Origin: Candidatus Bipolaricaulis sibiricus
GTDB lineage: Bacteria; Bipolaricaulota; Bipolaricaulia; Bipolaricaulales; Bipolaricaulaceae
Direction: 5' to 3'
DNA length: 64,000 nt
Assembly: GCA_004102645.1 (NCBI GenBank)
Contig: CP034928.1
Span: 1,418,153 to 1,482,152, forward strand
In this document: positions 1-64,000 of the stretch, piece by piece
Numbering within the stretch: position 1 is the first letter of the stretch
How the letters are laid out: every line of letters starts with the position of its first letter
Translations under genes and position numbers: made by a program
The notes under the pieces: generated by a model
Database searches by the model: none
The model's input: only the letters and a program-made list of their open reading frames with translations
Told to the model about the DNA's origin: nothing

Positions 1-857
<857 letters not shown>

Positions 858-890
858 GCCTCAAGGATCGATAGGTTTCCCGTCTCTCCC

Positions 891-909
891 TGTTCACTTG
901 TCAAAGACC
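891..909 (-). promoter_or_regulatory. boxA-like rRNA leader antitermination element
   Basis: On the minus strand the leader between the rRNA promoter and 16S contains GTCTTTGACAAGTGAACAG. It resembles the boxA element (TGCTCTTTAACA in E. coli) that recruits the Nus antitermination complex to rRNA transcripts. The position, about 35-50 nt upstream of the mature 16S, is as expected. The call rests on resemblance only. Confidence 0.5.
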
Positions 910-946
910 GGCCTTCCCACGATGAGATGCCCTCGCGGGCAGGCGA

Positions 947-975
947 AGTATAGCGAAGGGGGGGAGCCGGGTCAA
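947..975 (-). promoter_or_regulatory. sigma70-type promoter of the rRNA operon
   Basis: On the minus strand TTGACC (970-975) and TATACT (947-952) are separated by exactly 17 nt, close to the TTGACA-17-TATAAT consensus. Transcription should begin near 940, about 80 nt before mature 16S, leaving room for the boxA-like element. The 976-1194 stretch between this promoter and the divergent hpnA gene holds nothing else recognisable. Confidence 0.8.
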
Positions 976-1194
976 GGCACGGGCCTGTGGAAAACTCGGG
1001 GTCACGTGTCCGCAGGGCTGAGGACAGATGTCCGAGATGCCGGCCGTGATTCCGCCTCCGCGAAGGCGACTACGATCGAATCTTGTCCCCATCCTTTTCC
1101 CCAGCAGAGCGTAGCGAAGCACACACACGTGCCCACCACCGATCCTGATCGCTCTCCGGGTGGCAGCAACGCCCGGCCGGCGGAGAATCCTGGC

Positions 1195-2226
1195 GTGCAG
1201 GCGCTGGTGACGGGGGCCACAGGGTTCATCGGAGCGAACGTCGTGCGCGCCCTTCTGAAGAGAGGCTACAGCGTGCGGGTCTTCGCTCGTCCCGGTGCGG
1301 ATCGAACCAACCTGGAAGGCCTCGACATCGAGTGGGCCGAGGGCGACGTGCGGAGCCTGGCGTCGGTGCGGAGAGCGATCTCCGGCTGCAGCCACGTGTT
1401 CCACGTCGCAGCCCTGTACGCCCTGTGGACCCGGCCCCGCCGGCTGATCTACGAAGTCAACGTGGACGGGACGCGCCACGTGCTCCAAGCAGCGTGGGAA
1501 GCGGGGGTCGAGCGGGTCATCTGCACGAGCTCGGTGGCCGCAATCGGGCTGCGGCCGGACGGTCGACCATCCGACGAGTCCGTTCCCCCCACCCGAGCCA
1601 CCCTCGTCGGGGACTACAAGAAGAGCAAGTTCCTCGCCCAGGGGGTGGCGCTCGCGTTCGGGCGGCGCGGGTTGCCGGTGGTGGTCGTGAACCCGAGCTT
1701 CCCGGTCGGCCCCTACGACGTGAAGCCAACCCCCACCGGCCAAGTGGTTGTGGACTTCCTCAACGGGAGGCTGCCCGCGTACGTGGAGACGGGAATGAAC
1801 GTGGTGGCGGTGGAGGACGTGGCCTTGGGCCACGTCCTCGCCGCCGAGCGGGGCCGTCCGGGGGAGCTCTACATCCTCGGCGGGGAGAACCTCGCGATGC
1901 GGGAGTTCCTGGGGCTTCTGGCCGAGGTGAGCGGTCGCTCGGCCCCGCGGGCACGTCTCCCCGCGGCTCTCCTCCTCCCCCTCGGCTACCTCAACGCGGC
2001 TTGGAGCGCAGCGACAGGGACCGTTCCCCGCCTGACCCCCGACACGGCGCGGATGGCCCGCCATCGCATGTTCTACGATCCCGGGAAGGCGGTGCGAGAA
2101 CTCGGGCTTCCCCAGACTCCGGCCCGGGAGGCCCTGCGCCGGGCGGTGGCCTGGTTCAAGGAGAACGGCTACGTCACCCCACGGCTGCCCCGGCTCGAAC
2201 AACGACAAGGGCCTCGTCCAGGTTGA
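1195..2226 (+). CDS. hpnA: hopanoid-associated sugar epimerase HpnA
   Basis: NAD(P)-dependent epimerase/dehydratase of the extended SDR family, most like HpnA, which is usually linked to hopanoid clusters and thought to act on hopanoid head-group sugars. The 343-residue product has the Rossmann glycine motif TGATGFIG at residues 6-13 and the catalytic Tyr141-x3-Lys145 pair, preceded by TSS at 111-113. I chose the GTG at 1195 because homology starts there and GGAG lies 9 nt upstream; the frame is open further upstream but that part is not protein-like. It converges on the hopanoid gene string, and its last 53 bp overlap the end of the DUF116 gene on the other strand. A GAGAAT hexamer 6 nt before the GTG could also be a leaderless promoter. 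Confidence 0.85.
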   Translation: MQALVTGATGFIGANVVRALLKRGYSVRVFARPGADRTNLEGLDIEWAEGDVRSLASVRRAISGCSHVFHVAALYALWTRPRRLIYEVNVDGTRHVLQAAWEAGVERVICTSSVAAIGLRPDGRPSDESVPPTRATLVGDYKKSKFLAQGVALAFGRRGLPVVVVNPSFPVGPYDVKPTPTGQVVVDFLNGRLPAYVETGMNVVAVEDVALGHVLAAERGRPGELYILGGENLAMREFLGLLAEVSGRSAPRARLPAALLLPLGYLNAAWSAATGTVPRLTPDTARMARHRMFYDPGKAVRELGLPQTPAREALRRAVAWFKENGYVTPRLPRLEQRQGPRPG

Positions 2227-2602
2227 CCTCGGTGTCTACGCATCCGTCGCGCACAAGAGGAACAACGACCACGAGGGGCTGCAACGGACCCAGGGCCGCC
2301 ACCGCCTCCGCCCCTTCCTGAAGCTCCCGTGCGCAGGCAATCGCGACGACTGCTCGCGGACGAAGCTCCTGGACAAAGCGCACGGCGAGCGCGCCACCCG
2401 GAGCAACGCACACGCCCTTGTAGCCAAGCCGAGCGGCCTCTGCACGGAGGGTCCGAATCGGACAGACCTCAGCGCAGTCGTCGGGGCAGGCGAACCCCTG
2501 GCGCGACGGGCGGCCGCGACAGGTCTCACTCGGCCGCAGACAGTGGGGGAGGAGGAGGACCCGCTCCCCGGGCGGGATCGCAGCAAGCGCTTCCTCAGCC
2601 AT
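2174..2602 (-). CDS. DUF116 cysteine-rich protein
   Basis: A 142-residue protein of the DUF116 family, whose function is not known. Cysteines at residues 21, 28, 39, 43, 47 and 65 sit in the family pattern (CLRP...C...C-x3-C-x3-CPI), suggesting a metal or Fe-S site, followed by the family's GG and IACARE blocks. It is the last gene of the long hopanoid/isoprenoid string: its ATG overlaps the end of yjbQ by 8 bp, so the two are probably translated together. Its 3' end overlaps hpnA on the opposite strand by 53 bp. The location suggests, but does not prove, a link to isoprenoid or Fe-S enzyme function. Confidence 0.8.
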   Translation of the reverse strand: MAEEALAAIPPGERVLLLPHCLRPSETCRGRPSRQGFACPDDCAEVCPIRTLRAEAARLGYKGVCVAPGGALAVRFVQELRPRAVVAIACARELQEGAEAVAALGPLQPLVVVVPLVRDGCVDTEVNLDEALVVVRAGAAVG

Positions 2603-3062
2603 GGCCGAACACCTGGACCACGACCTCCCGCTCCCGCGGCCGATCGAGTTCGACCAAGAACACCCGCTGCCAACGTCCAAGGACGAGCCGCCCGTCCTCG
2701 ACTGGGATGGCCTCGCTCGATCCCAACAGAAGGTGTTGGCAATGGGCATGGGCGTTGGGGCACTCGTCGGGGGTCATGTTGTGGGTCCGGATGGTGAAAT
2801 CGTTGTGTCGGTAGTAGAGGTCACGTGGCGCGACACGCTTCAGAAACTCCTCCATGTCCGCGATGAGCAGCGGCTCGTTCTCGTTCACGCGGATCGCCGC
2901 TGTGGTGTGACGGCAGAACACAATGGCAATCCCGCTGCTAACCCCGCTCTCGTGGACGAGGCGCTGCACACGGTCCGTGATGTCGACGAACTGGGGTGCC
3001 CGTTCGGTGGACACCGTGCACGTCATCCGTCTCAGCACCGGACCGGCGACGGTGGGGTTCAT
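2595..3062 (-). CDS. yjbQ: YjbQ/UPF0047 family protein
   Basis: A 155-residue YjbQ (UPF0047) family protein; members show weak thiamine-phosphate synthase activity, but the true role is uncertain. The family blocks CRHTTAAI, NENEPLL and the histidine-rich NAHAHCQH are present, consistent with a metal-binding active site. The start ATG at 3062 overlaps the ispH stop codon (ATGA) and follows a GGGAGG ribosome binding site about 6 nt upstream. A second Met at residue 13 fits the usual family N-terminus and cannot be excluded. It lies between ispH and the DUF116 gene in the hopanoid/isoprenoid operon. Confidence 0.85.
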   Translation of the reverse strand: MNPTVAGPVLRRMTCTVSTERAPQFVDITDRVQRLVHESGVSSGIAIVFCRHTTAAIRVNENEPLLIADMEEFLKRVAPRDLYYRHNDFTIRTHNMTPDECPNAHAHCQHLLLGSSEAIPVEDGRLVLGRWQRVFLVELDRPREREVVVQVFGHG

Positions 3063-3913
3063 CGGTTCCCTCCCACGTTCTCAAGCCGGGAGATCACGGC
3101 CTGGACGGCCTCGTCGGGAGTCGAGGCTCCGGCGGTGACCCCGACGCGCGACAGCCCCGAAAGCCATTCCCGCTCGATCTCGTCCTCGGACTCGATGAAG
3201 TGGGTGCGGACCCCGGTGGCGCGGACGACCTCCGCCAGGCGCCGGGTGTTGGCGGAGTTCCGGGAGCCGACGACGAAGATCGCCTCCACGCGCTGGGCGA
3301 GGTCCTGGGCCGCACGGTAGCGCCGGCCCGTCTCCGGGCACGTCGTGTCCACCACCTGGAGCTCGCGGAGCGCGCCTCGGCTCCAGGCAACCACGGCCCC
3401 AACGAACTCCCAGAACGCCTCCCGCTCCTTGGTGGTCTGGGACACGATCGCCAGCCGGCCGTCCCCCGCGGGGGGGACGTCGGCCGGAACGAGGGTGGCG
3501 TGACCCCGTCCTCCCGTCCAGGCGAGGAGTCCCTCGACCTCGGGGTGGGTCGCCTCGCCGTAGATGAGCACGGCGAACCCGGCCGCGGTCAGGCGGTGGG
3601 CCGCTTCCTGGGCCCGCTTCACGATCGGGCACGTCGTGTCCACGAGGGCCAGGCCCCGCCGGCGGATCTCCTCGACCACCTCCGGCCCCGCTCCGTGGGC
3701 GGTGATCGCGACCGCCGGGGCCCGCACCTCGTCCAGGGACCCCACCCCCTGGGCCCCCCGGGCGGCGAGGCGGTCCACCACCCGGGCGTTGTGGACGATC
3801 GCTCCGAGCGTGGCGAGCGGCCCCCGCTCGCGGAGGTGTTCCTCGACCATCTCCACCGCCCGCCGCACCCCGGGGCAGAACCCGTACACCTGGGCAAGCT
3901 CGATCTCGATCAT
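3059..3913 (-). CDS. ispH: 4-hydroxy-3-methylbut-2-enyl diphosphate reductase
   Basis: IspH (LytB) catalyses the last MEP-pathway step, reducing HMBPP to IPP and DMAPP with a [4Fe-4S] cluster. The 284-residue product carries the three cluster cysteines at 13 (GFCPGV), 95 (DTTCPIV) and 192 (DTTCPET). It also has the substrate-binding residues His41, His73, His123 and Glu125, matching E. coli His41/His74/His124/Glu126. Length is normal for the family. The ATG at 3913 overlaps the stop of the cyclase gene (ATGA), and its own stop overlaps yjbQ, so it is translationally coupled on both sides. It supplies precursors to the pathway encoded around it. Confidence 0.96.
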   Translation of the reverse strand: MIEIELAQVYGFCPGVRRAVEMVEEHLRERGPLATLGAIVHNARVVDRLAARGAQGVGSLDEVRAPAVAITAHGAGPEVVEEIRRRGLALVDTTCPIVKRAQEAAHRLTAAGFAVLIYGEATHPEVEGLLAWTGGRGHATLVPADVPPAGDGRLAIVSQTTKEREAFWEFVGAVVAWSRGALRELQVVDTTCPETGRRYRAAQDLAQRVEAIFVVGSRNSANTRRLAEVVRATGVRTHFIESEDEIEREWLSGLSRVGVTAGASTPDEAVQAVISRLENVGGNR

Positions 3914-5889
3914 CGCCCCTCCCGGGCCCGACCGAGGACCATGAGCGGGAACACATGCCGATAGAGGTGGTACCGGATCATGAAGTCGGTGGGAAACCCG
4001 GTTCCCGTGAACTCGGGCTCGTCCCACGTCCCGTCCTCGCGTTGCGTCTCCACCAGGTACGCGATTCCCCGCTGGACGGCCTTGGCCTGCCCCTCCCCGG
4101 CGGCGAGGAGCCCCAGGAGGGCCCACGCAGTCTGGGACGGACACGACGGCCCCCGCCCCCGAAGCTCGGCCCGGTGGTAGGACAGGACATCCTCGCCCCA
4201 CCCCCCGTCCTCGTTCTGACGGGAGAGGAGGAAGCCCACGGCCTTCCGCACCCGGGGGTCGACCATCGGGAACCCGATGGTCTGCAGGGCCGGGAGCACG
4301 GCCCCAGTCCCATAGAGGTGGTTCACCCCCCATCGGCCGTACCACGACCCGTCCCCCTCCTGTTCTTTCCACAGGTAGCGCAGCGCCCGATCCAAGGGGC
4401 GAAATCCAGGGCGGTGCCCGGTGCGGCCGAGGAACTCCACCACATGGGCGGTCACGTCCGCGGACGGGGGATCGATGAGTTCTCCGAAGTCGGCGAACGG
4501 GATCTGGCGGAGGAAGGTGTGGGTGTTGTTGCGGTCGAACGCCCCCCACCCCCCGCCCTTCGACTGCATCCCCATGAGCCACTCCCGCCCTCGCCCCTGG
4601 GCGAAGCTCTTGGTCCGCTCGGGCAGGTCGACGCCCGTCAACGCGATCAGCACCACTGCCGTGTCGTCCGTGTCCGGGTAGACATCGTTGTCGAACTCGA
4701 ACGACCATCCCCCCGGTCGGACCCCGCACCGGACCTGCCAGTCCCCGCCGACGAAGATCTGCTCTCCGAGAAGCCACGACCCCGCCCGGACGAGAGCAGG
4801 GTCGTCGGGGGCCAACCCCGCGTCCTGGAGGGCGATCATCGCCAGCCCGGTGTCCCACACCGGGGAGATGCAGGACTGGAGACGAAAACCGCGCGCCGGC
4901 TTGTCGGTGACGAGGAACGGGTAGCGGGCGAGCGTCTCCGCGGTGACGGCGTAGCGGGCGAAACCCTCCAGGCCCCGCTTGACGGGCGGGGAGTCCACGG
5001 CGTACCCCAGGGCGTAGAGTGCGATCAGGCCGTACACCCAGGGAGGCTGGATTCCCCCCCAGCACCCGTCCGACTCCTGCCGCTCAACGATCCACGCCTC
5101 GGCCTCCCTGAGGGCGTGCCGGCGCAGGGGCTTGATCACCCTCCGCTCGTGGATCCGCAGGGCCCGATCCACCCCCGCGAACAACGCCCCCCACGCGCCA
5201 CCCTTGCGGGGGAGGCGCAGGTCGGCGCCGCTCCTCCCCGCAGGGAACAGCTCGTCGATGCGCATCCGCGGCGGAAGCGGATGGACCGGGTTCAAGGCCC
5301 GGAGGATGGCCAACGGGACGATCGTCGCCCGGGCCCAGGACGCGAACGAGTACACGCTACCCGGGAAGCGGTCGGGAAGGAGGACGAGCTCGGGAGGGAG
5401 CATGGGGGTGGCGTCCCACGGCCACTCCCCCAGGAGCGCAAGCCACATCTTGGTGAACACCCGGGCCCGCTCCACCCCGCCGTGGAGGAGGATCCACGCC
5501 CGGGCCTTCTCCATCTCCGGGCTCTGCGGGTCGACCCCGGCCATCTTCAGGGCCACGTAGGCCTCGACAGAGGTCGAGAGGTCCCCTGGCCCACCGTACC
5601 AGTTGGCCCAGAACCCCTCCTCCCGCTGCTCAGAGAGGATCTCCCGAGCAATGGCCTCCCACAGCTCTTGGGAACCGATCCCCAACACGTGGGTCAGGAA
5701 CAGGTGCTCGGCGGTGATTGTGGCGTTGCTCTCGAGCTCCCCCCAGAAGTACCCCTCGGGCGACTGATGGGAAAGAAGCCACTCCACCGCGCGGTCGATC
5801 GCCCGATCGAGGTCGGTGCAGGGTGACGGGTGACGGGCTACGGGTGCAGGGGCCCGGGTCGCATCCCGTAGCGCTTCTCGGTCAGGCAT
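3910..5889 (-). CDS. shc: squalene-hopene cyclase
   Basis: Squalene-hopene cyclase, a monotopic membrane enzyme converting squalene to hopene/diplopterol. The 659-residue product has the catalytic DxDD motif as DTDDTAV at 406-412. Several QW repeats are visible, e.g. QSPEGYFWG (42-50), QESDGCWGG (271-279) and three more in the C-terminal quarter (QEGDGSW, QNEDGGW, QREDGTW). The ATG at 5889 has AGGAGGT 6 nt upstream and overlaps the end of ispG by 8 bp. The gene is embedded between ispG and ispH. No squalene-synthesis genes (hpnCDE or sqs) are in the window. Confidence 0.96.
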   Translation of the reverse strand: MPDREALRDATRAPAPVARHPSPCTDLDRAIDRAVEWLLSHQSPEGYFWGELESNATITAEHLFLTHVLGIGSQELWEAIAREILSEQREEGFWANWYGGPGDLSTSVEAYVALKMAGVDPQSPEMEKARAWILLHGGVERARVFTKMWLALLGEWPWDATPMLPPELVLLPDRFPGSVYSFASWARATIVPLAILRALNPVHPLPPRMRIDELFPAGRSGADLRLPRKGGAWGALFAGVDRALRIHERRVIKPLRRHALREAEAWIVERQESDGCWGGIQPPWVYGLIALYALGYAVDSPPVKRGLEGFARYAVTAETLARYPFLVTDKPARGFRLQSCISPVWDTGLAMIALQDAGLAPDDPALVRAGSWLLGEQIFVGGDWQVRCGVRPGGWSFEFDNDVYPDTDDTAVVLIALTGVDLPERTKSFAQGRGREWLMGMQSKGGGWGAFDRNNTHTFLRQIPFADFGELIDPPSADVTAHVVEFLGRTGHRPGFRPLDRALRYLWKEQEGDGSWYGRWGVNHLYGTGAVLPALQTIGFPMVDPRVRKAVGFLLSRQNEDGGWGEDVLSYHRAELRGRGPSCPSQTAWALLGLLAAGEGQAKAVQRGIAYLVETQREDGTWDEPEFTGTGFPTDFMIRYHLYRHVFPLMVLGRAREGR

Positions 5890-6934
5890 CTGCGACCTCC
5901 TGGAGGACGAGCGCCATGAGCTCCGTGGCCAGCCGCTCCTCCGGGACCCTGGGCTGAACGACCCGTCCGTGGGCGTACAGGGTGCCGAACCCCCTCCCGC
6001 CAAGGATCGCGAAGTCGGCCCTTTCTGCCTCCCCGACGCCGTTCACCGGGCAGCCCATGATGGCGATCGTCAGGGGCTGGACGAGGTGGGCGAGCCCGGC
6101 CCGCACCGCGCGGGCGAGCCCGGGGACGTCGATCCCCGTCCGCCCGCACGTGGGGCAGACGACGTACGTCGGGCCCCTCCTCCGGAGCCCGAGGGCGGCG
6201 AGGATCTCCCACCCCGCCTCCACCTCCCGCACCGGGTCACCGGCCAACGACACGCGCAGCGTATCCCCGATCCCCTCCGCGAGGAGGATCCCGATCCCCA
6301 CCGCGGACCGGATCGCCCCCTCCCACTCCATCCCCGCCTCGGTGATCCCGAGGTGCACGGGCCAGTCCCCCTTCTGGCGGAGGAGGCGGTTCGCCTCCAC
6401 GGTGAGGGGGACGTCGTGGGCCTTAATCGCGACCACGATGTCGCGGAACCCCGCCCGCTCGAGGAGCTCGACCTCCCACAGGGCGGCGTCCACGAGCCCC
6501 TCGGGCCTGACCTCCCGTTGGGAGCTCTGGAACCGAACGTCCACCGAGCCGGCGTTGACCCCGACCCGGATCGGGACGCCCCGCTCCCCGGCGGCCCGGG
6601 CCACGGCCCGGATCTTCTCCGGGTCGCGGAGGTTGCCGGGGTTGAGGCGGAGCTTGTCCGCCCCCGCGGCGAGGGCGGCGAGGGCCAGCCGGTGGTCGTA
6701 GTGGATGTCGGCCACGATGGGGACCGTCACCTCGCGCTTGATCTCCCGAATCGCGTCGGCCGCGGCCCGGTCGGGCACTGCCACCCGCACGATCTCACAC
6801 CCCGCGGCCTGCAGCCGGCGGAGCTGGGCCACCGTGGCCGCCACGTCCGTGGGGGGGGTGTTCGTCATCGACTGGACGGCGACTGGGTTCCGTCCTCCGA
6901 TCGCGACGCCGCCCACGCGGACGACCCGTGTCAT
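5882..6934 (-). CDS. ispG: (E)-4-hydroxy-3-methylbut-2-enyl diphosphate synthase
   Basis: IspG (GcpE) is the penultimate MEP-pathway enzyme, converting MEcPP to HMBPP with a [4Fe-4S] cluster. The 350-residue protein has the N-terminal TIM-barrel domain and a C-terminal Fe-S domain with cluster ligands Cys260, Cys263 (VVCPTCGR), Cys295 and Glu302 (MGCPVNGVGE). This is the short bacterial form without the plant/chlamydial insertion domain. The ATG overlaps the hpnG stop codon (ATGA) and the 3' end overlaps shc. Placement of ispG inside a hopanoid cluster is also known from Streptomyces coelicolor. Confidence 0.96.
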   Translation of the reverse strand: MTRVVRVGGVAIGGRNPVAVQSMTNTPPTDVAATVAQLRRLQAAGCEIVRVAVPDRAAADAIREIKREVTVPIVADIHYDHRLALAALAAGADKLRLNPGNLRDPEKIRAVARAAGERGVPIRVGVNAGSVDVRFQSSQREVRPEGLVDAALWEVELLERAGFRDIVVAIKAHDVPLTVEANRLLRQKGDWPVHLGITEAGMEWEGAIRSAVGIGILLAEGIGDTLRVSLAGDPVREVEAGWEILAALGLRRRGPTYVVCPTCGRTGIDVPGLARAVRAGLAHLVQPLTIAIMGCPVNGVGEAERADFAILGGRGFGTLYAHGRVVQPRVPEERLATELMALVLQEVADA

Positions 6935-7488
6935 GCCCCCTCCAGAACCGGCCCCAGCATCTCAGCTGCGCGGCCCAGCCTGCGGGCGCAGGCAACCGCT
7001 CGGCCCGCCCAGCGCATGCGGGGGGACCCAAGCACGTCCTCCCACAGCTCGTCGAGGACGGCCCGCACCACGAGGAACGGGATCCCCCGCCCCGCAAGCT
7101 CCCGGGCGAGGTGCAGGGACTCCATGTCCACCGCCGCCGCCCCCACCCCCAGGCGGGCCTTGCCTGCGGGGTCGGCGGGCCGGGCCACAGTGGCCACCCC
7201 CTCGACGATGGCGTGGGGCAGCGCCGCCTGCGCCCGGGCCACGAGAGCAGGGTCGAGCGGTATCCGATCGGACTCGTCGCCCAGGATCTCCGCGGCGACA
7301 AGGAGCGACCCCGCGGCTACTCCTGCCCGCGTCGCGCCGGCGAACCCGACGACGAGCACTCCGTCCGGTCGGTGACCTCCCAGCCAGGCGCGGAGCCGCT
7401 GGCCGGCCCCCGCGCCCACCCCCACCCTCAGCCGCGGTCGCGGTACAAAGAGGAGTTCCGTTGCCAGTGCCGCCACGGTGAGGATCAT
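6931..7488 (-). CDS. hpnG: HpnG-like adenosylhopane nucleosidase/phosphorylase
   Basis: A 185-residue protein of the PNP/MTA phosphorylase fold, with the family block VDMESLHLAREL and a glycine-rich VVGFAGATR loop. In hopanoid clusters this family is HpnG, which removes adenine from adenosylhopane to give ribosylhopane. It sits directly after hpnH, which makes adenosylhopane, and is coupled to it by an ATGA overlap, supporting that role. It is somewhat shorter than typical HpnG proteins. Without the neighbours one could only say nucleoside phosphorylase family. Confidence 0.82.
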   Translation of the reverse strand: MILTVAALATELLFVPRPRLRVGVGAGAGQRLRAWLGGHRPDGVLVVGFAGATRAGVAAGSLLVAAEILGDESDRIPLDPALVARAQAALPHAIVEGVATVARPADPAGKARLGVGAAAVDMESLHLARELAGRGIPFLVVRAVLDELWEDVLGSPRMRWAGRAVACARRLGRAAEMLGPVLEGA

Positions 7489-8477
7489 CGCCGCCTCCGG
7501 AGGAGCTTCCACGGGTGGTGGAGGGCGTCGAGGACGCTTGCCGGCTCGAACCCCGAGTGGAGCATGCACCCCGCGCAGCGCGGATCCCAACCCGGCCCGT
7601 ACCGTGTCCACAGCTCGGGGTCGAGGACCTCCCCCAGGTCGGCCGTGTGCCGGTCGGCGATGAGGTAGCACGGGACCCGCCACCCAAGCACGGTGTACGT
7701 GGGCACTGCCCACGCCGCACAGTCGTAGGTGCGCTCCCCGCGCAGGAAGTCGAGGAACAGGGGGTTGTCGTAGAACGGGAACCTCCCCCCGTCGAGGATC
7801 TCCCGGAACGCGCGCACCGCCTCTTCCCGCTGGAGGAAGAGCTCCCGCTCCGGCACCTGGGCGTAGGCGTAGCCGGGGGAGACCATGATTCCCTCCACCC
7901 CGAGGGCAGCCAGCGCCCGGAACAGGTCGCGCAGGTCCGCGGGGTCCGAGCCGTGGAACGCGGTCGTGTTCGTCGCGACGCGGAACCCTCGCCTCCGCGC
8001 GTCCTCGATCGCGGCCACCGCCTCCGCGTACGCCCCCGAGCGCCCGGTCACCGCGTCGTGGACGCGGGCCGTGCCGTCGAGATGGACGACGAAGCACAGC
8101 CGGCGGTCCGGCCGGAACCGGGGAAGCGCCTCCCGCAGGAGGAGCCCGTTCGTGCACAGGAACACCCACCGCCTCTGGGCGACAAGTCCCGCGACGAGGT
8201 CCCCAATCTCGGGGTGGAGGAGGGGTTCTCCGCCGGAGACGGACACGACCGGGGCCCCCGCCTCCTGGGCCACGGCAAGCGCGTCGTCGACGCCCATCCG
8301 GCGGTCCATCACGCCTGCGTACTCGCGGACCCGGCCGCAGCCGGCGCAGCGGAGGTTGCACGCCTCCAAGGGTTCGAGCATGAGGACCATCGGAAACAGG
8401 CGCCCCTTCCTGTGCCAGTTCCGGCGCGGGATAAGGTACCGCGCCAGCTCGACCGCCATCCCCACTGGACGGCCCAT
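7485..8477 (-). CDS. hpnH: HpnH, adenosyl-hopene transferase (radical SAM)
   Basis: HpnH is the radical SAM enzyme that joins a 5'-deoxyadenosyl radical to diploptene, forming adenosylhopane, the first step of extended hopanoid synthesis. The 330-residue product has the radical SAM cluster motif with Cys40, Cys44 and Cys47 (ACNLRCAGCG), a GGEPLL block and the C-terminal cysteines CAAW and CAGCM. The start is 1 nt downstream of the polyprenyl synthase stop codon, and the stop overlaps hpnG. The hpnH-hpnG pair implies that C35 hopanoids, not only diploptene, are made. Confidence 0.93.
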   Translation of the reverse strand: MGRPVGMAVELARYLIPRRNWHRKGRLFPMVLMLEPLEACNLRCAGCGRVREYAGVMDRRMGVDDALAVAQEAGAPVVSVSGGEPLLHPEIGDLVAGLVAQRRWVFLCTNGLLLREALPRFRPDRRLCFVVHLDGTARVHDAVTGRSGAYAEAVAAIEDARRRGFRVATNTTAFHGSDPADLRDLFRALAALGVEGIMVSPGYAYAQVPERELFLQREEAVRAFREILDGGRFPFYDNPLFLDFLRGERTYDCAAWAVPTYTVLGWRVPCYLIADRHTADLGEVLDPELWTRYGPGWDPRCAGCMLHSGFEPASVLDALHHPWKLLRRRR

Positions 8478-8478
8478 G

Positions 8479-9447
8479 TCACCTCACCCGGGCCGCGAGC
8501 TCGGCGCAGAGCTCGGCAAACCCGTCGTGGGCCCACGCCGGCCAGGGGAGTGTCCGCGCCTGGGCCCGGGCGCGGACGAGGAGCTCGTCGGCCTGCCTCT
8601 CCGTCGCCTCCCGCGCCCCGAGCGCCACGAGCCGGGCCTGGGCCTCGTCCAGGGGGGCGTTCCGAAGGGAGTCCCTAAGGGTCGGGTCGCGCTCCAGGGC
8701 CCATGCGATCGGGTACGAGCGCTTTCCCCGGGCAATGTCGCCCCCCACGGCCTTCCCTACCGCATCCGCCTCTCCCCACACGCCCAGCCAGTCGTCGCGG
8801 ATCTGGAAGGCGACGCCGAGGAGCTCGCCCACTGTGCGGTGGGCAGGGGCGAGGTCGCCCCGCTCCGCGGCGAGCGCCCCGAGCTCGAGCGCACAGCCCA
8901 GGAGCGCGCCCGTCTTGCCCCGGGTCATCTCCAGGTAGGCGTCCGTGCCCGCGGGGCGTCCCTCCAGATCGAGATCCCGGGCCTGCCCCTCCACCATCGC
9001 CAGGGTCGCCGACGCGAGGGCATCCACCGCGCGGGCCGTGCCCTCCCCGGGGAGCGCGGCCCGGGCGGCGGTCTGGAACGCCAGCGCGAGGAGCCCGTCC
9101 CCAGCGTGGATCGCCTGGTCCTGCCCGAACGCGACCCACGCCGCGGGCCGACCCCGGCGCAGGCGGTCCCCGTCCACGATGTCGTCGTGGACGAGGGAGA
9201 ACGTGTGGACGAGCTCCACCGCCGCGGCGAGGGGGAGGGCGCGCTCCGGCCTCCCCCCGAGGGCCTCACAGGCGAACAGGACGAGGGCCGGCCGGATGAG
9301 CTTGCCCCCGATCCCTGGTCCGGGTCCGCCGTCGGCGCCCACCGCCCCCAGCGGATAGCCGACGAGCGGCCTCAGGATCCCGTGAGGGGGGACGACCGCA
9401 CCGAGGGCGGCCACCACCTCCGCTTGGTACCGCTCAAGGACGCCCAT
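8479..9447 (-). CDS. polyprenyl diphosphate synthase (trans-isoprenyl synthase)
   Basis: A 322-residue trans-isoprenyl diphosphate synthase, condensing IPP with allylic diphosphates. KLIRP (49-53), the first aspartate-rich motif HDDIVDGDRLRRG (from 87) and a second one, QIRDDWLG, are visible. The second motif has DDWLG where many members have DDxxD. Product length (C15, C20 or longer) cannot be read safely. GGGAGGG precedes the ATG at 9447, which lies inside the 3' end of the upstream response regulator gene (14 bp overlap). As first enzyme of the hopanoid string it may make farnesyl diphosphate for squalene. Confidence 0.88.
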   Translation of the reverse strand: MGVLERYQAEVVAALGAVVPPHGILRPLVGYPLGAVGADGGPGPGIGGKLIRPALVLFACEALGGRPERALPLAAAVELVHTFSLVHDDIVDGDRLRRGRPAAWVAFGQDQAIHAGDGLLALAFQTAARAALPGEGTARAVDALASATLAMVEGQARDLDLEGRPAGTDAYLEMTRGKTGALLGCALELGALAAERGDLAPAHRTVGELLGVAFQIRDDWLGVWGEADAVGKAVGGDIARGKRSYPIAWALERDPTLRDSLRNAPLDEAQARLVALGAREATERQADELLVRARAQARTLPWPAWAHDGFAELCAELAARVR

Positions 9448-10054
9448 CGACTCCCTCCCCGCCCGGGATGCGGACGATCCCCCGTTCGAGCGCCGCCCGG
9501 ACGAGCTCCGCCGTGGTGTGGGCCCCCAGCTTGTGCATCGCCGACGCCTTGTGAGCCCGCACCGTGGCCACAGACCGGGAGAGAAGGGCAGCGATCTCTG
9601 AGGTCTTCCGCCCCTCGGCGACGAGCTGGACCACTTCACGCTCGCGGGCGGTGAGGGACGACGGGGCGGGCGGCGGCGGGGGGAGGAGGACCTCACCCCG
9701 GGCCGCGCGGCGGACGGCGTCCACGAGGGTGGCGGGCGGGTCCCCCTTCAGCACGTAGGCTGCCGCGCCGGCTCGGGCCGCCTCGGCCCGCCACTCCAGG
9801 TCGTCGAACATGGACAAGACGACGACTGCCACCTCGCGCCGCCGTAGCCGCCGGCAGAGCTCGATGCCCGACAGCTCGGGGAGTACCGCGTCGAGGATCG
9901 CCACATCAGGCGCGGTCTCCCGAACAAGGCGCCACCCCTCGAGGCCCGACCCAGCTTGGCCTGCTACCTCAAACCCCGCCTCGCTGAGAATCCGGGCGAT
10001 CCCCTCTCGAACGAGGGCATGGTCGTCTACGATGACAGTCCGCACAGAAGCCAT
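9434..10054 (-). CDS. NarL/FixJ-type response regulator
   Basis: A 206-residue response regulator: receiver domain at the N-terminus with acidic pair Asp10/Asp11, phospho-acceptor Asp55 and the conserved Lys in YVLKGD, then a proline-rich linker and a LuxR-type HTH (SLTAREREVVQLVAEG...). It binds DNA when phosphorylated by a partner kinase, most likely the one encoded two genes upstream. The 3' end overlaps the polyprenyl synthase start by 14 bp, so the regulator and the biosynthetic genes appear to share a transcript. Ribosome binding site is weak; a GTG three codons in is an alternative start. Confidence 0.88.
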   Translation of the reverse strand: MASVRTVIVDDHALVREGIARILSEAGFEVAGQAGSGLEGWRLVRETAPDVAILDAVLPELSGIELCRRLRRREVAVVVLSMFDDLEWRAEAARAGAAAYVLKGDPPATLVDAVRRAARGEVLLPPPPPAPSSLTAREREVVQLVAEGRKTSEIAALLSRSVATVRAHKASAMHKLGAHTTAELVRAALERGIVRIPGGEGVDGRP

Positions 10055-10095
10055 CGTACGGGAGAGCCCCGAGAGAGGGCGATCAGGGGAGCGCA

Positions 10096-10662
10096 CTATC
10101 CTCCCCGCTGCAGGGCGCGGGCCCGCAGTTCGGCGGTGGTTCGGCACCCCAACTTCCCCTTCAGGGCCTCGAGGTGGGTCTCCACGGTCTTGACCGAGAT
10201 CCCGAGCGCCTGGGCGATCTCCTGGTTCCCGAGCCCCGCCCCGAGGAGGCGGAACACCTCCTCCTCGCGCGGGGAGAGGGGGGGCGGTGCAGGGCAGGGC
10301 CCGCGGCCAGCGAGCGAGTCGAGGATCGCCCGGCGCAGCTCCTCCGGTGACGAGGACTTGGGCAGGAACCCGTCGGCCCCGGCGCGGATCGCCTCTGCCC
10401 CCAGCCACGGATCGTCGAGGGCGGTGACGGCGAGGAGGCGGCTCCCGGGTGCCGCGGCCTTGAGGCGCGCGATCCCGTCCAGGCCTCCCCCCGGCATCGC
10501 CAGGTCCCACAGGATGACGTCGGCTCCCTCCCGCACGGCGAGGCGGATCCCCTCCTCCCCATCGGCAGCCAGGCCGACCACAGCGAACCCGTGTCCGACG
10601 AGGAGCCGGGCCAGGCCCTCGCGGACGAGGGGATGGTCATCAACGACGAGGATGCGGATCAT
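10096..10662 (-). CDS. NarL/FixJ-type response regulator
   Basis: A second response regulator of the same family, 188 residues: receiver with Asp8/Asp9, phospho-acceptor Asp53 and Lys in FLPKSSS, then a LuxR HTH (PLSPREEEVFRLLGAG...). It overlaps the end of the kinase gene by 23 bp and is followed 41 nt later by the other regulator. One kinase with two consecutive NarL-type regulators is an unusual stoichiometry; the two receivers differ enough that they probably have different targets. Confidence 0.9.
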   Translation of the reverse strand: MIRILVVDDHPLVREGLARLLVGHGFAVVGLAADGEEGIRLAVREGADVILWDLAMPGGGLDGIARLKAAAPGSRLLAVTALDDPWLGAEAIRAGADGFLPKSSSPEELRRAILDSLAGRGPCPAPPPLSPREEEVFRLLGAGLGNQEIAQALGISVKTVETHLEALKGKLGCRTTAELRARALQRGG

Positions 10663-11845
10663 GGAGCGGTACCCGAAACGCCACCGTGGTCCCCTTTCCC
10701 GGTTGGGAGCGAAGTTCGAGTTCGCCGCCCAGGAACCCCACCCATTCCCTCATCCCGGACAGCCCGAGCCCCGGGGGAGCGCGGTCGGGGGAGAACCCGC
10801 GGCCGTTGTCAACGACCTCCCCGACCACTTGCCCGGGCCGCCGGTCAACGGTGATCGACACCTGACTCGCCCCGGCGTGCCGGCCCGCGTTCTCGAGAGC
10901 CTCCTGGACAACCCGGAACAGGGCCACCTCCGCCTGGGGAGGAAGCCTCCCCGGCGGGCCCTCGACCTCCACCGGGATGCCCGACGAGGCGGAGAACCGC
11001 TCGGCCAGCGCGCGGAGGGCCGGGGTGAGGCCAAGCTCGTCCAGGAGCGGGGGCCGCAGTTCCCGGGCCAACGACCGTGTGCCGTCCACCGCCTGCCCGA
11101 GGAGCTGCTCCGCCTCCGCGGGGTCGCCCCCTGCGATCGCCCACCGCGCCGCGGCGAGGGTCTGTCCCAGCTCGTCGTGGAGTCGGCGGGCAATCCTTTT
11201 CCGCTCCTCCTCCTGCGTCGTGAGGAGCCGCGCCGAGAGCTCGGCCAGCGCCCGCCGCCGTCCCTCGTACATTGTGGCGAACGCCCGCACCGTGAACGCG
11301 AGCACGGCATAGAACCCGACCCCACCCACGACGACCGTGGCCACGACCCGCACCGGATCGCGGTGGGGAGGGAGATCGCCGCGGAACGGGAGAAAATGGG
11401 GAAGGATCCCCACCAGCTCGAGAGCAGCGACGAGGGCGAACCCCAGCAGGGCGATCCCCGTCACCACGTAACCCGCGAGCGGCGGCAGGAAGAAGTTCGC
11501 GTAGACCACGGTGAACAGGTAGAACAGGACCCCGACCCACGCCACGCCCCCCAGCCGGTGGACAAGGTAGCTCACAAGCACGCTCTCCAGGGCCAGGAAC
11601 GCTGCGTGCACGTTCTGAAGCGACCGCAGCGTCCGCTGGCGCCGGAGAAGCCACTGGAACGGAAGCGTGAGCAGGAGCCACGCGAACGGGACGGCGAACA
11701 CGGGGTTGAACGGGAACCCGGGAACGCCGAGGACGACGAGGGCCACCCCGCAGAACGCGCCCAGGGTGATCCGCCGGACGCGGAACGTCCGGTCGACGAT
11801 CGCCCGGGTCTCGGCAAGCTCCCGGCCCTCGACCACGGCCTCCAT
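10640..11845 (-). CDS. membrane sensor histidine kinase (HisKA_3 type)
   Basis: A 401-residue sensor kinase. Residues 25-190 hold about six hydrophobic segments and no obvious extracellular sensor domain. A DHp domain of HisKA_3 type follows, with phospho-acceptor His223 in EEERKRIARRLHDELGQ, then a GHKL ATPase domain with N box (EALENAGRHA), VVDNGRGF and GLGLSGM. This class pairs with NarL-type regulators, two of which follow directly. A multi-span sensor suggests it reads a membrane property. The start ATG has no Shine-Dalgarno sequence; TAGAAT lies 9 nt upstream (11855-11860), so the mRNA leader is probably very short. Confidence 0.9.
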   Translation of the reverse strand: MEAVVEGRELAETRAIVDRTFRVRRITLGAFCGVALVVLGVPGFPFNPVFAVPFAWLLLTLPFQWLLRRQRTLRSLQNVHAAFLALESVLVSYLVHRLGGVAWVGVLFYLFTVVYANFFLPPLAGYVVTGIALLGFALVAALELVGILPHFLPFRGDLPPHRDPVRVVATVVVGGVGFYAVLAFTVRAFATMYEGRRRALAELSARLLTTQEEERKRIARRLHDELGQTLAAARWAIAGGDPAEAEQLLGQAVDGTRSLARELRPPLLDELGLTPALRALAERFSASSGIPVEVEGPPGRLPPQAEVALFRVVQEALENAGRHAGASQVSITVDRRPGQVVGEVVDNGRGFSPDRAPPGLGLSGMREWVGFLGGELELRSQPGKGTTVAFRVPLHDPHPRR

Positions 11846-11865
11846 CTCGGGGAGATTCTAGTCCA

Positions 11866-11895
11866 TCGCCAGACACACGCTGGTGCCGGTATGAT
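11866..11895 (+). promoter_or_regulatory. leaderless promoter of ppa
   Basis: TATGAT at 11890-11895 lies exactly 6 nt before the ATG at 11902, so transcription should begin at or next to the start codon. A weak -35 candidate TCGCCA (11866-11871) lies 18 nt upstream. There is no Shine-Dalgarno sequence before the ATG. The promoter is back to back with that of the sensor kinase. Confidence 0.6.
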
Positions 11896-11901
11896 CGACA
11901 C

Positions 11902-12393
11902 ATGTCACCGCAGCCGGTGATCGCCCTCGTCGAGGTCCCGAAAGGGAGCCGGAACAAGTACGAGTACGACGAGAGGTTGGGACAGCTCCGCCTCGACCGG
12001 GTGCTCTACTCCCCGCTCCACTACCCGGCCGACTACGGGTTCATCCTGGGCACGCTCGCCGAGGACGGGGACCACCTCGATGCCCTCATCGTCACCTACG
12101 AGCCCACGTTCCCGGGGTGCCTCGTCCCCGTGCGGCCGGTTGGGGTCCTCGACATGCGCGACGAGAAGGGCCGCGACCAGAAGATCCTCGCCGTGCCGGT
12201 CGTCGATCCCCGGTTCGACGAGGTGGCCGACCTCCCCCACCTCGCGTCCCACTTCCTCGCTGAGATCGAGCACTTCTTCCAGGTCTACAAGACGCTCGAG
12301 GCGAAGGGCACCGAGATCTACGGGTGGGCGGGGGCAGACGAGGCGCGGCGGATCCTTGCCGAGGCCCGCCGCCGTGGCCGCGAGGCTCGCTGA
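11902..12393 (+). CDS. ppa: inorganic pyrophosphatase, family I
   Basis: Soluble family I pyrophosphatase, hydrolysing PPi to two phosphates. The 163-residue product has the expected length, the N-terminal VEVPKGSRNKYEYD block, the YPADYGFI block and a variant of the signature DxDxxD read as DGDHLDAL, where the usual proline after DGD is histidine. All three metal-binding aspartates are kept. The gene is a single transcription unit divergent from the sensor kinase, with an apparently leaderless mRNA. The usual DGDPLD form makes the His substitution a small oddity. Confidence 0.93.
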   Translation: MSPQPVIALVEVPKGSRNKYEYDERLGQLRLDRVLYSPLHYPADYGFILGTLAEDGDHLDALIVTYEPTFPGCLVPVRPVGVLDMRDEKGRDQKILAVPVVDPRFDEVADLPHLASHFLAEIEHFFQVYKTLEAKGTEIYGWAGADEARRILAEARRRGREAR

Positions 12394-12670
12394 GACATCG
12401 GCAGCCCCGCCGGCAGCCTGCGGGGGCACCCTGGTGGCACCACGCGCGGATGGGGCGAAACCGACCTTCTGTAGGGCCGTCTCCGCGTCTTACGCCCCCT
12501 CCCTCCTTCTCCTTTCCCCCACCAAGCAAACCGTTGGGGTGAGGGTGGATTGTCCTCTTCACTTCAAGCGTGTTGGCGACTCGGTCATCGGGCGCGCGGC
12601 GCCGCGCCCACTCCCACGGGCCACCCGGAGTCTGGCCGGTCTCCCGATACCCGAGCTCCTGCCTGGGCCG

Positions 12671-12676
12671 TAGCGT
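12671..12676 (+). promoter_or_regulatory. -10 element for leaderless glycosyltransferase mRNA
   Basis: TAGCGT lies exactly 6 nt (six cytosines) before the ATG at 12683. No Shine-Dalgarno sequence is present. No convincing -35 hexamer is seen. The rest of the 12394-12670 gap shows no gene or RNA that I recognise. Confidence 0.45.
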
Positions 12677-12682
12677 CCCCCC

Positions 12683-14011
12683 ATGCCCCACGTGGTCTTC
12701 ACAGGCGCCCATCTCGGGTACGACGCGCGGACCGTTCCCCTGGGCGGCGGGGCCGCGGTGGGGACCGCCCTCGTCCGGCGGTGGGCGGAGACCGCACCGT
12801 TCCAGCTTCTCGTCTTGGGATCGGGTAGCAGACCACCGATCCCGGGGATCCCGTACCATCAGCTGGCCTGGACGTCGAGCGGGAACGGCCATCCGGCAGA
12901 CCTGTCCGTCCGCGCGTACGCCCGTCTGTCCCGCGAGTTCGAGCGCGGTGTCGTCCGGTTCCTGCACGAGTTGGCCCGCGACGTGGACCCGGTCGAGGTG
13001 TGCGTCCTCCACAACGACATCGCCGAAGCCGGCGACTTTGCGGAGATCGCCGCGTTGGGCTACCGCCAGGCCGCGATCTTCCACGTCGACGTGGTGGACT
13101 ACGTGGCCCAGATCTACCTCCGCGGGCTTGTCGCCGCCCCGGTCCTGGCCCGCGGTTGGCGGGGAGCAGAGCGGGCGCGCCTCGCGCGGGTCCTACCCGA
13201 CGTCCTCCGGATCGCGTTCGGGAAACAGGAGGCCTGTGCCCGGCACTGCGATCTCCTCATCGTCCCGTCGCGCCAGATGGCGGAGATCCTTCGGCGTGCC
13301 TACCCATGGCGGACGGCGGACGACGTGCTCGTCGTCCCGTGGGGCGTGGTCGCCGAGCCCGCTCCGCTGGAGGCCGCCGCGGTGCGGGCCGAGCTGGAGC
13401 GGCGCTACGATCCGGGTGGCCGGCCGGTGCTCCTCGCCCTATCCCGGATCTCCCCCGAGAAGGGCCAGGACCTCCTCCTCCGGGCGCTCCGGCTCTGGGA
13501 GAAGCGGGGCGGGGGCGAACTGCTCGCCTTCATCTGTGGGGAGGCGGCGTACATGCACGGGGGGAGCTACCTCCGCACCCTGCACCGGCTCGCTCGGGCC
13601 TTGCACAGAGTGGAGGTCCACTTCCCAGGGTACGTGGCTGGCGCCGCCAAGCACGCGTTCTTCGGCCTGAGCGACCTCTACGTGTTCCCGTCCCGCCACG
13701 AGAGCTACGGGCTCACGCTCATGGAGGCCCTCGCCGCGGGGCTCCCCGTCCTCACCACGGACCACCGCTCGGCCCGCGACCTCGTCCGGCCCGAGTTCGG
13801 CCGAGTCGTCCCCCCCCGGCCGGCGGCCCTATGCGAGGGCCTGGTTGAGCTCCTTGCGCGGCGGGCGGACCTTCCGGGGATGGGGAAGGCGGCGCGGGCC
13901 TTCGCCAACGACCGTCCGTTCTCCCACACCGCCGACGCGCTCGCCGCCTGCCTCCTCGACCTCGTCTCCCCCGAACCCGCTCGGGTGGCCTCTCAGGGGT
14001 CAAGTCTTTGA
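12683..14011 (+). CDS. GT4-family glycosyltransferase
   Basis: A 442-residue glycosyltransferase of GT-B fold, family GT4. The C-terminal donor domain has LLALSRISPEKGQDLLLRAL and the nucleotide-sugar motif SRHESYGLTLMEALAAG with the E-x7-E spacing (HE...ME). The N-terminal half has HNDIAE and an uncommon stretch around YVAQIYLRG. Acceptor and sugar are unknown. The start ATG seems leaderless (TAGCGT 6 nt upstream). The last five codons and the stop are supplied by one arm of the inverted repeat element at 13996-14085, so the C-terminus may have been altered by its insertion. Confidence 0.85.
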   Translation: MPHVVFTGAHLGYDARTVPLGGGAAVGTALVRRWAETAPFQLLVLGSGSRPPIPGIPYHQLAWTSSGNGHPADLSVRAYARLSREFERGVVRFLHELARDVDPVEVCVLHNDIAEAGDFAEIAALGYRQAAIFHVDVVDYVAQIYLRGLVAAPVLARGWRGAERARLARVLPDVLRIAFGKQEACARHCDLLIVPSRQMAEILRRAYPWRTADDVLVVPWGVVAEPAPLEAAAVRAELERRYDPGGRPVLLALSRISPEKGQDLLLRALRLWEKRGGGELLAFICGEAAYMHGGSYLRTLHRLARALHRVEVHFPGYVAGAAKHAFFGLSDLYVFPSRHESYGLTLMEALAAGLPVLTTDHRSARDLVRPEFGRVVPPRPAALCEGLVELLARRADLPGMGKAARAFANDRPFSHTADALAACLLDLVSPEPARVASQGSSL

Positions 14012-14085
14012 CTATGGTGTCCCGGGGGCCCGCGAGACACTAAGAAACAAGACTTGACCCCCGGTGCAAGACTTGACCCCCGGTG
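13996..14085. repeat. small inverted/direct repeat element at the end of a glycosyltransferase gene
   Basis: GGGGTCAAGTCTT at 13996-14008 is the exact reverse complement of AAGACTTGACCCC at 14049-14061. The latter belongs to a perfect tandem duplication of the 19-mer CAAGACTTGACCCCCGGTG (14048-14066 and 14067-14085). Between the arms lies a further hairpin with GTGTC/GACAC ends and a GC-rich palindrome (about 14017-14040). The whole resembles a miniature mobile or REP-like element with terminal repeats. It carries no coding capacity and lies between two convergent genes. One arm encodes the last codons and stop of the glycosyltransferase. Confidence 0.75.
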
Positions 14086-14100
14086 CGGTGCGGGTAGGGG

Positions 14101-15471
14101 TCAGCGTTCGTCGGGCCCGCCGCTTTGAGCGTCGCCCTGCAGCAACCGGGCGAGGCCGCCGAGGGCGGTCTCCTTGTATTTCGGGCTCATGTCGCGCCCG
14201 ATCTCGGCCAGGGCGGCGACCGCGGTGTCGAACGAGATTCGGTCCTCGCCCCGGCACAGGACGGCGAGGCTCGCCGCGTGAAGCGCCGCCACCGCCGCCG
14301 CGGCGTTTCGCTCGATGCAGGGGATCTGCACCAGCCCATACACGGGGTCGCAGGTGAGGCCGAGGTAGTGCTCGAGCGCGGTCTCCGCCGCCCGGTCCAC
14401 CTGGGCCTCGGCATCTCCACCCAGGAGGTAGCACGCCGCCGCGGCGGCCATCGCGCTCGCCGTCCCCACCTCGCCCTGGCAGCCCACCTCGGCCCCGGCG
14501 ATCGAGGCGTTCGTCGCCACCGCGAGGCCGATCAGACCCCCCACGAGAAGGGCCTGGTGGATCCGCTCGTCGGGGAGATGGAGGATCTCCTGGAGGACAC
14601 GCAGGACGGCGGGGAGCACGCCGGCCGCGCCGCAGGTGGGAGCGGTGACGACCCGCCCGCCGGCCGCGTTCTCCTCCGCGACCGCGATCGCGTATGCCGA
14701 GACGAGGTCCATCTCCCGCGCAAGCGGTGTCCCTTCTCGCTCTTGGAGCGCCTCGTACAGCCCGGGGGCGCGGCGGGCGAGCCCGAGCGGGCCGGGGAGG
14801 ATCCCGGGGGTCGAGAGCCCACGGGCGATCGAGCCCTGCATCGCCTCCCACAGGCCCGCGAGCCGCGCCTCAACCTCGCCGGCGGACAACCCCCGCCGCC
14901 GCTCGTTCTCCCGCGCGAAGCCAACCAGGTCCGTCCCCCTCCTTCGGCACTCGGCCAACACTTCGGCCATCGTGAACCGGCCCTTCTCCGCCTGCGCCCG
15001 ACCCAACGATCCCCCGACCACCGCTCCTCCGCCCACGGAGCAGTACTCCTCCGAAACCAAGACCCGCCCCTCGCGATCGAGAACCTCGAACCGGAGGGTG
15101 TTCGGGTGCGGGAGTCCCTCCACCGAGGGGTCGAACGCGATGTCCCGCTCGGGGGAAAACGCGAACCACCGTCCGCCAATGGAAACGCCGCCCGCCGCCT
15201 GGACCGCTGCCGCCACCTCGGGGAGCGACACCGGTCGATCCCGGTCGGGATCGTGACCCGAGAGCCCGGCCGCCACCGCGGCATCGGTGAGGTGCCCGCG
15301 GCCGGTGAGGGCGAGGCTGCCGAACAGGGTCACCCGCAGCCGATCTGCCCCCAGCTCCTGCGCGGCGGTGCGATCGCGGAAGTCACGGGCGGCGAAGAAC
15401 GGGCCCATGGTGTGGGAGGCGCTGGGGCCAAACCCCACCTTGAGCACGGTGAACACGCTCGAAACATCCAT
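14101..15471 (-). CDS. sdaA: L-serine dehydratase, iron-sulfur type, single chain
   Basis: Fe-S dependent L-serine ammonia-lyase, converting serine to pyruvate and ammonia. The 456-residue product has the beta domain first (SSVFTVLKVGFGPSASHTMGP) and the alpha domain second, with the conserved cysteines in APTCGAAG, GCQGEVGTASAMAAAAA and VQIPCIERNA that bind the [4Fe-4S] cluster. This is the fused E. coli SdaA layout rather than the split Bacillus type. The gene stands alone between the repeat element and the LapA-like gene. No good ribosome binding site is seen before the ATG. Confidence 0.95.
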   Translation of the reverse strand: MDVSSVFTVLKVGFGPSASHTMGPFFAARDFRDRTAAQELGADRLRVTLFGSLALTGRGHLTDAAVAAGLSGHDPDRDRPVSLPEVAAAVQAAGGVSIGGRWFAFSPERDIAFDPSVEGLPHPNTLRFEVLDREGRVLVSEEYCSVGGGAVVGGSLGRAQAEKGRFTMAEVLAECRRRGTDLVGFARENERRRGLSAGEVEARLAGLWEAMQGSIARGLSTPGILPGPLGLARRAPGLYEALQEREGTPLAREMDLVSAYAIAVAEENAAGGRVVTAPTCGAAGVLPAVLRVLQEILHLPDERIHQALLVGGLIGLAVATNASIAGAEVGCQGEVGTASAMAAAAACYLLGGDAEAQVDRAAETALEHYLGLTCDPVYGLVQIPCIERNAAAAVAALHAASLAVLCRGEDRISFDTAVAALAEIGRDMSPKYKETALGGLARLLQGDAQSGGPDER

Positions 15472-15523
15472 TGGCCCGAACCCCGCCCCTCCTATCCAGA
15501 CGCTCGGGCGTCCGATGCCCCGC

Positions 15524-15769
15524 TCAGCCGGCCGGCGGCGGTTCAGAAGCCTTCGGTTGAGCTGCCTGGCGGAACAGGCTCCGGAAGAGTCCCGACAACG
15601 ACCCGCCCGTGAACATCCCCAACACGTACGCCAGAACCACCAGAACCGAGAGCGGGAGCGTGAACCGCATCGTCACATACGACACGGTCACCTCCCCGAT
15701 GTTCTGGCCGATGAACACGAGCACAGCCGCCGTCAACAAGATAGCGAGCGCCGCGTAGAGATACCGCAC
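15524..15769 (-). CDS. LapA-domain small membrane protein
   Basis: An 81-residue protein with two hydrophobic helices (about residues 4-22 and 38-58) and a hydrophilic C-terminal tail. It contains the NxxxVxVxF-like core of the LapA/DUF1049 family (QNIGEVTVSYVTMRFTLPLS), named after a lipopolysaccharide-assembly protein. The start is GTG with GGGGG 4 nt upstream. A TACAAT hexamer (15798-15803, minus strand) is a likely -10 element. Function here is inferred from family only. Confidence 0.8.
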   Translation of the reverse strand: MRYLYAALAILLTAAVLVFIGQNIGEVTVSYVTMRFTLPLSVLVVLAYVLGMFTGGSLSGLFRSLFRQAAQPKASEPPPAG

Positions 15770-15838
15770 GGTTCCCCCTTTGCCCTTCGGGCATCCGATT
15801 GTAGAGCCCCGCAGCGCGAGCGGCGAATGGTGTGCCTT

Positions 15839-16537
15839 CTACCCGTCGGAGGGGAGGTGAAATCCCGCGTGGTCGGGGCGGCGGTGGTAGGCGTCGACTA
15901 GAGCGGGGATCCCGTCCACCTCGTCCACCACCCGAAACAGGTCCACATCCTCGGGGCTGATCGTTCCCTGGCCAGCGAGCGTGTCCCTAACCCAGTCCAC
16001 AAGTCCACCCCAGAATGCGCTCCCCACGAGGAACACCGGAAACGGATGGATCTTCAGCGTCTGGATGAGGGTCAGGGACTCGAACAGCTCGTCGAGGGTC
16101 CCGAATCCGCCGGGGAAGACGACAAACGCCGACGCGTACTTGACGAGCATCACCTTGCGCACAAAGAAGTACCGGAAGCTGACCGAGTCAGTCTGGTACG
16201 GGTTCGGATCCTGCTCGTGGGGGAGCTCGATGTTGAGGCCGATGCTCCGCCCGCCGGCCTCGAACGCACCTTTGTTCGCGGCCCTCATCACCCCCGGTCC
16301 GCCCCCGGTGAGCACGGCGTAGCCCGCTTGGACAAGGGCCCGGCCCAGTGCTTCAGCCTGGGCGTAGGCGCGAGGGTCGAGAACATCCCGCGCCGAGCCG
16401 AACACGGTGACGGCCTTCCCGACGTCCCGGAGGGCCTCGAACCCCTCGGCGAACTCGCCGAGGATGCGGAACATCCGCCACGCGTTCTCCGCCATCGCGT
16501 CTACGAGATACGGCCGGTTCTCTGTCTCTCTCACCAT
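15839..16537 (-). CDS. LOG-family protein (TIGR00730, lysine-decarboxylase-like fold)
   Basis: A 232-residue LOG family protein. LOG enzymes are nucleotide 5'-monophosphate phosphoribohydrolases, best known for cytokinin activation; bacterial relatives act on nucleotides. The diagnostic GGGPGVM and PGGFGTLDE motifs are present, with the catalytic Arg/Glu region between them. Start ATG at 16537 has GGAG close upstream and a TACGAT hexamer 9 nt away. It follows trmI on the same strand after 158 bp and probably has its own promoter. Confidence 0.88.
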   Translation of the reverse strand: MVRETENRPYLVDAMAENAWRMFRILGEFAEGFEALRDVGKAVTVFGSARDVLDPRAYAQAEALGRALVQAGYAVLTGGGPGVMRAANKGAFEAGGRSIGLNIELPHEQDPNPYQTDSVSFRYFFVRKVMLVKYASAFVVFPGGFGTLDELFESLTLIQTLKIHPFPVFLVGSAFWGGLVDWVRDTLAGQGTISPEDVDLFRVVDEVDGIPALVDAYHRRPDHAGFHLPSDG

Positions 16538-16695
16538 GGCATCTCCATCGTACCCGTGAACCTCTGCCCTTGCCTGCCATGCCCCCCGCGGCATTGCCGA
16601 TCGCCGCGAAGGGGAGGATCGAGCCGGCCAGCTCTGAAACGCACCCCGGAACCTGTTCTCGACGATCGCTGCGCGCACCACCCTCGTCGCGGCAA

Positions 16696-17502
16696 CTACG
16701 CCCCCCTATCCGCAGGCGGGATCGCCGGAAACCGCTTTCGGCCAGTGACGAGATAGCCCGTGAACGCGGTCATCCGCTCGCTCGGCCGGACCCCTTCCTT
16801 CTGGCGAACGAGAATCGGCCGCTCCATGAGCTCCACCACCTCGATCAGGACGAACCCCGCTTCCCCAAGCGTTCGCACGGACTCCTTCAGCTGCTCCGCG
16901 GTGGGGACAATGAGCGCCAGCGGTCTCCCCGGGGCGAGGGCGTCTGCGGCGGCGGGGATCGCCTCCCACGGACTCGGCAGATCGAGGAACACCGCGTCCA
17001 CATCCTGCACCGGGAATGGATCGCCTGCGATCAACACGTTCGCCTCCACCCGATCGGCGAGTCCGGCGCGGGCGATGTTTCCGAGCGCGTTCTGAAGGAA
17101 CTCTTCTCGTCGATCAAACGTGTGAATCCGTCCCGTGGGTCCGACCAGCTGTCCAAGAAGGATCGTCATCGCTCCAGATCCCGTCCCCATCTCTAGGACC
17201 CGCGCCCCCGGCCGGAGATCGAGAGCGACGACGATCCACCCGGCGTCCTTGGGGTACACGATCTGAGTGCGGCGCTTGACCTTGAACATCCGGTCCCCCA
17301 CCAAGGGACGGAACAGGAGGAACGGGTGCCCGGTGTGGGTATGGAGTACCGAACCCTCGGCCAGACCAGCGATCGCATCGTGAGAGAGCCCGCCACGATG
17401 CGTGTGGAACTCCTTGCCGGGTTCAAGTCGCACGAGGAACGTTCGACCCTTCCCCTCCTCCACGAGAAGCACATCCTCTCCGTAACCTAGGGGTTGCCGC
17501 AC
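16696..17502 (-). CDS. trmI: tRNA (adenine-58-N1)-methyltransferase TrmI
   Basis: TrmI methylates N1 of A58 in the T loop of tRNA, important for tRNA stability at high temperature. The 268-residue product has the N-terminal beta-barrel domain with HTHRGGLSHDAIAGL and a RRTQIVYPKDAG block, then a Rossmann methyltransferase domain with SAM motif VLEMGTGSGAMT and acidic loop IHTFDRRE. The GTG start is exactly 6 nt from TAGCCT, so the mRNA is probably leaderless. The gene is divergent from the ZIP transporter. Confidence 0.92.
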   Translation of the reverse strand: MRQPLGYGEDVLLVEEGKGRTFLVRLEPGKEFHTHRGGLSHDAIAGLAEGSVLHTHTGHPFLLFRPLVGDRMFKVKRRTQIVYPKDAGWIVVALDLRPGARVLEMGTGSGAMTILLGQLVGPTGRIHTFDRREEFLQNALGNIARAGLADRVEANVLIAGDPFPVQDVDAVFLDLPSPWEAIPAAADALAPGRPLALIVPTAEQLKESVRTLGEAGFVLIEVVELMERPILVRQKEGVRPSERMTAFTGYLVTGRKRFPAIPPADRGA

Positions 17503-17508
17503 CCAACG

Positions 17509-17537
17509 AGGCTAACCGGGGACTTCGTGTCAGTCCA
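17509..17537 (-). promoter_or_regulatory. leaderless promoter of trmI
   Basis: On the minus strand TAGCCT (17509-17514) stands 6 nt before the GTG start codon. TGGACT (17532-17537) lies 17 nt further upstream, a 4/6 match to TTGACA. No Shine-Dalgarno sequence is present. Confidence 0.55.
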
Positions 17538-17581
17538 CCCAACGGGCGCAGCGCCTATACTTGGCTCACGGGAGGGGATGG

Positions 17582-18430
17582 ATGGCCAACATCGCGTTCG
17601 CGTTCGGGTTGACCCTGTTCGCCGGCCTGGCCACCGGAATCGGAAGCCTGGTCGCGTTGTTCGTCCGAGAGACGAATTATCGGTTCTTGTCGATCTCTAC
17701 TGGATTCTCGGCCGGTGTCATGCTCTATGTGTCGTTCGTGGAGATCTTCCTCAAGGGCGGGGAGGCGCTGGCCGCAGCGTACGGCCCGAGCACGGGGGAG
17801 TGGGTCAACGTGGCCTCGTTTTTCAGCGGGATGGCGCTCATCGCCGTCATCGACGCCATGATCCCCGGCCCGGAGAACCCCCATCAGCTCCCGTCCGTCC
17901 AGGCAACCGCCGGCGTGGCGGAACGGGCCCCGGCGCCCCCAACCGACGAGGGAACAAGAGCCCGCCTGATGCGGATGGGCCTGTTCACGGCGCTGGCGAT
18001 CGCCCTCCACAACTTCCCCGAGGGGCTCGCCACCTTCCTCGCCGCGCTCCACGATCCTACGCTGGGGATCGCGATTGCCGTCGCCCTCGCCCTCCACAAC
18101 ATCCCAGAGGGGATCAGCGTCGCGGTTCCCATCTACTACGCCACCGGGAGCCGCAGGAAGGCGTTCCTCTACTCGTTCGCAAGCGGCCTGTCAGAGCCAC
18201 TCGGAGCCGGCATCGCCTTCATCGGGCTCCGCCTCGCGTTCGGCGGCGCCAACGGTGGGTTCCCGCCCGAAGTGATGGGGATCCTGTTCACGGGCGTGGC
18301 CGGAATCATGGTCTACATCAGCCTCGACGAGCTCCTGCCCACGAGCCGGGCCTACGGCCGAGGCCACGACAGCCTTACCGGGCTCCTGGCCGGCATGGCC
18401 GTGATGGCACTGAGCCTGTTGCTCCTGTAG
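17582..18430 (+). CDS. ZIP-family metal transporter (ZupT-like)
   Basis: A 282-residue ZIP permease that moves zinc or other divalent metals into the cytoplasm. Eight hydrophobic segments are visible, with the paired metal-site motifs HNFPEG (143-148) and HNIPEG (172-177) in TM4 and TM5, and a short hydrophilic loop at 95-130 between TM3 and TM4. This pattern matches the ZupT/GufA branch. GGAGGGG lies about 5 nt before the ATG. TATACT at 17556-17561 is a plausible -10 element without a good -35. No metal-regulator site was recognised. Confidence 0.9.
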
Positions 18431-18447
18431 CCTGATCGGGGACACGC

Positions 18448-19602
18448 TCACACACCTGCCGCGGTCCTCGCACACAACTTCTGCGCACGGAGCTCTTCGT
18501 AGATCCGTACCAGTTCGTCAACGGAAGCCTGGGCCGTGAACTCCTGTGCGCGATCCTGTGCCGAGCGCCCCATCGCGCTGCGGCGCTGTTCGTCGCTCAG
18601 CAGCTCGTGGCAACACGCCGCGAACACCCGCTCGTCCTCCGGTACCAAGACCCCGTCCCTCCCTGTCCGCAGGATGTCCCTCACCCCTGCCGCATCCACC
18701 GCCACCGCTGGCGTTCCGGCCATCATCGCTTCCAGAATCACCAGGCCTTGGCTCTCCGTCTTCGAGCCAAACACGAACAGATCGGCCTGTCGGTTCAGGT
18801 CGATCACTTTCTCCCGCGGGAGGTACCCGCAGAACGTGGTCTTGTGCTGTATCCCAAGCTCAACAGCCAGCTCCTGCAGGTCGCCTCTCCCAGGGCCATC
18901 TCCCACAATCACCAACCGAACGTCATCACGCCGCTCGAGGAGGATCCGGAACGCACGCAGTAGGAACCCGACGTTCTTCTCCTCGACCAGCCGCCCTACA
19001 AACAGAAGCAGGTAACGCTCCTCGATCCCCAACTCCGCCCGCGGGTTCGAGACCAGCGGCCGCTCGAAGTCCGCGGCATCCAGGCCGAAGGGAAGGACCC
19101 GGACCGGAACCGGCACCCCATAGCTCGCCACTTCCTGGCGGGCGAACTCGGACGGTGCGATGACAAGGTCACACCGCCGGAGGAAGAGCCGAAGCCAGCC
19201 GTCGAGGACCGCCCGGGGAAGCCCGGAAGCGATGGCCCGCCGGTACTCCTGGAGGAGCACATGGTACGTGTGGACATGCGGGATCCCTTGCGCGAGGGCC
19301 ACCCGCGCCCCGAGCAGGCCGATGGTGTACGAGGTATGGCTGTGGACGATGTCCAGGTCACGCGCCGCCCGCCGGGCAGCGCCCGTGAGCGAGTACCCGA
19401 GCCTCCAGTTGCGGCTTCGGGAGACGCCCACCGACGGAAGGCGGTACACCCCCGGACCGTGGGCGCGGTACCCCGGGTACGCCGGGGCAAACGTCACCAC
19501 ACGGTGACCCCGATCGCGGAGGATGCGCTCCATGAAACCAATCACCACTTCAATCCCACCGACATCGGGAGGGTACACGTCCGTGAACAACCCGATCTTC
19601 AT
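18448..19602 (-). CDS. GT4-family glycosyltransferase (glycolipid-synthase-like)
   Basis: A 384-residue GT4 glycosyltransferase. The N-terminus GLFTDVYPPDVGGIE, the acceptor-domain HSHTSYTIG and the donor-domain LLFVGRLVEEKNVGFLL and SKTESQGLVILEAMMAG motifs are those of the diacylglycerol glucosyltransferase and phosphatidylinositol mannosyltransferase group, so a membrane-lipid acceptor is likely. The ATG at 19602 has no ribosome binding site; TATACT lies 10 nt upstream (19613-19618). The gene is convergent with the ZIP transporter. The 19619-19908 stretch upstream shows nothing further. Confidence 0.85.
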   Translation of the reverse strand: MKIGLFTDVYPPDVGGIEVVIGFMERILRDRGHRVVTFAPAYPGYRAHGPGVYRLPSVGVSRSRNWRLGYSLTGAARRAARDLDIVHSHTSYTIGLLGARVALAQGIPHVHTYHVLLQEYRRAIASGLPRAVLDGWLRLFLRRCDLVIAPSEFARQEVASYGVPVPVRVLPFGLDAADFERPLVSNPRAELGIEERYLLLFVGRLVEEKNVGFLLRAFRILLERRDDVRLVIVGDGPGRGDLQELAVELGIQHKTTFCGYLPREKVIDLNRQADLFVFGSKTESQGLVILEAMMAGTPAVAVDAAGVRDILRTGRDGVLVPEDERVFAACCHELLSDEQRRSAMGRSAQDRAQEFTAQASVDELVRIYEELRAQKLCARTAAGV

Positions 19603-19908
19603 CTGAGGATCGAGTATACAGGCTCGATGAGGATACGCCGCCTCGCGACCTTCCTCGGCGCCGACGCCTCCGTTGACCTCAGCGCCACCTCTCGCCACCG
19701 GAGACATCTCCACCCACCACAGGCCACGGCAGACGGCGTGTCCGCGGAACAGGCTGGCCCAGGGCCACGGTGCTTCTCCTGCACCCATGGGAGGGCGACG
19801 ACAATCCAGAGCGCCATACCAGACCATCCCCCTCGGACCCGACTGGCCCCTTGCCTGCCGCGAAACCTGGACTGCCCACCGTGTGTATGTGTCTCGGAGG
19901 TGCTCATC

Positions 19909-20694
19909 ATGCGTACCATCGCGATGCTCGCGGTCATCGCCGGGTTGGGACTGGGGTCGTTGGCCCAGGCGTCGGCAACCGCAACAAGCTCGTTTTCGCC
20001 CAGCGGGGAAGCACGGGCAATCATCGGGACGTTCGTGTTCGAGCCCGGTCAGAAGCTGGCGTTGGAGCTGACCGGGGGCGATCCCTGCCCCTGCGCCTGT
20101 GGGACGATCGTGGTGAGTAGTTTCGTGGTCCTAGGCGAGGACGGCGCGGTGATCTTCGCCGATCGAATCATCCCCTACCCGGTGCCAGCGAAGACCTGGA
20201 TCGGACGCTGGGATCTCGTGAACGCTAACTCGGAACCCGTTCCCGAGGGCAGGTACATCGCTCTTGTCAGGACTTCGCTCGGTGAGTTCGGGGTCGAGCT
20301 CCAAGTGTCTGCAGCGGGTACAGGATGCCTGGCCCGGTGGACCCAGGCCGAGGCCACGATCTGCGGGATTGGACTCGCGCTGTACCGGCTCGTGGACGAG
20401 GATGATGATCAAGCCGCAGTCACCCTTTGCTCAGGAGAACGGCTGATGATCGCACTGCCCGGCAACCCCACCACGGGCTACGGATGGGAGATCGACGATG
20501 AACCGCTCATGTTGCAGCGTGCCGATGGTCTCGACTACCGTCCGAGCTCCGGGCTCATCGGCTCAGGTGGAACGTTCTACTTCCGATACGAGGCGGTGAA
20601 GTCGGGCACCGGCCGACTCGAGTTGGCGTACCGGCGTCCGTGGGAGGTTGTGCCCCCCCAACAGACGTTCTCCATCTCCGTGACCGTGGAGTAG
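19909..20694 (+). CDS. secreted chagasin-like protease inhibitor (I42 family)
   Basis: A 261-residue exported protein. Residues 1-22 form a signal peptide ending LAQASA. Residues 40-140 form a beta-rich region with CPCACG and may be a BsuPI-like intracellular protease inhibitor domain. Residues 170-260 form a chagasin/I42 domain with its three inhibitory loops: GNPTTGYGW (185-193), GGTFYF (220-225) and RRPW (242-245). Such domains block papain-like cysteine peptidases. GGAGGT is 7 nt before the ATG. Two inhibitor-like domains in one chain is notable; the first assignment is tentative. Confidence 0.8.
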   Translation: MRTIAMLAVIAGLGLGSLAQASATATSSFSPSGEARAIIGTFVFEPGQKLALELTGGDPCPCACGTIVVSSFVVLGEDGAVIFADRIIPYPVPAKTWIGRWDLVNANSEPVPEGRYIALVRTSLGEFGVELQVSAAGTGCLARWTQAEATICGIGLALYRLVDEDDDQAAVTLCSGERLMIALPGNPTTGYGWEIDDEPLMLQRADGLDYRPSSGLIGSGGTFYFRYEAVKSGTGRLELAYRRPWEVVPPQQTFSISVTVE

Positions 20695-20719
20695 CGCTCG
20701 ACGTCCCGTCGGCGCCGGC

Positions 20720-20748
20720 TTGCCAGGGGACCTGGCGCTGGTCATACT
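20720..20748 (+). promoter_or_regulatory. promoter of the secreted protein at 20754
   Basis: TTGCCA (20720-20725) and CATACT (20743-20748) are 17 nt apart, and the ATG follows after 5 nt, implying a leaderless transcript. No Shine-Dalgarno sequence is present. Confidence 0.6.
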
Positions 20749-20753
20749 CCACC

Positions 20754-21854
20754 ATGGCCGACAGGGCGTGGTTGTGGGTGGCTGTTCTCTTCGTCCTCGT
20801 GTCCACGGGCGGTGTGGCGGGCCCACTCGAGGACGTGTTGCGGTTGACCCCTGTCTTGTTCGAGAGCCCATTCATCGCGTTCACGTACTGGGCCCGGATC
20901 CGCGCCGACGAGGGGCTCGACGACCTCACAAGCCAGAGCCCGATCGAGGAACGCTGGGCGCTCGTCCGGTCCACCACCGAACGCCACGCGGCCCCATCCG
21001 CGTTCGGTTCGAGCCGTCTTGCCGTCCACGCCGGGGTGTGGGGCTGGGACGTGGCCGACCACGTGTGGGAGGCGTGCCTGGTTCTCGACGCCCTTCCCCC
21101 ACTGTGGCTGGTCCACGTCGGCCCGGGGGTGGACCTCGACGCACTGGCAGCGCGATTCCGCGACCGGGGGTTCACTAGGGAGGACTTGTCAGGGGTCGCT
21201 GTGTTCCACCATCCCCTCGACCTCACCGCCGACTGGTTGCGGGCAACAGAGCTTGCGATCCTCAACACGGCGATCCTTTTCGGGGAACGGCTTCTTGTCA
21301 TGTGCTCGGCCCCGGGCGGGGTCGAGGCGGTCCTCGCGGCGCGGGCAGGGGAGCTCGCTTCGTGGGCGGAGGTCCCGTGGGCGGCGTCGCTGGCTCAGGT
21401 CCTCGACCGCGCGTCGGGCGCGGTGCTCCTCCTCGGCCCGGCGACCTGTCTCAGCTTTTCCGCAGCAGATGTGCTGGCAACCCTGATCGCTTCACCGCCG
21501 AACGAAGCTGCCCGCCGGTTCAAGGCGCTGCTCGAGGCCGGCCCTCCGCTCCACCCCTACGTGGGGTTTGCAGCCGGCTACGAGGTCGAGGACGGTGAGC
21601 CCGTCGGGCTGTTCGTCCTCCACTACCTGGACGGGGAGTCGGCCCGCGCCGACCTCTCCGCGCGGACAGCGCTCGCCGAAGAGGGGGTGTCCCTCGTCAC
21701 GCGGGTGCTGTACCGGGAGGGCACGTTCACCGTGCGCGCGGCGTCCGTGGAGGGGACGAGCGTCGTCCTGCGCGTGGATCCGACGAATGGCCAGCCGTCG
21801 CGTGTCTTCTCCATGGTCCACGCACGCGACCTCACCTTCGCCCTCTGCCCGTAG
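20754..21854 (+). CDS. secreted protein of unknown function
   Basis: I do not recognise this 366-residue protein. Residues 1-22 look like a signal peptide (hydrophobic LWVAVLFVLVST, then GGVAG). The rest is alpha/beta with few cysteines and ends in a beta-rich section with the block VLRVDPTNGQPSRVF. Overall the pattern recalls periplasmic or surface-exposed DUF proteins, but no catalytic motif is evident. It lies between the protease-inhibitor gene and thyX on the same strand with its own promoter; the 9-nt gap to thyX suggests co-transcription of that gene too. Confidence 0.7.
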   Translation: MADRAWLWVAVLFVLVSTGGVAGPLEDVLRLTPVLFESPFIAFTYWARIRADEGLDDLTSQSPIEERWALVRSTTERHAAPSAFGSSRLAVHAGVWGWDVADHVWEACLVLDALPPLWLVHVGPGVDLDALAARFRDRGFTREDLSGVAVFHHPLDLTADWLRATELAILNTAILFGERLLVMCSAPGGVEAVLAARAGELASWAEVPWAASLAQVLDRASGAVLLLGPATCLSFSAADVLATLIASPPNEAARRFKALLEAGPPLHPYVGFAAGYEVEDGEPVGLFVLHYLDGESARADLSARTALAEEGVSLVTRVLYREGTFTVRAASVEGTSVVLRVDPTNGQPSRVFSMVHARDLTFALCP

Positions 21855-21863
21855 CAGAACACC

Positions 21864-22448
21864 ATGCACCTGCAACTGATTGCCATCACCCCAGACGCCG
21901 AGGCCCTGATCGCCCGCTGCGCGCGGGTGAGCCATCGCAGCGAGGGCACCGGGCTGGAGAGCGACCGCGAGCTCATTCGGCGCCTGATCAAGCTCGGGCA
22001 CGAGTCGGTGCTTGAGCACGCCGTGGCCACGTTCGCCATCTCCGGGGTCTCCCGAGCGTGCGCGAACCAGCTCACCCGCCACCGCCTGGCGAGCTTTGTC
22101 CAGGAGTCCCAGCGGTACGTGGACGTCCGGGACCGCCCCCTCGTCCGACCGCCCTCGTTCTCGGACGAGGACTGGCAGGAAGCCCGTCGGCTCTACGCCG
22201 ACGCCCTCACCCTGTACGAGGGCCTCGTTGCCCGAGGGGTCGCCAGAGAGGACGCCCGGTTCGTCCTGCCGATTGGGGCCGCGACGCAACTCGTCCTCAC
22301 GGCCAACTTCCGCGAGTTGCGGCACATCCTCCGCCTCCGTCTGGCCCGAAGCGCTCAGTGGGAGATCCGCGAACTGGGCCGCCGCATGCTGACCATCCTC
22401 CTCGACCACGTCCCGAGCGTGTTCGAGGACCTGGGAGGAGAGTCATGA
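21864..22448 (+). CDS. thyX: flavin-dependent thymidylate synthase
   Basis: ThyX makes dTMP from dUMP using FAD, NADPH and methylene-tetrahydrofolate. The 194-residue product has the diagnostic RHRxxSxxxxSxR motif at residues 72-84 (RHRLASFVQESQR) and the LPIGAATQ block. No ThyA is present nearby. Its stop codon overlaps the start of dcd (ATGA), so two successive steps of dTMP supply are made in one coupled unit. Confidence 0.95.
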   Translation: MHLQLIAITPDAEALIARCARVSHRSEGTGLESDRELIRRLIKLGHESVLEHAVATFAISGVSRACANQLTRHRLASFVQESQRYVDVRDRPLVRPPSFSDEDWQEARRLYADALTLYEGLVARGVAREDARFVLPIGAATQLVLTANFRELRHILRLRLARSAQWEIRELGRRMLTILLDHVPSVFEDLGGES

Positions 22449-23005
22449 AGGGACAACCCCTATCCGACCGCGAGATCACGATGCTCTGCGCCGGGCCCCG
22501 CCCGATGCTTTCCCCGTTCGTCCCCCACCAGGAGGGCAAGCCGTCCTACGGCCTGTCCTCGTTCGGGTACGACCTTCGGCTGGGAACCCGGTTCCTCGTT
22601 CCCCTCGGGGGCGTGAACGCGGTCCTCGACCCGGTGAACTTCCCCCGGGACCACTTCCGGGAGGTGGTAGCCGAGACCACGTTCGACCTCGCTCCCCACT
22701 CCCAGGTCCTCGCCGAAAGCGTCGAGGCATTCGAGATGCCCGACGACGTCATGGGGCTCGCGTTCGGGAAGTCGAGCTACGCTCGGTGTGGGCTCCTGTG
22801 CAACCTGACCCCCGTCGAGCCCTCGTGGCGCGGGCGGCTGACCCTGGAACTGGCTAACCTATCCCCGCTCCCAATCCGGCTCCACGTCGGGCAGGGAATC
22901 GCCCAGGTCGTGTTCTTCCGGGGCGAGCGCCCCGCGCGCACGTACGAGGAGAAGGAGGCGGGGAGAGCGTACCAGGGCCAAGAGGGCGTGACCCTCCCCC
23001 GTTGA
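22445..23005 (+). CDS. dcd: dCTP deaminase
   Basis: dCTP deaminase of the dUTPase fold, converting dCTP to dUTP. The 186-residue product has GKSSYARCGLL (108-118), the substrate-contact region TPVEPSW and the catalytic glutamate in RLTLELAN (Glu135), plus the C-terminal AYQGQ block. It is translationally coupled to thyX. No dUTPase gene is present in the window, so a bifunctional deaminase/dUTPase is possible, but I cannot decide this from the sequence. Confidence 0.92.
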   Translation: MKGQPLSDREITMLCAGPRPMLSPFVPHQEGKPSYGLSSFGYDLRLGTRFLVPLGGVNAVLDPVNFPRDHFREVVAETTFDLAPHSQVLAESVEAFEMPDDVMGLAFGKSSYARCGLLCNLTPVEPSWRGRLTLELANLSPLPIRLHVGQGIAQVVFFRGERPARTYEEKEAGRAYQGQEGVTLPR

Positions 23006-23032
23006 GGGGTCATCCCCTCGCGGACCGGAGCG

Positions 23033-24079
23033 TCAGGGCGCGCCAACGCCCTGCGCCCGAAGCCACCCCGGATACTCCGTGGCCAGCCAGTCCGCGAAGC
23101 GCTTCCCCGTCGGAGTAAGCCCGTTCTCGTCGTAGAGGGCGTAGGCGCGGTTGTCGCGATGGGTTGGGGGATGAAAGAGAACGTGAACGCCGAACAGATC
23201 CCCCGGCTTCAGGCTCCAGAGGACCTGCGTCCAGAGCGCTGCTGCCTGCTCCAGCCCCTCCGGGGTTGGAGCGGCAAAGTAGTACCCCGACTCGGTGATC
23301 GCCACGGGAAGATGGGCGAACTCGGCGATGAAGGCGAACTCCTCCGAGGCCACGTCCTCCCCATGGGGGCTCTTCCCCCGGTAGATGTGGAACGTCACCC
23401 CGTCGTACAAGGACGGGTCCTCGTTCCACGCCTCCCGGAGGAGCCCGTTCCAGTGCCGCCGGTAGGCGTCGGTGGCGCGGCCCGTGTAGCTTGCCGCGCA
23501 GGCGTAGACGGGGATCCCGAACTCCCGCAACGGGGGAACCCATGTCCGCAGGATCTCCACGTAGTCCTCGGCGCTGATCACCCGCGTGACCCCCAGCTCG
23601 CCTACGCGCCCTAGACGGTACTTCTCGAGGTACACCTCGTTCCCAAGTTCGAGCATCGCGAGGTCCAGTCCCTGCCCCACGAGCCGAGCGATGAACGCCC
23701 ATTGGCTGGCGAGGGTGTCGTTCACGTTGACGAGGTAGATGAACGAGACCCCGTGCTCCTCCTGCATCCGAAGGAGCTCGTCGATCTCCCGATCGGCGAC
23801 AACGCTCCACCGGCCCGCGACCGGCCGAAGCGCAGGGGGCACGGCTTCCAGACTCGGGTAGGTGGACATCCCCCGGCTTCCCCCCCACACCCGCAGGTAC
23901 CCGATCCCCGGAATCCACGGCTCGATAAGGTGGAACGGGGTGTTGAGCGGGCGGGTGTTCACGATCACCCCCCGCTCAGGACAGAGCCCGGGGCAGCCAG
24001 AGGCCCCCTCGCCCTCACAGACGAAGAGACCCACGCCGAAAAGGACACCCCACAGCGCAAGCCGCATGGCGATCGTCAC
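23033..24079 (-). CDS. secreted clan GH-A-like glycoside hydrolase
   Basis: A 348-residue exported protein with a (beta/alpha)8 barrel pattern. Residues 1-27 form a signal peptide. The clan GH-A catalytic pair is visible: acid/base Glu148 in MLELGNEVY (the Asn-Glu pair) and nucleophile Glu263 in VAITESGYY. RVWGG, TFHIY and the aromatic HPPTHRD loop also fit. The subfamily and substrate cannot be named. I chose GTG 24079 because TACGAT lies exactly 6 nt upstream; an ATG four codons later (24067) gives nearly the same signal peptide. It is convergent with dcd and divergent from the flavodoxin. Confidence 0.75.
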   Translation of the reverse strand: MTIAMRLALWGVLFGVGLFVCEGEGASGCPGLCPERGVIVNTRPLNTPFHLIEPWIPGIGYLRVWGGSRGMSTYPSLEAVPPALRPVAGRWSVVADREIDELLRMQEEHGVSFIYLVNVNDTLASQWAFIARLVGQGLDLAMLELGNEVYLEKYRLGRVGELGVTRVISAEDYVEILRTWVPPLREFGIPVYACAASYTGRATDAYRRHWNGLLREAWNEDPSLYDGVTFHIYRGKSPHGEDVASEEFAFIAEFAHLPVAITESGYYFAAPTPEGLEQAAALWTQVLWSLKPGDLFGVHVLFHPPTHRDNRAYALYDENGLTPTGKRFADWLATEYPGWLRAQGVGAP

Positions 24080-24085
24080 CCCTCG

Positions 24086-24114
24086 ATCGTACCGGCCCTC
24101 GCCCCCCGTGGCAG
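24086..24114 (-). promoter_or_regulatory. leaderless promoter of the glycoside hydrolase gene
   Basis: On the minus strand CTGCCA (24109-24114) and TACGAT (24086-24091) are 17 nt apart, and the GTG start codon follows after exactly 6 nt. No Shine-Dalgarno sequence precedes either candidate start. Confidence 0.55.
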
Positions 24115-24172
24115 GACGCGCAGGTCGGGCTACACTGCGCCGGGAGAGACGGGGGTCCTCCCAGGAGGTCCG

Positions 24173-24640
24173 ATGAAGACAGCCGTAGTGTACTACAGCC
24201 GCTTCGGGACGACGCGAATCGTTGCCACCGCGCTCGCCCAGGAGCTGGGGGCCGAGGTGCGGGAGATCAAGGCCGTGCGCGAGTGTGGGTTCATGGGGAT
24301 GGGCTTTCGCTCCGTGTTCGGGATCCGGATGCCGATTCGGCCGATGAACCTCGACTTCGCGGGGGTGGAGCGGGTTGTCCTCTGCACGCCGATCTGGGCG
24401 GGGAAGCCCGCCAACCCGGCGCGGACGTTCCTTCAGGAAGCGAAGCTCGAAGGGAAGAAGCTCGCCATCGCCTTCACCACCGGCGGCGGGGAGACCGGGC
24501 CTGCCCTGGAGGCAGTCCGGAAGCTCGCGGCGGGGAAGGGGGTCGAGGTCAAGCTCCTCGGGGCGATCGTCACCCGCAACAAGGACGAAGGGAAGCTCCG
24601 CGCTGAAGGGAAGGGACTTGCGGGCAAGCTGGCGGGCTGA
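24173..24640 (+). CDS. flavodoxin-family protein
   Basis: A 155-residue flavodoxin-fold protein, probably an FMN-binding electron carrier or quinone reductase-like protein. The phosphate-binding loop is YYSRFGTTRIVA near residue 7, and CTPIWAGKPANPARTFL and AFTTGGGETG match the second and third flavin loops. It starts with ATG behind AGGAGGT. TACACT at 24131-24136 is a candidate -10 element. The saccharopine-dehydrogenase-like gene follows 15 nt downstream, so the two probably form an operon. Confidence 0.85.
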   Translation: MKTAVVYYSRFGTTRIVATALAQELGAEVREIKAVRECGFMGMGFRSVFGIRMPIRPMNLDFAGVERVVLCTPIWAGKPANPARTFLQEAKLEGKKLAIAFTTGGGETGPALEAVRKLAAGKGVEVKLLGAIVTRNKDEGKLRAEGKGLAGKLAG

Positions 24641-24655
24641 GCGAGGAGGTCCAGA

Positions 24656-25825
24656 GTGGGCTACCGGTACGTGGTCGTCGGGGCGGGGCGGCAGGGCGTG
24701 GCCGCCGCGTACGACCTCGCCCGGCACGGCGAGGCAGAGCAGATCACGCTCCTCGACCGCGACCTTGCGATCGCGCGCGCCGGGGCAGAGCGGCTGAACC
24801 GGCTTCTCAGCCGACGGGTGGCGGAAGCGCGGGTGGGGGACGCCGCGCAGCCCGAGGCGCTCGCCCCACTTCTGGCGGCGGCCGATGGGCTCTTGTCCGC
24901 GGCGTCATACCGGTTGAACCTCGGGCTGGCCCGGCTCGCGGTCGAAACGCGGACGCACATGGTCGACCTCGGAGGCCACACAGGGATCGTCCGCCACGAG
25001 CTCGCCCTCGACCCCGACGCCAAGCGGGCAGGGATCGCCCTCGTGCCCGACTGCGGGATGGGGCCGGGGATGAACGTGACCCTCGCCCTGGCGGCGATCG
25101 CCCTCCTCGACCGCGCGGAGGAAGTCCGGATCTACGATGGCGGCCTTCCCGAGCAGCCGCAGCCGCCGTGGAACTACGCCCTGTTCTTCAGCGCCGAGGG
25201 GCTGGTGAACGAGTACGAGGGCGAAGCGTACTTCCTCCGGGCGGGCGAGGTCACCCCGGTTCCCGCGCTCACCGACCTTGAGGAGCTGGAGATCCCTCCG
25301 CTGGGGCGGCTGGAGGCGTTCGTGACCTCGGGCGGGCTCTCCACGATGCCGTGGACGTTCGCGGGGAAGCTCCGGGTCCTCGAGAACAAGACCCTCCGCT
25401 ACCCTGGCCACTGTCACCTCGTTCGCGGCGTCCGCACGTTGGGGTTGTTCAGCCGGGAGCCGATCCCCGTGGGGAACAGCACGGTCGTCCCGCGGGACCT
25501 CTTGATCGCCCTCTTCGACCGCTCCCTCGCCGACCCAGACGCCCGAGATGTGTGCCTGATCCACGTCCGGGCGCGGGGGACGCAGAACGGCCAGCCGGCC
25601 GAGGCCCGGGTGAACCTCGTCGACCGCTACGACCCCCAGACCGGGTTCCGGGCGATGGAGAAGCTCACCGGCTGGCACGCCGCGCTCGTCCTCGCGCTCG
25701 CCGTGCGGGGGGAGATCCCACCCGGGGCGACCCCGATCGAGCGCGCCCTCCCCGGAGACCGGTTCCTCGCCGAGGCCCCGGCGCGGGGCTGGCGGGTCGA
25801 GCAGTCCGTCGGCCCGGCGGGGTAG
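24656..25825 (+). CDS. saccharopine dehydrogenase-family oxidoreductase
   Basis: A 389-residue NAD(P)-dependent oxidoreductase of the saccharopine dehydrogenase family. The N-terminal Rossmann motif VVVGAGRQGVAAAYDL (6-21) is clear, and the catalytic-domain blocks DLGGHTGIV, DCGMGPGMNV and GGLSTMPWTF resemble lysine 6-dehydrogenase-like members. The true substrate is unknown. It starts with GTG behind GAGGAGGT at 5-6 nt and follows the flavodoxin gene. Confidence 0.85.
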   Translation: MGYRYVVVGAGRQGVAAAYDLARHGEAEQITLLDRDLAIARAGAERLNRLLSRRVAEARVGDAAQPEALAPLLAAADGLLSAASYRLNLGLARLAVETRTHMVDLGGHTGIVRHELALDPDAKRAGIALVPDCGMGPGMNVTLALAAIALLDRAEEVRIYDGGLPEQPQPPWNYALFFSAEGLVNEYEGEAYFLRAGEVTPVPALTDLEELEIPPLGRLEAFVTSGGLSTMPWTFAGKLRVLENKTLRYPGHCHLVRGVRTLGLFSREPIPVGNSTVVPRDLLIALFDRSLADPDARDVCLIHVRARGTQNGQPAEARVNLVDRYDPQTGFRAMEKLTGWHAALVLALAVRGEIPPGATPIERALPGDRFLAEAPARGWRVEQSVGPAG

Positions 25826-25866
25826 CCGTCCGTCACGGCCAGTCTCTCCCACTGGAGGCGCACCCG

Positions 25867-25895
25867 TTGCGCCTCGGTCCCCGGCGGGGTAAGCT
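25867..25895 (+). promoter_or_regulatory. promoter of the fluoride riboswitch operon
   Basis: TTGCGC (25867-25872) and TAAGCT (25890-25895) are separated by 17 nt. The predicted start of transcription near 25902 is immediately before the riboswitch aptamer, as expected for a leader RNA. Confidence 0.6.
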
Positions 25896-25906
25896 CGGTC
25901 CAATCT

Positions 25907-25955
25907 CGGGGATGGAGTCCCCCGTGAACCGCCCTCAAGGCTGATGACTCCTGCC
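25907..25955 (+). promoter_or_regulatory. fluoride riboswitch (crcB motif) aptamer
   Basis: The leader RNA matches the crcB-motif fluoride aptamer in order and spacing: GGGGATGGAGTC (25908-25919), CCCC, AACCGCC (25927-25933), then GGCTGATGACTCCTGCC (25939-25955). P1 pairs GGAGTC (25914-25919) with GACTCC (25946-25951). The 5' GGGG (25908-25911) pairs with CCCC (25920-25923) as the pseudoknot. GCC/GGC closes the small hairpin around CTCAA. The same conserved words (GATG, AA-C-GCC, GGCTGATG, CTC) occur in the Thermotoga petrophila aptamer. Fluoride binding with Mg2+ should stabilise P1 and switch the downstream genes on. Confidence 0.87.
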
Positions 25956-25979
25956 GCGATCGGGGGGACGGCAGGAGTC
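25946..25979 (+). terminator. riboswitch expression-platform hairpin
   Basis: GACTCCTGCCG (25946-25956) is the exact reverse complement of CGGCAGGAGTC (25969-25979), an 11-bp stem with a 12-nt loop. Its 5' arm is the same strand that closes P1 of the fluoride aptamer, so aptamer and hairpin exclude each other. This is the usual off-state terminator arrangement, though no clear U tract follows directly. Confidence 0.7.
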
Positions 25980-25988
25980 CCGTGATCG

Positions 25989-26014
25989 CCCTGCTCGGCA
26001 GGGTTCTCTCTTGC
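25989..26014 (+). terminator. second leader hairpin with pyrimidine-rich tail
   Basis: CCCTGC, loop TCG and GCAGGG (25989-26003) form a 6-bp stem followed by the T-rich TTCTCTCTTG. This looks like a weak intrinsic terminator. It could complete the riboswitch platform or end transcripts from the upstream dehydrogenase gene. Confidence 0.45.
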
Positions 26015-26041
26015 CTCCCGGTCGCGCCCAAGGAGCTCGAC

Positions 26042-26161
26042 ATGGGTCGACGCGACGACGAAAAGGTGTGCGGAGTTCCTGTCTCCCCCTCGCTGAACTT
26101 CCAGGCAGGGGAACGGTGCCCACGCCGGGTTCTGCGGCTGACCACGTGTGAGGGGGCGTAG
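26042..26161 (+). CDS. 39-codon leader ORF before the antiporter
   Basis: ATG at 26042 is preceded by AAGGAG with ideal 6-7 nt spacing and opens a 39-codon frame (MGRRDDEKVCG...TTCEGA) ending with TAG at 26159-26161, two nucleotides before the antiporter ATG. The antiporter start itself has only a weak ribosome binding site, so the small frame may serve for translational coupling or encode a small protein. It is not recognisable by similarity and has no signal peptide. Two cysteines are present. It is too short to be sure it is real. Confidence 0.45.
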   Translation: MGRRDDEKVCGVPVSPSLNFQAGERCPRRVLRLTTCEGA

Positions 26162-26163
26162 GT

Positions 26164-27474
26164 ATGTTCGAGATCACCAGCCCAGTACTGGGAATGGGCG
26201 TGCTCCTCCTCGTCGGGTACGTCGGCGGCCGCCTGGCGCGGCTGGTCCGTCTCCCCGCGGTCGCCGGGTACGTCCTGGCGGGCGTGCTGCTCGGCCCATC
26301 GGTGTTGCGGGTGGTGCCGGCTTCGCTCCAGGAGAGCATGATGCCCCTGAAGGACTTCGGGGTGGGAATGGTGGCGATGGTCATCGGAGCCGAGCTGGTG
26401 TGGCGCAAGATGAAGCGGCTCGGGCTGAGCATCTTCCTCATCTCGGTCTGCGAGGCGGCAGCGACGTTCGTCCTGGTGTACCTTGCGATGCGCTACCTCC
26501 TCGCCCAGCCGCTCGTGGTCGCTGCCACCCTCGCTTCGCTCGCCACGGTGACGACGCCGGTTGCCACGTTTGCCGTGATCCGCGAGTACCGCGCCAAGGG
26601 CCCCTTCACGAGCACGTTGCTCGGGGTGATCGCCGCGGACGACATCTGGTGCATCACGGCCGTCGGGATCTCGGTGGGCCTCGTCCTGAGCATGGGCGTC
26701 GAGACGAATGCGCTCCAGTTCGCGCACCTCGTGCCCCCGCTCCTCGAAGTGGGCGGCTCGATCGGCCTCGGCCTGGGCATCGGCTTGCTGGCGGTGCTGG
26801 CGCTGCGGTTCATCCGCGATGAGTTGGAGACCCTCGCCTTCGTGGCAGCGATTGTGTTCGTCAACGCCGGCCTCAGCCGGTACCTCGGGATGTCTGCCCT
26901 TCTCATGACGATGTCGAGCGGCGTCGTGATCTCGAATCTTCTCCACGAGGACATCCTCAAGGTCATCCACCGGATCGACGTTCCCATCTTGATGGCGTTC
27001 TTCACCCTTGCCGGGGCGGGGCTCGACCTGCGCGTCCTTGTCGCGAACTGGTACATCGCCGCGGTGTACATCGCGTTCCGCATCCTCGGGAAGACCGGCG
27101 GCTGCTACGTGGGCGCCCGGATCTCGAACGCTGACCCGAAGGTGCGACGGTACCTCGGCCCGGCGATGCTCACCAAAGCTGGACTCAGCCTCGGGCTTCT
27201 CATCTACATGCAGGAGCGGCTCGCCGGGCTCGGGGTCGCGGCCCTGCTCGGATCGGTGGAGCTAGCGGCGATCACGTTCTTTGAGATCACTGGTCCCATC
27301 GCAGTGCGGTGGGCCCTGTTCCGGGTGGGGGAGGCACGGCACCCCGGTGAAGTTCTCGGCGAGGAGACGGTCAGTCCCGCCGAGGGTCTCCCTGCACCGA
27401 TGGGCAGCCTAGTTCCGGTCTCAAACGTGGTGCCGCTGCCTGATGGCGTCCACGATGAGGAGGCCGCTGAGTGA
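26164..27474 (+). CDS. CPA2-type cation/proton antiporter under fluoride riboswitch control
   Basis: A 436-residue membrane protein of the Na_H_Exchanger (CPA2/KefB-like) family with about 12 transmembrane segments. The ion-binding aspartate pair is Asp159-Asp160 in GVIAADDIWC, and the unwound TM4 stretch TVTTPVATFAV and the TM10 lysine region ILGKTGG are present. There is no C-terminal TrkA domain; the tail from 385 is hydrophilic. Fluoride riboswitches mostly control CrcB/Fluc or CLC-F but also some proton antiporters, so this protein may move fluoride or help cells survive it. The stop codon shares bases with the next gene's start (TGATG). Confidence 0.88.
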   Translation: MFEITSPVLGMGVLLLVGYVGGRLARLVRLPAVAGYVLAGVLLGPSVLRVVPASLQESMMPLKDFGVGMVAMVIGAELVWRKMKRLGLSIFLISVCEAAATFVLVYLAMRYLLAQPLVVAATLASLATVTTPVATFAVIREYRAKGPFTSTLLGVIAADDIWCITAVGISVGLVLSMGVETNALQFAHLVPPLLEVGGSIGLGLGIGLLAVLALRFIRDELETLAFVAAIVFVNAGLSRYLGMSALLMTMSSGVVISNLLHEDILKVIHRIDVPILMAFFTLAGAGLDLRVLVANWYIAAVYIAFRILGKTGGCYVGARISNADPKVRRYLGPAMLTKAGLSLGLLIYMQERLAGLGVAALLGSVELAAITFFEITGPIAVRWALFRVGEARHPGEVLGEETVSPAEGLPAPMGSLVPVSNVVPLPDGVHDEEAAE

Positions 27475-29042
27475 TGACGCGCAGCGCTCGGGAAACAGGT
27501 CTTGCAGCCACGTGGACATACCCGATCCGTGCGCGAGAATTCCGGCCTCCTGGGCGTTCGCCACGCCGCGGTCAGGACGAGCGTCTGGCGGCACACCCCC
27601 CGGATGTTGGATTGAAAGACCTGACCCCACGGCCTCCACATCATCGGGGCGACCCTGGCCTGCCTGAGCTCGTGCGCAAGCTCGCCCAACCAGGCTGCCT
27701 TCTCTGTCGCGAGGCAGCGGAGGCCGAGGAACGGTTCTTCCTGTGGTACCTCGCCGAGAGCTACCTCTTCCCGGAGAGCTTGGACCACATGATCCGCGCT
27801 CACGGCTTCTGCTCACCCCACACCCAGGCGTTCCTCGAGGACGGGATCCCGTCCACCATCGCCTACGTGTACCGCTTCCTGGCGGCGTCCGCACTGGATG
27901 CTGTGGAGACGGTGGAGGGACCGCGAGCGCACGGGAGAGAGCTGCGGTACCGGATCGCGGCCCTCTTCCCAACGGCATCCTGCCTCGTCTGCGTACGCCA
28001 GAATGCTCACCTGACCTATGTCGAGCAGCTTCTGGCACGCCTGTTGCGTGATCGAAAGGTCCGCCCGGAGCTTCCGCCGAGCCTGGCGGTGTGCCTCCCC
28101 CACCTGCGCGCGCTTGCCCCGTTCCTCGATCAGCACGCGCTTCAGCTCCTTGCCACGGGGCTGCGGGAATGCCTCGCCGCGGCCGATCCCCGCGCTACCC
28201 GGTCGTGGACGTGGGGTACGCCACCGCCGCCCACCCCGGCCACGCCGGAGATCTGCGTCGCAGATGAGCATTCGACCACGCTCGATGCGGTGCGGAAGGT
28301 CCTGGCCACGCCGGGTTGCGCGGTGTGCCGGGCCGAAGCCGTCGCGGTTGGCCAGTACATCGCTTGGCTCGAGCGAGAAATCCACACTGCACCCAACGCA
28401 ACGTGGCACAGCGGTCTGGCGCTGTGTCCGAGCCACGGCTGGCAGTTCGCGCGGAGTGCGGCCGAGGACGCGGTAACCCAGCTGGCCGTCGCCGTTCGGC
28501 TCTTCTGGACAGAACGGCTGGCCGAGCTTGCGGAGGCGCTCACCGCCGCGCCCCGCGGGGGCCTCGGCCGCCGGTGGGCGTTCGTGCGGGCAACGATCGA
28601 ACGCCGCCACGGATCACGCCGCGAGGCGTTCCTGACCGCGGCAGCGGAGGCCCTGCGCTCCCAGCGGCGAACGGCAAGAACCAACGCGGACCGCGCGTTC
28701 CGCTGCGCACCTTGCCCCGTCTGCCAAGCCGCAGAGACGGCGCGTGAGCGAACCCTGTCCCTCATCACCGCCTCGCTCGGCGATCCCGGAGTCCAGCAGG
28801 CCTACAACGCTGGAGATGGTGTGTGCTGGCGGCATCTACCGGGGGCCGTGACCCGCGCCCGGTCGTCCGAAGCCGCGCTCATCCTCCACACGGCACGGGT
28901 TAGGCTCTCCGTCCTCAACTGGGAACTCGAGGAGTACCTCCGCAAGCAGAGCTGGGACACGCGCCATGAGGCGCGGGGACCCGAGGGGGGAGCGTGGCAG
29001 CGCGCAGCGCGGCTTCTCTCCGGAGTGGATCAGGCGCCATGA
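27474..29042 (+). CDS. protein with four CxxC...CxxH modules, function unknown
   Basis: An unrecognised protein of up to 522 residues, soluble, with four evenly built metal-binding-like modules, each CxxC, 32-34 residues, then CxxH. Counting from the GTG at 27471, the Cys/His sets are 76/79/114/117, 171/174/208/211, 283/286/319/322 and 415/418/452/455. Each CxxC is followed by a helix rich in Ala/Glu/Arg. The pattern resembles DUF6062-like proteins. The first 60 residues are low-complexity and unlike protein, and contain a relative of the 14-kb repeat (27616-27628), so the true start may be internal near 27640-27670. Start coupled to the antiporter stop (TGATG). Confidence 0.7.
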   Translation: MTRSARETGLAATWTYPIRAREFRPPGRSPRRGQDERLAAHPPDVGLKDLTPRPPHHRGDPGLPELVRKLAQPGCLLCREAAEAEERFFLWYLAESYLFPESLDHMIRAHGFCSPHTQAFLEDGIPSTIAYVYRFLAASALDAVETVEGPRAHGRELRYRIAALFPTASCLVCVRQNAHLTYVEQLLARLLRDRKVRPELPPSLAVCLPHLRALAPFLDQHALQLLATGLRECLAAADPRATRSWTWGTPPPPTPATPEICVADEHSTTLDAVRKVLATPGCAVCRAEAVAVGQYIAWLEREIHTAPNATWHSGLALCPSHGWQFARSAAEDAVTQLAVAVRLFWTERLAELAEALTAAPRGGLGRRWAFVRATIERRHGSRREAFLTAAAEALRSQRRTARTNADRAFRCAPCPVCQAAETARERTLSLITASLGDPGVQQAYNAGDGVCWRHLPGAVTRARSSEAALILHTARVRLSVLNWELEEYLRKQSWDTRHEARGPEGGAWQRAARLLSGVDQAP

Positions 29043-29848
29043 TCTTCACCTCCACCCGCAGCGCGATTCGGCAGAGCGTTGTGCGCAGCGAGCTGCGGTT
29101 GAACCTCCTTCGCATCTGTGCCCGCCAGCCACGGACGATCCACGACCTCATCCACGCCCCATCCTATCCCGGAATCGAGACAAACCTATTCACAATCCAG
29201 TCCGAGATCGGCGTCACGATCGAGCTTGGTGAGTGCAAGAACCGCGAGCTACTCGTTCGGGTGGGGCACGTCCCCGACCCGATCGTCCCTGACGGACACA
29301 CCGAGCTTCTCCGGACATCCCTTCTTGCATTCTTGCTCGTTCCAGAGCTGGCCTACGCCGAGCCCGAGGCGTACAGGTTGTACCTGGACGCCTGGTTCGC
29401 GTCGCCCGCCGTGACGGAGGCGTTGGGCACCCAGGCCCCCGAGGTGCAGGCTGTGTTCCTCGCCTTTCCCGAGCTCGCCCATCGCCTGTTCTGCGTGACC
29501 CACCCTGGCCGAGAGCGTCGGGCCGAGCTCCCGTACGATCTTGCCGAGACTGAATGGATCCGGGTGTTCAACCTCTACCACATCGCCGACCTTCCTGTCC
29601 GCCCGGCTCGTCTCCCCGTTCGCGAGCTGCTGGCGGCCCTGCGCAGACCCCCGCTCGACTTCGGCGGGAAGCGGCTTCAGGGGAGTCACTGGAAGGCCGT
29701 GAAGGGTCGCCGGATGCGGTCCTTAATCCGCTTGGCACGCATCCTTGGTCGCCGTCCGATCCACGCCACGCCCTCCCCGTACACAGTCTCCGACCTTGCG
29801 GGTCCCGAGCTCGTCGAGCACCGACTCCGTCCCTTCGCGGCCTCCTGA
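29039..29848 (+). CDS. protein of unknown function coupled to the CxxC-module gene
   Basis: A 269-residue soluble protein that I do not recognise. The N-terminal 50 residues (VRSELRLNLLRICARQPRTIHDL...) could form a winged-helix-like domain. The middle has PELAYAEPEAYRLYLDAWF and two cysteines (ICARQ, ECKNR), and the C-terminal third is rich in arginine, ending in a PIHATPSPYTVSDL block. The ATG overlaps the stop of the CxxC-module gene (ATGA), so the two are made together and may act together. It is the last gene of the fluoride-riboswitch unit and is convergent with the WD40 gene. The 29849-30060 gap shows no further gene. Confidence 0.7.
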   Translation: MIFTSTRSAIRQSVVRSELRLNLLRICARQPRTIHDLIHAPSYPGIETNLFTIQSEIGVTIELGECKNRELLVRVGHVPDPIVPDGHTELLRTSLLAFLLVPELAYAEPEAYRLYLDAWFASPAVTEALGTQAPEVQAVFLAFPELAHRLFCVTHPGRERRAELPYDLAETEWIRVFNLYHIADLPVRPARLPVRELLAALRRPPLDFGGKRLQGSHWKAVKGRRMRSLIRLARILGRRPIHATPSPYTVSDLAGPELVEHRLRPFAAS

Positions 29849-30060
29849 GACCGTCACCACGGCAACCCGGTCTCCCCCAGGCCGGCCCCCGGTGCGGATC
29901 CCCGGCTCACCGGCAGCCGCCATGGGTGGTCCAGGATTCCTGATCGGGAGCGAACCCGCTCCGCCCCCTTGGCAAGCCGCACCTCGTACGGCACGGGAGG
30001 TCGCGGCTCTCCACGTGGCTGAGCACCGGATGCCGTCTCTCGTTGGCGTAGCGCACGTCC

Positions 30061-31566
30061 TCAGATCGAGCGGTCCTCTGGCACCACCCACAGCTTGGCT
30101 ACCCCATCCCGGGATGCGGAGGCAAGGAGGCTTCCATCCGGGCTGAAGGCGAGCCCGGACACCCAATCCGTGTGCCCCGCGAACACCGCACGCTCCGCGC
30201 GCCGGCGGACATCCCACAGCCGGATCGTCCCGTCCCACGACCCCGAGGCGATGGTTGTCCCGTCGGGGCTGATCACCACGCACTCCACACGCTCTGGAGG
30301 ACCTCGAAGGGTGTGGAGGACCTGCCGCGTGGCAGCGCCTCGGATCTCAACGGTCCCGTCGGCCCCCCCCACCGCCTCCCACGTCTCGTCCGGGCTGGTA
30401 GCGGACGGAGGAACCCACCGACGGGAGACACCCCCGAGCGGCGAGGAGCCGCCGGGAACCCCCACTGGCGATGGGGCGGCTCTCTTGTCCTGCGGAGTCG
30501 CCACCAGCCGTCCGGTGTGAACGTCCCACTGGAACCACTTTCCCTCGCGGGTTCGCGCCGCGAGCACGGCTCCCTCGGAATCGAAGCGCACCCGATCGAC
30601 CCAGTTCAGGCGCGGGAAGATGCTCCGGACGAAGCTGCCCGACCCCAGATGCCACACGCGAACGCTCTGGTCCTCGGACGCCGTGGCAACGAGATCCGTC
30701 CGAGGGTGGCAGGCGACGGCATTCACCCATCCCACATGCCCGCTCAGGGTGCCGGCCGCTGCACCGGCGGGCACTGTCCACAGCCGGGCCATCTGATCCG
30801 TGCCTCCGGAGACCAGCACCGTGCCGTCGGGACTGAACGTGACCGCAAGCACGGGCGCCGTGTGCCCGCGCAGGGTGCGCAGCGGTCTGCCGGTTGCTGT
30901 CTCCCACAGCCGGACCGTCTTGTCCACCGACGCCGAAGCCACGAGTTCCCCTCCAGGACTGAACGCAACCGACACGACGTGGTCTACGTGCCCGTCCAGA
31001 GTGTGGACGATCCTGCCTTCAGGCACACTCCACAGGCGGACCTTCTGGTCCCACGAACCCGAAGCAAGGAGGTCTCCGTGGGGATGGAAAGCCACGCACG
31101 CCACCGACCACGGATGAGCCTCGACCTCGCGCACCACCTCGCCCGTGGATGCCGCCCATAGCTTGATCTGACCTGGCGAGCCGGCCCCCCCCGAGGCAAC
31201 AACGGCCCCCGTCGGGGATACGGCCACCGACCAGACCGGCCCAGGGGCCGCCACGCTCGTCCACCGCACCGCGCCGCTCGTCACCTCCCACAGCCGCACC
31301 GTGCCGTCTGCGGACCCCGAAGCTAGGCTCTGTCCGTCAGAACCGAACGCAACCGAAGTCACGGCATCGGTGTGGCCTTCCAGCGTGCGCAGAACCTCCC
31401 ATGTGCTCGTGTCGATGAGCTGAACGCTGCTTCCTCCGCGGCCAGCGGCCGCCAGGAGCTGGCCATCGGGGGAGAACGCGAGGGCGAGCACTTGCCCGAT
31501 GCCGAAGGTTCGCACGGGAAGCTCGCGCCTCCTCAACGTTTCAACCTGCGGTGCGCGACGATCCAT
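30061..31566 (-). CDS. WD40-repeat beta-propeller protein
   Basis: A 501-residue protein made almost wholly of WD40 repeats. About ten are visible, with the typical LASGS.DGTVRLWE, LVASASVDKTVRLWE and TIASGSWDGTIRLWD endings and GHTDAVTSVAFS/GHTDWVSGLAFS linkers. Two propellers or one large one are possible; residues 330-410 are a non-repeat linker rich in Pro/Ser. No signal peptide, membrane segment or enzymatic domain is seen, so it probably serves as a protein-interaction scaffold. Its ATG directly follows the TAG stop of a 14-codon leaderless frame and has no ribosome binding site. Confidence 0.85.
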   Translation of the reverse strand: MDRRAPQVETLRRRELPVRTFGIGQVLALAFSPDGQLLAAAGRGGSSVQLIDTSTWEVLRTLEGHTDAVTSVAFGSDGQSLASGSADGTVRLWEVTSGAVRWTSVAAPGPVWSVAVSPTGAVVASGGAGSPGQIKLWAASTGEVVREVEAHPWSVACVAFHPHGDLLASGSWDQKVRLWSVPEGRIVHTLDGHVDHVVSVAFSPGGELVASASVDKTVRLWETATGRPLRTLRGHTAPVLAVTFSPDGTVLVSGGTDQMARLWTVPAGAAAGTLSGHVGWVNAVACHPRTDLVATASEDQSVRVWHLGSGSFVRSIFPRLNWVDRVRFDSEGAVLAARTREGKWFQWDVHTGRLVATPQDKRAAPSPVGVPGGSSPLGGVSRRWVPPSATSPDETWEAVGGADGTVEIRGAATRQVLHTLRGPPERVECVVISPDGTTIASGSWDGTIRLWDVRRRAERAVFAGHTDWVSGLAFSPDGSLLASASRDGVAKLWVVPEDRSI

Positions 31567-31611
31567 CTACGCGCCCGCGTCGGGGACCCGTGGCCGAGAA
31601 CTCGACTTCAT
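31567..31611 (-). CDS. 14-codon leaderless mini-ORF before the WD40 gene
   Basis: ATG at 31611 lies exactly 6 nt after TACACT (31618-31623) and opens the frame MKSSSRPRVPDAGA followed by TAG. The next codon is the ATG of the WD40 gene in the same frame (TAGATG). The main gene has no Shine-Dalgarno sequence, so reinitiation after this mini-ORF is the simplest way to translate it. The peptide itself may not matter. Confidence 0.5.
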   Translation of the reverse strand: MKSSSRPRVPDAGA

Positions 31612-31617
31612 GGAGGG

Positions 31618-31623
31618 AGTGTA
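31618..31623 (-). promoter_or_regulatory. -10 element of the WD40 leader ORF
   Basis: TACACT on the minus strand, 6 nt before the mini-ORF ATG. The hexamer 17 nt upstream (TGGAGC, 31641-31646) is a poor -35 match. Confidence 0.45.
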
Positions 31624-31710
31624 GATCCTGTTGGCCCCCTGCTCCACGCGGCGCAGGGGTCGGCACAGCAGACGCACCGGGGGTAGAATGGGTTCTCCAT
31701 TGGAGGAAGA

Positions 31711-32445
31711 ATGCAGCAGGGTACGTTCTGCTATGTAGCGGGCACTCCCGTGCTCGAAACGCAGGGCCTCACGAAGCACTACACCTTGGGCAGGGAGACC
31801 GTCCGCGCCCTCGATCGGGTGGACTTCACCGCGGTTCAGGGTGACTTCGCGGTGATCAATGGACCGTCCGGAAGCGGGAAGACGACCTTGTTGAACATGC
31901 TCGCGTTGATCGATCGACCCAGCGAGGGCGAGGTCCTGTTCGAGGGGAGGCCGACCCGCCGCCTGTCGGAGGGTGAGCTGGCGGTGTTGCGCCGAGAGAA
32001 GATCGGGCTCGTGTTCCAAACGTTCAACCTCATCCCTGTCCTCACGGTGGCGGAGAACGTGGAGTACCCCCTTCTGCTCACGAAGACCCCGCGGGGCGAG
32101 CGGCGGGAACGGGTCGCGGCACGGCTGGATGAAGTCGGGCTGTCGGGGTTCGAGAAGCGTCGTCCGGACGAGCTCTCCGGCGGCCAACGGCAGCGGGTGG
32201 CCGTGGCTCGGGCGCTCGTGACTGCCCCGCGGATCGTCCTCGCTGACGAGCCGACGGCGAACCTCGACTCGGCCACAGGGAAGCAGATCATGGAGCTCCT
32301 CCAGGGGCTGAACCAGGACCACTGCGTGACGTTCCTCGTTGTGACCCACGACCCGTCGGTCCTCGACTACGCTCAGCGCGTGCTCACGATCCGCGACGGC
32401 CGAATCCAGGGGGAGGAGCAGCGTGGCGCGCCTCGCCCTGCGTAA
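31711..32445 (+). CDS. ABC transporter ATPase, LolD/MacB type
   Basis: A 244-residue ABC ATPase of the LolD/MacB group, which powers FtsX-like permeases. Walker A GPSGSGKTTL (51-60), Q-loop LVFQTFNLIP, signature LSGGQRQR and Walker B IVLADEPTANLD are all present. GGAGGAAGA precedes the ATG and TAGAAT (near 31685) is a likely -10 element. Its end overlaps the first permease gene by 23 bp. With two FtsX-like permeases and a LolA-like protein downstream, it looks like a lipoprotein-sorting or export system. Confidence 0.92.
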   Translation: MQQGTFCYVAGTPVLETQGLTKHYTLGRETVRALDRVDFTAVQGDFAVINGPSGSGKTTLLNMLALIDRPSEGEVLFEGRPTRRLSEGELAVLRREKIGLVFQTFNLIPVLTVAENVEYPLLLTKTPRGERRERVAARLDEVGLSGFEKRRPDELSGGQRQRVAVARALVTAPRIVLADEPTANLDSATGKQIMELLQGLNQDHCVTFLVVTHDPSVLDYAQRVLTIRDGRIQGEEQRGAPRPA

Positions 32446-33631
32446 CCTATCGCGCAACCGACGCCGGACGCTCCTCTCGGCCGGGATCGTCGCCCTGGGG
32501 TGCGCGCTGTCCCTCGTCGTGTTGGGGTTCGTGGAGCGGTCGCGGGCCCTGATCCAGGAGACGACCGTTCAGCAGTTCGGGAACCTGCAGATTGCTGACG
32601 GCGACCTGCTCGACGGCAAGGCAGAGGGGTTCGGGTACCTGGTCTTCCCCGCCGCGCGGGCCCACGTCGAGGACCTCGTCCGCACCGAGCGCGGGGCCGT
32701 GGGGACGACGGCCCAGCTTGCTCTATCGGGGCTCCTGGCGGTCCGGCGGACCACGGCCGTGGTCCGGGCAGTGGGCGTGGTCCCCGAAAACGGGGTCTTG
32801 GACTACAACGACCTTGTCGTCGCCGGCCGGGGACTCCGGGCCGACGACGTGGGCGCGGTGCTCATCGGGCAGACCCTGGCCGACGAGCTCGGGCTGCGGC
32901 CGGGCGAGTTCGTCAACCTCACCGCAACGACGGTCGCCGGGGCGTTCAACGTCAGCCCGCTCGAGGTGGTCGGCGTGTTCCGGTTCTCCTCAGCCGAGGT
33001 CGAGCGGGCCCAGGTGTTCGTCCCGCTGGCGTTCGCCCAGCTCCTCCTCGCCACGGACGGGGTGGACCGGATCGTGGTCCGCCTCGACCGCCTGGGCCGG
33101 ACGTGGACCGCCGCGCGGGCGATCGGGGCGCGCCTCGCCGCAGCCGGCCTGCCCCTCGAGGTGCGCACCTGGGATGTCCTGTCCCCGTTCTACCGTGGCC
33201 TGTCCGGGTTCTTCGACCTCCTGTTCGGATTCCTGGTGGCGGCGGTGTTCATCCTCGTGTTCTTCATTGTCCTGCAGATCCTCACTCTGTCGTTCTTGGA
33301 GCGAACGCGGGAGGTGGGGACAATCCGCGCCCTGGGCACCCGACAGGGCGAGGTGTTCCGCCTGTTCGTTGAGGAGAGCCTGTGGCTGGGGCTGGCCGGC
33401 GGGGGGGCCGGGGTCGTGGCCGGGGCCGGGTTGTCGCTCCTGTTCAACGCCGCCGGGATTCCGTGGCAGCCGCCGGGGACGGTCCAGGCGGTCACGCTCG
33501 GGGTCGACTTCACGGCGGGGGTCGTGGTCATCCCGTTCGCGGTGAGCATCGTCTCGACCCTGCTGTCGGCGTTCCTTCCCGCCTACCAGGCGTCGCGGGT
33601 CTCCGTGGTCGACGCCCTGCGCGCGGTGTAG
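32423..33631 (+). CDS. FtsX-like ABC permease (LolC/E type)
   Basis: A 402-residue permease of the MacB/FtsX/LolC family: TM1 at about residues 18-38, a large periplasmic domain to about 265, then three TMs ending in a cytoplasmic SVVDALRAV tail. The FtsX-domain blocks SFLERTREVGTIRALGTRQGEV and LPAYQASRVSVVDALR are clear. It starts with GTG inside the ATPase gene end and is followed 9 nt later by a paralogous permease gene. The intact paralogue makes it possible to read the interrupted one. Confidence 0.9.
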   Translation: MARLALRNLSRNRRRTLLSAGIVALGCALSLVVLGFVERSRALIQETTVQQFGNLQIADGDLLDGKAEGFGYLVFPAARAHVEDLVRTERGAVGTTAQLALSGLLAVRRTTAVVRAVGVVPENGVLDYNDLVVAGRGLRADDVGAVLIGQTLADELGLRPGEFVNLTATTVAGAFNVSPLEVVGVFRFSSAEVERAQVFVPLAFAQLLLATDGVDRIVVRLDRLGRTWTAARAIGARLAAAGLPLEVRTWDVLSPFYRGLSGFFDLLFGFLVAAVFILVFFIVLQILTLSFLERTREVGTIRALGTRQGEVFRLFVEESLWLGLAGGGAGVVAGAGLSLLFNAAGIPWQPPGTVQAVTLGVDFTAGVVVIPFAVSIVSTLLSAFLPAYQASRVSVVDALRAV

Positions 33632-33640
33632 ACGGAACCG

Positions 33641-34852
33641 ATGACAGTCAAAATCGCCGTACGCAACGTGTTTCGCAACCGGCGGCGGACCGCGATCAGT
33701 CTTCTCGTGATCGGGATCGGCCTCACGATCCTGTCGTTCGTCCTGGGGTTCGTGGGGGAAGCCATCCTCGCCGCCCAGCGGTCGCTGGCGATGGAGCTGG
33801 GGGCGCTCCAGATCGGCGATCCCCGCGTCCTGGACGGGGCGGCGTCGGGACTGGAGGCGCTGATCTCCCCGGCCGACCTGGACCGGGCGCTGGCGCGCGT
33901 GCAGGCCCTCCCCGGGGTTGCCGGGGTGGCAGCGCAGGTCCGGTTCGCCGGGCTGATCGGCGACGAGCGGGGGAGCACCCTTCTCCTCGCCCGGGGGATC
34001 GTGCCCGAGGACTGCCTGACCGACTACGCCTGCCTGGTGGTTGCTGGCCGCGGGCTGGAGGGCTCCGAGGCCCGGGAGATCGTCCTCGGCCGCCGATTGG
34101 CGGAGCGGCTGGGGGTCGGCCCGGGCGATCGGGTCAACGTCGCCACGGGAACCGTGTCCGGGACCCTCAACGCCGCCACCGTGACCGTCGTCGGCGTCGT
34201 GGAGTACGGGGAGGCCCAGGTCGAGGAGCGGCTCGGGCTGGTCCCCCTCGGGTTTGCCCAGCGTCTCCTGCGCACCACCGGCGTGGAGCGGGTCCTGGTG
34301 TGGCTCGACGAGCTCGACCGGGCGCCGGCCTACGCCGAACAGCTGGCTCAGACGTTCTCCAACGACGGTCTGCCCCTCGCGGTGCGGACCTGGGACGAAC
34401 TGACCCCGTTTTTCGCCTCACTCCAGACGTTCTGAAGCGCGTTCTCTGGGTTCACGACCCTCGCCGTGTTCACCCTCGTGTTCTTCAGCGTGCTCGAAGT
34501 GCTCACGATTTCCTTCCTGGAGCGAACGCGGGAGGTGGGGACGGTGCGGGCGCTTGGGGCGTCGCGGGGGCGGGTGTTCGCGGGGTTCGTCGGCGAGGGG
34601 GTGGTGGTGGGGATCGTGGGCGGCCTCAGCGGGGCAATCGTCGGGGCCGTTGCTGCGGCTCTGTTCAACGCCCTCGGGCTCACGTTCGTCCCCCCGGGAG
34701 GGAACATGCCGCAGCCGATCCGCGTCGCGATCAACACGTCCACGGTGGCAATCCCGTTCCTGGTGGCGCTGGGGGCCACGTTCCTCAGCAGCCTGTACCC
34801 AGCGAGCAAGAACGCGCGCCTCACCGTCGTCGAGGCACTGCGCAGCCTGTAG
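33641..34852 (+). pseudogene. FtsX-like ABC permease split by an in-frame TGA
   Basis: A second FtsX-like permease. The frame is open from ATG 33641 to TGA 34433-34435, then continues in the same frame to 34852 with the remaining membrane domain (FTLVFFSVLEVLTISFLERTREVGT...LTVVEALRSL). Aligned with the intact neighbour, the sequence around the TGA matches residue for residue without a gap (FASLQTF-stop-SAFSGF against YRGLSGF-F-DLLFGF), so the TGA replaces a Phe-like position and nothing is missing. This is either a nonsense mutation, a sequencing error or recoding. No selenocysteine machinery or clear SECIS hairpin was seen. Without readthrough the product lacks three of four membrane helices. 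Confidence 0.85.
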
Positions 34853-34863
34853 AGGAGGTTCAG

Positions 34864-35598
34864 ATGCGGAAGATCTTGACTGTGGGGCTCGTGCTGGCCG
34901 CGGTGGGGCTGGCCCACGGGCAGGACCGGGAGTTGCTGCTCGCCCTCGACCGGGCGCGGTTCCTCGACTCGCCGGCAAGCCAGCTCACGGCCCTCATCCG
35001 CTCGGAGGCGGACGGCAAGGTCGAAGAGGCCGAGGTTCGCCTCGCGTTCAAGGACATCGGGGGAGAGAGCTACGTGCGGATCGACTTCCTCCGTCCAGCG
35101 GATCAGGCCGGGCAGGTGTTCCTCGTGACGCCCCAGGCAACCTTCTTCTGGCAGCCCGAGCTGTTCGCCCCGATCCGCACCAGCGGGGCCCAGGCGGCGT
35201 TCGGCGATGCGGCGGTGGGACAGCTATCGGGGATCCGATTCGCGGACGACTACCGCCTCGTTGACCAACGTCCGGCCTCCGGCGGCGCGGGCCAGAACCT
35301 GGTCGAACTCGAGCTCCGCGCCGTGGCCCCGACCGTCCCGTTCCAGACGGTGGTTGTCCTTGTGGACACGGAGTCCGGCCGCCCGCACGAGCTCCAGCTC
35401 CGCGCCGTGACCGGGGTTCTCTTGTACCGAGTGCTTCTCGCGGACTACGCCGAGCTCGATGGAGACCTTTACGTTCGTGAGCAGATCGTGGACAACGCCC
35501 TCGTCGAAGGGAATCGCACGACGCTCATCATCGTCGCAGTCGGGTTCGACCCGCTGCCCGACGAGGCGTTTGATCCCACCAGACTCGGGGAGGGATGA
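34864..35598 (+). CDS. outer-membrane lipoprotein-sorting-like protein (LolA-like)
   Basis: A 244-residue exported protein with a signal peptide (residues 1-19, ending AHG) and the beta-sheet pattern of the LolA-like/outer-membrane lipoprotein-sorting family: SEADGKVEEAEVRLAFKD, YVRIDFLRPADQAGQVFLVTP and FFWQPE. There is no lipobox cysteine, so it should be soluble in the periplasm or anchored by a partner. GAGGAGG lies just before the ATG. It closes the ATPase-permease-permease operon and would be the periplasmic carrier or acceptor. Confidence 0.85.
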   Translation: MRKILTVGLVLAAVGLAHGQDRELLLALDRARFLDSPASQLTALIRSEADGKVEEAEVRLAFKDIGGESYVRIDFLRPADQAGQVFLVTPQATFFWQPELFAPIRTSGAQAAFGDAAVGQLSGIRFADDYRLVDQRPASGGAGQNLVELELRAVAPTVPFQTVVVLVDTESGRPHELQLRAVTGVLLYRVLLADYAELDGDLYVREQIVDNALVEGNRTTLIIVAVGFDPLPDEAFDPTRLGEG

Positions 35599-35603
35599 GC
35601 CCC

Positions 35604-36434
35604 CTACGGGGCGTGGCAGCCCTTGATGATGTACCCACCCGACTTCTCGTCCCGCTCGAGGTCGAGGATCCCTCGCGCGCCTGCCTCTTCGAGAAGCTGG
35701 CCGAATGAGCTGAATCCGTGGTAGGACTCGCTGAACCCCGGGCGGCGCCGCTTGAGGGTCTGCTTGACCATGGACCCCCAGATGTTCTCGCCTTCTCCCC
35801 GCTCTTTGAGAAGGGCCTTGTAGGTCTCCACGACGAGGTTCCACGCCTCCTGCTTCTTGGCGTCCACCGGAGGCGGGGCGGCCTGCTGTCCCTTCTTCGC
35901 CGCCGGCCTGCGGCCGGTCGCCTTGGGCTGTGGTTTGGAAGCGGGGCGAGACGCCCGAACGAGGTCGTCGTAGAAGATGAACTCGTCGCAGTTGGCGATC
36001 AGCAGGTCGGAGGTGGACTTCTTGACACCGACTCCGATCACGATTCGGTCGTTCTCGCGAAGCTTGCTCACCAGCGGGGAGAAGTCGGAATCGCCGCTGA
36101 TGATGACGAACGTGTCCACGTGTTGCTTCGTGTAGCAGAGATCGAGCGCGTCGACGACCATCCGGATGTCGGCGGAGTTCTTTCCGGACTGGCTCACGTG
36201 CGGGATCTCGATGAGCTCGAACGATGCCTCGTGCATCGGCGCCTTGAACTCCTTGTACCGCGCCCAATCGCAATAGGCCTTCTTCACCACGATGCTGCCC
36301 TTGAGCAGCAACCGCTCGAGGACCTTCCCGATGTCGAACGCCGGGTAGTTCGCCTCGCGCACGCCCAGCGCGATGTTCTCGAAGTCACAGAACAACGCCA
36401 TGTTGACGGTTTCCGTCGTCTGTGGTGCTTTCAT
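35604..36434 (-). CDS. NYN-domain ribonuclease-like protein with OST-HTH domain
   Basis: A 276-residue protein with an N-terminal NYN domain (PIN-like nuclease fold) and a C-terminal OST-HTH/LOTUS domain (about 197-276), joined by a basic Ala/Pro/Lys linker. The acidic active-site residues are in place: Asp17 (FCDFEN), Asp89 and Asp95 (SADIRMVVDAL), and Asp115/Asp117 (SGDSDF). Such LabA-like proteins are thought to act on RNA. The ATG at 36434 has no ribosome binding site and overlaps the stop codon of a 14-codon leaderless frame (TGATG). It is convergent with the LolA-like gene. Confidence 0.88.
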   Translation of the reverse strand: MKAPQTTETVNMALFCDFENIALGVREANYPAFDIGKVLERLLLKGSIVVKKAYCDWARYKEFKAPMHEASFELIEIPHVSQSGKNSADIRMVVDALDLCYTKQHVDTFVIISGDSDFSPLVSKLRENDRIVIGVGVKKSTSDLLIANCDEFIFYDDLVRASRPASKPQPKATGRRPAAKKGQQAAPPPVDAKKQEAWNLVVETYKALLKERGEGENIWGSMVKQTLKRRRPGFSESYHGFSSFGQLLEEAGARGILDLERDEKSGGYIIKGCHAP

Positions 36435-36478
36435 CAACCCGTATCAGCCACCTGTGCAGCGCGTAGAGCACGCCGCAC
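36434..36478 (-). CDS. 14-codon leaderless mini-ORF before the NYN gene
   Basis: GTG at 36478 lies exactly 6 nt after TACAAT (36485-36490) and opens the frame VRRALRAALQVADTG ending in TGA, whose last base is the first of the NYN-gene ATG (TGATG). No Shine-Dalgarno sequence exists before the main ATG. The arrangement is the same as before the WD40 and mscS genes. Confidence 0.5.
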   Translation of the reverse strand: MRRALRAAQVADTG

Positions 36479-36484
36479 ACCCCG

Positions 36485-36490
36485 ATTGTA
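36485..36490 (-). promoter_or_regulatory. -10 element of the NYN leader ORF
   Basis: TACAAT on the minus strand, 6 nt before the mini-ORF GTG. No convincing -35 hexamer was found 16-18 nt upstream. Confidence 0.45.
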
Positions 36491-36505
36491 CCTCGCAGTA
36501 CCTGG

Positions 36506-36727
36506 TCAGCTAGCGCTCGCCCGCCCCCGGCCGCGGTCCCCCCGAAAGAGGTCGCCAAACCGGAACGTCTCCTTGTACCGCCGCGCCAGATCGTCAGCGA
36601 TCTCGCCGGGCACTCCCTGACGGCGCAATCGCCGCCGGAACTGGGCCACCGCTCGCCGTCGGACCCAGACGTAGCCGATCAGGAACCCGATCAGGGCAGC
36701 GAGGAGGTGAACCAACGTCCCCGCCAC
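36506..36727 (-). CDS. small membrane protein of unknown function
   Basis: A 73-residue protein with one hydrophobic N-terminal helix (TLVHLLAALIGFLIGYVWV) followed by a strongly basic tail (VRRRAVAQFRRRLRRQG) and a KETFRFGDLFRG end. Start is GTG with GGAGC about 9 nt upstream. It is the last gene of the ECF sigma operon, 23 nt after the 107-residue protein gene. No family was recognised. Confidence 0.6.
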   Translation of the reverse strand: MAGTLVHLLAALIGFLIGYVWVRRRAVAQFRRRLRRQGVPGEIADDLARRYKETFRFGDLFRGDRGRGRASAS

Positions 36728-36750
36728 CCTGATCCCGCTCCAAAGGTGTC

Positions 36751-37074
36751 TCAGTCGTCCTCCTCGTTACCGTCGAGGCGAACCTGCACGCCCTCTCCGG
36801 TCTTGATCCCCTTCCTGACCCCCTTGAACACCTCGCGGAGGTTGATCATGTACCCCCGGGCCATCTCTAGCGCGTCATCCTTGGGGATGCCCGCGTCCAC
36901 AAGCTTCTTGTAGAACGTGCCCACCGCGTCGGCCATGTTCTCCGCAGCCTCCTTGGAGTAGAGCACGTCCCGCAGACCCTTCAGAAGCCCCGGGACCTGC
37001 TGCGACACCACGCTCAGCACCTCGCGCAGCTCCTGAACGTCCCCCGTGTCCTTCTTCTCTTCATCGCTCATCAT
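36751..37074 (-). CDS. 107-residue conserved-looking cytoplasmic protein
   Basis: A small acidic, helical protein with a SKEAAENMADAVGTFYKKLVDAGIPKDDALEMARGYM core. No membrane segment, cysteine or known motif is evident, and I cannot name the family. Two consecutive ATG codons (37074, 37071) are possible starts. It follows the anti-sigma gene after 12 nt and is probably co-transcribed with the ECF sigma factor. Its codon use matches its neighbours. Confidence 0.7.
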   Translation of the reverse strand: MMSDEEKKDTGDVQELREVLSVVSQQVPGLLKGLRDVLYSKEAAENMADAVGTFYKKLVDAGIPKDDALEMARGYMINLREVFKGVRKGIKTGEGVQVRLDGNEEDD

Positions 37075-37086
37075 CTGCCTCCTTGT

Positions 37087-37443
37087 CTAGATCCGCAACA
37101 CCGGGACTTCCCGGCCGAGGATGGACAGGCTCCCCCGGATCGGAAGCCCGGTCTTCGTTGCCCCCACGTCGAGACTGAGCCCGGCCAGCTCCGACCCCAG
37201 CTCGACCCGCAGCACAGGGGTCCCGAGCGTCCTCGCCGCAACCGAGATCCACGTTCCACGAGCTGGACCGGGGACCTGGGCGAACGCCCTTCGCACCTCG
37301 CGAGCCAGACGCATCGTCTCCACCAGATCCCCCTGGCACACCTCGCATCCCACGACGTGCGCGATCAACTCCGCTCCATCGTCTTCGGAGAGCGACCCCG
37401 CCGCATACAACGGGATCATCTCCCGTGCCGTGTCGCAGGTCAT
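37087..37443 (-). CDS. zinc-finger anti-sigma factor (ZAS type)
   Basis: A 118-residue anti-sigma factor with an N-terminal zf-HC2/ZAS domain: Cys3, then His29-x3-Cys33-x2-Cys36 (HVVGCEVC). Unlike many relatives it has no transmembrane helix; the C-terminal half is beta-rich (VSVAARTLG...LSILGREVPVLRI), so it is a soluble regulator, perhaps redox or metal responsive. The start ATG overlaps the sigma factor stop (ATGA), the classical sigma/anti-sigma coupling. Confidence 0.88.
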   Translation of the reverse strand: MTCDTAREMIPLYAAGSLSEDDGAELIAHVVGCEVCQGDLVETMRLAREVRRAFAQVPGPARGTWISVAARTLGTPVLRVELGSELAGLSLDVGATKTGLPIRGSLSILGREVPVLRI

Positions 37444-37949
37444 GGCCTGAGCACCTCGGCGAGCTTCCTCTTCGCGTGGAACATCCGTGACTTCACTGTC
37501 CCCTCCGGTACACCCTGCACTCGAGCGATCTCCTCGTACGGGAGACCCTCGTAGAACGCGAGATACACGACCTCGCGCTGCTCCGGTGGCAAGCTCTCCA
37601 CGGCCCGCTGCACATGCATCTCCCGCTCCAACAGCGGCGCAGGATCAGGGACCTCGTCGGTTTCCTCGGGTACGCGCTGTCCCTTCGCGTCGCTGCGCCG
37701 GGCTCGGAACGCCTGATGGCGAGCGATGCCGAACAGCCAGGTCGAGACCCGAGATCTCCCCTCGAACTGCCCCGCTCCCTTCCACGCGGCGACCATCGTC
37801 TCCTGCATGACGTCCTCGGCCAGGTGTCGGTCCCAGAGAAGCGTGAGCGCGTAGCGGAACACCCGATCGGCATACCGCTCGTACAGCGTACGAAACGCAT
37901 CGCCGTCTCCTTCCGCCACCCGGGCCACCAACTGTTCCTCGTCGGCCAA
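37440..37949 (-). CDS. ECF-family RNA polymerase sigma factor
   Basis: An ECF sigma factor of about 169 residues with region 2 (DAFRTLYERYADRVFRYALTLL...AEDVMQETMVAAWKG) and region 4 (LPPEQREVVYLAFYEGLPYEEIARVQGVPEGTVKSRMFHAKRKL). I prefer the TTG at 37949 because a purine-rich GAGGAGAGGA ribosome binding site precedes it and domain 2 follows at once. An ATG at 38003 would add 18 residues that look unlike sigma factors and has no such site. It drives a short operon with its anti-sigma factor and two small proteins. A self-promoter of ECF type could not be pinned down. Confidence 0.9.
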   Translation of the reverse strand: MADEEQLVARVAEGDGDAFRTLYERYADRVFRYALTLLWDRHLAEDVMQETMVAAWKGAGQFEGRSRVSTWLFGIARHQAFRARRSDAKGQRVPEETDEVPDPAPLLEREMHVQRAVESLPPEQREVVYLAFYEGLPYEEIARVQGVPEGTVKSRMFHAKRKLAEVLRP

Positions 37950-38187
37950 CGTCTGTCCTCTCCTCTCCTCGTGCCCTCGATCGCACCGGGCGGTGTCCCC
38001 CATGTGCAGGGATCGCCCCGCCTAGCCGTGACCTTACCGGACGCGCCCGCCCCGTACCCTCTCCAGAGGTTCGCTCGTGAGTGCCCCCAGCAGGACATGA
38101 GGTTCAACCGGCCGCTGCTCGTTGGCCGGCCGACCCGCAGAGGAGTCCGATGCGCCGCTCGACCAGAGAGGCAAGGAGGCGATGCAC

Positions 38188-39669
38188 ATGAATCGCAGAA
38201 GGGTCGTCAGGCTTCTGATCGCCCTTGCAGTCCTTCTCGCCGGAGCGTTGGCTGCAACCGCCCAGGATGCACAGCTCACGCGCTGGACCCTACCCACAGC
38301 GGGTGCCCTCCCCTACGGGATCGCCGTCGCTTCAGACGGGAGGGTGTACTTCACCGAGTTCAGCGCGAACCGGATCGGCCAACTCGACCCTGCGGCGAAC
38401 GAGATTCGCGAGCGCAGTGTGGGGCGCGGCCCGTTTGGCCTGGTGCTGGGCGACGGGGGATCGGTCTACTTCACGCTCAGCCAGGAGAACACCCTCGAGC
38501 TCCTCGTGTTCATCGGAGGCGGTGCCACGTGGGCACTACCCACGCCCGGCGCCTGGCCCGAGGTTCTCGTGCACGCCCCGACCGGACCGGGCAGGGTCAA
38601 CCTGTGGCTGAACGAACGGAACGCGAGCAAGATCGCGCGGTTCTCCCCCACCCAGGTCTTCGTTACCCTCCCGTTGATTCTCTCCCCTCCCCAGCCGGTC
38701 TTGCCCATCGTCACCGAACTCAGCCCGACGATCACGTCCGTCTTGCCGAAGGTCTACCCCGGCAACCCGCTGCTCCCTCCGCCCATCGCGCTGTTCGTTC
38801 CCGTCACCAGCGGTCCGTTTACGGAGTGGGAGTCGCTCATCGTCGATCGCTACGTCGAGCGGGTGGCCGTGGCCCCCGACGGCCGAGTGTGGTTCACGCA
38901 GGGGGAGGCCCCGATCTCCGTTCTCGACCCAGAGACGAACACGGCCCTCGTGTACGGGATTCCGGGCGGGACGTCAGCTCTGGGGATCGTCGTTGGCCCC
39001 GACGGCAAGGTGTGGTTCACCGACACCCTGCGACCCGCAATCGGGGTCCTCGATCCCGCGACAGCGGACGTCCGGTTGTGGCAGATCCCCGGCGGGCGCC
39101 AGCCGTTTGCACTCGTTCTCGACGACCAGGGGAACGTCTGGTTCACCGATCGCGAGGCCGATGCTGTGGGCTACCTTGCCCCGGCGCGGAACGAGGTCGC
39201 GTTGTACCGCTTGCCCCCGGGCACGCACCCCGTGTTCCTCGTTCTCGACGTCGCGGGGGCCGTGTGGTTCACTGCCGAGCGGGGCAACTTCGTCGGCAGG
39301 CTGACCCTCGTCCCCGAGCGTGGGCCTCCGCCCGTTCCGCCCACAGGGGCGTTCCAGTTCCTGGGGTACGGCCTCAGCCAGCTGGGGAATCGCGCATCGG
39401 GGAGCGTGACCTATCGCTACGACGGCAGCGCCGGCTTGCCGGTGTGGATCTCGATCGAAGTTCTGCGGGGCGGAGTCGTGCTCCCGGGGTTCGTCGCGCC
39501 GCCCGTGCGGATCGATGGGGCAGGTGCGGGCACGGCCGCAATGACCGTGGAGTACCGGGGGACCACACCTGCTACCTCTGACGAAGTGCGGTTCGTCGTG
39601 AGCCTCAGCCCGGGTGGCCCTGCGCTGGCCGAGCAGCGGATCAGCTTCTCCACGACCTGGACCCCGTAG
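38188..39669 (+). CDS. secreted Vgb-like beta-propeller protein
   Basis: A 493-residue exported protein (signal peptide residues 1-24, ending ATAQ). Repeats of the form GRVYFTEFSANRIGQLDP, GRVWFTQG, GKVWFTDT, GNVWFTDR and GAVWFTAE follow at about 45-residue intervals, as in virginiamycin B lyase/SMP-30-like propellers. The C-terminal 120 residues form a beta-sandwich-like domain. The catalytic His pair of true Vgb was not identified, so lyase activity should not be assumed. I chose ATG 38188 because GGAGG lies 8 nt upstream. It is divergent from the ECF sigma operon and may be one of its targets. Confidence 0.78.
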   Translation: MNRRRVVRLLIALAVLLAGALAATAQDAQLTRWTLPTAGALPYGIAVASDGRVYFTEFSANRIGQLDPAANEIRERSVGRGPFGLVLGDGGSVYFTLSQENTLELLVFIGGGATWALPTPGAWPEVLVHAPTGPGRVNLWLNERNASKIARFSPTQVFVTLPLILSPPQPVLPIVTELSPTITSVLPKVYPGNPLLPPPIALFVPVTSGPFTEWESLIVDRYVERVAVAPDGRVWFTQGEAPISVLDPETNTALVYGIPGGTSALGIVVGPDGKVWFTDTLRPAIGVLDPATADVRLWQIPGGRQPFALVLDDQGNVWFTDREADAVGYLAPARNEVALYRLPPGTHPVFLVLDVAGAVWFTAERGNFVGRLTLVPERGPPPVPPTGAFQFLGYGLSQLGNRASGSVTYRYDGSAGLPVWISIEVLRGGVVLPGFVAPPVRIDGAGAGTAAMTVEYRGTTPATSDEVRFVVSLSPGGPALAEQRISFSTTWTP

Positions 39670-39720
39670 AAGGACAACCAGTCGGCCGGCCCGTGCCCTG
39701 TGGCGCGGGCTGGCCCTCCC

Positions 39721-40791
39721 TCAGCGCCGCCCGGCGCTGACCACGTAGCGCCCGAGAACGGGAAACAGGCCAGCACCCACCGCGAACAATGCCCCCGTAA
39801 CGAGGGCGAACCGCGCGACCGGCATCTCGGCGACCCCGGTCACGTAGCGCATCGCCTCGACCATGTACGTGAGGGGAAGGGCACGGCTCACCGCGCGCAG
39901 GAACGAGGGCATGATCTCGATCGGGAAGTAGATGCCCGACAGGAGGAGCATGATCTGGGAAGCGATGTTCGCCACGTTGCTCGCGCTTCCGGGGCGGCGG
40001 ACGAGGAGGGCGATCACCGTTCCCAACCCCATTGCCCCGAGGGTTGCCGCAACCACGAACGCGCTGAACAGGGGCCAATTCACCTCGAATCGCACGCCGA
40101 ACAGGAGCACCGCCGCAACAAGGGTCGTCACGGTGGCCAGGAACCCCGCCCCAAGGCGTACCGCAGCGATGGCCATGAGCAACGCCCCGGGGGACATCGG
40201 GGTCACGAGGAGGCGGTCGAGGAGTCTCCGCTCCTTCATCTGCGTGATTCGCCCCGACACCGCGAACAGCCCCGCGGTCAGGGTGGAGAACGCCATGATT
40301 CCCGGAACGAGGAGGTTGAACCACCCCACAGCCACGGTCCGCCCGATGTTCTCCCGCTCCGCCCGTGCCGGCGGGGCCAGGCCCTGCTGCCGGAGGTCGA
40401 CCTCCGCCGCGATGCCGCGGGCGAGCTCAGCGAACGCATAGCCCTCTTGGACCCGCGTCGGATCCTGGAGGAACACGAGACTCCGCCCATCCCACAGCAG
40501 CCCCAGGTCCACTTCCCTCTTCGCGAGGTCCCTTTCCAGGGCTGCCCGGTCGCCGTACGGGATGACCACCACCGCCCGCTGGACAGCGAGAACCTCTGCG
40601 AGAACGTCGTCCACGCCGTCGAGGCGGACGAGGCCCAATCGCGCCCGCGCGCCGGGGCCTTCTGCTCCGCCCCACACAAACCCGAAGATGAGAACGAACA
40701 CGATCGGGAAGAGCATCGTGAAGAACAGCGTGATCCGATCGCGCAGGAACACCCGCGTCTGGGTCCGTACGAGCGCCCCCAACCCGATCAT
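39721..40791 (-). CDS. ABC-2 type transporter permease
   Basis: A 356-residue ABC-2 permease with one N-terminal TM (RITLFFTMLFPIVFVLIFGFVW), an extracytoplasmic domain to about 190, then five TMs. The ABC-2 block ERRLLDRLLVTPMSPGALL and the C-terminal YFPIEIMPSFLRAVSRALPLTYMVEAMR are typical of drug or polymer exporters. The ATG overlaps the stop of the other permease (ATGA). With the second permease and the ATPase upstream it forms a three-gene exporter. Confidence 0.9.
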   Translation of the reverse strand: MIGLGALVRTQTRVFLRDRITLFFTMLFPIVFVLIFGFVWGGAEGPGARARLGLVRLDGVDDVLAEVLAVQRAVVVIPYGDRAALERDLAKREVDLGLLWDGRSLVFLQDPTRVQEGYAFAELARGIAAEVDLRQQGLAPPARAERENIGRTVAVGWFNLLVPGIMAFSTLTAGLFAVSGRITQMKERRLLDRLLVTPMSPGALLMAIAAVRLGAGFLATVTTLVAAVLLFGVRFEVNWPLFSAFVVAATLGAMGLGTVIALLVRRPGSASNVANIASQIMLLLSGIYFPIEIMPSFLRAVSRALPLTYMVEAMRYVTGVAEMPVARFALVTGALFAVGAGLFPVLGRYVVSAGRR

Positions 40792-41990
40792 CGACCCACG
40801 TCCCACCGCAGCCTCCACGCGGCCACTCCGACCGACACCGCGATCCACCCCGCCGGGACCGCCACCGAAAGGGAAAGCGGGAGCACGGCCTGCCCGGTAC
40901 CGAGCGCAGACCGCAGACCATCGGCAAGGTGGCTCAGCGGGTTCAGGTAGAGGAGGACCTGGAGGAAGAGCGGAAGGCTCGCCACAGGGAAGAACAGCCC
41001 GCTCAGGAACATCACCGGAAGGTTGACGAGATTGGCAATCGCCATCCCGGCCTGGGCCGTCGTGGCGAGCGACGCCACGAGGAACCCGAGCGCCAAGAAC
41101 GTAGCCGCCGCCAGCACGAGATAAGGAAGGGCTGCCGGGCGGAAGAAATCGACGCTCGCTCCAAACGCGAATCGCCCCAGCGCCCACAGGAGGGCGAATT
41201 GCAGCAAGCACAGGAATCCGTACCCGACCGCGAACCCCGCGAGGTACCGCGGGACCCCGAGCGGCGTCACCCAGTAGCGGCGGAGGATCTTCTGGTCGCG
41301 GGCGAAGAGGATCGTCCCCGGCACGCTGAACAACCCCCCGACGAAGAACGCCATCAACACGATCCCCGGAAGGAGGAAGTCCACGTACGCCACCGGCTGG
41401 TCCAGCCCTCCCACCCACTCCGTGTGCACCGCGAGAGCGGCCTCTGGCCTGTACAGGCCCGCAAGAGTGAGGAGCTCCTGGTTCAGACGGGCCAAGACCT
41501 GATCCACGACACTGCTCGCCATGCTCGACGCCGTGTTCGCCTCGTTCAGATAGAGGCGAACGGTGGCGGCCGGCCCCCCCGCCATCGCCGCCAGAGCCCG
41601 TTCGCTGAACCCCGACGGGATCACGACGAGGAGGGCGAGGTTGCCTAGCCGCACCGCCTCCTGGGCGCTGGCGAGGAACGCCTGGGGATCCTCCGCCCCC
41701 TCGGGTCGGCGGAGCGTGAACAGCGGTTCCTTTCCTGCCTCACGCGGGGCACCCAGCGAGACGAACACCTCTTCGACCACGGCGGCGAACTGGGCCGGGC
41801 TGCGGGGCTCCCCGTCGAGGTTCACGAGCGCGACCGAGAAGTTCATCTGCCCCTCCCGGCCCAGCCGGCCAAACACCCCCGCCATCAGGGCGAGGAGAAC
41901 GACCGGGAACAGGACGAACCAGAACAGGGTCTCCCGCTCGCGGAGCGCGGTGAGCAGCGACATCCACCCCAACCGGAGGACCACCTTCAC
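40788..41990 (-). CDS. ABC-2 type transporter permease
   Basis: A 400-residue ABC-2 permease of the same build as its neighbour: N-terminal TM (ETLFWFVLFPVVLLALMAGVF), a large extracytoplasmic domain and five C-terminal TMs with RDQKILRRYWVTPLGVPRYL and LFFPVASLPLFLQVLLYLNPLSH. It starts with GTG at 41990, sharing bases with the ATPase stop (GTGA). The two unlike permeases probably form a heterodimer. Confidence 0.9.
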   Translation of the reverse strand: MKVVLRLGWMSLLTALRERETLFWFVLFPVVLLALMAGVFGRLGREGQMNFSVALVNLDGEPRSPAQFAAVVEEVFVSLGAPREAGKEPLFTLRRPEGAEDPQAFLASAQEAVRLGNLALLVVIPSGFSERALAAMAGGPAATVRLYLNEANTASSMASSVVDQVLARLNQELLTLAGLYRPEAALAVHTEWVGGLDQPVAYVDFLLPGIVLMAFFVGGLFSVPGTILFARDQKILRRYWVTPLGVPRYLAGFAVGYGFLCLLQFALLWALGRFAFGASVDFFRPAALPYLVLAAATFLALGFLVASLATTAQAGMAIANLVNLPVMFLSGLFFPVASLPLFLQVLLYLNPLSHLADGLRSALGTGQAVLPLSLSVAVPAGWIAVSVGVAAWRLRWDVGR

Positions 41991-42904
41991 CCCCGCAGTC
42001 TCCGCCCCGTGAGGGAGAGGAACACGTCCTCCAAGTTGGGCTGGCGGACGGTCATGTTCTGCAGCGGAACCCCGTGCTCGCGCGACCAACGGAGCAGCGC
42101 GTCCAGCGTCCCCACAAGGTCCGGTGTCTTGACCGCCACCGCCCCGTCCTCGCGCCGCGCCTCGCCAGGGAGAGCAGCCCATGCGACGGGCGAGAGCTCC
42201 GGCGCGTCGAACTCGATGAACGAGTCCTGACCCAGGCGCGATGTGAGCTCGCGCGGGCTCCCGCGGGCGATCACCCGCCCGTGGTCCATGATGCACACCG
42301 TGTCGGACAGGGCCTCGGCCTCCTCCATGTAGTGGGTGGTGAGGATGATCGTCTTCCCGCTCCGCTTGAGGCGTTCCACGATCGCCCAGATGTTCCGACG
42401 GGCCTGGGGGTCGAGCCCTGTGGTCGGTTCGTCGAGGAAGACGAGGTCGGGATCGTTGACGAGCGCCGCGCCGAGGGCCAGACGCTGCTTCTGCCCACCA
42501 GACAGGTGCCGGACAAGGGCACCCGCCTTGTCCTCGAGCGAGACCTCCCGCAGCACCTCGGCCACTGGCCGAGGACGGTCGAAGAAGGACGCGAACAGGG
42601 CGAGCACCTCGCGCACCTTGAGGTAGGGCTCGAATCCCCCTTCTTGAAGGAGGACCCCCATCCGCCCCTTCATCGCCGGGGTCACGCGGCGAACCCGCAT
42701 CCCGAACATCTCGATCTCTCCCGAATCCGCGTCGCGGATCCCCTCAAGAATCTCCAACGTCGTCGTCTTCCCCGCTCCGTTCGGCCCAAGCAGGGTGAAG
42801 ACCGTTCCCATCGGGACGGAGAACGAGACCCCATCCACAGCGTGGATCGAGCCGTAGCTTTTCCTCAAGTCGCGCACGGACAGCAGCGGTTGTGGGTCGG
42901 TCAT
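41987..42904 (-). CDS. ABC transporter ATPase (ABC-2 exporter)
   Basis: A 305-residue ATPase of the drug/antibiotic exporter class. Walker A GPNGAGKTTTLEI, Q-loop GVLLQEGGFEPYL, signature HLSGGQKQRLALGAAL, Walker B LVFLDEPTTGLD and the H-loop TTHYMEEAEAL are present; the C-terminal 80 residues end in the NLEDVFLSLTGRR block common to this family. ATG 42904 is the better spaced of two adjacent ATGs behind GGGGAG. TATGAT (42943-42948, minus strand) is a candidate -10 element. Confidence 0.92.
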   Translation of the reverse strand: MTDPQPLLSVRDLRKSYGSIHAVDGVSFSVPMGTVFTLLGPNGAGKTTTLEILEGIRDADSGEIEMFGMRVRRVTPAMKGRMGVLLQEGGFEPYLKVREVLALFASFFDRPRPVAEVLREVSLEDKAGALVRHLSGGQKQRLALGAALVNDPDLVFLDEPTTGLDPQARRNIWAIVERLKRSGKTIILTTHYMEEAEALSDTVCIMDHGRVIARGSPRELTSRLGQDSFIEFDAPELSPVAWAALPGEARREDGAVAVKTPDLVGTLDALLRWSREHGVPLQNMTVRQPNLEDVFLSLTGRRLRG

Positions 42905-42949
42905 CATCCTCTCCCCTCGCACACCCTCAGAACCAGCGACGGATCATAG

Positions 42950-43312
42950 CTCCAGCGTCCCTCTCCCTCCACGCGGCGGGTGGCCGCGTTGAACGCACCG
43001 CCCAAGGGGCCGTCAAGACCTCACCCCGGGTGTTGCCCAAGGCAGCGAGCGGCCAGGGCGCAGGATGAGCGATTCCCTCCGCCTCCCCTCTCCTGTCCGC
43101 CGGGGCGAGGGGGGCGACCGCCCGCCCAGGAGAGGAAGGCGATCCCGTTGCCGGGGGCCCGGCACGCTGGGTAGGCCACGGTGATTCCGCGGCGACGAAG
43201 GGGGGGCTGGTGACGCCTCCTGCGGGAGCATCACGCGCTGCTGCCCGCAACCCCAAACGGGTCCGGGCCGGGGGCTCGGTATAATGCAAGCGGGCAGAGG
43301 AGGGGAAGAACC
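42950..43312. other. intergenic region between ABC exporter and cyclase genes
   Basis: This GC-rich gap of about 360 bp between two divergent genes contains no gene I can support; a 120-codon frame at 42927-43289 on the minus strand is Pro/Ala/Arg-rich and unlike protein. CAAGACCTCACCCCGGGTG at 43014-43032 matches the 14-kb repeat 19-mer at 16 of 19 positions. TATAAT at 43280-43285 is a possible -10 element for the cyclase gene, but no -35 hexamer is evident. Confidence 0.5.
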
Positions 43313-45580
43313 GTGTCTGAAGAGGAACGCCGACTGAGCGCGATCATGATCACCGACATCGTCGGATACACCCTCCTCGGGCAGACGAACGAGGACCTGT
43401 CGCTCGAGCTCCTCCAGGAGCACGACGCCATCCTCCGCCCCCTGCTCGCTTCCCACGGCGGGCGGGTGGTCAAGGCGATGGGGGATGGGTTCCTCGTTGA
43501 GTTTCCCAGCGCGCTGCAGGCCACCCGGTGCGCGATCGCAATCCAGGAACGGCTGCACGAGCGCAACGCGGCCCAGCCCCGCGAGCGCGCGATCTCGATC
43601 CGGATCGGGGTCCACGTCGGGGACGTGGTGCACCGCGAAGGCGACCTGTTTGGGGACGGCGTGAACGTGGCCTCGCGCATCGCCCCCCTCGCCGAACCCG
43701 AGGGGGTCTGCGTGTCCGCCCAGGCCTACGATCACGTGTGGAACAAGCTCAGCTACCCGCTCGTCAGCATCGGGAAGCGGGCCCTGAAGAACGTCCGCCT
43801 CCCGACCGAGGTCTACTGCGTCGCGTTCCCGTGGTCGAAGGTCCGCCCGGAGGAGCCGCGGCCGACCGACCGCAGCCGGATCGCCGTGCTTCCCCTCACG
43901 AACATCAGCCCCGACCCCGCCGACGCGTTCTTCGCCGACGGGATGACCGAGGAGCTCATCTTCACCCTGTCCAGGATCCGCGGGCTACGCGTCATCGCCC
44001 AGACCTCGGTCATGAAGTACAAGGGGACCCAGAAGTCCGTGGCGGAGATCGGCCAGGAGCTGCGGGTGGCGACCGTCCTCGAGGGGAGCGTGCGCAAGGT
44101 GGACCACCGCGTGCGGATCAACCTCCAGCTCGTGGACACCCAGAGCGAGGAGCACCTGTGGTCGGAGGCCTACGATCGGAAGCTGGAGGACGTGCTCGCG
44201 ATCCAAAGCGAGGTCGCGCGCAAGGTGGCGGAGGTCCTGGAGGTGAAGCTCCTCGCCGGCGAGGAGCGTAGGCTCCAGGAGAAGGCCGCCCGCGACGTGG
44301 ACATCTACATGCTGTACCTCAAGGGCCGCCACTTCTGGAACCAGCGCTCCGAGAGCGGCCTCCGACGGGCGGTCGAGATCTTCCAGGACGTGATTGCCGC
44401 CGACCCAAGCTACGCGCTGGCCTACGCCGGTCTCGCCGACTCGTACAGCGTGCTCGCCAGCCAAGGCCATCTCCCGGTGCACGAAGCTCTCCCGAAGGCC
44501 AAGGAGGCAGCACAGAAGGCCCTCGAGCTCGACGACAACCTCGCCGAGGCCCACGCGTCGCTGGCCCTCATCGAGTGGCTGTTCGAGCGCGACGTGGAGC
44601 GAGCCGCGGCCCGGTTCAAGCGCGCGATCGACCTCAACCCGAACTACGCCACGGCGCGCCACTGGTACGCGAACCTCCTCAGCGACGTCGGGCGGACGGC
44701 GGAGGCGCTGGCGGAGATGAAGCGGGCCCTCGCCCTCGACCCCCTGTCCCCGATCATCAACATGGCCCTGTCCGCCGTCCTGTGGGAGTCGGGGCAGTTC
44801 GCGGAAGCCCTCGACCAGCACCGCCGCGCCCAGGCCCTCGCCGCGGACTTCGTCGAGGGCCACCTCTCGCTCGCGACGGTCCTCCAGACCGCGGGGAAGT
44901 GGGCAGAGGCCGAGGCTGAGCTCAACAAGGCCCTCGACCTCGACCCCAACAGCAGCCGCGTCCGCCAGCGGTTCGCCGAGCACCTCGTGTCGCTCGGCCG
45001 GTTCGACGAGGCGCTGGAGACCCTCCACAAGGTCCTCGTGATGGAGCCCGACTCTCCGGCGGCCAACGCCGCCTACGGGTGGACCCTCGCCCTCGCCCGC
45101 CAGTACGACGAGGCCCTCGTCCAACTCGAGAAGACGCTCGACCTCGACCCGGAGAGCGTCCCGACCCGGGTGTTCCTGGGCGTCGTCTACCTCGCGCTGG
45201 GCCGGTACGAGCAGGCCCTGGAGGCGTTCCGCCAGGCCGAGGCGCGGCTGCCCAAAACCGACCGCCTGCAGACCGAGATCCAGGCGTTCCGGGTCATGAC
45301 CTACGCCGCGATGGGGGAGGTCACCGCTGCCGAGGCGAGCCTGAAGGCACTCGAGGAGAAGGAGGCCGGCCTCGGGCACGCGTTCATGGTCGCCTGCGCC
45401 CACTTCGCCCTCGGGCACCTCGAGGAGGGACTGGCTTGGCTGGACAAGTCCTACCAAATCCGCGACCCCGGGCTGCGCCTGCTCAACGTGCTCCCCTGGT
45501 TTGACGGCGCACGCTCCGACCCCCGGTTCCGGGCGTACCTGACGAAGATGGGGTTCCCGGAGGAGGGCGAGGCGAGGTAG
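43313..45580 (+). CDS. class III adenylate cyclase with TolB-like and TPR domains
   Basis: A 755-residue protein. Residues 5-165 form a class III nucleotide cyclase domain with metal-binding Asp15 and Asp58, adenine-selecting Lys54 and Asp115, and transition-state residues Asn118 and Arg122, so it should be active on ATP. Residues 190-330 match the FlgO/TolB N-terminal-like region (RIAVLPLTNISPDPADAFFADGMTEELI). The C-terminal 400 residues are about ten TPR repeats. No membrane segment. This layout is known in soil bacteria, where cAMP output is thought to respond to protein partners bound by the TPRs. GTG start behind GAGGAGGGG. Confidence 0.93.
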   Translation: MSEEERRLSAIMITDIVGYTLLGQTNEDLSLELLQEHDAILRPLLASHGGRVVKAMGDGFLVEFPSALQATRCAIAIQERLHERNAAQPRERAISIRIGVHVGDVVHREGDLFGDGVNVASRIAPLAEPEGVCVSAQAYDHVWNKLSYPLVSIGKRALKNVRLPTEVYCVAFPWSKVRPEEPRPTDRSRIAVLPLTNISPDPADAFFADGMTEELIFTLSRIRGLRVIAQTSVMKYKGTQKSVAEIGQELRVATVLEGSVRKVDHRVRINLQLVDTQSEEHLWSEAYDRKLEDVLAIQSEVARKVAEVLEVKLLAGEERRLQEKAARDVDIYMLYLKGRHFWNQRSESGLRRAVEIFQDVIAADPSYALAYAGLADSYSVLASQGHLPVHEALPKAKEAAQKALELDDNLAEAHASLALIEWLFERDVERAAARFKRAIDLNPNYATARHWYANLLSDVGRTAEALAEMKRALALDPLSPIINMALSAVLWESGQFAEALDQHRRAQALAADFVEGHLSLATVLQTAGKWAEAEAELNKALDLDPNSSRVRQRFAEHLVSLGRFDEALETLHKVLVMEPDSPAANAAYGWTLALARQYDEALVQLEKTLDLDPESVPTRVFLGVVYLALGRYEQALEAFRQAEARLPKTDRLQTEIQAFRVMTYAAMGEVTAAEASLKALEEKEAGLGHAFMVACAHFALGHLEEGLAWLDKSYQIRDPGLRLLNVLPWFDGARSDPRFRAYLTKMGFPEEGEAR

Positions 45581-45674
45581 CCGGCTCCGGCGGGGCCTGA
45601 CGTCGGGGCGTTGTGCCGCGGAGGCGCCGGGGAGACACTGGGGGCCCAGGGCACGACCCCCCAAGGAGGGCAGG

Positions 45675-46850
45675 GTGCACCCGAACCGAACCGTGGTCTC
45701 GATCCGGAGGGCTCAGAGCTACGCCGCGGCGGAGCTCGGACCCGCCGTTGCGGCCGCGCTCGCCGACCTGGGGGGGCTGTCCCCGATCGTCCCGCGGGGG
45801 GCGAAGGTGTTCGTGAAGGTGAACCACCTCTCCCCGCCCTCGCCGCCCGAGCGGGGGATCGTCACCCACCCCGCGCTCACCGCAGCGGTCCTGACACTGC
45901 TCACGGAGATCACCCCCCGCATCACCGTGGGCGACGACCTTCACGCCTCGACGCCCGACGGGTTCGAGGTTTCGGGGTACAGGGCGATGTGCGAGCGGTT
46001 GGGGGTGGAGCTCGTCAACCTTCGCGAGCTTGGGTTCACACGGATCGCCTGCAACGGCGTGGTCCTGAAGGAGGTCTACCTGGCCCGGGCCGCTGTCGAG
46101 GCTGACGTCGTGATCAACCTCCCCAAGCTGAAGACGCATTCCCTGACCCTGTTCACCGGTGCAGTGAAGAACATGTACGGCGCCATCCCTGGTGGGTTGC
46201 GGGTCGCGTTCCACGGCCAGTTCAAGAACCCGCAGGAGTTCAACCAGGTTCTGGTCGATATTTTCGCCGCTGCCTCGCCCCACCTGACGATCATGGATGG
46301 CGTCGCAGCGATGGAGGGTGCCGGGCCGGCCAACGGGTCCGTGCGCACCGTAGGGGCAATCGTCGCCAGCCGCGATGGGGTGGCGGTGGATGCAGTGGCG
46401 TGCCAGATCATCGGCCTGGATCCCCTCGCCGTGGGCACCACCCGCTACGCCCACCACCGCCACGTGGGCGTCGCCGATGCGATCGAGATCGTGGGCGACC
46501 CCATCGCCACGGTGGCAGTACCCGACTTCCGGCTCCCTCCGCTTCCCGCGGGGGCGATCGTGGGAAGGGCACCCCGATTCCTGACCCGGTTCATCACAAG
46601 CCAGATCTCGGCCCGCCCGCGCGTCGTGCCCCGCGCCTGCATCGGGTGCGGGGCGTGTGCGCGGATCTGCCCGACCGGAGCGGCGACCGTGACAGACGGA
46701 ACGGCAGCCATCAACCGCCGCACCTGCATTCGTTGCATGTGCTGTCACGAGGTGTGCCGATTCAGCGCGATCGCCCTCGGGGGATCGGCCCTGAGCGGGC
46801 TCATCCGCCCGCTGCTCCGGGCCGGCCGCCGGGCGCGCCCCCGGCCCTAG
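45675..46850 (+). CDS. DUF362 protein with two [4Fe-4S] ferredoxin motifs
   Basis: A 391-residue protein with an N-terminal DUF362 domain (residues 10-290; PKLKTHSLTLFTGAVKNMYG and DGVAAMEGAGPANG blocks) and a C-terminal bacterial ferredoxin domain with two cluster motifs, CIGCGACARICP and CIRCMCCHEVC. Such proteins are common in anaerobes and are presumed redox enzymes of unknown reaction. Start is GTG behind AAGGAGGG. The hemolysin III gene begins 1 nt after its stop codon. Confidence 0.88.
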   Translation: MHPNRTVVSIRRAQSYAAAELGPAVAAALADLGGLSPIVPRGAKVFVKVNHLSPPSPPERGIVTHPALTAAVLTLLTEITPRITVGDDLHASTPDGFEVSGYRAMCERLGVELVNLRELGFTRIACNGVVLKEVYLARAAVEADVVINLPKLKTHSLTLFTGAVKNMYGAIPGGLRVAFHGQFKNPQEFNQVLVDIFAAASPHLTIMDGVAAMEGAGPANGSVRTVGAIVASRDGVAVDAVACQIIGLDPLAVGTTRYAHHRHVGVADAIEIVGDPIATVAVPDFRLPPLPAGAIVGRAPRFLTRFITSQISARPRVVPRACIGCGACARICPTGAATVTDGTAAINRRTCIRCMCCHEVCRFSAIALGGSALSGLIRPLLRAGRRARPRP

Positions 46851-46851
46851 G

Positions 46852-47505
46852 ATGACCCGCCCTCTACCCGAGTACACCAAGGGCGAGGAGATCGCCAACG
46901 CGGTGACCCACGGCGTGGCCACTGTGCTCAGCGTGGCGGGACTGACGGCGCTGATCGTGCTCGCGGTGCTCGGGGGGAGCAACGCCGGGCAGATCGCAAG
47001 CCTCGTCGTCTACGGGACAACCCTCGTCCTCACCCACCTCGCCTCCACGCTCTACCACGCCCTCACGCACCGGGGAGCAAAGGCCGTGTTTCGGGTCCTG
47101 GACCACGCGTCAATCTACCTGCTCATTGCCGGAACCTACACCCCGTTCCTCGTGATCCGGCTGTGGAACCCGTGGGGATGGACCCTGCTCGGTGTCGTGT
47201 GGGCGATGGCCATCGCCGGTGTCCTGTTCAAGTCGCTCTTCCTCGGCCGGCTGCGCAAGGCATCCGTGGTCACCTACGTCGCGATGGGATGGCTGATCGT
47301 CGTGGCGGCACGTCAAGTTGTCGCCCACATCCCGTTGGGGGCACTGGCCCTCTTGTTCGCCGGCGGACTGATCTACACCTTGGGCATCGTGTTCTACGCG
47401 TGGAAGAAGCTTCCGTTCAACCACGCGGTCTGGCACCTGATGGTGCTCGGCGCAGGGATGTGCCACTACTTCGCGATCTTCCTCTACCTCCTCCCCCCCG
47501 CCTGA
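46852..47505 (+). CDS. hemolysin III / YqfA family membrane protein
   Basis: A 217-residue seven-helix membrane protein of the Hly-III/PAQR family (relatives of adiponectin receptors). The three zinc-binding blocks are seen: the Ser-x3-His pair STLYHAL, the DHASIYLLIAGTYTPF block, and the C-terminal HAVWHLMVLGAGMCHYFA with the two histidines. PAQR-like proteins are presumed lipid hydrolases; haemolysis is not a safe inference. It is nearly contiguous with the DUF362 gene. Confidence 0.93.
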   Translation: MTRPLPEYTKGEEIANAVTHGVATVLSVAGLTALIVLAVLGGSNAGQIASLVVYGTTLVLTHLASTLYHALTHRGAKAVFRVLDHASIYLLIAGTYTPFLVIRLWNPWGWTLLGVVWAMAIAGVLFKSLFLGRLRKASVVTYVAMGWLIVVAARQVVAHIPLGALALLFAGGLIYTLGIVFYAWKKLPFNHAVWHLMVLGAGMCHYFAIFLYLLPPA

Positions 47506-47546
47506 GGGAGGGGCGGTGTCGAGCCCGGGTATCATCCTCCCTCACG

Positions 47547-48029
47547 ATGCCGACCTACCACCTGCGCCGCCGCGAGAGGGAGATCATCGATCCTGAAGAG
47601 CTTGTGTCCGTCCTTCGTCGCAGTCGGTACATGGCAGTGGCGATGTGCCGCGGTGGCGAGGCGTACGTGGTCACGCTGAGCCACGGGTACAGCCAGGCCG
47701 AGAACGCGCTCTACTTCCACTGCGCGCGTGACGGCTTGAAGCTCGAGTTCCTGCGGGAGAATCCGTGCGTCTGCGCAACCGCGGTGGAGGATCTCGGTTA
47801 CAGGGAAAGCGAGTGCACCCACGCCTACCGCTCGGTCGTGGTTCGCGGAACGATGCACCTGGTCACGGACCCGTGCGACCTGGCCCACGGACTGCGGGTA
47901 CTTCTCGCCCATCACGAACCGGACCCCGACGCCGCAGAGCGAAAGCTCCTGCCCAACAGCGCTTCCTACGACCGGGTCGCCGTGCTCAGGCTCGACATCG
48001 CCGGCATGACTGGCAAGCGCTCCGTCTAG
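47547..48029 (+). CDS. pyridoxamine 5'-phosphate oxidase-like FMN-binding protein
   Basis: A 160-residue protein of the PNPOx-like split-barrel family, near the Nim/5-nitroimidazole reductase branch: LRRSRYMAVAMCRGGEAYVVTLSHGY, ALYFHCARDGLKLEFLRENPCVC and YRSVVVRGT are the usual blocks. It probably binds FMN and reduces small molecules; the substrate is unknown. The ATG lacks a ribosome binding site. TATCAT lies 11 nt upstream. It is convergent with the TolB-like gene. Confidence 0.88.
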   Translation: MPTYHLRRREREIIDPEELVSVLRRSRYMAVAMCRGGEAYVVTLSHGYSQAENALYFHCARDGLKLEFLRENPCVCATAVEDLGYRESECTHAYRSVVVRGTMHLVTDPCDLAHGLRVLLAHHEPDPDAAERKLLPNSASYDRVAVLRLDIAGMTGKRSV

Positions 48030-48096
48030 ACCCCAGAGACAGAGCGCACCAATGCTCCACCCAACGTCTGCCCTCCACTCCGCAAGCTCGTTAACC

Positions 48097-49137
48097 CTAC
48101 TGCACGCGGCCCGTGACCCGAAACGTCTCGACCTCTCCTGTGGTCGGCTGAACCGTTCCCCACACGTCGGGAACGAGGTAGATGCTGTACCGGTAACCCG
48201 GGCTCTTCGCGGCGTCGCGATCCGATACGAACACGAGCGACTTCCCGTCGGGAGCCGGCGACCACGCCGGCGAGAAGTCGGCCCCCGGATGCTGGGTCAC
48301 CGGGCGCTCCTCCTTCGTGAATGGGTTGATGAGGTACACGTTCCAGTCGCCTGTTCGATCCGACTCGAACGCTATCCAGTACCCTTCATCCCACTTCGGG
48401 CACCACTTCGGGTTCTGGTCTCGCTTCGGGTGTGAGGTGATCCGCTGCACGTTCCGACCATCGAAGTCCATGATGTAGATGTCGGTGTTGCCGTTCACGT
48501 CCATCGTGTATGCGATGTAGCGCCCGTCCGGCGAGACGTGAGGAGATGAGATGGGGTACTGGCTGTACGTGATCTGGGTCCAGGTGCCGCTGGGAACGTT
48601 CACCCGATAGAGCTGAGGGATCTTGCTGTACAGATCCGACACGATGATCAGGTCGCTGTGCATTCCTTGGCTGTCTTTGAGCGGGCTCCAGGCGGGCATC
48701 GAGTCGAGCCCTTGGGGCCGGTAGGTGACCCGGGTGTGGGTCCCCCTGAGGACATCGTACAGGTAGATGTTGCCCTGAGCCTGACCATGCTTGTTCGACA
48801 CGTAGGCCACGCGTGCCCCATCGGGCGAAGCGGCTGGCTCCCGGTCATCGAACGTGTCGATCGTGATTCGGGTGAGGGATTCCTCCGCCCCCGGTGCGGG
48901 AGGTGCAACGAACAGCTCCCGGGGGGCGTTTCGTCGGCCGAGGTCGGCCCGGTTGGACACGAACCAGATCGCTGTCGTCAGCTTGCCGCTGGGATCCTTC
49001 GGATCGACGTACCATCCCCACGAAGGCTGCACGTCCTCGATCGCCACCTTCTGGCTGCCCTGCCACACGACAACCAACCCGATGGCCAACACCACAGCCA
49101 GCACCAGACCGATCGCTTCCAGCGTTGCTTGTCCCAT
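48097..49137 (-). CDS. membrane-anchored TolB-like beta-propeller protein
   Basis: A 346-residue protein with one N-terminal transmembrane helix (residues 7-25) and a six-bladed TolB-like propeller: AASPDGARVAYVSNKHG, SSPHVSPDGRYIAYTMD, WCPKWDEGYWIAFESDR and SPAWSPAPDGKSLVFVSDR repeats are evident. The helix looks like an anchor rather than a cleaved signal. GAGGGGG lies near the ATG. It follows the clpC-like gene by 133 bp on the same strand and may be read from the same or its own promoter. Confidence 0.85.
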   Translation of the reverse strand: MGQATLEAIGLVLAVVLAIGLVVVWQGSQKVAIEDVQPSWGWYVDPKDPSGKLTTAIWFVSNRADLGRRNAPRELFVAPPAPGAEESLTRITIDTFDDREPAASPDGARVAYVSNKHGQAQGNIYLYDVLRGTHTRVTYRPQGLDSMPAWSPLKDSQGMHSDLIIVSDLYSKIPQLYRVNVPSGTWTQITYSQYPISSPHVSPDGRYIAYTMDVNGNTDIYIMDFDGRNVQRITSHPKRDQNPKWCPKWDEGYWIAFESDRTGDWNVYLINPFTKEERPVTQHPGADFSPAWSPAPDGKSLVFVSDRDAAKSPGYRYSIYLVPDVWGTVQPTTGEVETFRVTGRVQ

Positions 49138-49270
49138 CGCCTGCCCCCTCTGTCCGCACCCGATGCTCCCAGATCGGACTCCACGGCAAGTCTAGCGAGA
49201 TCAGCTAGAGACGTCAACACACGACCGGAACGATATTCCCAGCCTCACGGGTGCGGCGGGGACAGCGGAT

Positions 49271-51922
49271 CTACGCCCCTCCCGTGGAGACGGAGGCATC
49301 GGGTGGAGGGGCCGACTTCTCGAACCTCGCCTCCCCGCGGGCCACGTCGTAGAGGACTCGCACCCGATCCCCTTCCGACACCTTGCCCTCGAGCAGCGCA
49401 CTCGCCAGCGCGTTCTCGACCTCGCTGCGAATCCGCCGCTTGAGCTCGCGGGCCCCGTACTCGGGCCGGTACCCCACCTCCGCCAGGTGGTCAACGACCG
49501 ACGCGTCGAACTCGAGCTCCACGCCCTGCCCCCGCGCCACCCGCCGCACCCGCTCCAGCTGCAGGAGGACGATACTGCGGATGTGGTCCTTCGTGAGCGC
49601 GTGGAACACGATCACCTCGTCGATCCGGTTCAGGAACTCCGGCCGGAAGTGGCCACGCAAGACCTCCATCAGCCGTTCCTTGAGGGCCTTGTAGTCCAGG
49701 CGTCGCCCCTCGGGGGCGGTGAGGTTGGCCTGGATGAGGTCGCTTCCGACGTTGCTCGTGGCGATGAGGATCGTGTTCGAGAAGTCCACCACCCGGCCCT
49801 TGCCGTCGGTAAGGCGCCCGTCGTCGAACACCTGGAGGAGGATGTTGTGGACCTCGGGGTGGGCCTTCTCGATCTCGTCGAGGAGGACCACCGAGTACGG
49901 CCGGCGGCGGACGCGCTCCGTGAGCTGCCCGCCCTCCTCGTACCCCACGTACCCCGGCGGCGCACCGACGAGCCGGGACACGGTGTGCCGCTCCGTGTAC
50001 TCGCTCATGTCGATCCGGACCATCGCCTCCTCGTCCCCGAACACGGCCCAGGCGAGGGTCTTGGCGAGCTCGGTCTTCCCGACCCCGGTGGGGCCGAGGA
50101 AGAGGAACGTCGCGATCGGGCGGTGCCCCTCCTTGAGCCCAGCCCGCGACAGGCGCACCGCGGCGCTCACCGCGGCCACGGCTTCGTCCTGGCCCACCAC
50201 CCGCTCGTGCAGCACCTGCTCCAGCCTGAGGAGCTTCTCCTTCTCCTCGGCAGTGAGGTCGGCGACCGGAATCCCGGTCAGGGAGGAGACGATCTCCGCC
50301 ACGTGCTCCGCCCGGACCTCGGGCGTCCCCGAGGCGACGCCCTTCTTCCACGTCTCCGTGGCCTGAGCGAGGGCCTTCTCCTTCTCGGCGATCGACGCCT
50401 CGATCTCCTTCGCTCGGTCGAACTGCTTGCGGGTCGTGGCGTAGTCCTGCTCACGCTTGAGGGCCTTGATCTCCGCCTCCAGTTCCTGGACCTCGGCCGG
50501 CCGCGACGTCGACGAGATGCGAACCCGCGCCGCAGCTTGGTCGATGAGGTCGATCGCCTTGTCCGGGAGGTAGCGGCCGGAGATGTAGCGGTCAGACAGC
50601 TCCCCCGCGGCCACGATCGCCTCGTCGGTGATCCGCACCTTGTGGTGGGCTTCGAACCGATCGCGCAACCCGCGCAGGATGTGGACGGTCTGGTCCACGG
50701 TCGGCTCGGCGATGAACACCGGCTGGAACCGGCGCTCGAGCGCCGCGTCCTTCTCCACGTGCTTCTGGTACTCGTTCAAGGTCGTCGCGCCGATCAAGTG
50801 GAGCTCGCCCCGGGCGAGGGCCGGCTTGAGGGTGTTGGCGATGTCGAGGCCCCCCTCCGCCTGCCCGGCCCCCACGATCGTGTGGAGCTCGTCGATGAAC
50901 AGGATCAGCTCGTCCTGGTGGGCGAGGATCTCGTCGAGGAGCTCCTTCACCCGCTCCTCGAACTCCCCGCGGTACTTCGTGCCCGCAACGAGGGAGTTCA
51001 CGTTGAGCTCCACCAGGCGCTTCCCGCGCAGCACCTCCGGGACCTCGTCCCGGGCGACGCGTTGGGCGAGGCCCTCCACGATCGCCGTCTTCCCCACGCC
51101 CGGCTCCCCGATGAGGACCGGGTTGTTCTTCTTTCGCCGCGCGAGGACCTCGATCACCGTCTCGATCTCTTTGGCCCGCCCGATCACTGGGTCGAGCTTT
51201 CCCTGACGGGCCAGCGCGGTCAGATCCCGGGAGTGCTTGTCGAGGATCGGGGTCGCCGACTTCGGCCCCCGGCCTGCGCCTGGCTCCCGCCCCGGGGTGC
51301 GCCGGAGCTTTTCCTGCACGGTGTCCGGGCTGAGGCCGAACCGGCGCAGGACCTCGCCCCCCAGGCCGTCGGGCTCCGCAAGAAGCCCGAGGAGCAGGTG
51401 TTCCGGGCCCACGTAGGAGTGGCCGAGGTCACGCGAGGCGTGAAACGCCGTCTCGAGGACCGCCTTCACGCGGGGGCTCATCCCCACGCGCACCGTCTCC
51501 CCCCGCTCGGCTCCCAGCGTCCCGCGGGGCGCGTTGTGGTCGATGTACCCCCGGATGTCCTGGGGGTCGAGCTGCGCCTTGCGCAGGAACTCGCGTGCTG
51601 CCTCGCTCTCGGTGAGGGCGTAGAGGAGGTGCTCGGTGTCCATCTCCCGCTTTCCGAACCCCACCGCCACGCGCGCCGCCCGTTGGAGCAGCTCGCGGCT
51701 CTCGTCGGACAGGTACGATCCGAGGTCCGGTGCCTCGCGGTCCGGTCTCCGCCGCGGAGAGAGAAACCCCTCCAAGAGCGACTCCCACGGCGAGAACCAC
51801 TCCTCGCCGCGCAACTGGGCGTAGTCCGCCTGGCACAAGTGCAGCACCCGCCGCTCGCCATCCTGAACGACCTCGGCCGTAACCGTGGCCGGCCGAATCC
51901 GACACACATCGCACAGCGGCAT
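49271..51922 (-). CDS. ClpC-like AAA+ ATPase lacking the ClpP-docking loop
   Basis: An 883-residue Hsp100 ATPase. An N-terminal zinc-finger-like stretch (Cys4-x2-Cys7, Cys30) precedes two Clp-N repeats (about 70-210), NBD1 with Walker A GEPGVGKT, a short M-domain of ClpC length, and NBD2 with Walker A GPTGVGKT. However, the segment SNVGSDLIQANLTAPEGRR before FRPEFLNRIDE lacks the LGF/IGL-like tripeptide that lets ClpC and ClpA bind ClpP, and reads like ClpB there. So it may act as a disaggregase. ATG 51922 behind AGGAGG shares bases with the upstream stop (ATGA). Confidence 0.9.
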   Translation of the reverse strand: MPLCDVCRIRPATVTAEVVQDGERRVLHLCQADYAQLRGEEWFSPWESLLEGFLSPRRRPDREAPDLGSYLSDESRELLQRAARVAVGFGKREMDTEHLLYALTESEAAREFLRKAQLDPQDIRGYIDHNAPRGTLGAERGETVRVGMSPRVKAVLETAFHASRDLGHSYVGPEHLLLGLLAEPDGLGGEVLRRFGLSPDTVQEKLRRTPGREPGAGRGPKSATPILDKHSRDLTALARQGKLDPVIGRAKEIETVIEVLARRKKNNPVLIGEPGVGKTAIVEGLAQRVARDEVPEVLRGKRLVELNVNSLVAGTKYRGEFEERVKELLDEILAHQDELILFIDELHTIVGAGQAEGGLDIANTLKPALARGELHLIGATTLNEYQKHVEKDAALERRFQPVFIAEPTVDQTVHILRGLRDRFEAHHKVRITDEAIVAAGELSDRYISGRYLPDKAIDLIDQAAARVRISSTSRPAEVQELEAEIKALKREQDYATTRKQFDRAKEIEASIAEKEKALAQATETWKKGVASGTPEVRAEHVAEIVSSLTGIPVADLTAEEKEKLLRLEQVLHERVVGQDEAVAAVSAAVRLSRAGLKEGHRPIATFLFLGPTGVGKTELAKTLAWAVFGDEEAMVRIDMSEYTERHTVSRLVGAPPGYVGYEEGGQLTERVRRRPYSVVLLDEIEKAHPEVHNILLQVFDDGRLTDGKGRVVDFSNTILIATSNVGSDLIQANLTAPEGRRLDYKALKERLMEVLRGHFRPEFLNRIDEVIVFHALTKDHIRSIVLLQLERVRRVARGQGVELEFDASVVDHLAEVGYRPEYGARELKRRIRSEVENALASALLEGKVSEGDRVRVLYDVARGEARFEKSAPPPDASVSTGGA

Positions 51923-52773
51923 CACGCACCTCCTCGCGCCGGGCTCCGCTGGGGAGCGTAGGGGACGGGGATGAACTCCACGCCGGGCCGGCGCTGCCGG
52001 GCCTGGGGGTAGAGGTCCATCAGCTCGTACACCTCACGGGGCATGTCCTCTCCCACCGGAAGGCCCAGTTCACGCAGCTCCTCGGCCGTGATCGGGTAGT
52101 CATGCGTCCACCGCCCCTCGGACAGCCTCCGCGCCACCTCCCGCGCCCGATCGTCGGGGAGCTTGTCCCGGAGGAGGGCGTACACGGTCTCGTACACCTG
52201 GCCGATCGCCTTCCGCGCCAGGTCGCCCAAGATGAGGGTCTGGTCGTCGCGGTTGGGGTTCGGCTCCTCGAGGGCCTTGAGGACCGACGCCGCCGGGTAG
52301 TACCCCTGACCGGTCCCCAACTGGGGATCCACCGGTCCGAGGACCGCGTTGGGATCCATCACGATCTCGTCAGCGGCGAGTGCGATGAGGGTCCCCCCGC
52401 TCATCGCGTAGTGGGGGACGAACACCGTCACCTTGCCCTGGTGCCGCTTGAGCGCACAGGCGATCTGCTCGGAGGCCAGGGTGAGCCCTCCCGGAGTGTG
52501 AAGGACGAGGTCGATGGGCATCTCGGGCGGGGTCATGCGGATTGCCCGCAGCACCTGTTCCGAGTCCTCGATGTCGATGTACCGCGCGAGGGGCACCCCG
52601 AGAAAACTCACCGCCTCCTGGCGGTGGATGAGGGTCACGACCCGGCTCTTCCGCTTCCGCTCCAGGGCCTGAATCGCCACCCCCCGCCGGAACTCGAGGA
52701 TCCTCCGCCCGAAGAACGGGATCAACGCCTGCAGCAGGAACAAAAGAAACAGCAGGTTGATGATGTCGCCCAT
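51922..52773 (-). CDS. SDH_sah-type ClpP-fold membrane-anchored serine peptidase
   Basis: A 283-residue protein of the serine dehydrogenase proteinase (SDH_sah, PF01972) family with a ClpP/crotonase fold. An N-terminal hydrophobic helix (residues 5-21) should anchor it in the membrane. The catalytic serine lies in HYAMSGGTLIALAADEI, preceded by DLVLHTPGG; the MDPNAVLGPVDPQLG block is also typical. It sits between hsp20 and the clpC-like gene and is coupled to the latter by ATGA, hinting at membrane protein quality control. Confidence 0.88.
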   Translation of the reverse strand: MGDIINLLFLLFLLQALIPFFGRRILEFRRGVAIQALERKRKSRVVTLIHRQEAVSFLGVPLARYIDIEDSEQVLRAIRMTPPEMPIDLVLHTPGGLTLASEQIACALKRHQGKVTVFVPHYAMSGGTLIALAADEIVMDPNAVLGPVDPQLGTGQGYYPAASVLKALEEPNPNRDDQTLILGDLARKAIGQVYETVYALLRDKLPDDRAREVARRLSEGRWTHDYPITAEELRELGLPVGEDMPREVYELMDLYPQARQRRPGVEFIPVPYAPQRSPARGGA

Positions 52774-52830
52774 CGCCTCTCCTTGGGATCAGGGGTTGGG
52801 GGGAGGATACATCTCCTCCCCCCTCCTGAG

Positions 52831-53280
52831 CTACTCGATCTTGACCTCGAACTCCCCCTCGCTCTCGGGGGCCCGCTTGAGCGGAACCTCGACGATGAGG
52901 ACACCGTTCTCGAACCGCGCCTTGATCCCCTTGCGGTCTTCCACGTCCTCGGGCAGGGGGAACACCCGCCGGAACGACCCGTAGCGGCGTCCCATCCGGA
53001 TGTAGTTCTCGTTGCGGACCTCCTCGGACCGCTTCACCTCACCGGTGATCACGAGCCGGTCCCCCTCGACCTTGACCTGGACGTCGTCCTTCGTCGCTCC
53101 CGGCACCTCCGTCTCGACGACGAGGTGCTTGTCCTTGACGTAGATGTCGGTGTGCCCGAACGAGGGGAACACCTCGAGGTCCGGGAAGCTCCCGAAGTCC
53201 TTGAACAACTCGTCCATGATCTGCCCCATCCGCGAGGTAATCGCGAATGGATCCCGCCAAAGCATCGGTAGTCTCGGCAT
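52831..53280 (-). CDS. hsp20: small heat shock protein Hsp20
   Basis: A 149-residue alpha-crystallin-type small heat shock protein that holds unfolded proteins. The alpha-crystallin domain spans about 42-140 with EVPGATKDDVQVKVEGDRLVITGE and the ARFENGVLIVEVPL ending, followed by a short acidic tail that lacks the usual I-x-I motif. GGAGGTG precedes the ATG by 7 nt. It is the first gene of an operon with the SDH_sah peptidase and the ClpC-like ATPase, driven by a perfect-consensus promoter with a palindromic operator over the transcription start. Confidence 0.95.
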   Translation of the reverse strand: MPRLPMLWRDPFAITSRMGQIMDELFKDFGSFPDLEVFPSFGHTDIYVKDKHLVVETEVPGATKDDVQVKVEGDRLVITGEVKRSEEVRNENYIRMGRRYGSFRRVFPLPEDVEDRKGIKARFENGVLIVEVPLKRAPESEGEFEVKIE

Positions 53281-53297
53281 GGCGCCACCTCCTTTTA

Positions 53298-53318
53298 GCA
53301 GTCTAGTCACTAGACTGC
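53298..53318. promoter_or_regulatory. palindromic operator at the hsp20 transcription start
   Basis: A perfect inverted repeat of 10-nt arms (GCAGTCTAGT and its reverse complement) with a 1-nt centre. It covers the predicted +1 of the hsp20 promoter and the start of the leader. It is neither CIRCE (TTAGCACTC-N9-GAGTGCTAA) nor the HAIR motif, so an unidentified repressor is expected. The CTAGTxACTAG core is the most likely contact region. Confidence 0.75.
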
Positions 53319-53322
53319 CAGA

Positions 53323-53351
53323 ATTATAGGGACGGGGGCGGGGGGTGTCAA
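53323..53351 (-). promoter_or_regulatory. consensus sigma70 promoter of the hsp20 operon
   Basis: On the minus strand TTGACA (53346-53351) and TATAAT (53323-53328) are exactly 17 nt apart, both perfect consensus. Transcription should start near 53316, inside the palindrome. Such a strong promoter would need tight repression in unstressed cells. Confidence 0.88.
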
Positions 53352-53400
53352 GTCCTTGGGGGCGGTGCTGGGGGCTGTCCCGGGGTAGGATCGGGCGGCG

Positions 53401-54705
53401 ATGGGGCAGGGCGCGTTCGTGGACCTCTACGAGCTGACGATGGCCCAGTCGTACCTCCGGCACGGGCTGACGGGGGAGGCGTCGTTCGCCTACTTCGTCC
53501 GGGCCCCGGTTCCCCACCGTCGGTTCCTCCTCTTCGCCGGGCTGGACCCGCTCCTCGGTGTGCTGGAGGGGTTCGGGTTTGGGGAGGACGACCTCGCGTA
53601 CCTGGAGGGGCTCCGTCTGTTCGACGGCGCGTTTCTGGCCCATCTGGAGCGGCTCCGGTTCACGGGGGAGGTGCGGGCGGTGGAGGAGGGGGAGGTGGTG
53701 TTCCCCGGGGAGCCGCTCGTCGTCGTAACCGCGCCCCGGATCGAGGCTCAGCTCGTGGAGACGGTGCTCCTCAACCTCCTCAACTACGCGACCCTCGTGG
53801 CGACCAAGGCGGCGCGGATCGTCCTCGCGGCGGGGGAGGAGGCGGTGCTGGTGGACTTCAGCCCCCGGCGGGACCACGGAGTGGAGGCGGCGCTCCACGC
53901 CGCGCGCGCCAGCTACCTCGCCGGGTTCCACGCCACCTCGAACGTCGAGGCGGGGAAGCGTTACGGGATCCCCGTCGCCGGGACGATGGCCCACTCCTAC
54001 GTGATGAGCTTCCCCGATGAGCTCAGCGCGTTCCGCGCCTTCGCCCACGATCACCCGCAGCCGATCCTCCTCGTCGACACCTACGACCCCCTCCAGGGGA
54101 CCCGCCACGCGGTCCAAGTGGCGCGCGAGCTCCGCCAGGTTGGGCGGGAGCTGTTCGGGGTGCGGCTCGACTCCGGGGACCTCGCCGCCCTGTCCCGAGA
54201 GATGCGGGCGATCCTCGACGGGGCCGGGTTCCCCGCGGTGCGGATCTTCGTGTCCGGAGACCTCGATGAGGAGCGGATCCGGGAGTTTCGGGCCCGGGGC
54301 GGGGTGGCGTGGGGGTACGGCGTGGGGACCCGCCTCGGGGTGTCGTGGGACCTCCCCGCGCTCGGCGGGGTGTACAAGCTCGTCGAGGACGACACGGGAC
54401 CGCGGAGGAAGACGAGCCCGGGCAAGGTGAGCCTCCCCGGGCGGTGCCAGGTGTGGCGGAACGGGTTCCGGGACGTGGTCGGGCTGATCGGCGAGCAGGG
54501 GGAGGGTCGGCCGCTCCTCTCGGTGGTGATGGAGGGCGGGCGGAGGGTGGCGGCGCCGCCAAACCTCGCCCACCGGCGCAGCGTGGTGCGGGAGGCCCTG
54601 TTCTCCCTTCCGCCCGCGCTCGCCGACCTGTCGCCCGTGGCGGCCCCCCGCTACCCGGTGGAGCTCTCCCCCCGCCTCGGGTCCCTCGCCGCGGGAGGGA
54701 GGTGA
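53401..54705 (+). CDS. pncB: nicotinate phosphoribosyltransferase
   Basis: PncB converts nicotinate and PRPP to nicotinate mononucleotide in NAD salvage. The 434-residue protein has the N-terminal DLYELTMAQSYL block, the DFSPRRDHGVEAALHAARASYLAGFHATSN active-site region including the phosphorylatable histidine, and the VRLDSGDLAALS block. The ATG has no ribosome binding site; TAGGAT lies 9 nt upstream, so the leader is probably only a few nucleotides. The nicotinamidase gene follows at once, giving a two-step salvage unit. Confidence 0.93.
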   Translation: MGQGAFVDLYELTMAQSYLRHGLTGEASFAYFVRAPVPHRRFLLFAGLDPLLGVLEGFGFGEDDLAYLEGLRLFDGAFLAHLERLRFTGEVRAVEEGEVVFPGEPLVVVTAPRIEAQLVETVLLNLLNYATLVATKAARIVLAAGEEAVLVDFSPRRDHGVEAALHAARASYLAGFHATSNVEAGKRYGIPVAGTMAHSYVMSFPDELSAFRAFAHDHPQPILLVDTYDPLQGTRHAVQVARELRQVGRELFGVRLDSGDLAALSREMRAILDGAGFPAVRIFVSGDLDEERIREFRARGGVAWGYGVGTRLGVSWDLPALGGVYKLVEDDTGPRRKTSPGKVSLPGRCQVWRNGFRDVVGLIGEQGEGRPLLSVVMEGGRRVAAPPNLAHRRSVVREALFSLPPALADLSPVAAPRYPVELSPRLGSLAAGGR

Positions 54706-54707
54706 CG

Positions 54708-55313
54708 GTGAACGTCCCCCAGATCCGGTGGACGGACGGGGTCGAGCTCCCCGCGGCGCGGACCGCCCTGCTCGTGGTCGACATGCAGAACGACTTCGTC
54801 GACCCGCGGGGAGCGCTGCCCGTTCCCGCCGCGGCGGGGACGGTGGGGCCGATCGCCGCGCTCCTCGCCCGGGCGCGGGAGGCGGGGGTCCCGGTCCTCT
54901 ACACCCAGGACTGGCACCTCCCCGACGACCCCGAGTTCCGGATCTGGCCCCCCCACTGCGTGGCGGGGACGTGGGGGGCGGAGGTGGTGGACGCGCTGGC
55001 CCCGCGGCCGGGGGAGACGCGGATCCGGAAGACCACGTACGACCCGTTCTTCCGGACTCCCCTCGAACCGGTGCTGGACGAGCTGGGGGTGGAGGAGGTC
55101 GTGATCGTGGGCACGGTGGCCAATATCTGCGTTCTGCACGCCGCGGCGTCGGCTGCCCTGCGGGGGATCCGGCCCGTGGTCCCGCGGGACGGGGTGAGCG
55201 CGCTCACCGAGTTCGACCTGCACCTGGCGTTCCACCAGGTGGCGTCCCTCTACCGGGGCGTCCCCCTCGCCGGGGCGGAGGGGGCGCGGTTCGTCCCGCG
55301 AGCCCGGGCCTAG
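54708..55313 (+). CDS. pncA: nicotinamidase
   Basis: Nicotinamidase of the isochorismatase fold, releasing ammonia from nicotinamide to give nicotinate for PncB. The 201-residue product has the catalytic triad Asp25 (VVDMQNDF), Lys108 (RIRKTTYDPFF) and Cys141 (VANICVLHAA), and metal ligands Asp68, His70 and His83 (TQDWH, PPHC). I chose GTG 54708 because GGAGG is 5 nt upstream; GTG 54702 would overlap the pncB stop. The stop codon overlaps that of glpK on the other strand by 3 bp. Confidence 0.92.
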   Translation: MNVPQIRWTDGVELPAARTALLVVDMQNDFVDPRGALPVPAAAGTVGPIAALLARAREAGVPVLYTQDWHLPDDPEFRIWPPHCVAGTWGAEVVDALAPRPGETRIRKTTYDPFFRTPLEPVLDELGVEEVVIVGTVANICVLHAAASAALRGIRPVVPRDGVSALTEFDLHLAFHQVASLYRGVPLAGAEGARFVPRARA

Positions 55314-56788
55314 TCGGCCGGGGCCGCCCACCCACGAGCCCGGTCCAACGCCCTCTTCCACCCGGAGAGCTGGCGCGCCGTCCGGGCGGCGTCGCCGGTG
55401 GGGAGGAATCGACTCAGGTCCGCGGCAGCGGCCTCCGCGACCTCGTCCTCCGTCCACAGCCCGGCGGCGTGCCCCGCGGCGAGGGCCGCCCCCCGGGACG
55501 TCGTCTCGAGGTCCGCTGGCCGGAGGACCGGGATCCCGAGGACGTCGGCCTGGAACTGGCACAGGAAGTCGCTCCGCGCGGCTCCATCGTCCACGCGCAG
55601 CTCCCGCAGCTCCTGCCCGGTGTCGGCCTCCATCGCTCGCACCAGGTCATGAGTCTGGTACGCGATCGCCTCGAGGGCGGCCCGCGCCAGGTGGGCCCGC
55701 GTCGTGCCCCGGGTCAGGCCGAGGATCGTCCCCCGGGCGTGGGGGTCCCAGTGGGGGGCGCCGAGGCCAGCCAGGGCGGGGACGAAGTACACCCCCTCGT
55801 TGTCCGGAAGCGACGCCGCCAGCGCGTCCGCCTCCGCCGCCGCGGCGAGGATCCCCAGCCCGTCCCGCAGCCACTGCACCGCCGCCCCGGCGACGAACAC
55901 CGACCCCTCCAGCGCGTAGTGGGCCTCCCCCTCGCCGCGGGCGTGGGCCACGGTCGCCACGAGCCCGTGCCCGCTGTGGACCGGAGCCGGTCCGACGTTG
56001 AGGAGGAGGAACGCCCCCGTGCCCCACGTCACCTTCGCCCGCCCCGGGGCGATCCCCCCCTGCCCGAACAGGGCCGCCTGCTGGTCCCCGAGGACCGCGG
56101 TCACGGGGACCCCCTCCCAGCGGCCGAACGCCGACAAGCTCGGCCGGACCGCGGGGAGCCACGCCGCGGGCACGCCGAACAGCTCACGGAGCTCGGGGTC
56201 CCACTCCCGGCGGTCAAGGTCGAACAGGAGGGTCCGGGAGGCGTTCGTGGGGTCGGTGGCGTGGACGCCGGTGAGGCTCCACACGAGCCACGCGTCGACC
56301 GTCCCCCAGAGGGCGTCCCCCCGCTCCGCCTGCGCCCGCAGCCCCGGGACGCCCTCCAGGAGCCAGGCGAGCTTCGTGGCCGAGAAGTAGGGGTCGAGGG
56401 GCAGTCCCGTCCTCCTCCGCACCCAGTCCCCGTGCCCCTCCGCGCGCAGCCGCTCGCACAGCGGGGCCGTGCGGCGGTCCTGCCACACGATCGCCGGGGC
56501 GAGCGGCCGCCCGGTGGCGCGATCCCAGACGACGACCGTCTCCCGCTGGTTCGTGATCCCGAGCGCGGCCACGTCCGCCGGGGAGAGCGAGGCGCCGGCG
56601 AGGGCCTCGGAGAACACGCCCCGCGCCGCGGCGATCATCTCCTCCGGATCCTGCTCCACCCACCCCGGCTGGGGGAGGCGGAGCGGGAGCTCGCGGTACG
56701 CCGTGGCGACGGGCCGCGCCCGGCGGTCGTAGATCACGCACCGCACCCCGGTCGTGCCGAGGTCGAGTGCCCCCACCCGCTCCGGCAT
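55310..56788 (-). CDS. glpK: glycerol kinase
   Basis: FGGY-family kinase phosphorylating glycerol to glycerol 3-phosphate. The 492-residue product has the N-terminal phosphate loop ALDLGTTGVRCVIYD, ITNQRETVVVWDRATGRPL, the second phosphate region VLGDQQAALFGQ and WGTGAFLLLN, and the C-terminal ARAALEAIAYQTHDLVRAM block, all diagnostic of GlpK. It is the last gene of the glycerophosphodiester operon, 8 nt after the Ldh2-type gene. Confidence 0.94.
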   Translation of the reverse strand: MPERVGALDLGTTGVRCVIYDRRARPVATAYRELPLRLPQPGWVEQDPEEMIAAARGVFSEALAGASLSPADVAALGITNQRETVVVWDRATGRPLAPAIVWQDRRTAPLCERLRAEGHGDWVRRRTGLPLDPYFSATKLAWLLEGVPGLRAQAERGDALWGTVDAWLVWSLTGVHATDPTNASRTLLFDLDRREWDPELRELFGVPAAWLPAVRPSLSAFGRWEGVPVTAVLGDQQAALFGQGGIAPGRAKVTWGTGAFLLLNVGPAPVHSGHGLVATVAHARGEGEAHYALEGSVFVAGAAVQWLRDGLGILAAAAEADALAASLPDNEGVYFVPALAGLGAPHWDPHARGTILGLTRGTTRAHLARAALEAIAYQTHDLVRAMEADTGQELRELRVDDGAARSDFLCQFQADVLGIPVLRPADLETTSRGAALAAGHAAGLWTEDEVAEAAAADLSRFLPTGDAARTARQLSGWKRALDRARGWAAPAD

Positions 56789-56796
56789 CGCTGTCC

Positions 56797-57903
56797 CTAG
56801 AACGGGAGCCGGTCCCGGTCGAGCCCGAGCTCGTCCCGGATCGCCCGCAGTTCGGCCTGGAGGGAGGGGGTGACCGGGACCCCCTCCGCGCGGATCCGCT
56901 CCTCGCGGGCATGCCCCTTCTCCCCGGCGGTGTAGATCCGCTCCTCCCCGGGGGCCTTGGCCGCGGCGCGCAGCTCGCGCAGGATCCCCCCCACCGTCTT
57001 CGTGAACTCCTCCACGGGGACGAAGTGCTCGATTCCCACCGCGAGGAAGAAGTGTCCCAACCGATGGGGCCTCGGTTTGCCGTCCTTGTCCATCCCCGAC
57101 AGCGCCCACAGGAACGCGCCCGAAGAAAGCCCCGCGCACAGGATCTCGACCATCGTCGCCAGGCCGTACCCCTTGTGCCCGCCCATCTCCTCCCCCGCCC
57201 CGCCGAGCGGGAGGAGGGCGTAGAGCTCGTGGGGGATGCCCTGCAGGATCTCCCGGGTGTCCGTGGCGAGGTTCCCTTCCCGATCGATCACCCACCCGGC
57301 CGGGGTTGGCTTCCCCTCCCGCGCCAGGACCTCGATCTTCCCCCGCTGGGTGATCGAGGTCGCAGCGTCGAACAGAAACGGGAACGGCTCGTCAGTGGGG
57401 CAGGCGAAGGCGATCGGGTTCGTCCCCAGCATCGGCTCGACCCCGAACGTGGGCGCGACCGAGGGGCGAGCGTTCGTGAACGAGAGCCCGATCATCCCCG
57501 CCTCGGCCGCCATCCGGGCGTAGTACCCGGCGATTCCGTAGTGGGACGAGTTGCGCACGGCCACTGCCCCCAGCCCGTACCGGCGCGCCTTGGCGATCGC
57601 GAGCTCCATCGCCCGGTGGGCGACCGGGTGGCCGAGGCTGGTGTGGGCGTCCACCACGGCCGTGGTCGGGCCCTCGCGCACGACCTCGAACCGGACCTGG
57701 GGCGAGATGATCCCCTTCTTGATCCAGTCGTAGTACATCTTGAGGCGCGACACCCCATGGGACTCGATTCCGTGAAGGTCGGACGCGATGAGGACGTTCG
57801 CGCAGATCTCCGCATCGGCGGGCGCCGTGCCGACCCCGACGAACACGTCCCGCATGAACGCGCGCAGCACTTCCACCCCTACCCGTACCGTGTTGTCCAC
57901 CAC
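56797..57903 (-). CDS. malate/L-lactate dehydrogenase family (Ldh2) oxidoreductase
   Basis: A 368-residue NAD(P)-dependent dehydrogenase of the Ldh_2 (malate/L-lactate/ureidoglycolate) family, distinct from classical LDH/MDH. Family blocks are DLHGIESHGVSRL, NSSHYGIAGYYARMA with the catalytic His, GTNPIAFACPT and GGHKGYGLATMVEIL. The substrate is unknown; in this operon a glycerol-derived hydroxy-acid is a reasonable guess. GTG 57903 has AAGGGG 8 nt upstream; GTG 57912, overlapping the HAD stop codon, is an alternative. Confidence 0.88.
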   Translation of the reverse strand: MVDNTVRVGVEVLRAFMRDVFVGVGTAPADAEICANVLIASDLHGIESHGVSRLKMYYDWIKKGIISPQVRFEVVREGPTTAVVDAHTSLGHPVAHRAMELAIAKARRYGLGAVAVRNSSHYGIAGYYARMAAEAGMIGLSFTNARPSVAPTFGVEPMLGTNPIAFACPTDEPFPFLFDAATSITQRGKIEVLAREGKPTPAGWVIDREGNLATDTREILQGIPHELYALLPLGGAGEEMGGHKGYGLATMVEILCAGLSSGAFLWALSGMDKDGKPRPHRLGHFFLAVGIEHFVPVEEFTKTVGGILRELRAAAKAPGEERIYTAGEKGHAREERIRAEGVPVTPSLQAELRAIRDELGLDRDRLPF

Positions 57904-57908
57904 AGCAA

Positions 57909-58715
57909 TCACCCCTTGTTCAGTTCGCGATCCAAATCGGGAAGCTCGGCGATGCTCGCCAGCACGTGGTCCGGCCGTACTTCGCCGCTCCCCAGGCTCG
58001 CCCGTGACGTCACGCCCGTGAGGACGAGGACCGCCCGCATTCCCGCGTTCTTCGCCATCACGACGTCCGTTTCCAGACGGTCCCCGGCCATGATGCACCG
58101 CTGCGGGGGGAGCCCAAGGAGGCCGAGGGCTGCCTCAACCATCCGCGGGGAGGGCTTGCCGAACACCTCCTCGACACTCCGGCCGGACGTGGCCTCGAGA
58201 AAGGCGATCACCCCCGCCGCGTCGGGCACCTCCCCCCCCTCCACCGGGCAACTGCGATCGGGGTTCGTGGCCACGAACCGCGCCCCGCGGCGGAGGGCCT
58301 GGAACGCCGCGTTGAGCTTGGCGTAGGTGAGCGTGCGGTCGAACGCCGCGATCACCCACTCCGCCGTGTCTCCCTCCGACACAGGCCGGAGGCCCACGCC
58401 TTCCAGTTCCTCCCTCAGCGCGCGCTCCCCGACCGGAAGGACCTTGGCTCCCGGCGCCCACGCGGCGAGGTGGCGCGCCGCGACCCACGACGAGGTGACG
58501 ACGTCACCCTCCGTGGCCGCGATCCCCAGTCGGGTGAGCTTGCGGGCGTACTCCGCCCGCGAGCGGAGAGGGTTGTTGGAGGCGAACACCACCCGCCGTC
58601 CGCGGCCTCGCAGCGCCGCGATCGCCTCCCCCGCTCCAGGCACGGCACGGTCCCCGCGGTACACCGTGCCATCGAGGTCCAGGATGTACCCGTCGACACC
58701 CCGGGTCGCGGCCAT
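57909..58715 (-). CDS. HAD-IIA family phosphatase (NagD-like)
   Basis: A 268-residue HAD superfamily phosphatase of subclass IIA. Motif I is ILDLDGTVYRG (nucleophile first Asp), motif II is FASNNP, and motif III/IV is CIMAGDRLETDVVMAKNAG. Relatives hydrolyse sugar and glycerol phosphates, 2-phosphoglycolate or nucleotides. In an operon with GDPD and glycerol kinase, glycerol-3-phosphate or a related polyol phosphate is a likely substrate. Start at ATG 58715 fits the family; GTG 58757 would add 14 residues. Its stop codon overlaps GTG 57912. Confidence 0.86.
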   Translation of the reverse strand: MAATRGVDGYILDLDGTVYRGDRAVPGAGEAIAALRGRGRRVVFASNNPLRSRAEYARKLTRLGIAATEGDVVTSSWVAARHLAAWAPGAKVLPVGERALREELEGVGLRPVSEGDTAEWVIAAFDRTLTYAKLNAAFQALRRGARFVATNPDRSCPVEGGEVPDAAGVIAFLEATSGRSVEEVFGKPSPRMVEAALGLLGLPPQRCIMAGDRLETDVVMAKNAGMRAVLVLTGVTSRASLGSGEVRPDHVLASIAELPDLDRELNKG

Positions 58716-58758
58716 CAGGTCGCTCTGCCGGGCGTCACTGCCCGGCCACCGCACCACG

Positions 58759-59715
58759 TCATGGCTCCCGGTCGACGAGGGGCCTCAGCCGCTGCGGCCA
58801 GTCGGTGATGATCCCCGTCACCGCGGGATCTCCAGCCAGCCGGGCCAGAGCCTCGGGAGCGTTGACCGTCCACACGAATACGCCCAGACCCGCCTCCTGG
58901 AGCTGGCGTCCCCACGCCGCGGTGTAGGCGTCAACGCTGGGGTTCACGGCATCGGCTCCCCGCGTGCGCGCGTAGTCCACCGTGCCCAGCGGCAGAACCG
59001 TGGTCAGGAGCGCGGCTGGGATCTCCGGGGCGACGTCCTTCAGGTACCGAATCCGTTCGTGGTCGAACGACGACACGAGGACCCGGTCCACGAGCCCCAG
59101 CTCGCGGACCACTGCCACCACTCCGTCGACCATCGCTCGACCCGAGGCCGACAACGGCGCGTACGGGGTCCCCTTCAACTCGATGTTCACCCACAGGCCG
59201 AGTTCGGCCGAGAGCGCCAAGGCCTCGCCAAGGGTCGGTATCCGCTCCCCCACGTACGCCTGCGCCTCGTCCGCCGAGACCTCACCCGATCGAACGGTGC
59301 CGAACGGGTCGTCGCGCACGAACCACGACCCCGCGTCGAGCGTTCGGATCTCGTCGAGGGTGAAGTCCCCCACCCGCCACGGGGCTCGCTCCGGGAACAC
59401 CTCTCGAGCGTTCGTCGTCCGTGTCAGGTCCGCATCGTGAACGAGGACCAGCTGCCCGTCCTTCGTGAGCTGGACGTCGAGCTCCCATCCGTCCGCCCCG
59501 AGCTCGGCCGCCCGCCGCGCCGCGGCAAGCGTGTTCTCTGGCGCCACCGACCGAGCGCCGCGGTGGGCGACCACGAGTACCCTGCCCACAGCTCCTCCCT
59601 CCCCTGCACCCCAGTACGGGAAAGTCGCCAGCGCCGCCAGGACGGCCACAGCTCGCCACACCACGGCCACCACCGGCGACGGCGTGGACCCCCTGGCTGG
59701 CGTCCCGTGCCTCAC
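58759..59715 (-). CDS. exported glycerophosphodiester phosphodiesterase
   Basis: A 318-residue GDPD of the GlpQ/UgpQ family with an N-terminal hydrophobic signal sequence (residues 14-36). It splits glycerophosphodiesters into glycerol 3-phosphate and an alcohol. The catalytic HRG block [23 protein letters not shown] and [10 protein letters not shown], with its metal ligands, is intact, as is the C-terminal VFVWTVN. The GTG start overlaps the ugpE-like stop codon (GTGA). Outside the cell membrane it could generate the substrate for the transporter genes upstream. Confidence 0.93.
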
Positions 59716-60566
59716 TTCTCGGTCTCCACCAGTCCCTTCACCAGCCACCGCTGGAGGAGGATGACCACCGTGACCGGCACCGCCATCGCCATCACCGTGG
59801 TCGCCATCACGAGGTTCCAGTCCATCAACGACTCCGAGGTCCCGAGCATCTTCACGATGCCGATCACGATCGTGTCCATCTTCCGCTCCGTCGTGATCAG
59901 AAGCGGCCACAGGTACTGGTTCCACCCGTACACGAACAGGATCACGAACAGGGCGGCGATGCTGGGTCGGCCCAGGGGCAGGATGATCGACCACAGGCAG
60001 CGCATGGGACCGGCCCCGTCGATCTTGGCCGCGTCGAGGAGCTCCTTGGGGATCGTCATGAACACCTGGCGAAACAGCAAGGTACCAGTGGCAGACACCA
60101 TCAGCGGAATGGTGAGCCCGGCCAGGGTGTTGAGGAGCCCAAAGTCTGACACCACCTTGTAGCTCGGGATGATGCGGACTTCGAGCGGGAGCATCAAGGT
60201 GATGAAGATGAGCCAGAAGAAGAACATCCGCCCGGGGAACCGGAAGAACACCACGGCGTAGGCCGCCAGCAGCGAGACGCTGATCTTCCCCACGGCGATG
60301 ACGATCGCCATGACCAGCGAGTTGGCCATCATCACCCGAACCGGTGTCCCGCTGACCCGCTCCCCTGTGCCGTACACCCAAGCCTGGATGTAGTTCTCCG
60401 CCAGGTGCCCCCCGGGCGTCAGCGGGAGCCGACCGCGCCCAATGGTCGCCGCGTCGTGGGTCGAGCCGATGAAGGCCATGTAGACCGGAAACACCATGAC
60501 GGCCACGCCCACCAGAAGGACCAAATGGGCAGCGATGTTCCGCGGACGGCGACTCCGCCGGGTCAT
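59712..60566 (-). CDS. ugpE: glycerol-3-phosphate ABC transporter permease UgpE-like
   Basis: A 284-residue inner membrane permease of the MalG/UgpE family with six TMs and the EAA loop [23 protein letters not shown] that contacts the ATPase. The operon context (UgpB-like binding protein, GDPD, glycerol kinase) supports glycerol 3-phosphate or glycerophosphodiesters as cargo rather than a sugar. The 3' end overlaps the GDPD gene. Sequence alone cannot exclude a sugar transporter. Confidence 0.85.
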
Positions 60567-60575
60567 CGTCCCTCC

Positions 60576-61460
60576 TTACACATAGTGGACGCGGCGCTCG
60601 ATGAACTTGAACTGAAACGCCGTCAGCAGGATCACGAGAGCCATCAGAATCACCGACTGGGCTGCCGAGCTGTTGAGGCGGAAGTTCTTGAACCCGTCCA
60701 CGTACAGCTTGTAGACCATGGTCTCGGTGGCCTTGCCCGGTCCGCCCTTGGTCAACGCATCGATCGCCCCGAACGTGTCGAAAAACGCGTACACCGTGTT
60801 CATGACCACCAGGAAGAACGTCGTGGGCGCCAGCAGGGGGAACACGACGGACCAGAACGCTCGGCGGGACGTCGCCCCGTCCACCTTGGCCGCCTCGATG
60901 AGGGACTTCGGGATCGCCTGCAGCCCGGCGAGGAAGAAGATGAAGTTGTAGCTCACCTGCTTCCACACCGAGGCCAGGATCACGAGCAGAAGCGCCTGCC
61001 CTCCGTGAAGGGTGTAGTTCCACCCGATCCCGGCGTGCTGCAACGCCTGAGCCAGAATCCCGATCGACGGCTGGAACAGGAACAGCCACAACACGGCCGC
61101 CATCGCAGGCGCGAGGGCGTAGGGCCAGATGAGAAGGGTCTTGTACACCCGAGCCCCGCGGATCGGCTTGTGAGCCATCACGGCCAGCAACAGGGACACG
61201 CTGATCGCCGCCAGCGCCACTGCGCCGGAGAACAGGAACGAGAGCCGGATGGATCCGAGGTAGTATGGATCCGCGAACAGTGCCCGGAAGTTGTCCAAGC
61301 CGACGAACCTCGTGTGCAGTCCGAACGGGTCCGAGCGCAGCAGCGACTGATAGATCGCCTGCGCTGCCGGCCACACGAAGAACAGGCCGGTGACCACAAT
61401 CTGCGGCGCCACCAGCAGGTAGGGAAGGAGCTTGTTGGAGAACGTCGCGTGTCCCTTCAC
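60576..61460 (-). CDS. ugpA: glycerol-3-phosphate ABC transporter permease UgpA-like
   Basis: A 294-residue permease of the MalF/UgpA family with six TMs and the EAA loop [24 protein letters not shown]. The [20 protein letters not shown] block is typical of UgpA. It lies between the binding-protein gene and the second permease with 9-69 nt spacing. No matching ATPase (UgpC/MalK) gene is in the operon, so a shared ATPase encoded elsewhere must be used. Confidence 0.86.
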
Positions 61461-61529
61461 CCGCCCTCACCTCCAGGACGAAGACCGGGGCACACACCCC
61501 CGGAGAGGCGTGTGCCCCGAGCAGACCGC

Positions 61530-62852
61530 CTACTTGTAGATCGCCTCGAACTCGCGGAGGAGCTCGTTCCCCCGCCGCACCGCATTGGCCATCGCCTGCT
61601 GCGCCGTCTGCTGACCCTGAAGGGCCTTCTCGACCTCTTCGTAGATCACAACACGGATCGCTGGCAAGTTGCCCAGGCGCAAGCCCTTGGTGTTCGGGGT
61701 GGGGTTCGGACGCGCGAGCTGAAGGATGGCAAGGTCGGCTCCAGGATTCTGCTCATAGTAACCCTGAGCCTTCGCCGCCTCGTATCCCCCCAACGTGATC
61801 GGGACGTACCCGGTCATGATGTGCCACTTCGCGTCGTTGGCCGCCTCGCTGAGGTAGGCGAAGAAGGCTGCCACACCCTGATACTGCTGCGCCGTGGCCC
61901 CCGGCCGCCGCATCGCCCACAGCGACGCCCCGCCGATGATCGAGTTCTTCGGTTCGGCGATGAAATCGTCGTAGTACGGTAGGTAGGTCACACCCCACTC
62001 GAACTGCGCCTCCCGCATCACGCGGGCGCGGAGGGCCGACGAGGCCATGAGCATCGCCGCCTCACCGGATCCGAACAGGGCATCCGGCGCGGAGTCGCGG
62101 CCGGCGTAGGTGAACGACCCTTCGGCCTGCATGTCCATCAGGGTCTGCACATGACGAACGAACAGCGGATGATCGAGCGCCAGGACCGCGTCCATCCCTT
62201 CGAACCCGTTGGACTTCGTGGCGAACGGGAGGTCGTGCAGCGCAGCGAACTGCTCGAACTGGATCCAGGTGAGCCACGATGTGGCCAACCCCATCTTCGC
62301 TGCTCCCGCGTCTACGATCGCCTTGGCCGCCGTCCGCACCTCGGCCCAGGTCCGCGGCGGGTTGTCCGGGTCGAGCCCGGCGGCCCGGAACGCGTCCTTG
62401 TTGTACCACAGGAGCGCGCTCGAGCTGTTGAACGGCATCGAGATCATCTTCCCGTCGGCCGAGCTGTAGTACCCCTTCACCGGGGCGATGTAGATGTCCG
62501 GGTCGAACGGAGTCCCCGTGTCGGCCATCAGCTGGTACACCGGATAGATCGCTCCCGTGGCCGCCATCATCGTTGCCGTGCCCACCTCGAAGACCTGCAC
62601 GATGTGCGGCGGCTGGCCGGCGCGGAACGCGGCGATCGCCGCCGACATCGTCTCGGCGTAGGAACCCTTGTACACGGGGTTCACGACGTACGTGTCCTGG
62701 GAAGCGTTGAACCCGTTCACCACTTCGGTGAGTGCGGCAGCAAGGGCGCCCGTCGCCGCGTGCCAGAACTCGATCTCCACCTTCTGGCCCATCCCCACAG
62801 CCCCAACGGCCAAGGCCAGCACAGCAACCCCGATCAGTTTTCGCAACCGCAT
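61530..62852 (-). CDS. ugpB: extracellular solute-binding protein UgpB-like
   Basis: A 440-residue family 1 extracellular solute-binding protein, first gene of the seven-gene operon. Residues 1-22 are a signal peptide without a lipobox Cys at the cleavage site (VGMGQ), so it should be periplasmic. [40 protein letters not shown] and [21 protein letters not shown] resemble UgpB. AAGGAGGA lies 7-8 nt before the ATG. A 105-nt leader separates it from its promoter. Confidence 0.86.
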
Positions 62853-62963
62853 TCTGAATCCTCCTTTCACGAAGACGGTTCCCCGAGATTCGCTTACCAC
62901 CAACGACTGCGTACGGGCACGTCACCCCCTGTCCTCGCCAGGGATACCCAGCGAAGCGGGCCG

Positions 62964-62992
62964 AGTGTACCCCCTGCATCGGCCGTTGTCCG
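62964..62992 (-). promoter_or_regulatory. promoter of the ugp operon
   Basis: On the minus strand CGGACA (62987-62992) and TACACT (62964-62969) are 17 nt apart. Transcription should begin near 62957, leaving a leader of about 105 nt with no recognisable riboswitch. No PhoB box was seen. Confidence 0.55.
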
Positions 62993-63015
62993 GTGTCCAG
63001 CAGATCCCGCGCGGT

Positions 63016-63044
63016 TTGACGCTCGCGGCGCGGCAGGCTACCCT
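63016..63044 (+). promoter_or_regulatory. promoter of the mscS unit
   Basis: TTGACG (63016-63021) and TACCCT (63039-63044) are exactly 17 nt apart. GTG 63051 follows the -10 element after 6 nt, the leaderless spacing seen elsewhere in this window. It is divergent from the ugp promoter. Confidence 0.65.
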
Positions 63045-63050
63045 CGAGGC

Positions 63051-63137
63051 GTGCGGAGATCTGCATCGGAACAGAGCATGAAGCCGAAGGCAGCGCCCGA
63101 GGAGCGTCCGACACCGCGCCGGAGAGCGTGGAGATGA
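63051..63137 (+). CDS. 28-codon leaderless leader ORF coupled to mscS
   Basis: GTG at 63051 is 6 nt after TACCCT and opens a basic 28-residue frame (VRRSASEQSMKPKAAPEE...RRRAWR) that ends in TGA at 63135-63137. The mscS ATG at 63134 overlaps this stop codon (ATGA). The mscS start has only a purine-rich GTGGAG directly adjacent, too close to act well as a ribosome binding site, so translation probably passes from this frame to mscS. Confidence 0.5.
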   Translation: MRRSASEQSMKPKAAPEERPTPRRRAWR

Positions 63138-64000
63138 CCTTCCTCCACGAGGCGTTCGCCTACAACGAGGTATGGGTCTGGTTCGTTGCGTTGGGGATCT
63201 TCATCGGGACCTTCGCCCTCCTCCGGCTCCTCAAGTGGACGGCGCACAGGCGCCTGAAGGCCCTCCGAGACCGAACACAAGGGGACCTGCCTCGCCTCGT
63301 GGTCAACCTGATCCGCAGCACCAGCACGCTGTTCCTTGTCGTCGTCGCCCTGTTCGCGGCTGCCCAAGCCCTGACGCTCCCTCCGGGTGTGGGTGAGGCC
63401 ATCGCCACGCTCGCCCTGATCGCGTTCTTGTTCCAATGCGCGGGGTGGGGCGCGCGGGGAATCACGCACTGGGTGAACCGTACAGTCAAGTACAAGCTCG
63501 AGGAGGAGAAGGACGCCGCTTCCGCCACCAGCCTCAACGCCGTGGCGTTCCTGGGAAAGATCGCCCTGTGGACCGTGGCCCTCCTCCTTGCCCTCGACAA
63601 CCTCGGCATCGACATCACCGCCCTCGTGACCGGGCTTGGAATCGCCGGGATCGCGGTCGCGCTTGCCCTGCAGAACATCCTGAGCGACCTGTTCGCCTCC
63701 ATCTCGATCGTCGTGGACAAGCCGTTCCTCGTTGGCGACTTCATCGTGGTCGGGGAAATGCGAGGCACGGTACAGCGGATCGGACTCAAGACGACGCGGA
63801 TCCGCAGCCTCACAGGAGAACAGGTCGTGGTCGCCAACTCGGAGCTACTCCGCCAGCGGATCCACAACTACAAGCAGATGCAGGAGCGGCGCGCGACGTT
63901 CAGCTTCGGTGTGGTGTACAGCACCCCCCCGGACCAACTGGCTGCCATCCCGGCCCTGGTGCGGGAGGTCGTCGAAGCTCAACCCCACACACGGTTCGAC
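63134..64000 (+). CDS. mscS: MscS-family mechanosensitive channel, 3' end beyond the window
   Basis: The first 289 codons of a MscS-like small-conductance mechanosensitive channel, which opens on hypo-osmotic shock. Four hydrophobic segments are visible, and the pore-lining helix ALVTGLGIAGIAVALALQNILSDLFASISIV (about residues 163-193, Ala/Gly packed) leads into the beta domain DKPFLVGDFIVVGEMRGTVQRIGLKTTRIRSLTGEQVVVANSELL, the family signature. The gene runs off the right edge, so the C-terminal cage is not seen. Confidence 0.93.
   Translation, partial: MTFLHEAFAYNEVWVWFVALGIFIGTFALLRLLKWTAHRRLKALRDRTQGDLPRLVVNLIRSTSTLFLVVVALFAAAQALTLPPGVGEAIATLALIAFLFQCAGWGARGITHWVNRTVKYKLEEEKDAASATSLNAVAFLGKIALWTVALLLALDNLGIDITALVTGLGIAGIAVALALQNILSDLFASISIVVDKPFLVGDFIVVGEMRGTVQRIGLKTTRIRSLTGEQVVVANSELLRQRIHNYKQMQERRATFSFGVVYSTPPDQLAAIPALVREVVEAQPHTRFD

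Follow-up and report, generated by a model that had tools for sequence, protein, structure and literature searches.

A fluoride riboswitch and its three genes

The window analysed here is a stretch of 64,000 nt, to whose full length the coordinates refer, and it belongs to a Bipolaricaulota genome (G000) that consists of one 1.70 Mb contig with a completeness of 99.83% and is treated as complete. Within it, a fluoride riboswitch aptamer (crcB motif, RF01734; 25899-25960, forward strand) is followed by three co-directional, overlapping genes, encoding an antiporter, a DUF6062 protein and a protein that we call P3. Just 5' of the riboswitch lies a dehydrogenase-like ORF (24656-25825), and because a homologous ORF cluster precedes the aptamer in G002, G007 and G010, the boundary of the locus looks conserved. 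The 5' part of a 16S rRNA gene occupies the window edge (1-855, reverse strand). The whole analysis builds on comparative evidence from samples of 100 Bipolaricaulota and 251 Chloroflexota genomes; most of these are incomplete assemblies, which weakens absences in single genomes, but G000 is complete.

The crcB-motif identification, proposed in a first-pass annotation of this DNA, passed the covariance-model test, scoring 55.5 bits in cmscan against a gathering threshold of 34 (E = 1.1e-12), with zero non-standard pairs in the match to RF01734. This aptamer was the only copy found in a whole-genome search of G000, and we consider it almost certainly genuine and fluoride-sensing. Its pseudoknot pairs GGAGTC (25914-25919) with GACTCC (25946-25951), and since the latter strand lies inside the 5' arm of an 11-bp hairpin (25946-25979, forward strand; arms GACTCCTGCCG at 25946-25956 and CGGCAGGAGTC at 25969-25979), the hairpin and the ligand-bound aptamer are predicted to be mutually exclusive. 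This putative switch helix of the expression platform is kept in five species, and its complementarity exceeds that of shuffled sequences (p = 0.003, 300 shuffles). The hairpin had thus been recognised correctly and is conserved, whereas its supposed target had not: it excludes the pseudoknot strand GACTCC instead of P1. A terminator-like hairpin and then a T-rich tail (TCTCTCTT) follow at 25988-26004 on the same strand, with an equivalent hairpin in four relatives. The promoter claimed in the same annotation was not recovered by a simple scan for the sigma-70 consensus (0 sites).

In operons of other genera that begin with P3, the start codon stands only some 15-35 nt past the aptamer. We scored the pairing of the Shine-Dalgarno region with the pseudoknot strand in 23 leaders, all outside the window genus, two of which (the antiporter leaders of G025 and of contig L141) carry no information because the strand had been mis-placed in scoring. 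Complementarity was detected in the P3 leaders of G018, G048, G091 and L141 and in two leaders of G025 (p = 0.003-0.037), and most of the remaining leaders of the 23 gave no significance; a further value for the DUF6062 leader of G018 (p = 0.04) was discounted, as the pairing falls within coding sequence. Both leader layouts would be compatible with fluoride turning expression on, at the level of transcription in the window genus and of translation in the other genera.

The first gene (26164-27474, forward strand, 436 aa) encodes a monovalent cation/proton antiporter of the CPA superfamily, with a full-length match to PF00999 (E = 6e-25; 88.3 bits against a cut-off of 26.2) and a match to the CPA2 model TIGR00932 that stays below threshold. 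Its predicted ion site, A-A-D-D-I-W, aligns near the N-D of PaNhaP (4cz8) in a weak alignment (E = 4e-4), which places the CPA2-like aspartate pair (DD) in the ion-site helix. The protein therefore resembles CPA-superfamily antiporters such as PaNhaP, NapA and KefC in its full-length match and its aspartate pair, but it is only weakly similar to those with solved structures, as that alignment illustrates, and has no regulatory domain.

The second gene (27474-29042, forward strand, 522 aa) encodes a DUF6062 protein (PF19538, E = 3.6e-10; 40.1 bits against a cut-off of 27). All four C-x2-C...C-x2-H modules described earlier are present (residues 75/113, 170/207, 282/318 and 411/451), compared to two in ordinary DUF6062 proteins, which it otherwise matches in score and module pattern; four-module forms also occur in fluoride islands of Chloroflexota. 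The third gene (29039-29848, forward strand, 269 aa) encodes P3, which belongs to no Pfam or NCBIfam family. The three genes are joined by TGATG and ATGA overlaps as first described; the ATGA overlap between the second gene and P3 is conserved, whereas TGATG is not. Relatives have an 82-nt gap at the latter junction, and conservation of the DUF6062 protein sets in only after the first ~40-60 residues, which leaves its start uncertain.

Homologs of the DUF6062 protein keep the module consensus C-x2-C-R...E...C-x2-H, with C25, C28, R29, E45, C63, H66, C114, C117, C151 and H154 invariant in the alignment. The model predicted for a two-module member (pLDDT 91, pTM 0.88) arranges helical modules in series, and DUF6062 is probably a tandem helical C3H protein; zinc binding is likely. 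A search of the PDB with this model found no structural neighbour (best E = 0.93), so that only context informs the function of DUF6062, and a comparison of the sequence with solved structures gave no credible match. No mention of DUF6062 was found in the open-access literature.

P3 likewise gave no credible sequence match to solved structures, and no relatives in viral contigs. Its predicted model (pLDDT 85, pTM 0.87) has a winged-helix-like N-terminal domain, for which the best Foldseek matches were mostly winged-helix proteins of GntR, MarR and ArsR type (probability up to 1.00, with a best E of only 7.7e-3). The N-terminal ~110 residues of the model may correspond to those regulators, but the C-terminal ~150 residues are unmatched, sequence similarity is absent and the predicted recognition helix is acidic. 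DNA binding by P3 is therefore plausible but unproven, and we give it slightly less than even odds.

DUF6062 and P3 behind independent riboswitches

Both downstream proteins had been regarded as unrecognised members of a fluoride response. Their membership is well supported, since a genome search turned up both after separate fluoride riboswitches in genera other than that of the window, and in the case of DUF6062 in a second phylum as well; "unrecognised" does not hold for the CxxC protein, which is Pfam DUF6062. Within the window genus, the antiporter-DUF6062-P3 trio follows the aptamer in four more species, two of the loci being broken by contig ends. Other genera carry different PF00999 proteins in the same position, in many cases with a universal stress protein (Usp) downstream, and the order riboswitch, antiporter, optional Usp, then DUF6062 and/or P3 was found in G003, G052, G058 and G072. 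Genome counts are not counts of independent events; the placements cover several genera, at least four families and two phyla.

P3 was present in 22 of the 100 Bipolaricaulota genomes, 18 of which have a riboswitch (Fisher p = 1.9e-9), and in 17 genomes the two share one locus. The riboswitch directly precedes P3 in eight genomes (G018, G025, G031, G035, G036, G048, G090 and G091) and DUF6062 in five (G018, G025, G069, G085 and G087), and about 15 Bipolaricaulota genomes have DUF6062 behind its own or a shared riboswitch. In G018 the two arrangements converge, G025 has two separate switches, and in G048, G090 and G091 a riboswitch-P3 unit faces a riboswitch-dynamin-DUF6062 operon, on contigs that are partly broken. 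The four genomes with P3 and no detectable riboswitch all belong to genus g12 (G022, G030, G032 and G034). Here P3 is followed by DUF6062 in three, the fourth being broken by a contig end, and this adjacency suggests that the two proteins work together. A search for a hidden riboswitch upstream of P3-DUF6062 in g12 returned none at E ≤ 0.5.

Several single loci deserve mention. A fluoride riboswitch in G006 (L110; C155:47-424) precedes an apparently decayed DUF6062 gene with internal TAG stops, and P3 is split in G023 (L104). Among the 251 Chloroflexota genomes, P3 was found on one contig only (L141; G100:C35), labelled Anaerolineae, which carries P3 with two divergent fluoride riboswitches, is very similar to G025 and is probably a misbinned Bipolaricaulota contig.

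In Chloroflexota, DUF6062 occurs in 67 of the 251 genomes and RF01734 in 81. Of the 83 DUF6062 matches there, 28 are no more than 12 kb away from a fluoride riboswitch, and 14, each in a different genome, have one on the same strand 73-322 nt upstream, compared to a chance expectation of about 0.01 for the latter (127 gene-switch pairs × 800 nt / (2 × ~3.9 Mb) = ~0.013). The islands also hold genes for enolase, pyrophosphatase, MutS-like proteins, CrcB, Usp, HAD, PF00999 and hydrogenase-4/formate-hydrogenlyase; such classical fluoride-riboswitch genes serve as a positive control, with mutS, K+/Cl- transport and formate hydrogenlyase among the reported targets (PMC2864571). The other 69 of the 83 DUF6062 matches lack a riboswitch immediately upstream; DUF6062 is thus not a gene of the fluoride response only, and those without a riboswitch have scattered contexts with no consistent partner.

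Four fluoride islands of Chloroflexota each encode a fusion protein with DUF6062 attached C-terminally to a Dynamin_N GTPase (L256:14709-16574, L260:9227-11728, L263:12094-14145 and L275:16432-18156). Together with the dynamin-DUF6062 operons of Bipolaricaulota, these fusions link DUF6062 to GTPases of a family that is known to act on membranes. In six Bipolaricaulota genomes, dynamin-family GTPases also come immediately after fluoride riboswitches (L114:6835-8631, L113:366-2219, L116:4586-6445, L118:4950-6773, L121:2793-4052 and L100:6559-7242; one scored by Pfam, the rest assigned by clustering) and are apparently an unreported target; no mention of the pairing was found in the open-access literature. 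One Chloroflexota island (L256-L257; G216:C30:185935-215361) has eight fluoride riboswitches in 30 kb, with MutS-like, pyrophosphatase-cluster, CrcB, hydrogenase-type and DUF6062-dynamin genes. Pairs of a MoxR-type AAA ATPase and DUF58 recur beside fluoride riboswitches and DUF6062 in Chloroflexota (L264:4169-6541, L270:2933-5178 and L261:7849-10143), and in each of the two phyla there are fluoride-riboswitch operons that encode a small HEAT-repeat protein next to P3 or DUF6062 (L106:5329-5724 and L270:5175-5639).

Known exporters and the role of the antiporter

Fluc/CrcB (PF02537) and CLC (PF00654) each gave 0 matches in G000. Across the phylum sample of 100 genomes, Fluc/CrcB was found in 5 and CLC proteins in 12; the 28 genomes that bear a fluoride riboswitch all lack Fluc/CrcB, and none of the CLC proteins is located at a riboswitch. 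CLC-F proteins are defined by GREGT/V and GNNLI/GMGLI signatures (PMC11139923). The selectivity motif of the phylum's CLC proteins is GREGP wherever readable, and no GNNLI/GMGLI signature was found at their loci, L190 and some fragments being incompletely read. The antiporter is thus the sole riboswitch-linked transporter recognised in G000. It takes the position that Fluc/CrcB and CLC-F occupy behind fluoride riboswitches in other bacteria, but those exporters are missing from G000 and from the riboswitch loci of Bipolaricaulota, so that riboswitch-bearing members appear to cope with fluoride without a recognised exporter. Antiporter operons of relatives lacking the aptamer, which the first-pass annotation had held would speak against a fluoride role, were not seen among close homologs of the antiporter (89-93%): these are present in 4 of the 11 genomes from the window genus, each time with the aptamer at the locus.

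How, then, should the three genes be read? If the antiporter alone were the regulated target, DUF6062 and P3 would be mere passengers on its transcript, and because the window genus has both genes after the antiporter, the present locus, taken by itself, does not discriminate between passengers and true targets. The riboswitches that P3 and DUF6062 have of their own in G018, G025, G048, G090 and G091, together with the 14 direct riboswitch-DUF6062 cases in Chloroflexota, already largely refute such a passenger role, which we regard as highly improbable; DUF6062 and P3 are very probably true members of the fluoride regulon. Membership does not require a fluoride-specific activity, and general stress or membrane-maintenance proteins might have been recruited repeatedly to fluoride control. 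The many Chloroflexota DUF6062 genes with scattered neighbours and no riboswitch would agree with this, as would the membrane work suggested by the dynamin fusion, but P3 is nearly confined to riboswitch-bearing genomes and DUF6062 lies with fluoride genes far more often than by chance, which makes repeated recruitment possible yet not the favoured account of these regulon members.

The antiporter, for its part, might be a fluoride exporter working by F-/H+ exchange, a third class beside Fluc and CLC-F. Its standing as the only such transporter recognised in a complete genome that lacks Fluc and CLC points that way, and so does the presence of unrelated PF00999 types in the same place in other genera. 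Against export, the PF00999 members whose activity is known are cation/proton exchangers, the aspartate pair is of the kind usually seen at cation sites, and PF00999 proteins also occur in the fluoride islands of Chloroflexota, a group that has CrcB as well. Na+/H+ antiporters are moreover the second commonest class of fluoride-riboswitch targets, for which pH homeostasis is the accepted reason (PMC11139923). We therefore consider direct F- export by this protein unlikely; it more plausibly acts through pH and ion balance, a role that is as likely as fluoride export, or likelier.

A proposed route to fluoride tolerance

The locus is probably a fluoride-induced tolerance operon. Fluoride would enter as HF and dissociate inside the cell, where its binding to the aptamer would free the leader (ON switch) and raise expression of the operon. 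If no exporter acts, [F-]in/[F-]out = 10^(pHin-pHout), so exchange of Na+ or K+ for H+ that restores ion balance or lowers internal pH would reduce internal fluoride. The antiporter could thus form the transport part, letting protons in, restoring the cation/proton balance and lowering equilibrium internal fluoride. DUF6062 would work with a dynamin-like GTPase, or as its C-terminal part, in a membrane or stress role, probably at the membrane, and P3 would most likely be a fluoride-induced regulator or adaptor that may tune expression of the set.

More speculatively, riboswitch-bearing Bipolaricaulota may tolerate fluoride without Fluc or CLC-F by means of the antiporter, DUF6062 (with dynamin-like GTPases) and P3, the latter serving as a fluoride-induced transcription factor in a riboswitch-to-protein relay, and either the antiporter or the DUF6062-dynamin pair providing an undescribed form of fluoride handling; as a whole, we hold this scheme to be doubtful. 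Like other crcB (RF01734) riboswitch operons, the locus combines an aptamer that exceeds the gathering threshold with transport and stress genes downstream, but it differs from the usual ones in that DUF6062, P3 and dynamin-like GTPases are targets and the phylum mostly lacks the usual exporters. None of the three was found as a riboswitch target in the open-access literature, and their recurrence beside fluoride riboswitches in many genomes marks DUF6062 and P3 as components of the bacterial response to fluoride that have apparently gone unrecognised.

Fluoride riboswitches report which genes matter under fluoride stress, and to that list the locus described here and its relatives contribute two families, DUF6062 and P3, along with dynamin-like GTPases. 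They also single out a phylum in which genomes with the riboswitch encode the sensor and neither of the known exporters, so that coping with fluoride without Fluc or CLC-F becomes directly testable, and they provide a first functional context for DUF6062, a domain that roughly one in four of the Chloroflexota genomes sampled contains.

Follow-up and report, generated by a model that had tools for sequence, protein, structure and literature searches.

Locus and conservation of the leader

The window, the whole 64,000-nucleotide stretch of the Candidatus Bipolaricaulis sibiricus genome analyzed here, carries a promoter-like site with a fluoride aptamer directly behind it, followed by a leader and then by a Na+/H+ antiporter gene. 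The sites and genes of this locus are the following.

25867-25895, + strand: promoter-like site TTGCGC-17 nt-TAAGCT, read from the alignment of relatives
25899-25960, + strand: fluoride aptamer RF01734 found with cmscan, P1 25907-25911/25920-25924, pseudoknot 25914-25919/25946-25951
26030-26035, + strand: Shine-Dalgarno (SD) sequence AAGGAG, 6 nt before the start codon, conserved in all six leaders of the clade
26042-26161, + strand: leader ORF of 39 aa (37 aa in relatives), its stop 2 nt before the antiporter ATG
26164-27474, + strand: Na+/H+ exchanger family gene (PF00999, CPA2-like), the presumed regulated gene

The aptamer scores 55.5 bits against the gathering score of 34 and is the sole RF01734 match of the 1.70-Mb genome. 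A fluoride riboswitch had been called in the preliminary description of this DNA, and on this sequence match we consider 25899-25960 a genuine RF01734 fluoride riboswitch that probably binds fluoride. Four relatives have TTGTGC-17-TACACT at the position of the promoter-like site. Since this site lies at 25867-25895, transcription should begin at the aptamer, and we infer a start site near 25902. At the window edge, which cuts it, the start of a 16S rRNA gene occupies 1-855 (- strand).

The relatives that carry the same leader are MAGs labelled Bipolaricaulota/Acetothermia, one of them labelled Thermotoga sp. The clade comprises six leaders, that of the window and five others, the sixth (L018, in genome G006) being close to the end of its contig and lacking the antiporter. 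The L018 leader is intact through the start codon and runs into an apparent internal piece of a DUF6062 gene, an arrangement that reflects either a deletion or an assembly fault. Between the window and the relatives, the leader is mostly 75-100% identical through the start codon, and identity then drops to 53% in the leader ORF, 40% in intergenic DNA, and 74% at antiporter third positions. Divergence within the clade is too small for covariation, and two-sided changes were not found there. A single contig scan for more leader homologs returned the same four MAGs, a Halanaerobiales MAG (L052), and one weak archaeal match. A plasmid search returned aptamer-like stretches, with a single match over most of the aptamer and the hairpin behind it (76%, E 0.6). 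The fetched flanks of antiporter homologs at 41-44%, those of the L052 group, held no fluoride riboswitch.

The stop codon of the leader ORF precedes the antiporter ATG by 2 nt in the window and four relatives, and its start and stop are kept. A conserved peptide was ruled out, since the sequence differs between the window and the relatives. Within the genus, the antiporter was found only in leader-carrying genomes (its own and four others), and antiporters are already known as genes of fluoride riboswitches (PMC11139923).

Two further genes were observed behind the antiporter. A DUF6062 protein (27471-29042, + strand) lies between the antiporter and a protein of about 270 aa encoded in the antiporter operon (29039-29848, + strand), which has the motif ICARxPRTIHDLIHAPDYPGI, gave no match in Pfam, NCBIfam, or PHROGs, and yielded a structure model too poor for use (pLDDT 53). 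In many of the phylum's genomes, the family with this motif follows fluoride riboswitches directly, at L010, L012, L016, L017, L022, L024, L026, L029, L030, and L074, and is a candidate new fluoride-response gene. Proteins resembling the DUF6062 protein come after fluoride riboswitches at L009 and L027.

A conserved hairpin on the pseudoknot strand

The leader RNA can adopt several mutually competing structures, which are listed below.

25946-25979, + strand: H1, 11-bp hairpin 25946-25956/25969-25979 on the pseudoknot strand, without a U-tract
25956-25989, + strand: Hs, alternative hairpin 25956-25961/25984-25989 plus 25965-25969/25977-25981, predicted with the pseudoknot docked
25988-26012, + strand: H2, hairpin 25988-25994/25998-26004 with the pyrimidine tail UCUCUCUU, a candidate attenuator
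25946-26038, + strand: long rod, the predicted ground state, which would mask the SD; 25946-25952/26031-26038, 25955-25965/26016-26026, and 25970-25977/26008-26015, with H2 at the tip

H1 is perfectly paired as the preliminary description had stated, GACTCCTGCCG at 25946-25956 facing its exact reverse complement CGGCAGGAGTC at 25969-25979 across a 12-nt loop. The same description took the strand shared with the aptamer for the 3' strand of P1, which is incorrect. In the Rfam alignment, P1 is the hairpin 25907-25911/25920-25924, and GACTCC at 25946-25951 forms the 3' side of the pseudoknot, opposite 25914-25919 (helix naming follows PMC11077080). This pseudoknot, GGAGUC/GACUCC between the P1 loop and the 3' strand, is invariant in all six clade members. 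The aptamer and the expression platform have the strand 25946-25951 in common, and activation by fluoride, as had been proposed, is the logic to be expected.

H1 is one of two perfect hairpins in the 64 kb with 11 bp or more and a loop of 3-20; since shuffles give 0-3, its length is not unusual in itself. Among 20,000 dinucleotide shuffles of the linker, just one produced a helix of 11 bp or more that begins exactly where the pseudoknot strand does. All six members retain H1, with two differences, both of them G-U pairs, and its 3' arm shows 100% identity between the window and four relatives. As in a terminating platform, H1 competes with the pseudoknot; the U-tract expected directly behind such a hairpin is absent, as had been noted for the window, in every member (1-3 T in the following 8 nt). 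H1 is therefore not a standard terminator.

The crcB riboswitch of Bacillus cereus shares with the window the aptamer, activation by fluoride, and a pseudoknot 3' strand that serves as the 5' arm of a competing downstream hairpin (PMC11077080). However, that hairpin is an intrinsic terminator, whereas H1 has no U-run; the first pseudoknot pair is a U-G wobble in B. cereus and C-G in the window; and the window leader, unlike that of B. cereus, runs on to an SD.

Predicted masking of the Shine-Dalgarno sequence

When the window leader was folded up to the next start codon, the rod was the predicted ground state (-65.1 kcal/mol). The other five members of the clade fold the same way, and across the six the SD is buried, with a mean unpaired value of 0.17-0.18; a fold constrained to contain H1 is less stable than the rod by roughly 5-11 kcal/mol, depending on the member. 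In nascent-chain folding, H1 is the MFE structure until about 26022 and the rod thereafter; thus H1 appears as an intermediate of strand exchange. When both pseudoknot strands were kept from pairing, as a crude proxy for the fluoride-bound aptamer, the SD was predicted to be 0.47-0.82 unpaired in the six members. The SD is therefore predicted to be paired in the apo state and freed with the pseudoknot docked in every member, and this change is greater than in linker shuffles, weakly so for the window (P = 0.13) and more clearly for four relatives (P = 0.06, 0.017, 0.017, and 0.017), the members not being independent of one another.

The sequence AAGGAG stands 6 nt before an ATG or GTG in all six members. 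Its match with the pseudoknot strand spans 8 bp (UGACUCCU/AGGAGUCA) in four of the six; that of the window, 5 bp plus a bulge, is the weakest of the clade, as is its shuffle result. Two further points count against SD masking. Kinetic persistence of H1 would leave the SD partly free in the OFF state, at a predicted 0.40-0.70 unpaired, and any SD has partial complementarity to the pseudoknot strand.

Fluoride riboswitch platforms in the phylum and beyond

RF01734 matches were found in 28 of the 100 genomes searched. At about 15 other loci of the phylum with identifiable starts, the pseudoknot strand pairs over 5-11 bp with the SD region immediately ahead of the gene, the pairing at L007 spanning 9-10 bp. 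Strand and SD vary together in places (GGCUUCUACC/GGUGGAAGCC and UUCUACCC/GGGUAGAA), and a phylum-wide permutation of strand against SD zone over gene families gave only P = 0.05. The short platforms (L007, L011, L022, and L029) resemble the window in pairing the pseudoknot strand with the SD region of the regulated gene, but they have neither the H1/H2 arrangement nor a leader ORF, and their strand-to-start-codon distance is 29-84 nt as against about 95 nt in the window. The fluoride riboswitches of P. syringae and B. pseudomallei are treated as translational, since fluoride did not change termination there (PMC13273304). We liken the window to them at this level, platform details aside; its leader carries H1, H2, and the leader ORF.

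Terminator-like loci are few in the phylum: L020, L075, L072, and perhaps L076, which was initially unclassified and was called terminator-like only once its first pseudoknot pair was known. In L052, whose antiporter is 58-59% identical, an 11-bp hairpin occupies the same place and is followed by UUUUU. The geometry of H1 is that of such terminator-type platforms, which counts against a translational reading.

All clade members and the 15 SD-type loci of the phylum have C-G as their first pseudoknot pair. Four U-tract-type loci have U-A or U-G instead; three of these belong to the phylum and the fourth is L052, and one of the four, L072, has only 4 T in 8 nt. A wobble or weak pair at this position helps terminator-type switching (PMC11077080). 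In an outside sample around the genome of L052, the pair is weak in 49 of 56 U-tract loci and C-G in 7; among 11 loci of the non-U-tract type, it is C-G in 3 and weak in 8. As a clean marker of platform type the pair was rejected, being strong within the phylum, only graded outside it, and confounded by GC content; we use it as weak support.

Several unusual loci were also seen. The aptamers of L011, L014, and L019 are 79-107 nt long and carry an additional stem-loop that separates P1 from the AACCG segment. Three fluoride riboswitches (L012, L030, and L073), two of them back to back, lie within about 2 kb at 15418-17437 of contig C127 in genome G025. The terminator-type riboswitch L020 precedes a gene for a HyfC-like hydrogenase subunit, named from its translated sequence only.

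Transcriptional and translational alternatives

The preliminary description centered on how transcription terminates. It was right that H1 lacks a U-tract but missed the rod and the conserved SD at 26030-26035, which the pseudoknot strand is predicted to mask. Since many relatives in the phylum also have platforms in which this strand pairs with an SD, how the leader terminates may be the wrong question. The second hairpin that it described exists (25988-25994/25998-26004, tail TCTCTCTTGCC), the range given for it, 25989-26014, being hairpin plus tail. Although H2 and the aptamer do not overlap, Hs could couple the two, and we therefore retain a relay, either as the leading rival reading or as the first of two layers of the switch. 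In such a relay, H1 would form in the absence of fluoride, leaving H2 complete, and RNA polymerase would stop on the pyrimidine tail; with fluoride, H1 would not form, and Hs together with the free 3' arm of H1 pairing with CCUGCY would weaken the base of H2 so that transcription continues. The predictions agree with this in that Hs takes C25989 from the base of H2 and the basal C-G pair of H2 has a probability of 0.68-1.0 in the apo state versus 0.06-0.54 with the strands blocked (six of six members, 37 C). Both arms of Hs, GCGATC and GATCGC, show no variation among the six members, and the invariant GATC at 25984-25987 has no partner in other folds. The H2 tail has 5 T in 8 nt (4 in one member). 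In this genome, at 67% GC, hairpins of this kind are rare, at 8 of 302 gene ends versus 1 of 266 intragenic controls (384-kb sample, crude gene caller). H2 is the single terminator-like site that a scan found in 4 kb, which alone proves nothing because shuffles average 1.3. The tail is, however, mixed U/C, and in four members docking of the pseudoknot leaves the core of H2 in place in the predictions (0.93-0.98). Rod pairing with GGCAGGAG also explains the conservation of the tail, and conservation of the leader continues well beyond H2, as far as the SD. We regard the relay as possible but doubtful.

Alternatively, transcription could terminate at H1 itself despite the missing U-tract, either unaided or assisted by Rho or NusG. 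The 11 bp of H1, starting at pseudoknot position 1, have the geometry of the terminators of L052, L075, and L020, and the genome encodes Rho, but the scarcity of T behind H1 in all six members makes this quite unlikely. Standard intrinsic termination relies on a U-tract. We give slightly less credence still to H1 masking an SD of its own, AGGAG at 25973-25977 before a GTG at 25982 that would open an ORF of 57-59 aa in frame with ATG 26042. That frame is open in all members examined and the GTG is present in four of six; on the other hand, GCG replaces it in two members, the spacer is only 4 nt, and chance alone is likely to leave 20 codons open in GC-rich DNA. Lastly, the two layers may act together, fluoride controlling attenuation at H2 and then SD access of the antiporter-coupled leader ORF. 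This joint claim, which we consider rather improbable, would give the pseudoknot strand three competing partners (aptamer loop, H1, and SD) and a second strand, 25956-25961, two (25984-25989 and 26020-26025).

A proposed ON switch acting mainly on translation

We favor an ON-type fluoride riboswitch acting mainly on translation, though at hardly better than an even chance; we give the relay to H2 about half that probability and consider termination at H1 unlikely. In this translational switch, the pseudoknot 3' strand (25946-25952) would leave the aptamer when fluoride is absent and first form H1 as the RNA emerges. Once about 26025 is transcribed, the RNA would refold into the rod, in which the pseudoknot strand pairs with AGGAG at 26031-26035. 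The rod would hide the ribosome-binding site of the leader ORF and hence affect the antiporter too, which starts 2 nt past the ORF stop and may be translationally coupled to it. With fluoride present, the strand would be held in the pseudoknot, and the rod core could still form while the SD stays free. We consider H1 a conserved, early strand-exchange hairpin, possibly a former terminator hairpin that has lost its U-tract.

Within the phylum, our observations suggest that the type of platform is linked to how strong the top pseudoknot pair is. The leader offers a concrete, testable case of what may become of the architecture of a U-tract-terminator riboswitch when the genome is 67% GC and U-tract terminators are few. 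The invading hairpin is retained, and the output appears to have moved to the ribosome-binding site.
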